Below, one piece after another: positions 1-33,543 of a stretch of DNA of 33,543 nt. The notes below the pieces were generated by a model. It had not been told where the DNA came from and did no database searches. It saw only the letters and a list, made by a program, of their open reading frames with translations. Location of the stretch: the NCBI GenBank assembly GCA_002841115.1, contig PHEC01000015.1, positions 1 through 33,543 on the forward strand. Direction: 5' to 3'. A program made the translations under genes and the position numbers. The first letter of the stretch is position 1, and every line of letters starts with the position of its first letter. Source of the DNA: Alphaproteobacteria bacterium HGW-Alphaproteobacteria-6. Its GTDB lineage: Bacteria > Pseudomonadota > Alphaproteobacteria > Rhodobacterales > Rhodobacteraceae.

Positions 1-98
1 GATCGCGTTCATTCGCATTCACGCGACCCACTCCAACCTTCTGATTTCGCCTGTCCGAGGAGCGCAAAACCGGTTCCCACTTTTGCGCGACATGCTCT
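1..98. repeat. Intergenic mosaic repeat, copy A (cut by window start)
   Basis: These 98 bases are the reverse complement of 8809-8906 with about 8 mismatches and no gaps (counted by eye). The element contains two palindromic modules. One is bounded by gcgcaaaa and ttttgcgc with an outer pair gcatgtc/gacatgc; the other is a GATCGCG...CGCGACC-type hairpin that is incomplete here because the window starts inside it. It lies outside any gene, downstream of sdaA. It resembles the short palindromic mosaic repeats (RIME-like) found between genes in alphaproteobacteria; that family name is an inference. Confidence 0.8.
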
Positions 99-190
99 AG
101 CCTGCGCCCCGGTGGCCGTCCATCCCGAAAGCGACGGTTCGCCGGCAATTTCAGCGGCGGCCCGGTGCCCGGGCCAGGTCCTCTGTCTCG

Positions 191-215
191 CCGTCCCGGA
201 CTGGCGCCGGGACGG
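191..215 (-). terminator. Possible sdaA terminator hairpin
   Basis: A perfect 9-bp inverted repeat (ccgtcccgg / ccgggacgg) with a 7-base loop lies 40-64 bases past the sdaA stop codon. Neither side has a clear T tract, so it may end transcription weakly or only protect the 3' end. Nothing else was seen between 99 and 254. Confidence 0.35.
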
Positions 216-254
216 TTCGGGCGGGCGAAGGGGGGCGCGCGCCGGCAGCCGGGC

Positions 255-1631
255 TCAGCAGTTCGGGACGTTGACGGCCAGCCCGCCCAGTGAGGTTTCC
301 TTGTATTTCTCGTGCATGTCGCGGCCGGTCTGGCGCATCGTCTCGATCGCCGCATCGAGCGGCACGAGGTGGCTGCCGTCGCCCCTGAGCGCCAGCGAGG
401 CGGCCGAGACCGCCTTGATCGCACCAAGCCCGTTCCGTTCGATGCAGGGCACCTGCACCAGCCCCCTGACCGGGTCGCAGGTCATGCCGAGGTGGTGTTC
501 AAGGGCGATCTCTGCGGCGTTCTCCACCTGTTCGGGGGTGCCGCCCATGACCGCCGCCAGCCCGGCCGCGGCCATCGCGGCGGCCGAGCCGACCTCGGCC
601 TGGCAACCGCATTCGGCGCCCGAGATCGAGGCATTGTGCTTGACGATGCCGCCGACCGCCGCCGCGGTCAGCAGGAACTCGCCGATCCGCGCCGGCGAGG
701 CGCCCGGCACATGGTCGAGCCAGTAGCGCAGCACCGCCGGCAACACCCCGGCGGCGCCATTGGTCGGCGCGGTCACCACCTGCCCGCCGGCGGCGTTCTC
801 TTCGTTCACCGCCATCGCATAGACGATCATCCAGTCGTTGATGACATGGGGTGCTGTCTGGTTCAGCCCGCGTTCGGCCATGAGCGCCTGGTGGATCGCC
901 TTCGCCCGGCGCCGCACCTTCAGCCCACCGGGCAGGATGCCGTCGCTGGCCATGCCGCGCTCGATACAGGCGTTCATCACCTGCCAGAGCCGGGCAAGGC
1001 CGGCGTCAAGCTCGGCCTCGGCGCGGAACTGCACCTCGTTGGCGCGTTTCATCGCGGCGACCGACAGCCCCGAGGCCGCGGCCATCGCCAGCATCTCGGC
1101 GGCGGTGTGGAACGGAAAGGGACAGCCCGAGGGCCGGGCGGCGATCCGGCCGGCATCGGCAAGCTCGGCCTCGGTCAGAACAAAGCCGCCGCCGATCGAG
1201 AAATAGGTCTCGCGCAGGATCACGTCGCCCTGCGCATCGGTCGCCATCAGCACCATGGCATTGGCATGGCCGGGCAGGGCGGGGCCGTAGTCGAAGACCA
1301 GGTCGGTCTCGGGGCGGAAGGCCAGCGTCCCCAGGCCCGGCGGGGTGACGGTGCCGGTCGCCGCGATGGCGGCCAGCGCCGCCTCGGCCGCTGCGTGGTC
1401 GTAGCTTTCGGGCGCGAAGCCGGCAAGCCCGAGCACCGTCGCCCGGTCGGTGGCGTGGCCCTTGCCGGTGAAGGCGAGCGAGCCGTGCAGCGAGGCGCGC
1501 AGCCCCGCAGCGGTGAAGGGCGAGGCGCGCAGGGCATCGAGAAAGCGCGCGCCGGCGACCATCGGCCCCATGGTGTGCGACGAGGACGGGCCGACGCCGA
1601 CCTTGAACATGTCGAAAACGGAAAGGAACAT
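255..1631 (-). CDS. sdaA: L-serine ammonia-lyase (L-serine deaminase), single-chain iron-sulfur type
   Basis: Converts L-serine to pyruvate and ammonia in the cytoplasm with a [4Fe-4S] cluster. The 458-residue protein has the N-terminal SSSHT motif (residues 16-20) followed by the small regulatory (ASB-like) domain, then the catalytic domain. Cysteines 343, 385 and 396 sit where the cluster ligands are expected in single-chain bacterial enzymes, C341 is an extra nearby cysteine, and the protein ends in Cys458, the C-terminal tail cysteine that occupies the active site in the resting type 2 enzyme. Start: ATG at 1631, preceded by a GAGGA ribosome site about seven bases upstream. The GST gene lies upstream on the same strand, 42 bases away, so the two may be cotranscribed; the gap holds a G-rich repeat. 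Function is secure; regulation is unknown. Confidence 0.95.
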
Positions 1632-1642
1632 CGCGCGTCCTC

Positions 1643-1671
1643 GGGGTTCGGGGTCAGGGTCAGGGTCGGGG
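1643..1671 (+). repeat. G-rich tandem repeat, candidate G-quadruplex
   Basis: Five G runs of 3-4 bases (1643-1646, 1650-1653, 1657-1659, 1663-1665, 1668-1671) are separated by two- or three-base loops (TTC, TCA, TCA, TC), from a short GGGTCA-type tandem repeat. It fits the usual G3+N1-7 quadruplex pattern. The G-rich strand is the template strand for sdaA, so the sdaA leader RNA would be C-rich here. It ends 12 bases before the sdaA start. Confidence 0.7.
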
Positions 1672-1673
1672 TC

Positions 1674-2360
1674 TCAGGCGCCGGGGGCGGAAGCATCGGC
1701 ACAGGGTGCCGAGAAGATCGCCGCGCCCAGCCCCTCGGCCGCAGCACAGGCGCGGGCGGCGGGGCGTGCCTCGAGCGTCAGCGCCATCCGGGCCAGCGCG
1801 GGGTAGCGGGCAAAGTCGATGTGGCACGGGTCGTCGGGGGCGAAGGATTTCAGCCAGCGCATCAGCACCAGGACATAATAGCCAAGTGCCGAGGCCCGGT
1901 CGGGCGCGAACCAGTCCGGCGCCCCGGCGGCAGTGGCATCGAGAAGCGCCAGCGCGGTCTCGACCCGGGCCCGGCTGGTGGCGAGAAAGCCGGCATTGCC
2001 GGTCGCCGAGCCGGTGTATCTTTCGGGGTAGAAGAGGCCCATCAGCGGGGCGTGCAGATTGAAGCTGGTGAAGGCGAGCCACTTGAGGAAATCGCCACGC
2101 CCCGGCGCCCCGGGGCGCGGCGCAAGGGCGCCATGGGTTTCGCTCAGAAGGGCAAGGATCGCCGCGGTCTCGAATATCGGCCCTTCGGGGGTTTCCAGCG
2201 CCGGGATCTGGCCCAGCGGGTTGAGCGCGCGGTAGCCCGGCGCATCAAGCCCGCCCGCCGCCCGGTCGATCGGCACGGCGCGGTAGGGCTGGCCCAGTTC
2301 CTCCAGAACCAGCCGCACGATCAGGGCCGCGGTATCGGGGCTGAAATGCAGGACATACAT
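1674..2360 (-). CDS. Glutathione S-transferase family protein
   Basis: A 228-residue cytosolic protein with the GST fold. The N-terminal thioredoxin-like domain (about residues 1-80) shows the beta-alpha-beta start ([21 protein letters not shown]), the cis-proline region (LGQIPALET) and the glutathione-binding FETAAIL segment (canonical E-S replaced by E-T). The rest is the helical C-terminal domain. The family conjugates glutathione to electrophiles or reduces disulfides; the substrate cannot be read from the sequence. It diverges from rpiA and the glutathione reductase gene, which maintains the glutathione pool. Start: ATG at 2360, which gives the full N-terminal strand. Family certain, class and substrate unknown. 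Confidence 0.88.
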
Positions 2361-2602
2361 GGCGCGTGTTCTCCTCTGGCGGCCTTATCGCGCGGATGGC
2401 GGGCGCCGGCACGGCGAAAAGCGACCCTTGCCGGCGGTTTCGGGCGGCCTTGCGCGGATCGCGGCCGCCACCCGGACTGCGGGTCGGGGCCAGCGGGTCG
2501 GGGGGCCCGCGATGCGGCGGCGGTCCGGGGTCTGGTGGCAGACCGGGCCGGCACCGGCCAGGGTTGGCCAGATTGCCCCTCGCGCCGCCCGGCCAATCCC
2601 CC

Positions 2603-2608
2603 TATAAC
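2603..2608 (+). promoter_or_regulatory. Possible -10 element before rpiA
   Basis: TATAAC stands out in very GC-rich sequence 28 bases before the rpiA start. No convincing -35 element is seen at 16-18 bases upstream, so the assignment is weak. The remaining GST-rpiA divergent gap (2361-2636) shows nothing else clear except the rpiA ribosome site. Confidence 0.3.
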
Positions 2609-2636
2609 CGGGGCGCATCACCAAAGGAGCGTGCCG

Positions 2637-3425
2637 ATGCCGCAGAACCTCTCTCCGGTCGACAAGGCGAAATTCGCGGCCGCGTCGCGCGCGGTCGATT
2701 TCGTCGAGGCGGGGATGCGGGTCGGGCTGGGCACCGGATCGACGGCGGCCTGGATGGTGCGCATCCTCGGCGCCCGGGTCCGCGACGAGGGGCTGAAGAT
2801 CGCCGGGGTCGCGACCTCGGCGCGCACCGCGGCGCTGGCACGGGCCGAGGGCATCACCGTGGTGACGCTTGACGAGGCGCGCTGGCTTGACCTGACCATC
2901 GACGGCGCCGACGAATTCGACCCGAAGCTGAACCTGATCAAGGGCGGCGGCGCGGCGCTGTTGCAGGAAAAGATCGTCGCCACCGCCTCGGACCAGATGA
3001 TCGTCATCACCGACGCGGCCAAGGAGGTCGCCCATCTCGGCGCCTTCCCGCTGCCGGTCGAGGTGATCGGCTTCGGCCTTCAGACCACCCGGGCGCTGAT
3101 CGAGGAGATGATCGAGGCGCTGGACGTGCTGGGCCGCAAGGTCACGCTGCGCATGAACGGCGACACGCCGCTGGTCACCGACGAGGGCAACCGCATCCTT
3201 GATCTGCATCTCGGCCGGATCGGCAACCCGGGACAATTGGCGATGGTGCTGAACCAGGTGCCGGGGGTGGTCGAGAACGGCCTTTTCATCGATATCTGCG
3301 ACCGGGTGATCATCGGCCACGGCGACGGCGGCTTCGAGATGCGCGACATCATCACCGGCGCGGTCGAGACGGGGCGCATCGACTTTGCCGAAAGCGGCAA
3401 CATCTTCGCCGATCTCGGCCATTGA
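2637..3425 (+). CDS. rpiA: Ribose-5-phosphate isomerase A
   Basis: Interconverts ribose 5-phosphate and ribulose 5-phosphate in the pentose phosphate (and, where present, Calvin) pathway. The 262-residue product has the family motifs in order: GTGST (32-36) in the phosphate-binding loop, DGADEFD (89-95) and KGGGAAL (102-108) followed by the catalytic glutamate E111. Length is slightly above the usual 220-235 because of an extended C-terminus. Start: ATG at 2637 has AAGGAG at 2624-2629, seven bases upstream; the reading frame is open far upstream but that part is a shadow of other genes. The glutathione reductase gene follows after 47 bases. Confidence 0.95.
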
Positions 3426-3472
3426 GCGCTGCCGGGGACCGGGACGGCGGGCAAGAGGGACAGGACGCAAGC

Positions 3473-4831
3473 ATGACCTTCGACTACGATCTTTTCGTCA
3501 TCGGCGGCGGCTCGGGCGGGGTGCGCGCGGCGCGGATTGCGGCCGGCGAATATGGCGCCAGGGTCGGCCTTGCCGAAGAATACCGCATGGGCGGCACCTG
3601 CGTGATCCGCGGCTGCGTGCCGAAAAAGCTGATGGTCTTCGCCTCGTCCTACCGGGGTGCTGTGGAAGATGCCCGCGCCTATGGCTGGGAGGTGACGGCC
3701 GGCAATTTCGACTGGACCGCATTCCGGGCCAAGCTCGACACCGAGCTTGACCGGCTGGAGGCGGCCTATCGCGCCGGCCTGAACGGCGCGAAGGTCACCA
3801 TCCACGATTGCCGCGCGACGCTTGAGGATGCCCATACCGTGCGGCTGACGGATGGCGGCAGGGTGACGGCGAAGCATGTGCTGATCGCCACCGGCGGGCG
3901 ACCCTTCCTGCCGCCGATCGCCGCCGAGGCCGGCGCGATGACCTCGAACGACATCTTCCTGATGGAGCGTCTGCCGCGGTCGGTGCTGATCGTCGGCGGC
4001 GGTTTCATCGCCTGCGAGTTTGCCTGCATCCTGAACGGCATGGGGGTCGCGGTCACGCAGTTCTACCGGGGCGAGCAGATCCTGCGCGGCTTTGACGGCG
4101 AGGCGCGCGGCCATATCGCCGAGCATATGCGCGAGGCCGGCGTCAACCTGCATCTCGGCACCGAGGTGATCGAGATGACGCGGGTCGAGGGCGGCACCCG
4201 GGTCAAGTCGACCGACGGGCGCGAGGCGGTCTACGAGGCGGTGGTCTATGCCACCGGGCGGGTGCCCAATACCGAGGGCCTCGGGCTTGAGGCGGCAGGG
4301 GTGACGCTGGGGCGCGGCGGCAAGGTGATCGTCGACGACTGGTCGCAGACCGTGGTGCCCTCGATCTATGCGGTGGGCGACGTGACCGACCGGATCAACC
4401 TGACGCCGGTGGCGATCCGCGAGGGCCACGCCTTTGCCGACACCGTCTTTGGCGCAAGGCCGACCAGGCCCGATCACGCCCTGGTCCCAAGCGCGGTCTT
4501 CACCCAGCCCGAATTTGGCACGGTCGGGATGACCGAGGAGGCGGCGCGCGACGAACGGCCGATCGAGGTCTACGCGACCGCGTTCCGCCCCATGCAGTCG
4601 GCCTTCGCCGGCCGGCCCGACCGGGTGATGATGAAGCTGATCGTCTGTGCCGAGACGCGCAAGGTGCTGGGCTGTCACATCGTGGCGCCGGGCGCCGGCG
4701 AGATGATCCAGCTTGCCGCGATCGCGATCAGGATGGGCGCCACCAAGGAAGACTTCGACCGCACGGTCGCGGTCCATCCGGTGATGGCCGAAGAACTGGT
4801 GACGATGCGCAAACCGGTGCGCAAGGCTTGA
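3473..4831 (+). CDS. gor: Glutathione-disulfide reductase
   Basis: FAD- and NADPH-dependent reduction of glutathione disulfide in the cytoplasm. The 452-residue protein shows the FAD-binding GGGSGG motif (11-16), the redox-active pair C43-VIRG-C48, a second dinucleotide fold (VGGGFIACEFA, about residue 180), the FAD-contacting YAVGDVTD segment and the catalytic H435-x4-E440 pair in HPVMAEE near the C-terminus. Length is normal. The gene follows rpiA by 47 bases and precedes hflK by 58, on the same strand; RpiA feeds the NADPH-forming pentose phosphate pathway, which suits this pairing. Dihydrolipoamide dehydrogenase is the main alternative fold relative; the CVIRGC spacing and overall pattern favour glutathione reductase. 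Confidence 0.92.
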   Translation: MTFDYDLFVIGGGSGGVRAARIAAGEYGARVGLAEEYRMGGTCVIRGCVPKKLMVFASSYRGAVEDARAYGWEVTAGNFDWTAFRAKLDTELDRLEAAYRAGLNGAKVTIHDCRATLEDAHTVRLTDGGRVTAKHVLIATGGRPFLPPIAAEAGAMTSNDIFLMERLPRSVLIVGGGFIACEFACILNGMGVAVTQFYRGEQILRGFDGEARGHIAEHMREAGVNLHLGTEVIEMTRVEGGTRVKSTDGREAVYEAVVYATGRVPNTEGLGLEAAGVTLGRGGKVIVDDWSQTVVPSIYAVGDVTDRINLTPVAIREGHAFADTVFGARPTRPDHALVPSAVFTQPEFGTVGMTEEAARDERPIEVYATAFRPMQSAFAGRPDRVMMKLIVCAETRKVLGCHIVAPGAGEMIQLAAIAIRMGATKEDFDRTVAVHPVMAEELVTMRKPVRKA

Positions 4832-4889
4832 TTTTCCCGACGAAAAGACCAGTTGGGATGGATGAATATGGAAAAGGGGAAATGACCTG

Positions 4890-6077
4890 ATGGCGGGAAG
4901 CGGCGGGCCCTGGGGGGGCGGCGGATCAAACGGCGGCGATGATGGCGACCGCCCGGGCGGTGACCGTCCGGGGGGCGGGCGCGGCGGCCGGCGACCGGGC
5001 GAAGGCCCGCAGATCCCCGAGATCGACGAGATCGTCAGGAAAGGCACCGAACAGCTCAAGGTGCTGATGGGCGGACGTGGCGGGCGCGGCGGTGGCGCCG
5101 GCGGCGGCCTGCCGCAGGGTCCGCGCCTGACCCGTGGCACGCTCGGCATCGGCGTTCTGGCGGCGGCGGCACTCTGGGCGTTCCAGTCCTTCTACACGGT
5201 CAAGCCCGAGGAAAAATCGGTCGAACTTCTCTTTGGCAAATATTCCTCGACCGGCGAGCCGGGGCTGAACTTCGCGCCCTGGCCCTTTGTCACCGCCGAG
5301 GTGATCCCGGTCTCGCCCGAACGCATCGAGGATATCGGCGTCGGGCGCAGCGGCGGCGACGAGGGGCTGATGCTGACCGGCGACGAGAATATCGTCGACA
5401 TCGACTTCCAGGTGGTCTGGAACATCTCGGACCCGACGAAATACCTTTTCAACCTGCGCGACCCGCAGCTGACGATCGGCGCCGTGGCCGAGGCCTCGAT
5501 GCGCGAGATCATCGCGCAAAGCCAGCTGGCGCCGATCCTCAACCGCGACCGTGGCGCGATCGCGGCGCGGCTGTCGGACATGATCCAGTCGACGCTGGAC
5601 AGCTATGACAGCGGGCTGAACGTGGTCCGGGTCAACTTCGACCGGGCCGATCCGCCGCGCGAGGTCATCGACGCCTTCAAGGAGGTGCAGTCGGCCGAAC
5701 AGGAACGCGACCGGCTGGAGAAAGAGGCCGACGCCTATGCCAACCGTGTCGTCGCCGGTGCGCGCGGCGAGGCGGCCCAGGTGCTGGAACAGGCCGAGGG
5801 CTACCGCGCCCAGGTGGTCAACCAGGCCCAGGGCGAGGCCAGCCGCTTTTCGGCGGTGCTGACCGAATACCAGAAGGCGCCGACGGTGACCCGCAAGCGG
5901 CTTTACCTCGAGGCGATGGAAGAGGTTCTGGCGCGGGTCGACAAGGTGATCATCGACGAATCCGCGGCCGGAAGCCAGGGCGTGGTGCCGTTCCTGCCGC
6001 TCAATGAACTCGGCCGCGCGGCCAGCCCGGTCACACCCGGTGCGGCCAGCACCTCGACCGTGGGGGGGAACAACTGA
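4890..6077 (+). CDS. hflK: FtsH protease regulator HflK (SPFH/band 7 protein)
   Basis: With HflC it forms a large periplasm-facing cage around the membrane protease FtsH and limits its activity. The 395-residue protein has a cytoplasmic Gly/Pro/Arg-rich N-terminus (1-80), one membrane segment at about 84-103, then an SPFH domain (about 100-290) and a charged coiled-coil stretch rich in Glu/Ala (around 265-330). Start: ATG at 4890 with AAGGGGA about ten bases upstream. Its TGA overlaps the hflC ATG as TGATG, typical of translational coupling. The Gly-rich leader is common in HflK. Confidence 0.93.
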   Translation: MAGSGGPWGGGGSNGGDDGDRPGGDRPGGGRGGRRPGEGPQIPEIDEIVRKGTEQLKVLMGGRGGRGGGAGGGLPQGPRLTRGTLGIGVLAAAALWAFQSFYTVKPEEKSVELLFGKYSSTGEPGLNFAPWPFVTAEVIPVSPERIEDIGVGRSGGDEGLMLTGDENIVDIDFQVVWNISDPTKYLFNLRDPQLTIGAVAEASMREIIAQSQLAPILNRDRGAIAARLSDMIQSTLDSYDSGLNVVRVNFDRADPPREVIDAFKEVQSAEQERDRLEKEADAYANRVVAGARGEAAQVLEQAEGYRAQVVNQAQGEASRFSAVLTEYQKAPTVTRKRLYLEAMEEVLARVDKVIIDESAAGSQGVVPFLPLNELGRAASPVTPGAASTSTVGGNN

Positions 6078-6955
6078 TGAGCCGTTCGACCTATCTTCTG
6101 CCGCTGGCGGTGCTGATCGTCGCCACCATCCTGTCGTCGGTCTTCATCGTCGACGAGCGCAACAAGGCGCTGGTCCTGCAATTCGGCCAGATCCGGTCGG
6201 TGCGCGAGGATCCGGGGCTGTATTTCAAGCTGCCGCTGATCCAGGAGGTGGTGCGCTATGACGACCGCATCCTCGGCCGTGACATCGACCCCTTGGAGGT
6301 GACGCCGCTCGATGACCGCCGGCTGGTGGTCGATGCCTTCGCGCGCTACCGCATCACCGATGTGCGGCAGTTCCGCCAGGCGGTCGGTGCCGGCGGCGAA
6401 AGCTTTGCCGAAAGCCGGATCGACACCATCCTGCGCGCCCAGATCCGCGAGGTTCTCGGCTCGGTCACCTCGTCCGAGATCCTGTCGGCGGACCGTGCCG
6501 CCCTGGCCAACCGGGTCCGCATCGCGGCGCGCAACGAGGCGCGCGCCCTCGGCATCGATGTCGTCGACGTGCGGCTGAGGCGCACCGACCTGCCGGTGCA
6601 GAACCTTGACGCCACCTTCGCGCGGATGCGCGCCGAGCGTCAGCGCGAGGCGGCCGACGAGGTGGCGCGCGGCAACGAGGCGGCGCAAAGGGTGCGCGCC
6701 CAGGCCGACCGGACCGTGGTCGAACTGGTGTCGGACGCCCGGCGCCAGGCCGACATCGCCCGCGGCGAGGCCGATGCCGAGCGCAACGCGGTCTTCGCCG
6801 CGGCCTTTGGTGCCGACGAGGAGTTCTTCGAGTTCTACCGCTCGCTGGCGGCCTATCGCGCCGCCCTTCTGGGGGGCAATTCGACGATGGTGATCTCGCC
6901 CGACAGCGAGTTCTTCAACTACCTGAAATCGGCCACCGGCAAGCCGGCGCCATGA
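6077..6955 (+). CDS. hflC: FtsH protease regulator HflC (SPFH/band 7 protein)
   Basis: Partner of HflK in the FtsH-regulating membrane complex. The 292-residue protein starts with an N-terminal anchor (about residues 4-23, YLLPLAVLIVATILSSVFIV), then the SPFH domain with the ERNKALVLQFGQ and DPGLYFKLP motifs, and ends with a coiled coil rich in Arg/Glu/Ala before the C-terminal YRALAAYR-like helix. It overlaps hflK by one base at the start and the next gene by four bases (ATGA), so hflK, hflC and the DUF2065 gene look like one translational unit. Confidence 0.93.
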   Translation: MSRSTYLLPLAVLIVATILSSVFIVDERNKALVLQFGQIRSVREDPGLYFKLPLIQEVVRYDDRILGRDIDPLEVTPLDDRRLVVDAFARYRITDVRQFRQAVGAGGESFAESRIDTILRAQIREVLGSVTSSEILSADRAALANRVRIAARNEARALGIDVVDVRLRRTDLPVQNLDATFARMRAERQREAADEVARGNEAAQRVRAQADRTVVELVSDARRQADIARGEADAERNAVFAAAFGADEEFFEFYRSLAAYRAALLGGNSTMVISPDSEFFNYLKSATGKPAP

Positions 6956-6975
6956 TCACCGGCGCCATGATCACC
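6946..6975 (+). repeat. Exact 15-bp tandem duplication spanning a start codon
   Basis: The unit ggcgccatgatcacc occurs twice in a row at 6946-6960 and 6961-6975. It contains the end of hflC and the start codon of the DUF2065 gene; the second copy adds five residues in frame to the small protein, which begins with two near-identical MITG blocks. Confidence 0.85.
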
Positions 6976-7185
6976 GGCGGCATGGGCGCCGGGGCGGTCA
7001 TCCTGCTGGCGCTCGGACTTGTGCTGTCGCTCGAGGGGCTGGTGCTTGCACTGGCCCCTTCGCGCATCGAGGATGTGCTCGACCTCATCCGCCGGATGCC
7101 GGTCGAGACGCGCCGCGCCATCGGGCTTGGGGCGCTCGCGCTCGGGATCGCGCTCATTTGGCTTGCCGGAGGGGTTGCAGGCTGA
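6952..7185 (+). CDS. Small DUF2065 membrane protein
   Basis: A 77-residue protein with two membrane segments (about 14-34 and 57-74) joined by a short cytoplasmic-type loop (APSRIEDVLDLIRRMPVETRRAIG), the typical DUF2065 layout. DUF2065 proteins are commonly encoded after hflC in proteobacteria; their role is not established, and an accessory part in the HflKC/FtsH or protease system is an inference from position. Start: the ATG at 6952 overlaps hflC as ATGA; in-frame ATGs at 6967 and 6982 are alternatives created or kept by the local 15-bp duplication. Confidence 0.85.
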   Translation: MITGAMITGGMGAGAVILLALGLVLSLEGLVLALAPSRIEDVLDLIRRMPVETRRAIGLGALALGIALIWLAGGVAG

Positions 7186-7322
7186 GACAATGATGCCGAA
7201 ATAATATCCGGCAGTGCGACCAGGACGAGCCGTGACGCGCCGGCCGGGCGGCTGACCGGATCGGCATTGCGCGACAGGATATCGGCGGCCTTGCAAGGGC
7301 CGAAACGGACAAGGAGACGACA

Positions 7323-8795
7323 TTGAAACCTCGGGTCACGACACTGACACTCGGCCGGACCGCGCCGGCGACGATGCTTCGGCTGGTCGCCCTGATGGCC
7401 CTCACACTGGCGCTGGCGCTGGCGATGGTCTGGCGCGCCGAGGCGCGCGGCGTGCCGGAAAGCTTTGCCGACCTCGCCGAAACCGTCAGCCCGGCGGTGG
7501 TCAACATCACCACCGCGACGGTGATCGCCGCCCCGGTCGGGCCGCGCCCGATGATCCCCGAAGGCTCTCCCTTCGAGGATTTCTTCCGCGACTTCGGCAT
7601 GCCCGGCCCCGATGGCGGGCCGCAGCAGCGGCGGTCCTCGGCGCTGGGCTCGGGCTTTGTCATCTCCGAGGATGGCTTCATCGTCACCAACAACCACGTC
7701 ATCGAGGGCGCCGACGAGATCTCGATCGAGTTCTTCTCGGGCCGCAAGCTTGACGCCAAGCTGATCGGCACCGACCCCAAGACCGATATCGCCCTTCTGA
7801 AGGTCGAAAGCACCGAGCCGCTGCCCTTCGTCAGTTTCGGCAATTCCGACCTGTTGCGGGTCGGCGACTGGGTGATGGCGATGGGCAACCCGCTTGGCCA
7901 GGGGTTTTCCGCCTCGGCCGGGATCGTCTCGGCCCGCGGCCGGGCGCTGTCGGGCAGCTATGACGACTTCATCCAGACCGATGCGGCGATCAACCGCGGC
8001 AATTCGGGCGGCCCGCTGTTCAACCTCGACGGCGAGGTGGTGGGGGTGAACACTGCCATCCTCAGCCCCAATGGCGGCTCGATCGGGATCGGCTTCTCGA
8101 TGTCCTCGAACGTGGTGTCGAAGGTCGTCACCCAGTTGCGCGACTTCGGCGAGACCCGGCGCGGCTGGCTCGGCGTGCGCATCCAGGACGTGACCCCGGA
8201 TGTCGCCGAGGCGATGGGCCTTGCGGTCGCGCAGGGCGCGCTGGTCACCGATGTGCCCGAGGGTCCGGCGATGGATGCCGGCATGAAGGCCGGTGACATC
8301 ATCACCGGATTCGACGGTGCCGAGGTCAAGGACACCCGCGAACTGGTGCGCCGGGTCGGTGATGCCGAGGCCGGCAAGGTCGTCCGCGTCATCGTCTCGC
8401 GCGAGGGGCAAAGCCAGACCCTGCTGATCACCCTCGGCCGGCGCGAGGTGGCCGAGGGCGAGGCGGTGCCGGCCTCGACCGATCCGGCCGAATCGGCCGA
8501 GGTCGAGGTGCTGGGCATGACGCTCGGCACGCTCAGCGACGAGTTGCGCGGCCAGCTCGGCCTGCCCGAGGGCGCCGAGGGCCTGGTCGTCGGCGCCATC
8601 GACGAGGCCAGCGAGGCTTTCGCCAAGGGTCTCAGGCAGGGCGACCTGATCACCGAGGCGGGCCAGCAGAAGATCACCAGGCCGGCCGATATCCTGGCCC
8701 GCATCGCCGAGGCGAAAGAGGCCGGGCGCAAGTCGCTTCTCTTGCTGATCCGGCGCGGCGGCGACCCGCGCTTTGTCGCGCTGTCGGTGGAATGA
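7323..8795 (+). CDS. degP: Do-like (DegP/DegQ) periplasmic serine protease
   Basis: Periplasmic protease-chaperone that degrades misfolded envelope proteins. The 490-residue protein has a signal-type hydrophobic stretch (about 18-37) with likely cleavage after the ARA/EARG region, a trypsin-like domain with H125 (NNHVIEG), D155 (DPKTD) and S228 (RGNSGGP), and two PDZ domains (about 265-370 and 395-485). Start: TTG at 7323, preceded by AAGGAG at 7311-7316 with six bases of spacing; the first in-frame ATG, 17 codons on, has no ribosome site. The gene lies 137 bases after the DUF2065 gene, the common hflKC-DUF2065-protease order. Whether it is DegP, DegQ or MucD in function cannot be decided, hence the symbol is loose. 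Confidence 0.93.
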   Translation: MKPRVTTLTLGRTAPATMLRLVALMALTLALALAMVWRAEARGVPESFADLAETVSPAVVNITTATVIAAPVGPRPMIPEGSPFEDFFRDFGMPGPDGGPQQRRSSALGSGFVISEDGFIVTNNHVIEGADEISIEFFSGRKLDAKLIGTDPKTDIALLKVESTEPLPFVSFGNSDLLRVGDWVMAMGNPLGQGFSASAGIVSARGRALSGSYDDFIQTDAAINRGNSGGPLFNLDGEVVGVNTAILSPNGGSIGIGFSMSSNVVSKVVTQLRDFGETRRGWLGVRIQDVTPDVAEAMGLAVAQGALVTDVPEGPAMDAGMKAGDIITGFDGAEVKDTRELVRRVGDAEAGKVVRVIVSREGQSQTLLITLGRREVAEGEAVPASTDPAESAEVEVLGMTLGTLSDELRGQLGLPEGAEGLVVGAIDEASEAFAKGLRQGDLITEAGQQKITRPADILARIAEAKEAGRKSLLLLIRRGGDPRFVALSVE

Positions 8796-8808
8796 CCGGC
8801 GCGCGCCC

Positions 8809-8912
8809 AGAGCATGTCGCGCAAAAGTGGGAACCGGTTTTGCGCTCCTCGGACATGCAAAATCAACGGGTTAGAGCGGGTCGTGTGAATGCGAATGAAC
8901 GCGATCCGCTCT
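8809..8912. repeat. Intergenic mosaic repeat, copy B
   Basis: Complete copy of the element found inverted at window start. Module 1 is a hairpin (gcatgtc-gcgcaaaa ... ttttgcgc ... gacatgc, 8813 to about 8858). Module 2 is a second hairpin formed by agagcgg at 8873-8879 and ccgctct at 8906-8912. It sits directly after the protease gene and before the stop of the convergent OB-fold gene, so its hairpins may also act at the 3' ends of both transcripts. Confidence 0.82.
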
Positions 8913-8944
8913 GGCCCGGCCGGCTTGCCGGGGCAGGCGCGTGA

Positions 8945-9756
<812 letters not shown>

Positions 9757-9757
<1 letters not shown>

Positions 9758-10467
9758 TGCGGCCGGGCGTCGGCGGGCTTGCCTGCGCCCTGCTGATGCT
9801 GGCGCCCCCGGGTGGATCGGCGGCCGGAACCGTCGTGGCGGCGCAGTTCGCCGAGCCGACGACACGCTATGACCACGCCGTCCTTGGCGACGGCATCGAA
9901 TACGGCGCGCTGGAACTGGTGCTGGCCGATGGCGGGCGGCGGCTGATCCGGCTGCCCGAAAGCCGGGTCTTCGAGGATCTGGCGCCGCGCCTCGCCGATC
10001 TGGACGGCGACGGCGCCCCCGAGGTGATCGTGGTCGAGACCGACCTGGCGCTGGGCGCGCGGCTGTCGGTCTATGACGCGGCCGGCCTGCGCGCCGCGAC
10101 CCCGCATATCGGGCAGCCCTATCGCTGGCTGGCGCCGGTCGGGGCGGCCGATCTCGATGGTGACGGGCGGGTCGAGATCGCCTTTGTCGACCGGCCGCAT
10201 CTGGCGATGGTGCTACGGGTCTGGCGGCTTGAGGGCGGTGCGCTGCGCGAGATCGCCGCGGCGCCCGGCCTGACCAATCACCGGATCGGCGCCGATGTGA
10301 TCGAGGGCGGCATTGCGGCCTGCGGCGAGCGGCCGGCGATCCTGACCGCCGATGCCGGCTGGCGGCAGATCATCGCGACGCGGCTGGACGGCGGGCGGCT
10401 GGTCAGCGCGGCCCTTGGCCGCTACGCCGGCCCCGACAGCTTTGCCCGCCACCTCGCCTGTCGCTGA
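9757..10467 (+). CDS. Exported FG-GAP/VCBS-type repeat protein
   Basis: A 236-residue protein with a short hydrophobic signal-like N-terminus (residues about 4-23, ending SAAG/A) and two DLDGDG calcium-binding-like loops (in [19 protein letters not shown] and [17 protein letters not shown]), the mark of FG-GAP/VCBS beta-propeller repeats; only part of a propeller is evident. Likely periplasmic. It overlaps the ferredoxin stop codon by one base, so translation is coupled, although the two products should sit in different compartments. The specific role is unknown. The gene is followed by a hairpin and the convergent tRNA-Gly. Confidence 0.8.
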
Positions 10468-10507
10468 AAAGCGAAAGGGCACCCGCGGCCATGCCGGCCG
10501 GGTGCCC
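10467..10507 (-). terminator. Intrinsic terminator of the tRNA-Gly transcript
   Basis: Perfect 8-bp stem gggcaccc (10477-10484) / gggtgccc (10500-10507), followed on the minus strand by TTTCGCTTTT. It begins nine bases past the 3' end of the tRNA. The hairpin also lies just after the stop codon of the convergent FG-GAP gene and could stop that transcript, though without a T tract in that direction. Confidence 0.75.
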
Positions 10508-10515
10508 TGTCGAAT

Positions 10516-10590
10516 TGGAGCGGGCGATGAGATTCGAACTCACGACCCTAACCTTGGCAAGGTTATGCTCTACCCCTGAGCTACGCCCGC
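10516..10590 (-). tRNA. tRNA-Gly (anticodon GCC)
   Basis: Read on the minus strand, the 75 bases fold as a cloverleaf: acceptor GCGGGCG pairs with CGCCCGC, the D arm has TAGCTCAGGGGTAGAGC, the anticodon loop is TTGCCAA (anticodon GCC, reads GGC/GGU), and the T arm contains GTTCGAATC. Discriminator T and the CCA end are encoded. Confidence 0.97.
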
Positions 10591-10608
10591 GTCCTTGGGT
10601 AGGGCGGA

Positions 10609-10636
10609 TTTATAAACTCCGGCCGGCGTCTGCAAG
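10609..10636 (-). promoter_or_regulatory. Promoter of tRNA-Gly
   Basis: On the minus strand CTTGCA (10636-10631) and TATAAA (10614-10609) are separated by 16 bases. The -10 element ends 18 bases before the first base of the tRNA, a fitting distance for a short leader. It is one of few A/T-rich spots in this gap. Confidence 0.5.
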
Positions 10637-10942
10637 CGGAAAATCGTGGCGGGGCGGCAGATTCTCGGGCCGCGCCATGATTCGCCCAAGGGTTGAGCGG
10701 CGGGCGATCGCCGCGCCGGGTGGCGATGCCGCGCCGATCCTGGTTAGCGGATTTTTAAGCCCGGTCGCGGCAGTGGCCAAATCCGGCCCCGCACCCCGGG
10801 ATTAACGATAAGGGCGAAATAGTGCCGCCGATCCGTCGCAACTATGTCGAAAAACGGGCAAATTTCAGGTGCCTGATCGTCCCATCGCCGCAAAACCGCC
10901 GCAGTGACGGCAAGGGCGGCCAGACCGATGAAACGATCAGCG
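10637..10942. other. Gap between tRNA-Gly and the Hint gene
   Basis: No gene is supported here. The stretch is less GC-rich than its surroundings around 10740-10760 and 10805-10875 and probably holds the promoter of the Hint-domain gene, but no pair of -35/-10 elements is convincing. Open frames in it are random and run across the tRNA. Confidence 0.5.
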
Positions 10943-10955
10943 AAAGGACCAGACC

Positions 10956-11618
10956 ATGTTCATGCACGACGCCCAGAGCTTTGCCGCCGCCGAAAAGATC
11001 ACCCTTGCCCTGCACGGGCTGACCGCCGCGGCGCCGGCCGGCGCGCCCGGCATCCTCGCCGGAAGCCTGGTCGAGACCGAGGCCGGCTGGTGCCCGGTGG
11101 AAAACCTCGCTCCGGGCGTGGCGGTCGCCACTTATGACGGCGGTTTCTGCCGGCCGGTGCGCATCGAGCGTCGCCATCTTTGGCCGGCGGCCGGGGCGGA
11201 GATGATCCATGTGCCGGGCGGCGCGCTCGACAATTGCAGCGATTTCGCGCTGATGCCGGGCCAGCGGGTGCTGATCGCCTCGGATATCGCCGAGGCGGTG
11301 CTGGACCGCGGCGCGGTTCTCTTGCCGGCGGCGTCGCTGGTCGGCTTCCGCGGGATCAGCCGCCAGCCGCTGACCCGTCCGGTCGAGATGGTCAGCCTGG
11401 TCTTCGCCAGCGACGAGGTGGTCTATGTCAACACCGGCGCGCTGATCCATTGCGCCGGCGACGGGGCGCCGGCTCTGGCGGCTGGCCTTGTGGCGGGCAG
11501 CGGTGGCGGAGCGGGGCGGGCCGGCTTTTTTGATCACCTCGACGGCAATCGCGCGGCGGCGCTTCTGGCGCTGATCGCCGATGGCGCACGGTCGACCGCC
11601 GACCTGGTCGCGGCCTGA
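10956..11618 (+). CDS. Hint-domain (Hint_2-like) protein
   Basis: A 220-residue protein matching the Hint module common in Rhodobacterales: the start AGSLVETEAGWCPVENLAPGVAVATYDGG resembles the usual G-T-x-V-x-T-x-x-G-x-x-P-V-E-x-L-x-P-G-D-x-V pattern, then VRIERR and the FALMPGQRVLI block with a late VYVNTGALIH segment. The expected nucleophile (Cys or Ser just before the first strand) is not in its usual place, where ILA is found, and the catalytic-looking histidine blocks are reduced, so self-cleavage is doubtful. No RTX or other secretion repeats are attached. Start: ATG at 10956 with AAAGGA at 10943-10948. The biological role is unknown. Confidence 0.78.
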   Translation: MFMHDAQSFAAAEKITLALHGLTAAAPAGAPGILAGSLVETEAGWCPVENLAPGVAVATYDGGFCRPVRIERRHLWPAAGAEMIHVPGGALDNCSDFALMPGQRVLIASDIAEAVLDRGAVLLPAASLVGFRGISRQPLTRPVEMVSLVFASDEVVYVNTGALIHCAGDGAPALAAGLVAGSGGGAGRAGFFDHLDGNRAAALLALIADGARSTADLVAA

Positions 11619-11627
11619 CCGGGGCCG

Positions 11628-11647
11628 GCCTGCCCTGCGGGGCAGGC
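11628..11647 (+). terminator. Possible terminator of the Hint gene
   Basis: An 8-bp stem gcctgccc / gggcaggc with a tetraloop lies ten bases past the Hint stop codon. No T tract follows, so this is a weak call. Confidence 0.35.
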
Positions 11648-11704
11648 GGTCCGGGCCGGGGGGCGAAGGCGGGCGGCAAGCGAGCGGGGGTTGAGGAAAG
11701 GCCA

Positions 11705-11730
11705 GGACGGGGGCGGTTGCGCCCCCGTCC
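11705..11730. terminator. Strong hairpin between convergent genes
   Basis: A perfect 11-bp stem (ggacgggggcg / cgcccccgtcc) closed by a GTTG loop lies between the Hint gene and the convergent Ala-rich gene. On the minus strand it is followed by TGGCCTTTCCTC, on the plus strand by GGCTTTCGGG; neither is a clean T tract, but the position suits a shared terminator. Confidence 0.55.
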
Positions 11731-11755
11731 GGCTTTCGGGCCGGCCGGGCGGCCG

Positions 11756-11785
11756 GCCCGGCCCGCCTTCAGCCGGCCCGCCTTC
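11756..11785. repeat. Two tandem 15-bp repeats at the end of the Ala-rich gene
   Basis: The unit cggcccgccttcagc occurs twice in succession; the second copy runs into the last codons and stop of the minus-strand gene. It looks like local slippage in low-complexity GC-rich DNA. Confidence 0.6.
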
Positions 11786-12611
11786 AGCCGGCGCGGCGGC
11801 TGCGGAAGACTGGCGCGGGCCCGCCTTCCACCGCCTCCTCGGCCGTATCCTGCACCGCGGCTTCCGCCGCGCCGGGTGCCGCGGCTTCGGCCGCGTCCTG
11901 CGCCGCGTCCTGCAGCCAGTCCTCGCCCCGGCCCTGCCCGCCATCTTGCGGATCGCCAAGCCAAGGCGCCGGGGCCGTGATCCCGGGCCCGCTGTCGGTG
12001 GCGTCTTGCGGGGCAGGCTCACCGGCCGTGTCGACTGGTGGTGCGGGTCTGTCGGCCGCGGCCCCCTGTCTTGCCGTGTCCGGATCCGGGACGGGCGCGC
12101 CGAAGCTGTCCCGGGGCCGGTCGGGCCACGGGTCGCCCCGGTCTGTCGCGATCCGGTCTGCGTCGCCCCGGTCCGCCCCGGTGCCCAGCGCATCGCGGAT
12201 CGCCTCGGCGATCGACGGCGGCGCCGGCAGCGCCGGCGACAGGGTCGCATCCGCCTCCGCTGGCAGGGTCGCATCCGCCCCCGCGGACAGGGCCGCATCT
12301 GCCGTCGCGGACGGGGTTTCGCCCGGGGTCGCGGATGGCGCCGGCGCGTCGCAGGCTGCGTCCGAAGGCTCGGTCCGGCCGAGGCTGCGACAGACCGCGC
12401 GGGCGCGATCCTCGAGCATCCCGATCTGGCAGTCGATCCGCGCCAGCCCGGCCCGCCGCCAGCTCATCCGGTCGGCATCGGCCCCCTCGCCCTTCTTGGT
12501 CGCCTCACCGTCCTCGCCGAGCCAGGCCAGCGAGGCGCGCAGATTGGCCAGCGTCAGGATGACATCCTCGACCAGAAAGGCCTCGAAAGCCGCTTGTCTG
12601 TGTTCATTCAT
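11784..12611 (-). CDS. Unrecognised protein with Ala/Pro/Asp-rich repetitive tail
   Basis: Function not recognised. The 275-residue product has a non-repetitive N-terminal part (about 1-75: MNEHRQAAFEAFLVEDVILTL..., predicted helices, two cysteines) and a long acidic, Ala/Pro/Asp/Gly-rich tail that looks disordered. The tail contains imperfect repeats: ADAALSAGADATLPAEADAT around residues 102-125 and a QDAAQDAAEAA-type stretch near 230-255. No signal peptide or membrane segment. Start: ATG at 12611 with GGGGTGA about six bases upstream. The repeats and composition raise the chance of a wrong call, but the helical N-terminus and the ribosome site support a real gene. Pyruvate carboxylase lies upstream on the same strand, 104 bases away. 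Confidence 0.6.
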   Translation of the reverse strand: MNEHRQAAFEAFLVEDVILTLANLRASLAWLGEDGEATKKGEGADADRMSWRRAGLARIDCQIGMLEDRARAVCRSLGRTEPSDAACDAPAPSATPGETPSATADAALSAGADATLPAEADATLSPALPAPPSIAEAIRDALGTGADRGDADRIATDRGDPWPDRPRDSFGAPVPDPDTARQGAAADRPAPPVDTAGEPAPQDATDSGPGITAPAPWLGDPQDGGQGRGEDWLQDAAQDAAEAAAPGAAEAAVQDTAEEAVEGGPAPVFRSRRAG

Positions 12612-12715
12612 CGGATCACCCCGGTTACCCCGGGCGAAAGCCTAGGACGCGAGTTCCTAAGAACCGGCTAATGCCGTCCCCCGCCAGCCGCGCCCGCCAG
12701 CCGCGTCGCCGGCGC

Positions 12716-15700
12716 TCACTCCAGCTCGATCAGCAGGTCCTTGGCCTCGATCTGGCTGCCGGGATGGACATGGACCGCCCTCACCACCGCCGCCCGGTCG
12801 GCATGGATGCCGGTTTCCATCTTCATCGCCTCGATGGTCAGAAGAAGGTCGCCGGCATTCACCGCCTGCCCCGCCGTCACCGTGACCGAGGCCACCGACC
12901 CCGGCATCGGCGCGCCGACATGGGCGGGGTTGCCCTCGGCCGCCTTGGGCCTGGCGGTTGTCGCCGCCTTCACCGCGCGGTTCGGCACCCGGATCACCCG
13001 GGGCTGGCCATTCAGTTCGAAGAACACCTTGACCTCGCCCTGGTCGTCGGTCTCGCCCACTGCCTGCAGGCGGATCTCCAGGGTCTTTCCGGGGTCGATC
13101 TCGGCGGTGATCTCCTCGCCCGGCTCCATGCCGTAAAAGAAGGTCTTCGTCGGCAGGCTGCGCACCGGGCCGTAGATCCGGTGACGCCCCATGTAGTCGA
13201 GAAAGACCTTCGGATACATCAGGTAGCCGTTCATGTCCTCGTCATCGACCCTGAATCCCATGAGCTCCTTCGAGACCTCGGCGCGGGCGGCCTCCAGATC
13301 AACCGGCGGCAGATGCGCGCCCGGCCGTTCGGTCCGCGGCGCCTCGTCCTTCAGCACCTTCCGGACGATGGCCTCGGGAAAGCCGCCCGGCGGCTGGCCG
13401 AGGTTGCCGCGCAGCATGTCGGCGACCGAATCGGGGAAGGCCACGTCGACGCCCGGATCCTCGACCTCGGCCCGGCTGAGGCCCTGCGCCACCATCATCA
13501 GCGCCATGTCGCCGACCACCTTCGAGGACGGCGTGACCTTGACGATATCGCCGAACATGGCGTTGGCATCGGCATAGGCCTGCGCCACCTCGTGCCAGCG
13601 TTCCTCAAGCCCGAGGCTGCGCGCCTGCGCCTTGAGGTTGGTGAACTGGCCGCCCGGCATCTCGTGCAGGTAAATCTCCGAGGCCGGCGCCTCCAGCCCG
13701 GACTCGAAGGCCCGGTACTGATGGCGCACCGCCTCCCAGTAGTTGGAAATCTGCCGGATCGCGGCGATGTCAAGCCCGGTATCGCGCGGCGTATGGCGCA
13801 GCGCCTCGACGATCGAGCCGAGGCAGGGCTGCGAGGTGCCGCCTGAAAAGGCGTCCATCGCCGCATCGACCGCCGCAACCCCGGCCTCGGCGGCGGCCAG
13901 CACCGTCGCCCCGGCAATGCCCGACGTGTCATGGGTGTGAAAATGGATCGGCAGGCCGACCTCTTCGCCGAGCGCCTTGAAAAGCGCCCGCGCCGCGGCG
14001 GGCTTCAAAAGCCCGGCCATGTCCTTCAGCCCGAGGACATGGGCGCCGGCGGCCTTCAGCGCGCGGCCCATGGCGACGTAGTATTTCAGGTCGTATTTCG
14101 CCCGGGCAGGGTTCAGGATATCGCCGGTGTAGCAGATCGCCGCCTCGCAGACCTTGTCCTGCTCGATCACCGCATCCATCGCGACGCGCATGTTCTCGAC
14201 CCAGTTGAGACTGTCGAAGACGCGGAAGACATCGATCCCGGTCGTCGCGGCCTGCCTCACGAACTCGCGCACCACATTGTCGGGATAGTTGGTATAGCCG
14301 ACCCCGTTCGAGGCGCGCAAAAGCATCTGCGTCATCACGTTGGGCATGGCGCGGCGCAGGTCGCGCAACCGCTGCCAGGGGCATTCCTGCAAGAAGCGGT
14401 AGGCCACGTCGAAAGTGGCGCCACCCCAGCATTCGACGCTGAAAAGCTGCGGCAGGTTCGCCGCATAGGCCGGCGCCACCTTGATCATGTCGTGCGAGCG
14501 CATCCGGGTCGCCAGAAGCGACTGGTGGCCGTCGCGCATCGTCGTGTCGGTGACAAGCAGCCGGGTCTGCGCCACCATCCAGTCGGCGACCGCCTGCGGC
14601 CCCTTCGCCTCCAGCAGGTTGCGGGTGCCGGGCGCCGGCGCGGCGACAAGCCGCGGCAGCTTCGGCACCCGCGCCTCGGCCGGCGGTCGCGCCCGGCCGG
14701 CGGTCTCGGGATGGCCGTTCACGGTGATGTCGGCGATATAGGTCAGGATCTTGGTCGCCCGGTCGCGGCGCTTCTTGAAGTCGAAAAGCCCGGGCGTCGT
14801 GTCGATGAACTTCGTCGTATAGGTGTCGTTCAGGAAGGTCGGATGCTTCAGCAGGTTCTCGACGAAGGCGATGTTGGTGGACACGCCGCGCACCCGGAAT
14901 TCGCGCAGGGCCCGGTCCATCCGGGCGATCGCCTGGCCGGGCGTCGGCGCCCAGGCGGTGACCTTGACCAGAAGCGAATCGTAATAGCGGGTGATGACGC
15001 CGCCGGCATAGGCGGTGCCGCCGTCGAGCCGGATGCCCATGCCGGTCGCCGAGCGGTAGGCGGTGATGCGGCCGTAATCGGGGATGAAACTGTTCTGCGG
15101 ATCCTCGGTGGTGACCCGGCATTGCAGCGCATGGCCGGACAGGCGGATGTCCTCCTGGCTGGCCTTGCCGGTGGCCTCGGCCAGTGTTCTGCCCTCGGCG
15201 ATCAGGATCTGAGCCTGGACGATGTCGATGCCGGTCACTTCCTCGGTGACGGTATGCTCGACCTGAACCCGAGGGTTGACCTCGATGAAGTAGAACCGAC
15301 CCTCGTCCATATCCATCAGGAACTCGACGGTGCCGGCGCATTCATAGCCGACATGGGCACAGATGCGCCGGCCAAGCTCGCAGACCTCGGTGCGCTGTTC
15401 TTCGGTCAGGTAAGGCGCGGGCGCGCGCTCGACGACCTTCTGGTTGCGCCGCTGCACGGTGCAGTCGCGCTCGTAAAGGTGATAGATCGCGCCGTGCCGG
15501 TCGCCGAGGATCTGCACCTCGACGTGCCGCGCGCGCAGGATCATCCGCTCCAGATAGCCCTCGCCATTGCCAAAGGCGGCCTCGGCCTCGCGCCGCCCCT
15601 CGCGGACCTTCTCGACCAGGTCTTCGGGTCCGTTGATCGGCCGCATCCCGCGCCCGCCGCCGCCCCAGGAGGCCTTCAGCATCAGGGGATAGCCGATTTC

Positions 15701-16156
15701 GGCCGCCTCTTTCTTGATCGCGTCGAAATCCTCGCCCAGAACACCGGTCGCGGGGATCACCGGCACCCCGGCGGCAATCGCGACGCGCCGCGCGCTCGCC
15801 TTGTCGCCAAGCGCGCGCATGGTCTCGGCCTTCGGGCCGATGAAGGTGATGCCGGCCGCGTCGCAGGCCTCGACGAAATCGGGGTTCTCGGACAACAGCC
15901 CGTAACCGGGATGGATCGCATCGGCGCCGCAATCCTTCGCCACCCGGATGATCTCGGGGATCGACAGATAGGCCGCGACCGGGCCAAGACCTTCGCCGAT
16001 CCGGTAGGCCTCGTCGGCCTTGAAGCGGTGCAGGCTGAGCTTGTCCTGCTCGGCATAGACCGCGACCGTGCGCTTGCCAAGCTCGGTCGCCGCGCGCATC
16101 ACCCGGATCGCGATCTCGCCGCGGTTCGCCACCAGGATCTTGCTGAACTCTGCCAT
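12716..16156 (-). CDS. pyc: Pyruvate carboxylase
   Basis: Carboxylates pyruvate to oxaloacetate with ATP, bicarbonate and biotin, refilling the citric acid cycle. The 1,146-residue single chain has the biotin carboxylase domain (about 4-455; KILVANRGEIAIRV, the Gly-rich ATP loop KASWGGGGRGM, and FIEVNPRVQVEHTVTE), the carboxyltransferase domain (about 535-805; DTTMRDGHQS, ECWGGATFDVA, HFHTHDTSG), the linker/allosteric region, and the C-terminal biotinyl domain with the biotin lysine K1112 in AMKM. Length is that of the usual full enzyme. Start: ATG at 16156 begins MAEFSKILVANRGE; the frame is open 18 codons further but that part is unlike the family. The lactate-type dehydrogenase gene is 181 bases upstream on the same strand and could provide its substrate. 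Confidence 0.97.
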   Translation of the reverse strand: MAEFSKILVANRGEIAIRVMRAATELGKRTVAVYAEQDKLSLHRFKADEAYRIGEGLGPVAAYLSIPEIIRVAKDCGADAIHPGYGLLSENPDFVEACDAAGITFIGPKAETMRALGDKASARRVAIAAGVPVIPATGVLGEDFDAIKKEAAEIGYPLMLKASWGGGGRGMRPINGPEDLVEKVREGRREAEAAFGNGEGYLERMILRARHVEVQILGDRHGAIYHLYERDCTVQRRNQKVVERAPAPYLTEEQRTEVCELGRRICAHVGYECAGTVEFLMDMDEGRFYFIEVNPRVQVEHTVTEEVTGIDIVQAQILIAEGRTLAEATGKASQEDIRLSGHALQCRVTTEDPQNSFIPDYGRITAYRSATGMGIRLDGGTAYAGGVITRYYDSLLVKVTAWAPTPGQAIARMDRALREFRVRGVSTNIAFVENLLKHPTFLNDTYTTKFIDTTPGLFDFKKRRDRATKILTYIADITVNGHPETAGRARPPAEARVPKLPRLVAAPAPGTRNLLEAKGPQAVADWMVAQTRLLVTDTTMRDGHQSLLATRMRSHDMIKVAPAYAANLPQLFSVECWGGATFDVAYRFLQECPWQRLRDLRRAMPNVMTQMLLRASNGVGYTNYPDNVVREFVRQAATTGIDVFRVFDSLNWVENMRVAMDAVIEQDKVCEAAICYTGDILNPARAKYDLKYYVAMGRALKAAGAHVLGLKDMAGLLKPAAARALFKALGEEVGLPIHFHTHDTSGIAGATVLAAAEAGVAAVDAAMDAFSGGTSQPCLGSIVEALRHTPRDTGLDIAAIRQISNYWEAVRHQYRAFESGLEAPASEIYLHEMPGGQFTNLKAQARSLGLEERWHEVAQAYADANAMFGDIVKVTPSSKVVGDMALMMVAQGLSRAEVEDPGVDVAFPDSVADMLRGNLGQPPGGFPEAIVRKVLKDEAPRTERPGAHLPPVDLEAARAEVSKELMGFRVDDEDMNGYLMYPKVFLDYMGRHRIYGPVRSLPTKTFFYGMEPGEEITAEIDPGKTLEIRLQAVGETDDQGEVKVFFELNGQPRVIRVPNRAVKAATTARPKAAEGNPAHVGAPMPGSVASVTVTAGQAVNAGDLLLTIEAMKMETGIHADRAAVVRAVHVHPGSQIEAKDLLIELE

Positions 16157-16279
16157 CGCGCGCCCTCCGCTTCCTGCCGCGAAGAATAGGGATGCTGCAG
16201 CGCAGCGCAATCCCCCGTTTCAGATCGAGGCCCCCGGCCTCACGCCCCCGGCCTCTGCCTCCGCAACCAGGCTTCTTCT

Positions 16280-16316
16280 GTTTCAAAATACCTCGGGGTC
16301 CGGGGCAGCGCCCCGG
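16280..16316 (-). terminator. Hairpin after the lactate dehydrogenase gene (REP-like)
   Basis: A perfect 7-bp stem ccggggc / gccccgg (16300-16316, loop AGC) is followed on the minus strand by ACCCCGAGGTATTTTGAAAC. It begins 22 bases after the lldD stop. A similar block (hairpin, then GAGGTATTTTGAAACAGAAG) is, from memory, widespread behind genes in Rhodobacteraceae, so it may be a dispersed repeat used as a terminator. Confidence 0.5.
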
Positions 16317-16337
16317 CCTTGCCCCCCCCTCCCGCGC

Positions 16338-17474
16338 TCAGCCCGCCGTGACCGATCGCGCCAGATCGCCCAGCCGCCGGGCACCCAGCTGGCCCATGTT
16401 GGCCAGAAGATCGCGCTTCAGCATCTCGACCAGATGCGCCGGCCCGGCCGGCCCGAGGGCGGCCAGCGCATAATGCCAGGCCCGGCCCATCATCACGAAA
16501 TCGGCGCCAAGTGCCATCGCCCGCAAGATGTCCAGCCCGCCGTCGATGCCGCTGTCGAAGATCACCGGCAGCCGCGTCGCCGCCCGCACCGCCGGCAGCG
16601 CTGCGATCGTCGCCGGGGCGGCATCGAACTGCCGGCCGGCGTGGTTCGACACCCAGATCGCATCGACGCCCTCGTCCTGCAGCCGTGCCGCATCGTCGCC
16701 GTTCAGCACGCCCTTGACGATCAGCGGCCCCTCCCAGGCATCGCGCAGCGCGCGCAGGTAATCCCAGTCGGGCGAGGTCCTGAGCAGATAGCCGACATGC
16801 GCGGTCGACGAGGTCGTCGCCGAGGTGTCGGCATAGCTGTCCATCAGCCGCATCCGCGGCATGCCGTGGCGCGCCGTGCCCAGCGCCCAGGCCGGGCAGC
16901 GCAGCACTTGCGCCAAGAGCCGCGGCGTCAGCCGCGGCGGCTGGGTCAGGCCCGACCGGGTCTGGCGCTCGCGCCGGCTGGCCACCGGCACGTCGACGGT
17001 CAGGATCAGCGCCGAGAACCCCGCCGCCTTCGCCCGGCGCAGCATGTCGGCGCGGATGCCGGGGTCGCGCGGCGGGTAGATCTGGAACCAGCCGTCGGCG
17101 CCAAGATGCGGCGCCAGCGCCTCGGGGGTCTGCGCCGCGACGGTCGACAAGCCGTAGGGCAGGCCGGCCTCTGCCGCCGCCGCCGCCAGGATCCGCTCGG
17201 CATCCGGCCAGAACAGGCCGGACATGCCGACCGGGGCGATGCCGAAGGGCAGGGGGTGGGACCGCCCGAAGAGCGTGGCGGACAGGTCCGGGGCAAACTC
17301 GCCATGCAGGATCGAGGGCCGCAGCAGCACCCGGTCCAATGCCGCGCGGTTGCGCCTTTGCGTCGCCTCGGTCCCGGTCGCGCTGTCGAGGTATTCCCAG
17401 ACGAAATGCGGCATCCTTCGGCGCGCCCGCGCCTTCAGATCCGAGATCGCCGGATAGTGCCGGAAAAGGTCCAT
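16338..17474 (-). CDS. lldD: FMN-dependent alpha-hydroxy-acid dehydrogenase (L-lactate dehydrogenase type)
   Basis: Oxidises an L-2-hydroxy acid, probably L-lactate to pyruvate, passing electrons from FMN to the respiratory chain. The 378-residue protein shows the family landmarks: Y28 in the substrate-binding WEYLDSATGTE, the FMN-contacting APVGMSGL (80-87), Q131-x-Y133, K254 (IVKGVL) and the catalytic H278 with R281 in SNHAGRQFD. The normal SNHGGRQLD has Gly where Ala279 is found, a mild change. Mandelate or glycolate as substrate cannot be excluded. Start: ATG at 17474; the gene diverges from uvrD, 101 bases apart, and lies upstream of pyc on the same strand. Confidence 0.85.
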   Translation of the reverse strand: MDLFRHYPAISDLKARARRRMPHFVWEYLDSATGTEATQRRNRAALDRVLLRPSILHGEFAPDLSATLFGRSHPLPFGIAPVGMSGLFWPDAERILAAAAAEAGLPYGLSTVAAQTPEALAPHLGADGWFQIYPPRDPGIRADMLRRAKAAGFSALILTVDVPVASRRERQTRSGLTQPPRLTPRLLAQVLRCPAWALGTARHGMPRMRLMDSYADTSATTSSTAHVGYLLRTSPDWDYLRALRDAWEGPLIVKGVLNGDDAARLQDEGVDAIWVSNHAGRQFDAAPATIAALPAVRAATRLPVIFDSGIDGGLDILRAMALGADFVMMGRAWHYALAALGPAGPAHLVEMLKRDLLANMGQLGARRLGDLARSVTAG

Positions 17475-17575
17475 GGCGGTTTTTCACCGGCGGCGATGAC
17501 GAAGTCCAGCGAAACCATCGGAACAATATGAGAACTCGACTTTCATTCGGCCCTGCGAGCCGCTAGATTGCCGCC

Positions 17576-19951
17576 ATGAGCAGCGCCGATGAACCCGACG
17601 CCTTCGAGGCCGCGTCCCTCTCCGCCCGCGCGATGGCGGCGCGGCCGGCGCCCTATCTCGACGGGCTGAACCCCGCACAGCGCGCCGCGGTCGAGGCGCT
17701 GCAGGGGCCGGTCCTGATGCTCGCCGGCGCCGGCACCGGCAAGACCCGGGCGCTGACCGCGCGGATTGCGCATATTCTGGCGCGCGGGCAGGCGCGGCCG
17801 AACGAGATCCTCGCGGTCACCTTCACCAACAAGGCGGCGCGCGAGATGAAGGAGCGGGTCGGCCGGCTGATGGGCCAGACGGTCGAGGGCATGCCCTGGC
17901 TCGGCACCTTCCATTCGCTCTGCGCCCGGATGCTGCGCCGCCATGCCGAACTGGTCGGGCTGAAGTCCAACTTCACCATTCTCGACACCGACGACCAGAT
18001 CCGGCTGATGAAACAGCTGATCGCCGCCGCCAACATCGACGAGAAACGCTGGCCGGCGCGCCAGCTTGCCGGGCTGATCGACGGCTGGAAGAACCGCGCG
18101 ATCAGCCCCGACCGGGTGCCGGCGGCCGAGGCGGCCGGCTTCAACGGCATCGGCACCGAGCTTTACGCCGCCTATCAGGACCGGCTGCGGGTGCTGAACG
18201 CCACCGATTTCGGCGATCTTCTCCTGCATGTGGTGACCATCCTTCAGGCCCATCCGGACGTTCTGGCCGAGTATCAGCGCTGGCTGCGCTACATCCTTGT
18301 CGACGAATACCAGGACACCAATGTCGCGCAGTATCTGTGGCTCAGGCTGCTGGCGCAGGGGCACCGCAACATCTGCTGCGTCGGCGACGACGACCAGTCG
18401 ATCTATGGCTGGCGCGGCGCCGAGGTCGGCAACATCCTGCGCTTCGAGACGGATTTCCCCGGTGCCACGGTGATCCGGCTGGAACAGAACTACCGCTCGA
18501 CCGAACATATCCTTGCCGCCGCCTCGGGGCTGATCGCCGCCAATGCCGGACGGCTCGGCAAGACGCTGTGGACCGAGGCGCGGGGCGGCGAGAAGGTGCG
18601 CCTGATCGGCCACTGGGACGGCGAGGAAGAGGCGCGCTGGATCGGCGAGGAGGCCGAGGCGCTGCAACGCGGCACCAGGGGCATGGACCCGGTCGGCCTT
18701 GACGATCAGGCGATCCTGGTCCGCGCCAGCCACCAGATGCGCGCCTTCGAGGACCGTTTCCTGACCATCGGCCTGCCCTACCGGGTGATCGGCGGCCCGC
18801 GCTTCTACGAGCGGCTGGAGATTCGCGACGCGATGGCCTATTTCCGTCTCGCCGTCTCGCCCGCTGACGATCTGGCGTTCGAGCGGGTGGTCAACACCCC
18901 CAAGCGCGGGCTTGGCGACAAGGCGGTGCAGACCATCCAGATGCAGGCGCGCGAGGATGGCAGCAGCCTTCTGGACGGCGCGCGTCATGCCGTCGCATCC
19001 GGGCGGATCGGCGCCAGGGGCGGTGCGGCGCTGCGCGTCCTTGTCGAGGGCGTCGAGCGCTGGCACCGCGCGACGCAGGCGGCCGACCACGACCCTGTCC
19101 GGCTGGCCGAGACGATCCTTGACGAATCGGGCTATACCGCGATGTGGCAGGCCGACAAGACGCCCGAGGCGCCGGGCCGGTTGGAAAACCTCAAGGAACT
19201 GGTCAAGGCGCTGGAGCAGTTTCAGAACCTTCAGGGTTTTCTGGAACATGTCGCGCTGATCATGGACAACCAGAGCGAGGACGCGGCCGAGAAGATCACC
19301 ATCATGACGCTGCATGCCGCCAAGGGGCTGGAGTTTCCGGTGGTCTTCCTGCCGGGCTGGGAGGACGGGCTGTTTCCCTCGCAGCGCTCGATGGACGAAA
19401 GCGGGCTGAAGGGGCTGGAGGAGGAGCGCCGGCTGGCCTATGTCGGCATCACCCGGGCCGAACGGCTTGCCACCATCTCCTTTGCCGGCAACCGCCGGGT
19501 TTACGGCCAGTGGCAAAGCCAGCTGCCCTCGCGCTTCATCGACGAATTGCCGGCGGATGATGTCGAGGTGCTGACCCCGCCGGGGCTTTACGGCGGCGGT
19601 TTCGGTGCCGCCGGCATGGCTTCGGGCGGTGCAAGCGGGATCGAGGATCGCGCTGCGCGCGCCGATGTCTACAATTCGCCGGGCTGGAAACGGATGGCCG
19701 ACCGGGCCGCGACGCGCCCGCTCGGCCAGCCGCGCGAGGCGCGCCATGTGGTGATCGACCTTGACGCGATCTCGGCCTTCACCGAGGGCGACCGGGTGTT
19801 TCACACCAAGTTCGGCAATGGCACGGTCGAGGCGGTCGAGGGCGACAAGCTTTGCGTTGCCTTCGACAAGGCCGGGGTCAAGCATGTGCTGGCCGGTTTC
19901 GTGACCGCCGCCGATCTGGCCGCGCGGGCCGCCGACGACATTCCCTTCTGA
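17576..19951 (+). CDS. uvrD: UvrD/PcrA-type DNA helicase (superfamily 1A)
   Basis: 3'-5' DNA helicase for nucleotide excision repair, mismatch repair and clearing of stalled replication or transcription complexes. The 791-residue protein has all superfamily 1 motifs: Q motif LNPAQRAAVEAL (31-42), Walker A GAGTGKT (51-57), AVTFTNKAAREMKERV, the DEYQDTN Walker B box, VGDDDQSIYGWRGA, LEQNYRST, VNTPKRGLG, TLHAAKGLEFPVVFLPGWEDG and EERRLAYVGITRA. The C-terminal tail carries a Tudor-like FNHTKFG-type segment (GDRVFHTKFGNGTVEAVEGDKL, about residues 740-765) that in PcrA/UvrD contacts RNA polymerase. Start: ATG at 17576. The gene is convergent with the ccsR array. Confidence 0.95.
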   Translation: MSSADEPDAFEAASLSARAMAARPAPYLDGLNPAQRAAVEALQGPVLMLAGAGTGKTRALTARIAHILARGQARPNEILAVTFTNKAAREMKERVGRLMGQTVEGMPWLGTFHSLCARMLRRHAELVGLKSNFTILDTDDQIRLMKQLIAAANIDEKRWPARQLAGLIDGWKNRAISPDRVPAAEAAGFNGIGTELYAAYQDRLRVLNATDFGDLLLHVVTILQAHPDVLAEYQRWLRYILVDEYQDTNVAQYLWLRLLAQGHRNICCVGDDDQSIYGWRGAEVGNILRFETDFPGATVIRLEQNYRSTEHILAAASGLIAANAGRLGKTLWTEARGGEKVRLIGHWDGEEEARWIGEEAEALQRGTRGMDPVGLDDQAILVRASHQMRAFEDRFLTIGLPYRVIGGPRFYERLEIRDAMAYFRLAVSPADDLAFERVVNTPKRGLGDKAVQTIQMQAREDGSSLLDGARHAVASGRIGARGGAALRVLVEGVERWHRATQAADHDPVRLAETILDESGYTAMWQADKTPEAPGRLENLKELVKALEQFQNLQGFLEHVALIMDNQSEDAAEKITIMTLHAAKGLEFPVVFLPGWEDGLFPSQRSMDESGLKGLEEERRLAYVGITRAERLATISFAGNRRVYGQWQSQLPSRFIDELPADDVEVLTPPGLYGGGFGAAGMASGGASGIEDRAARADVYNSPGWKRMADRAATRPLGQPREARHVVIDLDAISAFTEGDRVFHTKFGNGTVEAVEGDKLCVAFDKAGVKHVLAGFVTAADLAARAADDIPF

Positions 19952-19983
19952 AGCGCCGGACCCGGTCGGGCCGTTGCAGGCCT

Positions 19984-20010
19984 CCGGCGGGGGTATTTGG
20001 CAACGAAGAA
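19984..20010. repeat. REP-like intergenic element after uvrD
   Basis: A short block CCGGCGGGGGTATTTGGC followed by AACGAAGAA sits 33 bases past the uvrD stop. From memory this string recurs behind genes in Rhodobacteraceae; the other REP-like block in this window is at 16270-16316. The rest of 19952-20080 shows no gene. Confidence 0.4.
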
Positions 20011-20079
20011 TTGCCGGCGCGCCGAGGTTGTCGCGCGGGCGCCATGGTGGCGGCCCGCGGCCGCATCGGTCCGGTTGCG

Positions 20080-20154
20080 AAAAAAAACGGCGGCGCCCGG
20101 GAGGAGGTGGGCACCGCCGTTCACAACGCCGACCCCAGGGAGGAGGAGGGGGCC
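20080..20154 (-). ncRNA. ccsR4: CcsR-like small RNA, fourth unit, with terminator
   Basis: Two hairpins whose loops carry CCTCCTCCC on the minus strand, at 20138-20146 and 20099-20107. The first has a short stem (four G-C pairs, extendable by CCGAC/GTCGG at 20129-20133 and 20160-20164). The second has a 12-base stem (20087-20098 with 20109-20120, one mismatch) followed by seven T residues, so it also reads as an intrinsic terminator for the whole array. The symbol is assigned by analogy to the R. sphaeroides CcsR1-4 small RNAs, named for their conserved CCUCCUCCC motif. Confidence 0.8.
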
Positions 20155-20175
20155 TTCGTGTCGGTTGCAAAGAGA

Positions 20176-20246
20176 CGGCGGCACCCGGGAGGAGGTGGGC
20201 GCCGCCGCCCTTCACTGTGCCCGGCCCCAGGGAGGAGGAAGGGGCC
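20176..20246 (-). ncRNA. ccsR3: CcsR-like small RNA, third unit
   Basis: CCTCCTCCC loops on the minus strand at 20230-20238 (stem ggcccc 20223-20228 / ggggcc 20241-20246) and 20187-20195 (11-pair stem 20176-20186 / 20197-20207 with one mismatch, followed by TCTCTTT). Same two-hairpin plan as the other units. In R. sphaeroides the homologues act in oxidative stress and C1 metabolism and are cut from a common transcript; here this is inferred from the layout. Confidence 0.8.
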
Positions 20247-20293
20247 TTGCGCGTCCGCTCCGGAGTGCCCCTGCGGGGGGTCCGGTAGTTGGT

Positions 20294-20330
20294 CTGCCAA
20301 GGCGGCCGGTCGCGGCCGGTCCTGTGGCAG
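20294..20330 (-). ncRNA. Motif-free hairpin between the second and third CcsR units
   Basis: A 37-base hairpin built from ctgccaagg / cct(g)tggcag around an inner ggccg/cggcc stem. It has no CCTCCTCCC loop and fills the longest linker of the array (112 bases between motifs against about 40-61 for the other linkers). It could insulate or mark a processing boundary; it is seen in the sequence, its role is inferred. Confidence 0.45.
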
Positions 20331-20337
20331 GGAAGGT

Positions 20338-20409
20338 GCGGCGACCCCGAGGGAGGAGGTTCGGGATCGCCGCCCCTGTCACGGGCCCCCGGGAGGAGGT
20401 GGAGGCCCG
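20338..20409 (-). ncRNA. ccsR2: CcsR-like small RNA, second unit
   Basis: CCTCCTCCC loops on the minus strand at 20391-20399 (stem cgggcccc.../...aggcccg, one mismatch, 20382-20409) and 20351-20359 (long stem gcggcgaccccga / tcgggatcgccgc, one mismatch, 20338-20373). Motif spacing within the pair is 40 bases, close to the 39, 43 and 39 of the other pairs. Confidence 0.8.
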
Positions 20410-20448
20410 CAGTGCGTTTCCGGCGCCCTTCGGGGCCGGTATCAGGCA

Positions 20449-20521
20449 GCGGCGGCATCAGGGAGGAGGCGATGCCGCCGCTTGTCCCCGCGGCCCTCAG
20501 GGAGGAGGAGGAGGGCCGCGG
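20449..20521 (-). ncRNA. ccsR1: CcsR-like small RNA, first unit
   Basis: CCTCCTCCC loops on the minus strand at 20500-20508 and 20461-20469. Both stems are perfect 11-bp (20488-20498 with 20511-20521; 20449-20459 with 20471-20481). The unit starts ten bases after the DUF1127 stop codon, so it should be released from that mRNA by cleavage. Unequal stem sequences with identical loops show that the loop is what is conserved. Confidence 0.82.
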
Positions 20522-20530
20522 AAAGCTGTC

Positions 20531-20746
20531 TCAGTTGCCGTAGGCGGCCTCGATCGCGATCGAGTCGATCGTCGAGCGGTGCAGGCCGAGGTCGTTCAGG
20601 TCGCGGTCGCTGAGCAGGTTCAACTCGCGCACCGTCTCGCGGTAGACCCGGTAGCGCTGGCGCGCCTCGCGCAGGCCGACGAAGAAGGCGTGGATCCGCT
20701 CGGCAAGGCCGGTGTCGGCGCCGCGGATGAGGTTGATGCTGGCCAT
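20531..20746 (-). CDS. ccaF1: DUF1127 small protein, CcaF1-like
   Basis: A 71-residue, Arg-rich protein with the DUF1127 (YjiS-like) end: VRELNLLSDRDLNDLGLHRSTIDSIA. In R. sphaeroides the homologous gene RSP_6037 (ccaF1) is cotranscribed with CcsR1-4 and its product binds RNA and influences their maturation; the same order is seen here, with the first sRNA hairpin ten bases after the stop. Start: ATG at 20746 gives MASINLIRG, with AAAGGG about seven bases upstream; an open frame continues upstream but is unlike the family. In R. sphaeroides the promoter is of the RpoHI/RpoHII stress type; no clear match was found here. Confidence 0.88.
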   Translation of the reverse strand: MASINLIRGADTGLAERIHAFFVGLREARQRYRVYRETVRELNLLSDRDLNDLGLHRSTIDSIAIEAAYGN

Positions 20747-21480
20747 GTCATGTGCCCTTTCATTTCGCTTCGGCACCGCTATCGGCGCCGTTGTGATGAA
20801 GATGGACCTCATGCTGCGAGTGCACAATACCCCGCGGACTCAATGCCGCTATGCAGCAATTGCATGGCGTGCGGTTTCGATTTTGCCTTCCGTAACGGCA
20901 CGTTGCACAATTTTGTCACAATCGGGCGGGGGCGGCATGGCCCGTTGCGCGGTGCCGGATCGGGGCGCGTTCCGCGCCAGCGCGAGGGCGCCCGTTGCGG
21001 GGCGATGCGGATGGCAGATCAAGGTCCGCGCCCGCCCGCGCGAGGCCGCTGCGGGACCGGCGGCAGGGCGGGGCACAGGTCGTGATGCGTGGTTCGGCGG
21101 TTTTCCGGGCTTTCATGGCACCTGCCTGGGGTCGCCTCGATAAATCGAATCACGCATCGGTGTCAGGCCCGTGATTCGGTCGATATTTGGCAGGTTCACG
21201 ATAATTCCGGCCGGGTGATCGCCGCGTCTTGCAGGGATCCGGCACCGCCATCTGTGACTATTGTGCAGCATGCGGGATTTCATGGCACCGTGCAGGTCAA
21301 GAGAAATTTATCTATATGTGGTAGCTGGTATCTCTAAAAACTCAATTTGTGCTAGAGCTGATGAGATAATGCCACCGCCACTTCGCTTTTCGTTGCAATT
21401 CTTCGGCTCGATCGGCCTGGTTTTCCTGAGAGGTGAGAGAAGAAAATCGTTGCGTGGGGGTAAATCCCATGGCATCGATG
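20747..21480. other. Long intergenic region between ccaF1 and the dcw leader
   Basis: About 730 bases with no supported protein gene. It must hold the ccaF1 promoter (minus strand) and the dcw/UpsM promoter (plus strand). The part 21170-21480 is clearly more A/T-rich than the rest of the window. Seen within it: a hairpin with perfect 9-bp arms cgaatcacg (21146-21154) / cgtgattcg (21170-21178); two copies of tttcatggcacc about 170 bases apart (near 21112 and 21278); and a GATAAT -10-like hexamer at 21365-21370 without a clear -35. No tRNA, RNase P RNA or known riboswitch pattern was recognised. Confidence 0.5.
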
Positions 21481-21489
21481 ATCACACGA

Positions 21490-21710
21490 TGAGGACGGGC
21501 TGACAGACGGGGCAGCAAGACCCCAAAGAGGCGAAGTCAGGGTTCATACAGGCACCCGCTTTCATCCGACGAAGAAGATCCGGCGCGCGAGCGAGCAGCA
21601 TCCCCCCAGGTGGCATGCGCAGCCGGGCAAACCCGGCAACGGGACCCAGAGATGGGACGAGGGCGGCGGATCGGGCAGTGGCAGCAGCCCGATCCGCCGT
21701 TGTCGTATTT
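21490..21710 (+). ncRNA. upsM: UpsM-like small RNA from the mraZ 5' leader
   Basis: In Rhodobacter sphaeroides the abundant sRNA UpsM, about 200 nt, arises from the mraZ leader by partial termination and RNase E cleavage. Here the leader has the same plan: an intrinsic terminator at 21665-21710 placed 55 bases before mraZ, and several small hairpins upstream (ggggcagcaagacccc at about 21514-21529; gccggg-caaa-cccggc at 21622-21637). The 5' end is not seen directly and is set by expected length. Position next to ccaF1-ccsR also matches R. sphaeroides gene order as remembered. Confidence 0.6.
21665..21710 (+). terminator. Intrinsic terminator or attenuator before mraZ
   Basis: A perfect 12-bp stem ggcggatcgggc (21665-21676) / gcccgatccgcc (21687-21698) with a 10-base loop, followed by GTTGTCGTATTT. 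Located upstream of the first dcw gene, it would stop part of the transcripts and so both make the small RNA and limit dcw expression. Confidence 0.75.
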
Positions 21711-21765
21711 CCGGGCCGGGTCAGGACGGTGACGGGGGCAAGGACAGTGACGGGAGCGCGGGCCA

Positions 21766-22245
21766 TTGGCACGCAGGTTCAGAGGTTCGGGTATCTACAA
21801 GGTCGACGCGAAGGGTCGCGTCTCGATTCCCGCACCCTTTCGTCGCGTCATCGAGGCCTCGGACCCGGACTGGACGGAAGGCCAGCGCCCCAGCGTCGTC
21901 GTCGTCCATGGCCCGGAAGACCGCAAATGGCTTGAGGTCTTCTCGATGGAGGCGGTGAACGAGATCGACCAGCAGATCTCGCGGATGCAGCGCGCCTCGG
22001 AACATCGCCGCAGGAACGAGGATCTGATGTTCGGCCAGGTGGTCGAGTTGCAGGTCGACGATGACGGCCGGCTGTTGTTGCCGCAAAAGCTGCGCGACCA
22101 GATCGGGCTTGCGAGCGAGGCCTATTTCATCTCGGCCGGGGACTACTTCACCATCTGGAACCCCGAGACCCACAAGGCGATGGGCGGCTTCGACCCCGAT
22201 TACGACGATCCGCGGGTGCATCTGCCGCCGCTTGCGGGGCCCTGA
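21766..22245 (+). CDS. mraZ: Transcriptional regulator MraZ
   Basis: First gene of the division and cell wall cluster; a DNA-binding protein that usually represses its own operon. The 159-residue product has two AbrB-like SpoVT units (ARRFRGSGIYKVDAKGRVSIPAPFR at 2-26, and VVELQVDDDGRLLLPQKLRDQIGL around 95-118). Start: the codon at 21766 is TTG, the only start that gives the family N-terminus ARRFRG; a GGGAG lies about nine bases upstream. Clear MraZ boxes (repeated TGGG-type direct repeats) were not seen, only one GTGGGG at 21454. rsmH follows after three bases. Confidence 0.93.
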   Translation: MARRFRGSGIYKVDAKGRVSIPAPFRRVIEASDPDWTEGQRPSVVVVHGPEDRKWLEVFSMEAVNEIDQQISRMQRASEHRRRNEDLMFGQVVELQVDDDGRLLLPQKLRDQIGLASEAYFISAGDYFTIWNPETHKAMGGFDPDYDDPRVHLPPLAGP

Positions 22246-22248
22246 GCG

Positions 22249-23250
22249 ATGGCCGCCGCGCGCGCCCGCACCACCCCGCCCCCAGCGCCCTCTCCCCATG
22301 TGCCGGTCCTGCTTGGCCCCCTCTTGCGGGCGGTGGCACCGGTCAGCGGCGTCTGGGTCGACGGCACTTTCGGCGCCGGCGGCTATGCCCGTGCGCTGCT
22401 GGCGGCCGGGGCGGCGCAGGTGATCGGCATCGACCGCGACCCCGGCGCCCTTGCCCTGGCGGCGCCCTGGGCCGGCGACTTCGGCGACCGGCTGCGGCTG
22501 ATCGAGGGTCGGTTTTCCGAACTCGACCGGCTGGCCGGCGCGCCGGTCGATGGGGTGGTGCTCGATCTCGGGGTGTCGTCGATGCAGCTTGACCAGCCCG
22601 GGCGCGGCTTTTCCTTCCAGAAGGACGGCCCGCTTGACATGCGGATGGGCGCCGAGGGGCCGACCGCCGCCGATCTGGTCAATACCCTGCCCGAGGCCGA
22701 CCTTGCCGACATCCTCTTTCACTATGGCGAGGAACGCGCGGCGCGCCGGATCGCCCGGGCCATCCTTGCCGCGCGCCCGCTTGCCACGACCCGGGATCTG
22801 GCCGCGCTGGTCGAGCGCTGCCTGCCGCGCCCCAAGCCCGGGCAAAGCCATCCCGCGACCCGCAGTTTCCAGGCGATCCGCATCGCGGTGAACGACGAGT
22901 TCGGCGAGCTTGCCGGCGGTCTCGAGGCCGCCGAGCGGGCGCTGCGCCCGGGTGGCTGGCTGGCGGTGGTGACCTTCCATTCGCTCGAGGACCGCGTCGT
23001 CAAGCGGTTCATGGCGTCGCGGTCCGGTGCCGACGGGCAGGGCAGCCGCCATGCCCCGGTGCAAAGCCGGGCCCGGCCGGCCTTCACCCTGGCGACGCGG
23101 CGCGCGATCGCGCCCGATGCCGCCGAACTGGCGGCCAATCCGCGGGCCCGCTCGGCCCGGCTGAGGGTCGCGCGGCGCAGCGATGCCCCGGCCGGGGCCA
23201 GCGACCGGGCGGCGCTCGGCCTGCCGCAACTCGCGCTGAAGGGACGCTAG
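22249..23250 (+). CDS. rsmH: 16S rRNA (cytosine-1402-N4) methyltransferase
   Basis: Methylates C1402 in the ribosome P site using S-adenosylmethionine. The 333-residue protein has [10 protein letters not shown] (residues 17-26), the SAM-binding [15 protein letters not shown] (37-51), [29 protein letters not shown] and the closing [12 protein letters not shown] motif. The N-terminal 16 residues are Pro/Ala-rich and not conserved. It sits in the normal dcw position between mraZ and ftsL. Confidence 0.96.
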
Positions 23251-23254
23251 CATC

Positions 23255-23614
23255 ATGCGCAACCTTGCCTTCGTGCTGAGCGTGCTGTCGGTCATGGGGC
23301 TGGCCTTCTGGGCCTACCGCGAGAATTACCGCACCCAGGGCGAAATGGCCGAGGTGCGCGCGCTCAGGGACGAGATCGGCCGACTGCGCGAAAGCCTTGG
23401 CGTGCTCAGGGCCGAATGGGCCTATCTCAACCGCCCCGACCGGCTGCGCGAACTGGCCGACATGAATTTCGTGCGTCTCGGCCTGCTGCCGCTCGAGCCG
23501 CGCCAGTTCGGCACGATCGCCGACATTCCCTATCCCTTGCCGCCGTCGTCGGGCGGCCTTGCCGTCATCGGCGAGCCGGTCGACACCGTCGCCGAACAGG
23601 AGGCCCGGCCATGA
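23255..23614 (+). CDS. ftsL: Cell division protein FtsL
   Basis: Small bitopic divisome protein that joins FtsB/FtsQ and activates septal peptidoglycan synthesis. The 119-residue product has one membrane segment at about 3-20, then a coiled coil (EMAEVRALRDEIGRLRESLGVLRAEWAYL) and the conserved RPDRLRELADMNF segment. The four-base overlap with ftsI (ATGA at 23611) indicates coupled translation. Identification rests on position and shape, as FtsL sequences are weakly conserved. Confidence 0.9.
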   Translation: MRNLAFVLSVLSVMGLAFWAYRENYRTQGEMAEVRALRDEIGRLRESLGVLRAEWAYLNRPDRLRELADMNFVRLGLLPLEPRQFGTIADIPYPLPPSSGGLAVIGEPVDTVAEQEARP

Positions 23615-25416
23615 CCCGCACGCCCTTGCGCCCGCTGGCGCGCATCCTGTCCGCCCGCGACCGGGGCGAGAACCCCGATACGATCGAGCGCGAGAACATC
23701 CGCCTCCGGCGCGAGGCGCTGCGCGACCGTTCGCGGCAGCGGGCCGAGGGGCGGCTGCTGCTGCTCGGGGTGGCGTTTCTGGTGGCCTTTGCCGCAGTCG
23801 GGCTGCAGATGGGTGCGCTGGCCGCCAGCGAGCCGGCCGAGCCGCGCCGCGCGACCACCGGCGAGACGATCGCCACCCAGCGTGCCGACATCCTTGACCG
23901 TCAGGGCCGGGTGCTGGCGACCAACCTGGTCACCCATGCGCTTTACGCCCAGCCCCAATTCATGGTCGATCCGCTTCGTGCGGCGCGCGAGCTTGCGGCG
24001 ATCTTTCCCGATCTCGACGCCGAGCGGCTGAAGGCGGATTTCACCGGCAAGCGCAAGTTTCTCTGGGTCAAGCGCAAGATCTCGCCCGAGCAGATGCAGC
24101 GGGTCCACGAGATCGGCGATCCGGGCCTGATGTTCGGCCCGCGCGAGATGCGGCTTTATCCCAACGGCACGCTGGCCGCGCATGTTCTGGGCGGCGCCGG
24201 CTTTGGCCGCGAGGGTGTCGGCTCGGCCGAGGTGATCGGTACCGCCGGGGTCGAGAAGGCCTTTGACGACTATCTGCGCGATCCGGCCAATGGCGGCGCG
24301 CCCTTGCGGCTGACGCTCGATCTGACGGTGCAGGCGGCGGTCGAGGAGGTGCTGGGCGGCGGCATGCGGCTGATGAATGCCAAGGGCGCGGCGGCGATCC
24401 TGATGGATGCGAAGACCGGCGAGATCGTGGCGCTGGCCTCGCTGCCCGACTTCGATCCCAACAGCCGGCCGCTGCCGCCGACCAAGGGCGATGCCGGCGA
24501 CAGCCCGCTGTTCAACCGCGCCGTGCAGGGCGTCTACGAGCTTGGCTCGACCTTCAAGATCTTTGCCATCGCCCAGGCGCTGGATCTGGGGCTGGTGCGG
24601 CCCGAGACGATGATCGACACCAAGGGCCCGATGGTCTGGGGCCGCTTCCGTATCCGCGATTTCCACAACTACGGGCCGGAACTGTCGGTGCGCGATGTCA
24701 TCGTGAAATCGTCGAACATCGGCACCGCCCATGTCGCGCAGCGCATCGGCGGGCCGCGGCAGCAGGACTTCCTGCGCCGCCTCGGCTTTTTCCAGCCGAC
24801 CCCGATCGAACTGGTCGAGGCACCGGGTGCGAAACCCTTGGTGCCGGCGAAATGGCCCGAGATCACCATGCTGACCGTCTCTTACGGCCACGGCGTCGCG
24901 GCCAGCCCGCTGCATCTGGCGGCGGCCTATGCGGCGATGGTCAATGGCGGCACAAGGGTTGCGCCGACCATCGTGCAGCGGTCGCCGGCCGAGGCCGCGG
25001 CGAAGTCCGCCGCGACCGGCGGCGAGGCGCTGATCCGGCCCGAGACCTCGGCGATCATCCGCGGCATGCTGCGCGAGGTCGTGCAGCGCGGCACCGCGAG
25101 CCTGGGCGAGGTGCCGGGCTATGCGGTCGGCGGCAAGACCGGCACCGCCGACAAGCCCAAGCCCTCGGGCGGCTATTACAAGGACAAGGTGGTGGCCACC
25201 TTCGCCTCGGTCTTTCCCGCCCATGACCCGGCCTACGTCCTGGTCGTCACCCTCGACGAGCCGGTCGATACCTCGGGCACCGAACCGCGCCGCACCGCCG
25301 GCTGGACCGCGGTGCCGGTCGGCGCCGAGATCATCCGCCGCGTCGCCCCGCTGATGGGCCTCAGACCCGAGGTTGAACCGCTTGCGGGAGCCGGCGTAAT
25401 ACGGGTGCGGAACTGA
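23611..25416 (+). CDS. ftsI: Septal peptidoglycan transpeptidase FtsI (PBP3)
   Basis: Class B penicillin-binding protein that cross-links septal peptidoglycan in the periplasm. The 601-residue protein has a cytoplasmic N-terminus, one membrane anchor (about 50-70), the dimerisation domain (from RADILDRQGRVLATN), and the transpeptidase domain with the active-site S-x-x-K in GSTFKI, SSN (VKSSNIGT) and the KTG motif (GGKTGTAD). Start: ATG at 23611, overlapping ftsL. The frame is open upstream in the shadow of ftsL, which was rejected. Confidence 0.95.
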   Translation: MTRTPLRPLARILSARDRGENPDTIERENIRLRREALRDRSRQRAEGRLLLLGVAFLVAFAAVGLQMGALAASEPAEPRRATTGETIATQRADILDRQGRVLATNLVTHALYAQPQFMVDPLRAARELAAIFPDLDAERLKADFTGKRKFLWVKRKISPEQMQRVHEIGDPGLMFGPREMRLYPNGTLAAHVLGGAGFGREGVGSAEVIGTAGVEKAFDDYLRDPANGGAPLRLTLDLTVQAAVEEVLGGGMRLMNAKGAAAILMDAKTGEIVALASLPDFDPNSRPLPPTKGDAGDSPLFNRAVQGVYELGSTFKIFAIAQALDLGLVRPETMIDTKGPMVWGRFRIRDFHNYGPELSVRDVIVKSSNIGTAHVAQRIGGPRQQDFLRRLGFFQPTPIELVEAPGAKPLVPAKWPEITMLTVSYGHGVAASPLHLAAAYAAMVNGGTRVAPTIVQRSPAEAAAKSAATGGEALIRPETSAIIRGMLREVVQRGTASLGEVPGYAVGGKTGTADKPKPSGGYYKDKVVATFASVFPAHDPAYVLVVTLDEPVDTSGTEPRRTAGWTAVPVGAEIIRRVAPLMGLRPEVEPLAGAGVIRVRN

Positions 25417-25438
25417 GGGCGGGCATGGGGCGCAGCAC

Positions 25439-26944
25439 ATGGCAGGCGGCATGGCAGAGGGTATGGCAGAGAAGACGCGGTCGCTTGCCGAACTGGGCCT
25501 GACCGCGCAGGGCGGGCGCGAGGCGCGCATCACCGGGATTTCGGTCGACAGCCGGCAGGTCCGGCCCGGCCATCTTTTCGCGGCCCTGCCCGGCAGCCGG
25601 CTGCATGGCGGCGACTTCATCGCCTATGCGCTGAGGATGGAGGCCGCCGCGATCCTGACCGACCGCGCAGGCGCGGCGCTGGCGAAAGCGGCGCTGGCCG
25701 GGTCGGATGCGGCGCTGATCCTCGCCGAGGATCCGCGCCAGGCGCTGGCCTTTGCCGCGGCACTGTGGTTCGCCCGCCAGCCCGCGGTGATGGTGGCGGT
25801 CACCGGCACCTCGGGCAAGACCTCGGTCGCCAGCTTCACCCGCCAGATCTGGCAGGCGCTGGGCCACAGTGCGGCCAGCCTCGGCACCATGGGGGTGATC
25901 GGCGATTTCACCGCGCCGCTGGCCCATACCACGCCGGAACCGGTCACGCTGCACCGGCTTCTGGCCGCAATGGCCGAGGCCGGCATCAGCCATGCGGCGA
26001 TGGAGGCCTCGTCGCACGGGCTTGACCAGTGCCGGCTTGACGGGGTGCGGCTGCGGGCGGCGGCCTATACCAATTTCAGCCAGGACCACCTTGATTACCA
26101 CGCGGATTTCGACGCCTATTTCGCCGCCAAGGCCGGGCTTTTCGCCCGCGTCCTGCCTGAGGACGGCCAGGCGGTGATCAACATCGACGAGCCGCGCGGC
26201 CGCGAGATGGCCGGGGTTGCCGTGGCGCGCGGCCAGCACCTTCTGACCGTCGGGCGCGATGCGGCGGCCGACCTGCGCATCCTCGCGCAGCGCTTCGATG
26301 CCACCGGGCAGGATCTGCGCTTTGCCTGGAAGGGTCAGCCGCATCTGGTGCGCCTGGCGCTGATCGGCGGCTTTCAGGCCGAGAACGTGCTGGCGGCGGC
26401 CGGTCTGGTGATCGCGGCCGGTGAGGCGCCCGAGACGGTATTCGCCACCCTGCACGGGCTGACCACGGTGCGCGGGCGGATGGAACTGGCGGCCCGGCGC
26501 GACAATGGCGCCACGGTCTTCGTCGACTACTCGCACAAGCCCGGCGCGCTGGCCGCGGCGCTGCAATCCCTGCGCCCGCATGTCATCGGCCGCGTCGTCG
26601 TGGTCTTTGGCGCCGGCGGCGACCGCGACCGGCTGAAACGGCCCTTGATGGGCGAGGCGGCGGCGGCCCATGCCGATGCGGTCATCGTCACCGACGACAA
26701 CCCGCGCACCGAAGACCCAGCCCTGATCCGCGCCGAGGTTCTGGCCGGCTGCCCCGGCGCAAGCGAGGTCAGCGACCGTGCCGAGGCGATCCTGCGCGGG
26801 GTCGATGCGCTCGGCCCCGGTGATGCGCTGCTGATCGCCGGCAAGGGCCACGAGACCGGGCAGGTCGTCGGCACCGACATCTATCCCTTCGACGACGCCG
26901 AACAGGCCAGCGTCGCGGTGGCCGCACTCGAAGGGCGGATCTGA
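25439..26944 (+). CDS. murE: UDP-MurNAc-tripeptide ligase MurE
   Basis: Adds the third stem-peptide residue, here meso-diaminopimelate, to UDP-MurNAc-L-Ala-D-Glu in the cytoplasm. The 501-residue protein has the Mur ligase P-loop TGTSGKTS (about 121-128), the central domain, and DDNPRTEDP, the DNPR/DNPRxEDP box typical of DAP-specific enzymes. Start: ATG at 25439, 22 bases after ftsI; in-frame ATGs four and eight codons on are alternatives. The stop codon overlaps the murF start (TGATG). Confidence 0.95.
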   Translation: MAGGMAEGMAEKTRSLAELGLTAQGGREARITGISVDSRQVRPGHLFAALPGSRLHGGDFIAYALRMEAAAILTDRAGAALAKAALAGSDAALILAEDPRQALAFAAALWFARQPAVMVAVTGTSGKTSVASFTRQIWQALGHSAASLGTMGVIGDFTAPLAHTTPEPVTLHRLLAAMAEAGISHAAMEASSHGLDQCRLDGVRLRAAAYTNFSQDHLDYHADFDAYFAAKAGLFARVLPEDGQAVINIDEPRGREMAGVAVARGQHLLTVGRDAAADLRILAQRFDATGQDLRFAWKGQPHLVRLALIGGFQAENVLAAAGLVIAAGEAPETVFATLHGLTTVRGRMELAARRDNGATVFVDYSHKPGALAAALQSLRPHVIGRVVVVFGAGGDRDRLKRPLMGEAAAAHADAVIVTDDNPRTEDPALIRAEVLAGCPGASEVSDRAEAILRGVDALGPGDALLIAGKGHETGQVVGTDIYPFDDAEQASVAVAALEGRI

Positions 26945-28389
26945 TGGCGGCACTCTGGACCGCCGCCGAGGCCGAGGCCGCGACCGGCGGGCGCGCCACC
27001 CGTGCCTTCGCGGTCACCGGCATTTCGATCGACACGCGCAACCTTGGCCCCGGCGATCTTTTCGTCGCGCTGAAGGATGTGCGCGACGGTCATGACTTTG
27101 TCCGCGAGGCGCTGGACCGGGGGGCGGCGGCGGCGCTGGTGTCGCGCATCCCCGAGGGTTGTGCGGATGCGCCGTTGCTGATCGTGCCCGATGTGCTGGC
27201 GGCGCTTGCAGCGCTTGGTGCCGCCGGGCGGGCGCGATCGGCGGCGCGCGTGGTCGCGGTGACCGGCTCGGTCGGCAAGACCTCGACCAAGGAGATGCTG
27301 CGCGTGGTTCTGGCCGGGCAGGGCCGGGTCCATGCCGCCGAGGCCAGCTTCAACAACCACTGGGGCGTGCCGCTGACCCTGGCGCGGATGCCGCGCGATG
27401 CCGATTTCGCGGTGATCGAGATCGGCATGAACCACCCCGGCGAGATCGAACCCCTGGCCCGGCTGACGCGCCCGCATGTCGCATTGATCACCACGGTGGC
27501 GCCGGCCCATCTGGAAGCCTTCGACGGGATCGAGGGGATCGCCCGCGAGAAGGCGGCGATCTTTGTCGGGCTGGAGCCGGGCGGCATCGCGGTCATCCCC
27601 TCGGGGCTGGAGGTCACGCCGATCCTGGTGGCGGCGGCGCAGACGGCGGGCGCGCGGGTGATCCGCTTCGGCACCGGGGCGGATGACGACTGGCAGGCCG
27701 GGCAGGTGCGCCTGTTGCCGGATGCGGTGGTGGTCAGCGCCCGCCATTCCGGCGGCGCGCTGCTTTACAAGGTCGCGACGGCGGGAAGGCATTTCGCCAC
27801 CAACGCGCTGGGCGTTCTCGCGGTCGCGGCCGCTCTTGGCGTCGATCCGGCGATCGCGGCCTGCGACATCGGCCGCTGGCGCCCGCCGGCCGGGCGTGGC
27901 CGGCGCGAGCGGGTGCAGCTTGACATCGTCGAGGCGCAGATGGCCTTCGATCTGATCGACGACGCCTATAATGCCAACCCGACCTCGATGGCGGCCGCCT
28001 TCGAGGTGCTGGCGGCGGCCGAGCCGCGCAACGGCATCGGCCGGGTCAGGGACGGCCGGCGGATCGCCATTCTCGGCGACATGCTGGAACTGGGCGAGGG
28101 CGAGATCGCCGCGCATGAGGCGCTGGCCCGCGACCCGGCGATGGCGACGGTGCAGCTGGTGCATTGCGTCGGGCCAAGGATGCGCGCGCTCTGGCAGGCC
28201 CTGCCCAAGTCGCGGCGCGGCGAATGGCACGAAACCGCCCCGGCGCTGGCGGCGCGGGCGCATCAACTGGTCGATGCCGGCGATGTCGTGCTGGTCAAGG
28301 GCTCGAAAGGCTCGAAGGTCAGCCAGGTGGTTGACGCGCTGCGCAAACTCGGGCAACCGGGCGCGGCCGAAGCGCAGGGGGCCGAGTAG
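26944..28389 (+). CDS. murF: UDP-MurNAc-tripeptide D-alanyl-D-alanine ligase MurF
   Basis: Completes the UDP-MurNAc-pentapeptide by adding D-Ala-D-Ala. The 481-residue protein has the P-loop TGSVGKTSTKEML (about 107-119), the SFNNHWGVPLTL and EIGMNHPGEI segments and DDAYNANPTSM in the central/third domains. It is one base overlapped with murE and directly abuts mraY (stop 28387-28389, next ATG 28390). Confidence 0.95.
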   Translation: MAALWTAAEAEAATGGRATRAFAVTGISIDTRNLGPGDLFVALKDVRDGHDFVREALDRGAAAALVSRIPEGCADAPLLIVPDVLAALAALGAAGRARSAARVVAVTGSVGKTSTKEMLRVVLAGQGRVHAAEASFNNHWGVPLTLARMPRDADFAVIEIGMNHPGEIEPLARLTRPHVALITTVAPAHLEAFDGIEGIAREKAAIFVGLEPGGIAVIPSGLEVTPILVAAAQTAGARVIRFGTGADDDWQAGQVRLLPDAVVVSARHSGGALLYKVATAGRHFATNALGVLAVAAALGVDPAIAACDIGRWRPPAGRGRRERVQLDIVEAQMAFDLIDDAYNANPTSMAAAFEVLAAAEPRNGIGRVRDGRRIAILGDMLELGEGEIAAHEALARDPAMATVQLVHCVGPRMRALWQALPKSRRGEWHETAPALAARAHQLVDAGDVVLVKGSKGSKVSQVVDALRKLGQPGAAEAQGAE

Positions 28390-29472
28390 ATGCTGTATTG
28401 GCTGTCGAGCCTGTCCGAGGGCGGCGATGTCTTCAACCTTTTCCGCTACATCACCTTCCGTGCCGGGGCGGCGTTCTTTACCGCGCTTCTCTTCGGCTTT
28501 CTCTTCGGCCAGCCGCTGATCGGCTTTCTGCGCCGCACCCAGAAAAAGGGCCAGCCGATCCGCGAGGACGGCCCGGAAGGCCATTTCGCCAAGGCCGGCA
28601 CGCCGACCATGGGCGGGCTCCTGATCCTCTCGGCGCTTTTTGCCGGCACGCTGCTGTGGGCGCGGCTCGACAATCCCTATGTCTGGATCGTGCTGGGGGT
28701 GACGGCGGGTTTCGGGCTGATCGGCTTTGCCGACGATTATGCCAAGGTGACCCGGCAATCGACGCGCGGCACCTCGTCGCTCACGCGGTTCCTGCTTGGC
28801 CTTGTCATCGCGGCTCTGGCGGCATGGGCGGCGGCACAGGTCCACCCGGCGGCGCTGTCGGATCGGCTGGCGCTGCCGGTCTTCAAGACTGTGCTGATCG
28901 ATCTCGGCCTTCTCTTCGTGCCCTTCGCGATGATCGTCATCGTCGGCGCGGCCAATGCGGTCAACCTGACCGACGGGCTGGACGGGCTGGCGGTGATGCC
29001 GGTGATGATCGCCGCCGGCACCCTCGGGGTGATCGCCTATTTCGTCGGCAACTTCAACTTTTCCGACTATCTCGGCCTGCATTTCGTCCCCGGCACCGGC
29101 GAGATCCTGGTCTTCTGCGCGGCGCTGATCGGCGGCGGGCTGGGGTTCTTGTGGTATAACGCGCCGCCGGCGGCGGTCTTCATGGGCGATACCGGGTCAC
29201 TGGCGCTGGGCGGCGCGCTTGGCGCCATCGCGGTGGTGACCAAGCACGAGATCGTGCTGGCGATCGTCGGCGGCCTCTTTGTGGTCGAGGCGCTGAGCGT
29301 GATCATCCAGGTGCTCTATTTCAAGCGCACCGGGCGGCGGGTGTTCCTGATGGCGCCGATCCATCACCACTTCGAGAAGAAGGGCTGGGCCGAGCCGCAG
29401 ATCGTGATCCGCTTCTGGATCATCTCGCTGATCCTCGCGCTGATCGGGCTGGCGACGCTGAAGCTCAGGTGA
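28390..29472 (+). CDS. mraY: Phospho-MurNAc-pentapeptide transferase MraY
   Basis: Integral membrane enzyme that transfers phospho-MurNAc-pentapeptide to undecaprenyl phosphate, giving lipid I. The 360-residue protein has about ten membrane segments and the catalytic motifs [35 protein letters not shown] and the cytoplasmic [12 protein letters not shown]. It is the last dcw gene in the window; no murD follows within the window. Confidence 0.97.
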
Positions 29473-29490
29473 GGCGGGACGGCGGCCGGG

Positions 29491-29919
29491 TCAGGCCGTT
29501 TGCGGCAGCGCAAGGCCGGGCGCCCTGCCGATATGGCGCCGCAGCCGGCGCACCACGACCGCGCCCAGCACGATCGTCGTGGCGCTGAGCATCGGCGAGG
29601 TCACCAGGGCCTGGCCGAAGTCGGGAAACCCCGCCGCCGCCAGGGCGACGGCGAAGCGCGACAGGGCCACCGCCTCGATCATCGCGGCCAGGGTGGGCAG
29701 GACGACCAGCGTGATCGCGGCGGCGGTGCCGACGACGACGGCATAGGTCAGGCCGGTGAAGACCGCCAGAGGCATCCCGAAGACCACGGCATCATAGCGC
29801 AGATACATCAGCCCGCCGGCGGCGAAGGCCAGAAGCGTCGCGATCGCAAGCACCCGGCGGTTGTCGCGCAGGCGGCGGCGCAGATGGGCGAAAAGGGTCC
29901 GGGCAAGCTGCAGCATCAT
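29491..29919 (-). CDS. Small hypothetical membrane protein
   Basis: Not recognised. A 142-residue protein with a basic N-terminus (LARTLFAHLRRRLRDNRR), three to four hydrophobic segments (about 24-41, 45-60, 63-85, 105-125) and a basic end (RRLRRHIGR); positively charged termini suggest both lie in the cytoplasm. It is convergent with mraY, 18 bases apart. Start: ATG at 29919, or the next codon ATG at 29916. No ribosome site is convincing. The region 29920-30052 upstream has no gene. Confidence 0.65.
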   Translation of the reverse strand: MMLQLARTLFAHLRRRLRDNRRVLAIATLLAFAAGGLMYLRYDAVVFGMPLAVFTGLTYAVVVGTAAAITLVVLPTLAAMIEAVALSRFAVALAAAGFPDFGQALVTSPMLSATTIVLGAVVVRRLRRHIGRAPGLALPQTA

Positions 29920-30052
29920 GGCGACAGGCTGTCAGCCGATTGCATCGCAATTGCGGCAGGCTCGGTGCGATTTCGCGGCAGCGCCACGGGGCCGGGGCCG
30001 AGGCGGGGCAAGGGCGATCCGCCGCCTGCCGGGGCCGGGCCGCCGGCGGCGC

Positions 30053-30994
30053 TCAGGGCCTCTGCGCGCCGCTGGCGGTGAGGTAGATCGCGTAGAGCGA
30101 GGTCGTCGCGGTGATGAAGAGCCGGTTGCGGCGCGGCCCGCCGAAGGTCAGGTTGGCCACCGTCTCGGGCACCAGGATCTTGCCCAGAAGGGCACCGTCC
30201 GGGGCAAAGCAGTGGATGCCGTCGGCGGCACTTGACCAGAGGTTGCCCGCAGCATCGGTGCGGATGCCGTCGGGAATGCCCTTGTCGATATGGGCAAAGA
30301 CCCGGCCGTTGCGCAATCGCCCGTCCGCCACGTCGAAGGCGCGGATATGGCGGGGCAGGCCGGCATCGTGGCTGGCGGCACTGTCGGCGACATAAAGCAC
30401 CGTCTCGTCGGGCGAAAACGCCAGCCCGTTCGGCTGGGCGAAGTCATCGGCGACGCTGACCGGCTCGCCTCCGGCCGGGTCAAGCCGGAAGACATGGCGG
30501 GCGTCCTGCTCAGGCTCGGCGCGGTAGCCCTCGTAGTCCGACAGGATGCCGTAGGTCGGATCGGTGAACCAGATGCTGCCGTCCGAGTGAACCACAAGAT
30601 CGTTGGGCGAGTTCAGCCGTCCGCCCCGGTGGCGGTCGGCCAGCACGGTGATCCGCCCGTCCGCCTCGGTCCGCGTCACCCGCCTTGTGCCATGCTCGCA
30701 GCTGACCAGCCGGCCCTGGCGGTCGCGGCTGTGGCCGTTGGCGAAGTTCGAGGGCTGGCGGAAGACCGACACTGCCGTCGCCGCGCCGCCGCCCGCCGGC
30801 CCGACCGGGTCCGGCGCCCAGCGCAGGATCCGCTGGTTCGGGATGTCGCTGAACAACAGGCAGTTCAGATCGTCGAACCAGACCGGCCCCTCGGCCCAGC
30901 GGCAGCCGGAGAACAACTGCTCAAGCCGTGCCGAGGGCACGATCAGCGCGCGAAACCGCGGATCATGGCTCTCATGGATCGAAACGCTGGACAT
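30053..30994 (-). CDS. SMP-30/gluconolactonase family sugar lactonase
   Basis: Six-bladed beta-propeller metal-dependent lactonase, probably hydrolysing a sugar lactone in the catabolism of the sugar brought in by the adjacent importer. The 313-residue protein shows the metal-site Glu in WAEGPVWF, Asn in NSPNDLVV and the Asp-containing LAFSPDETVLYVADS block, plus NGHSRDRQGRLVSCEHG, all typical of the family. Start: ATG at 30994. The gene follows the permease gene on the same strand after 17 bases, so it is likely part of the ABC operon. The exact lactone is not known. Confidence 0.88.
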   Translation of the reverse strand: MSSVSIHESHDPRFRALIVPSARLEQLFSGCRWAEGPVWFDDLNCLLFSDIPNQRILRWAPDPVGPAGGGAATAVSVFRQPSNFANGHSRDRQGRLVSCEHGTRRVTRTEADGRITVLADRHRGGRLNSPNDLVVHSDGSIWFTDPTYGILSDYEGYRAEPEQDARHVFRLDPAGGEPVSVADDFAQPNGLAFSPDETVLYVADSAASHDAGLPRHIRAFDVADGRLRNGRVFAHIDKGIPDGIRTDAAGNLWSSAADGIHCFAPDGALLGKILVPETVANLTFGGPRRNRLFITATTSLYAIYLTASGAQRP

Positions 30995-31011
30995 GCGGCA
31001 CCCCTTTGCGG

Positions 31012-31962
31012 CTAGCCCGTCCCCGGCCGGCGGCCACTGGCCAGCACGATGACGGCGATGATGATGAGCCCGGTCATGATCAGCCGGACACCGGCACCGA
31101 ACCCGTAGGAATTGAGCATCGAGACGACGAGGAACATGAACAGCGCCGCCCCCCAGATGCCCGGCACATTGCTGTCGCCGCCGGCCACCGCGGTGCCGCC
31201 GATGATGACGACGGCGATCGACATCAGAAGGTATTCCGCCCCCATGTTCAGGGCGGCCCCCCCCGAGAACGAGGCCAGCAGAAAGCCGCAGACCGCCGCC
31301 AGCACCGCGCAGAGGACGTAAGTGGCAAGCCGGGTGCCGTCGACCGGCATCCCGGCCATCCGCGCCGCCGGCAGGCTTTGGCCGATCGCGGCGATGCGGC
31401 GGCCGTAGACCGTGCGGTTCAGCAGCACCCAGGCCAGGACCGACACCGCACCGGCCACCAGCGCCAGGTTCGGCACCCCGAGCGTCGCGGCGGTGGTGAA
31501 ATCGGCCAGCGCGGCGGGCGGCTTGATGCGCAGGCCGCGGTTCGACCAGATCGCCGCCGACTGGATCAGGAAGCTCATCGACAGGGTGGCGATGATCGGC
31601 GGGATCCTGAGCGCCTTGATCAGCGCGTAATTGGCCAGCCCGACCGCGAGGCCAACCAGAAGCGCCACGCCAAGCCCGGCGATCACCATCCCCTCGGCGC
31701 CGTTCATCAGCTTCAGCGCCAGCGTGCCGGCCAGCGTCATCGTCGCCGGCACCGACAGGTCGATGTTGCCGGGGCCAAGGGTGATGACGAACATCTGCCC
31801 GATGCCGACCAGCACCGAAAACGCCGCGAAGGTCAGCGTCGCCTGCGCCAGCCCGCCGGCCCCGCCAAGGCCGGTCACCGCGACGGTCGCCAGCCAGACC
31901 GCGAGGGCGGCGACGAAGGACCAGATCCAGGGCCGGCGCATCAGGCGCGCAAGGCTCATCAT
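31012..31962 (-). CDS. Sugar ABC transporter permease (RbsC family), second permease
   Basis: Inner-membrane channel subunit of a ribose/xylose-type (CUT2) importer, 316 residues, about eight to ten membrane segments. Family features: the FVITLGPGNIDLSVPATMTLAG stretch, PPIIATLSMSFLI, the R-R-I-A-A-I-G-Q-S coupling helix and the GGTAVAGGDSNVPG loop. It overlaps the first permease (ATGA), so the two are coupled and probably work as a heterodimer. The next codon (31959) is also ATG. Confidence 0.9.
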   Translation of the reverse strand: MMSLARLMRRPWIWSFVAALAVWLATVAVTGLGGAGGLAQATLTFAAFSVLVGIGQMFVITLGPGNIDLSVPATMTLAGTLALKLMNGAEGMVIAGLGVALLVGLAVGLANYALIKALRIPPIIATLSMSFLIQSAAIWSNRGLRIKPPAALADFTTAATLGVPNLALVAGAVSVLAWVLLNRTVYGRRIAAIGQSLPAARMAGMPVDGTRLATYVLCAVLAAVCGFLLASFSGGAALNMGAEYLLMSIAVVIIGGTAVAGGDSNVPGIWGAALFMFLVVSMLNSYGFGAGVRLIMTGLIIIAVIVLASGRRPGTG

Positions 31963-32912
31963 GCGCGTCGCCCCCCGCCGCTGCCCTGCTCGATCCGCCG
32001 CAGGACAAGGCGAAGCGCCAGCACGATGATCAGGATCGCCCCCTGCGCGCCGATCTGCCAGTCGGGCGACAGCCTGAGAAAGGACAGGAACGACCCGGCC
32101 AGCGTCAGCGTCAGCGCGCCGATCACCGCGCCCGCCGGCGAGACCCGGCCGCCGGTGAACTCGCCGCCGCCAAGGATCACCCCGGCGATCGACAAAAGCG
32201 TGTAGCGCAGCGCGATATTGGCGTCGGCCGCGGTGGTCAGCCCGACCAGTGCGATCCCCGCCGCCACCGCGAAGGCGGCGGCCAGCGCATAGGCCCCGGC
32301 GCGCACCATCAGCACCGACCAGCCGGCCCGCGCCACCGAGCGCGGATTGCCGCCGAGCCCGCGGATCAAGACCCCGAAGGACGACCGCATCACGATCAGA
32401 TGGGCGACAAGCGCGATCACCAGCGCCGCGATGATCGCCATCGGCACCAGCGGCGGCTTCGACTTCATCACCGCAAGCGCCCAGCCCGGCGCCGCCCCGC
32501 CCGGCGCCGGCAGGATCAGGACCGCCAGCCCGCCCCAGACAAAGCTCATCCCCAGCGTCACCACGATCGCCGGCAGGTTGCGCAGATGGATGATCACCCC
32601 AAGGGCTGCATAGACGCCGATCGCCGCCAGCAGGATCAGCACCCCGATCAGCGGCGTGTCATGCAGGAAGGTCGCGGTGACGCAGGCGACGAAACTGACG
32701 AAGGTGCCCATCGACAGGTCAAGATCGTTGACCGCCATGATCAGCATCTGCGCCACCGTGGCCAGCGCGATCGGCACCGCGAGGTTGAACAGAAGGTTGA
32801 GGCCGGTGTAGCTCATCGCCCTTGGTTGCAGCCAGAAGACCGCCGCCAGCAGCGTGACCAGCGACAGCGCCGGGATCAGCAGCCTGAGCGCCTCGGCGGG
32901 GATCCTGCTCAT
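31959..32912 (-). CDS. Sugar ABC transporter permease (RbsC family), first permease
   Basis: The partner permease, 317 residues, with about ten membrane segments and the same signature plan: MLIMAVNDLDLSMGTFVSF, LPAIVVTLGMSFVWGG, RGLGGNPRSVARAG and ILGGGEFTGGRVSPAG. Start: ATG at 32912 with MSRIPAEALRLL; the frame is open 48 codons further upstream, inside the ATPase gene, and that part is a shadow. It overlaps the ATPase gene by four bases. Confidence 0.9.
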   Translation of the reverse strand: MSRIPAEALRLLIPALSLVTLLAAVFWLQPRAMSYTGLNLLFNLAVPIALATVAQMLIMAVNDLDLSMGTFVSFVACVTATFLHDTPLIGVLILLAAIGVYAALGVIIHLRNLPAIVVTLGMSFVWGGLAVLILPAPGGAAPGWALAVMKSKPPLVPMAIIAALVIALVAHLIVMRSSFGVLIRGLGGNPRSVARAGWSVLMVRAGAYALAAAFAVAAGIALVGLTTAADANIALRYTLLSIAGVILGGGEFTGGRVSPAGAVIGALTLTLAGSFLSFLRLSPDWQIGAQGAILIIVLALRLVLRRIEQGSGGGRRA

Positions 32913-33543
32913 GCCGCCGCCCCGGCGTGGAACGAGGCGGCAAGGATCGCCGCCTCGGTGATAGCCTCGCCGGCAAGTTCGGTGACGATGGCGCCGTTGC
33001 GAAAGACATAGACCCGGTCGCAGAGCGTCATTTCCTCGATCTCGGTCGAATACCACAGGAAGGTGCGCCCGGCCGCGGCCTCGGCCCGGATGATCGCGTA
33101 GACCTCCTGCTTGGTGCCGATGTCGACGCCGCGCATCGGGTCATCCATCAGCACGATCGGCGCCCGGGTCGAAAGCGCGCGGGCAAAGAGCACCTTTTGC
33201 TGGTTGCCGCCCGACAGCGACAGGATCGGGTTGCCGATGTCGGGGGTGCGGATCTGCATCCGCTCGCGCCAGCGCTCGCCGGCGGCCCGTTCGGCCCCAT
33301 CGCGGATCAGGCCGTGCTGTGACAGGTCGCCAAGCGCCGCGGCCGAGATGTTGCGCAGGATGCTCCACAGATCGAAGCTGCCGTTCAGCCGGCGGTCGCC
33401 GGCGACAAAGGCGGCACGCGGATCGCGCCGGGCCAGCCAGTCGCCGCCCAGCATGGCGAAGATGTCGGTCAGCGCCTCGGTCTGGCCATGGCCGCCGAGG
33501 CCGGCCAGCCCGACCACCTCGCCAGCCCGGGCGCGCAGCGCCG
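32909..33543 (-). CDS. Sugar ABC transporter ATP-binding protein, C-terminal part (cut by window end)
   Basis: The last 211 residues of a CUT2-family two-domain ATPase; the remainder lies beyond the window. Present are the entry of the second nucleotide-binding domain (GEVVGLAGLGGHGQTEAL, a degenerate P-loop as is usual in the second half), the ABC signature LSGGNQQKVLFARAL, the Walker B VLMDDPMRGVDIGTKQEV and the switch region STEIEEMTLCDRVYVFRNG. The solute-binding protein gene expected for this importer is not in the window. Confidence 0.92.
   Translation of the reverse strand, partial: ALRARAGEVVGLAGLGGHGQTEALTDIFAMLGGDWLARRDPRAAFVAGDRRLNGSFDLWSILRNISAAALGDLSQHGLIRDGAERAAGERWRERMQIRTPDIGNPILSLSGGNQQKVLFARALSTRAPIVLMDDPMRGVDIGTKQEVYAIIRAEAAAGRTFLWYSTEIEEMTLCDRVYVFRNGAIVTELAGEAITEAAILAASFHAGAAA

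Follow-up and report, generated by a model that had tools for sequence, protein, structure and literature searches.

Eight hairpins that present one and the same loop lie behind a small DUF1127 gene on the minus strand of an alphaproteobacterial contig. The question raised by this locus is what these hairpins would do in the cell, and what would switch them on. The window (the whole stretch of DNA that was analyzed) is 33,543 nucleotides long, and the features on which the answer depends are given below in the order of the expected transcript.

20851-20864, minus strand: TGCA-N6-GCAT, an LsrB-type site beginning at -73 of the predicted start; the genus element is present exactly at 20848-20865.
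20841-20855, plus strand: CAATGCCGCTATGCA, agreeing with 13/15 letters of the VtlR motif reported in PMC12595884 (two mismatches) and overlapping the LsrB-type site.
20811-20824, minus strand: a second TGCA-N6-GCAT (pattern match), 40 bases nearer the gene and overlapping the -35-like element.
20799-20827, minus strand: putative promoter TTGTGC-N17-CATCTT, from the genus alignment, with a predicted start near 20792.
20531-20746, minus strand: DUF1127 small-protein gene, ccaF1-like, 71 codons and a stop; PF06568 at 45.9 bits (cut-off 23.3).
20485-20524, minus strand: unit 1, hairpin 1; loop motif 20500-20508.
20448-20482, minus strand: unit 1, hairpin 2; loop motif 20461-20469; CcsR1 at 49.6 bits for 20444-20526.
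20381-20410, minus strand: unit 2, hairpin 3; loop motif 20391-20399.
20333-20377, minus strand: unit 2, hairpin 4; loop motif 20351-20359; CcsR1 at 57.4 bits for 20333-20417.
20257-20332, minus strand: spacer between units 2 and 3 with motif-free hairpins; fold z -3.59.
20223-20246, minus strand: unit 3, hairpin 5 (core stem); loop motif 20230-20238.
20170-20212, minus strand: unit 3, hairpin 6; loop motif 20187-20195; CcsR1 at 39.9 bits for 20170-20255.
20131-20154, minus strand: unit 4, hairpin 7 (core stem); loop motif 20138-20146.
20080-20122, minus strand: unit 4, hairpin 8, a hairpin with a putative intrinsic terminator; loop motif 20099-20107; T8 at 20080-20087; CcsR1 at 37.8 bits for 20082-20162.

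Exact copies of CCTCCTCCC were counted across the window. Eight were found, every one of them on the minus strand and within 20099-20508 (first bases 20099, 20138, 20187, 20230, 20351, 20391, 20461 and 20500), with no further exact copy in the window beyond those of the array. Dinucleotide shuffles of the window (n = 100) contained a mean of 0.60 and a maximum of 5 copies, vs. 8 in the real sequence. By folding, each of the four units consists of two hairpins with the motif in each loop, and the spacing within the four pairs, in transcript order, was 39, 40, 43 and 39. A sequence-only reading had claimed eight minus-strand hairpins with CCTCCTCCC loops in four pairs at these distances; the count and the folds agree with the former, and the spacings match exactly. 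Fold energies of the four units were -52.0, -51.3, -48.1 and -42.4 kcal/mol (z = -5.29, -4.30, -2.27 and -3.70), and three adjoining 86-nt stretches folded as controls gave z = -1.06, 0.14 and -1.48. In units 2 to 4 the stem of the second hairpin is longer than that of the first, the two in unit 1 being about equal (14 and 13 pairs), and CGGCG was read in the 5' arm of the second hairpin in 4/4 units. A run of T8 directly follows the stem of the last (eighth) hairpin, which is thereby a putative intrinsic terminator. Motif-free hairpins were additionally observed in the spacers, at 20257-20332 and about 20419-20443 on the minus strand, and in several congeners short GGGCC/GGCCC hairpins likewise lie between units. 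The source genome assembly (288 contigs, 87% complete) holds 13 copies of CCTCCTCCC, 8 of them in the array. Two of the five remaining copies read GGGAGGAGG on the complement, with an ATG following after 5 or 6 bases, and are ribosome-site-like; the surroundings of four of the five were inspected and none resembled two-hairpin units.

The gene immediately preceding the array, likewise on the minus strand, matches PF06568, as expected from the earlier claim that the hairpins lie downstream of a DUF1127 gene, and 22 bases separate its stop codon from the first loop motif. Neighboring genes are a uvrD-like gene (17576-19951, plus strand) and mraZ (21766-22245, plus strand). The stretch between the DUF1127 promoter and mraZ (20828-21765) is long and was covered by the Rfam scan. 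At gathering scores, Rfam detected nothing in the whole window except a tRNA. In R. sphaeroides, the dcw leader is reported to give rise to the sRNA UpsM (PMC8625941).

Family assignment was made from the Rfam scores and the layout. CcsR1 (RF02791), the name of which stands for Conserved CCUCCUCCC motif stress-induced RNA 1, matched all four units (E = 5.7e-13 to 3.6e-07), and its curated cut-off of 65.3 bits was reached by 0/4 of them (57.4, 49.6, 39.9 and 37.8 bits). As all units score below this cut-off, the array was assigned to the structural family and not to the Rfam entry. The 58.8-bit cut-off of ar14/NfeR1 (RF02344) was not reached either, the units scoring 30.9-42.9 bits and having two hairpins, not three. 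Judged by its sequence, the locus is a member of the cuckoo RNA/CIN1 group (ccaF1-CcsR type), a system already described: adjacent CCUCCUCCC-loop hairpins on variable stems, a DUF1127 gene upstream on the same strand and a putative 3' Rho-independent terminator were all found. The layout had been likened before to that of R. sphaeroides ccaF1-CcsR1-4, and it agrees with the description in PMC10253847.

Distribution among relatives was assessed with the covariance model and independently of the motif. CcsR1 matches at E 0.01 or better were obtained in 126/149 family genomes and 21/22 genus genomes (source genome included), and scores above the curated cut-off in 8/149 family genomes; among control genomes, 1/14 in the family search and 2/14 in the genus search had a match, all below the cut-off. 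The motif-independent sample was drawn by DUF1127 protein search and comprised the best 80 of 167 loci, 38 from Rhodobacterales and 42 from Rhizobiales (order taken from record titles). Within 1.7 kb downstream of DUF1127, at least two exact motifs were present in 33/38 Rhodobacterales loci, one in 4 and none in 1. The Rhizobiales loci of this best-80-of-167 sample had none downstream (0/42), and no locus of either order had an exact motif within 1.7 kb upstream (0/80). The largest arrays contain up to 14 motif copies; in three loci (L009, L038 and L041), 13-14 copies stand at nearly constant spacing, which suggests growth by (recent) tandem duplication. Array spacing in two congeners was identical to that of the Albidovulum inexpectatum and Defluviimonas sp. 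MAG loci, which makes Albidovulum/Defluviimonas the probable genus. One further locus (L538; genome G010, contig C8) has a DUF1127 gene, TGCA-N6-GCAT upstream and a single CCTCCTCCC downstream, and is perhaps a reduced array.

To compare loop and stem, hairpins with loops of 8-14 were called motif-blind in an Rfam-selected set of 88 loci, 70 of which had arrays of at least 4 motifs. The motif was exact in 387 of the 407 array hairpins, had one mismatch in 15 and two in 2, and was missing from 3; among the 49 hairpins from flanks of equal length, 3 came within two mismatches, including one exact copy. Because the Rfam model itself contains the motif, the 38 DUF1127-anchored Rhodobacterales loci were used as well, where 181/215 downstream hairpins carried the exact motif and 202/215 came within two mismatches, vs. 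0/34 upstream hairpins within two mismatches. Mismatched loop letters fell at positions 4-8 in 0/19 cases in the Rfam-selected set; in the DUF1127-anchored set, 26/33 fell at positions 1-3 and 6/33 at positions 4-8. Invariance of positions 4-8 was considered and is contradicted by the latter count (several such loops look unrelated), so the constancy of these positions is regarded as a tendency only. The stem test covered 570 copies from 87 arrays, with arm pairing defined as a score of 7 or more: the two arms of a copy paired with each other in 77.9% of cases, vs. 12.4% when one arm was taken from another genome and 14.5% when it came from a different copy within the genome, and 405 left and 394 right stem 10-mers were distinct. 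From the arm-pairing and loop-mismatch counts, stems swap letters yet keep their pairs and loops barely change. The constraint on the loop is far stronger than that on the stem. Strong selection on the loop, as had been proposed, is therefore borne out by loops that are kept within two mismatches while stems diverge, and loops as variable as the stems were looked for across the relatives and not observed. Spacing of the motifs in the 87 arrays had its main peak at 37-44 and another at 65-68, which indicates that the pair is the unit.

A constant loop of this kind could bind ribosome binding sites generally, or another GGAGG-containing RNA, and dampen translation globally with no chosen targets. 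Its most constant part includes CCUCC, the complement of GGAGG, with 0/19 and 6/33 mismatches at positions 4-8 in the two sets, and arrays of up to 14 copies would suit such a role. The loop motif differs, on the other hand, from what we take to be the 16S tail. FlhR mRNA is moreover the reported target of R. sphaeroides CcsR (PMC8307010), and general damping is regarded as unlikely.

The hairpins might also act in cis only, stabilizing or terminating the DUF1127 mRNA, the loop being a site for a protein, e.g. the DUF1127 protein, and not an antisense seed. CcaF1 of R. sphaeroides is reported to bind RNA and to be involved in CcsR maturation (PMC10253847), at least two motifs stand behind DUF1127 in 33/38 Rhodobacterales loci, and hairpin 8 is terminator-like, all in keeping with a cis role. 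The same loops occur, however, in NfeR1/ar14. In this sister sRNA, the CCUCCUCCC loops, for which the term anti-Shine-Dalgarno motif is in use (PMC3927594, PMC10746234), are described as anti-Shine-Dalgarno seeds at the ribosome binding site, and an ntrB fusion was lowered by NfeR1 and not by an NfeR1 mutated in the three loops (PMC10746234). A structural role is furthermore not expected to hold nine loop letters exact in 387/407 hairpins, and a cis-only function is accordingly judged quite improbable. That the array arose by chance, or is a mobile REP-like repeat with no RNA role, can be discarded for practical purposes: the genome is GC-rich, the units are in tandem and spacing is near-constant in some relatives' arrays, but the shuffle control, the fold z-scores, the position behind DUF1127 and the concentration of 8/13 genome copies at one place all argue against it, as do, for a mobile repeat, the surroundings of four of the five other copies, which are unlike hairpin units.

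The preferred reading is thus a ccaF1-CcsR operon producing sRNAs that act through their loops, and its control was sought in the promoter region. Alignment of 19 genus upstream regions revealed a long conserved block, containing in the window both the putative promoter and two copies of TGCA-N6-GCAT; the predicted start was placed seven bases past the -10 element. The full pattern of site and promoter was found in 17/38 relatives, with the site beginning at -73 in 15 and at -74 and -64 in the others. By itself TGCA-N6-GCAT is not rare (4 in the window vs. 1.4 expected); upstream of DUF1127 it was present in 33/38 Rhodobacterales loci vs. 1/38 control windows (shuffles predict 0.2 loci), and upstream of arrays in 69/87 vs. 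0/87 for the downstream control. The VtlR motif was found in the 38 loci with one mismatch in 9, with at most two in 23 and with at most three in 31; controls within three mismatches amounted to 0/38 windows and 1/380 shuffles. TGCA-N6-GCAT was absent from 5/38 relatives and from 36/42 Microvirga/Bosea-type DUF1127 loci (6/42 have it), and only 1/42 of the latter had the VtlR motif within three mismatches. A different candidate, the Agrobacterium VtlR box GCAT-N3-TG-N3-T, occurred in 9/38 Rhodobacterales and 13/42 Rhizobiales loci and was set aside because it gave no contrast between the orders.

Within the source genome, the genus element was found at three places with at most two mismatches, two of them before DUF1127 genes; the third, inside a long open reading frame, was taken as chance. 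The second DUF1127 gene of this genome (L525, 1205-1393, minus strand, contig C259; 60 bits) is preceded by the element at a distance of about 110 bases and lacks loop motifs downstream. High-scoring DUF1127 genes unlinked to arrays are likewise preceded by TGCA-N6-GCAT in four congeners. Across six genus genomes (source included), 30/34 DUF1127 matches were examined, and the site precedes 6/6 array-linked genes and 6/24 others, these being 5 of the 6 unlinked genes with the best scores and a gene followed by a single motif (0/17 among the remainder). A search with ar15, meant to lead to the regulator, was run under accession RF02345 (which we take to be ar15; the name returned by the search tool agreed) and gave no match in 190 genomes, a null result that does not show absence. 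A putative operator in the promoter, the mark of the LsrB/VtlR regulon, is present here as a sequence match. Literature linking LsrB or VtlR to ccaF1 or CcsR was not found among the matches listed, and the promoter element in front of the operon seems to be a candidate LsrB/VtlR-type operator, apparently new for ccaF1-CcsR.

Possible targets were searched for around ribosome binding sites. In the source genome, GGAGGAGG-N3..11-ATG occurred at 12 places vs. 0 for the backward pattern, and three of the 12 precede genes of PF13407 substrate-binding proteins (24 PF13407 matches, 23 over the cut-off), a target class reported for NfeR1 and AbcR (PMC10746234, PMC8844928). In five congeners, where GGAGGAGG was searched with N4..10, 1/54 PF13407 matches lay behind one of 91 places (91 kept of 95 rows, after two inside arrays and two overlapping duplicates were dropped); the backward pattern gave 0-10 per genome in other congeners vs. 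4-51 for the forward pattern. PF01547 matches and a control ribosome site, AAGGAGGA, were also collected. Transporter genes as targets, at 3/24 in the source genome but 1/54 in the congeners, were treated as not replicated. The target search around GGAGG that had been suggested for this array thus found three PF13407 genes with GGAGGAGG ribosome sites, a result that the congeners did not repeat and that is a weak test.

The same loop was also encountered in viral sequences. IMG/VR was scanned for two motifs 35-47 apart, which returned at least 120 stretches, and likewise at least 120 for the reversed motif used as control. Both copies lay in hairpin loops in 54/120 sampled viral stretches vs. 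1/120 for the reversed motif, and these 54 represent 26 array types with paired or triple hairpins (within L200-L319, e.g. L214, L254, L268 and L284). Neighboring genes were scanned for 26 arrays (25 of the 26 types, with L254 replacing L202; 30 proteins, 1-3 per array), and a PHROG-matching neighbor was present in 15 and absent from 11. Matches include a phage RNA polymerase (L268), a tail fibre (L284), a CI-like repressor (L229), a RecT-like protein (L238) and exonuclease VIII (L218); the match of L263 is weak, helicase, exonuclease and methyltransferase families are no proof of phage, and one helicase/exonuclease setting is common to five of the 15 arrays (L201, L211, L254, L281 and L298). 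A prophage edge effect behind the viral matches was considered and rejected (tRNA gene in 1/24 loci; PHROG neighbors in 15 arrays and none in 11). When eight viral array stretches were compared with named phages by BLAST, 1/8 gave matches. Rhizobium phage RHph_TM3_3_3 (MN988468.1, about 45744-45850) has two exact motifs 36 apart, at a place annotated solely as a hypothetical protein on the opposite strand; RHph_N28_2 has one exact motif, and none is present where Sinorhizobium phage phiLM21 matches. The window array itself gave two short matches (E = 0.01). TGCA-N6-GCAT was found upstream of 3/28 viral arrays, all of the three-hairpin type. Papers describing such phage hairpins were absent from the matches listed, and the phage sRNA review PMC12197685 did not contain the search terms; paired CCTCCTCCC-loop hairpins in phages seem, from these sequences, to be new. 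Same-loop hairpin pairs in phages point to a module that is functional beyond its home operon, and would be small systems for testing why nine loop letters stay fixed on changing stems.

The anatomy of the array, its conservation, the pairing of its stems and the operator-like element with its position are shown here, and on this basis we think it likely that the locus is a ccaF1-CcsR operon making loop-acting sRNAs and activated by a LysR regulator of the LsrB/VtlR kind. The single predicted transcript would begin about 46 bases before the DUF1127 gene, read through it and the four units, and stop at hairpin 8. Processing of CcsR in R. sphaeroides is reported to be by RNase E with the help of CcaF1 (PMC10253847, PMC8625941); by analogy, the 3' part would be cut by RNase E, with the help of the DUF1127 protein, into four sRNAs showing CCUCCUCCC loops. 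Through base pairing of the loops with ribosome binding sites that contain GGAGG, several mRNAs would be translated less, and the four near-equivalent units would mainly provide a higher dose. Transcription may be activated by the LysR-type regulator at TGCA-N6-GCAT, at about the position known from NfeR1, which is the new element of this proposal; if so, the operon and the second DUF1127 gene would belong to a regulon that has, to date, been described for Rhizobiales.

The array on its own adds one more example to a known family. The site fitting LsrB/VtlR bears on what besides RpoH controls ccaF1-CcsR, and if the proposal is true, the operator would bring the stress sRNAs of the two groups, Rhodobacteraceae and Rhizobiales, into a common regulon. 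More tentatively, and with the balance somewhat against it, the CcsR arrays of Rhodobacteraceae might share an ancient regulon with the NfeR1/AbcR sRNAs of Rhizobiales, each being a branch of it. A redox-sensing LysR regulator of LsrB/VtlR type would there drive DUF1127 proteins and RNAs with anti-Shine-Dalgarno loops, and alphaproteobacterial phages would have taken up the RNA module, some of them together with the operator, to influence this network in their hosts.

Compared by description, ccaF1-CcsR1-4 of Rhodobacter sphaeroides is alike in that four CCUCCUCCC-loop units and a terminator come after a 71-aa DUF1127 gene, all on one strand, whereas against the family model the window units score 37.8-57.4 bits with a cut-off of 65.3. 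The CIN1 type has an RpoHI/RpoHII promoter before the DUF1127 gene, where the window has the putative promoter TTGTGC-N17-CATCTT, conserved in the genus. With ar14/NfeR1 of Sinorhizobium meliloti the locus shares the loop sequence on unlike stems and a promoter TGCA-N6-GCAT at about equal distance from the start, there reported as the LsrB site that activates NfeR1 from -72 (PMC10746234); unlike the window, ar14/NfeR1 has three hairpins and its own sigma-70 promoter. The LsrB/VtlR regulon of Rhizobiales differs in that its regulator is described as confined to that order (PMC11975290), whereas the window operon is in Rhodobacteraceae. It is alike in combining DUF1127 genes with anti-Shine-Dalgarno sRNAs under one LysR regulator and similar DNA sites (PMC12595884, PMC7486931, PMC8844928), as in Brucella melitensis, where VtlR is reported as a positive regulator of the sRNA AbcR2 and three DUF1127 genes (PMC12595884).
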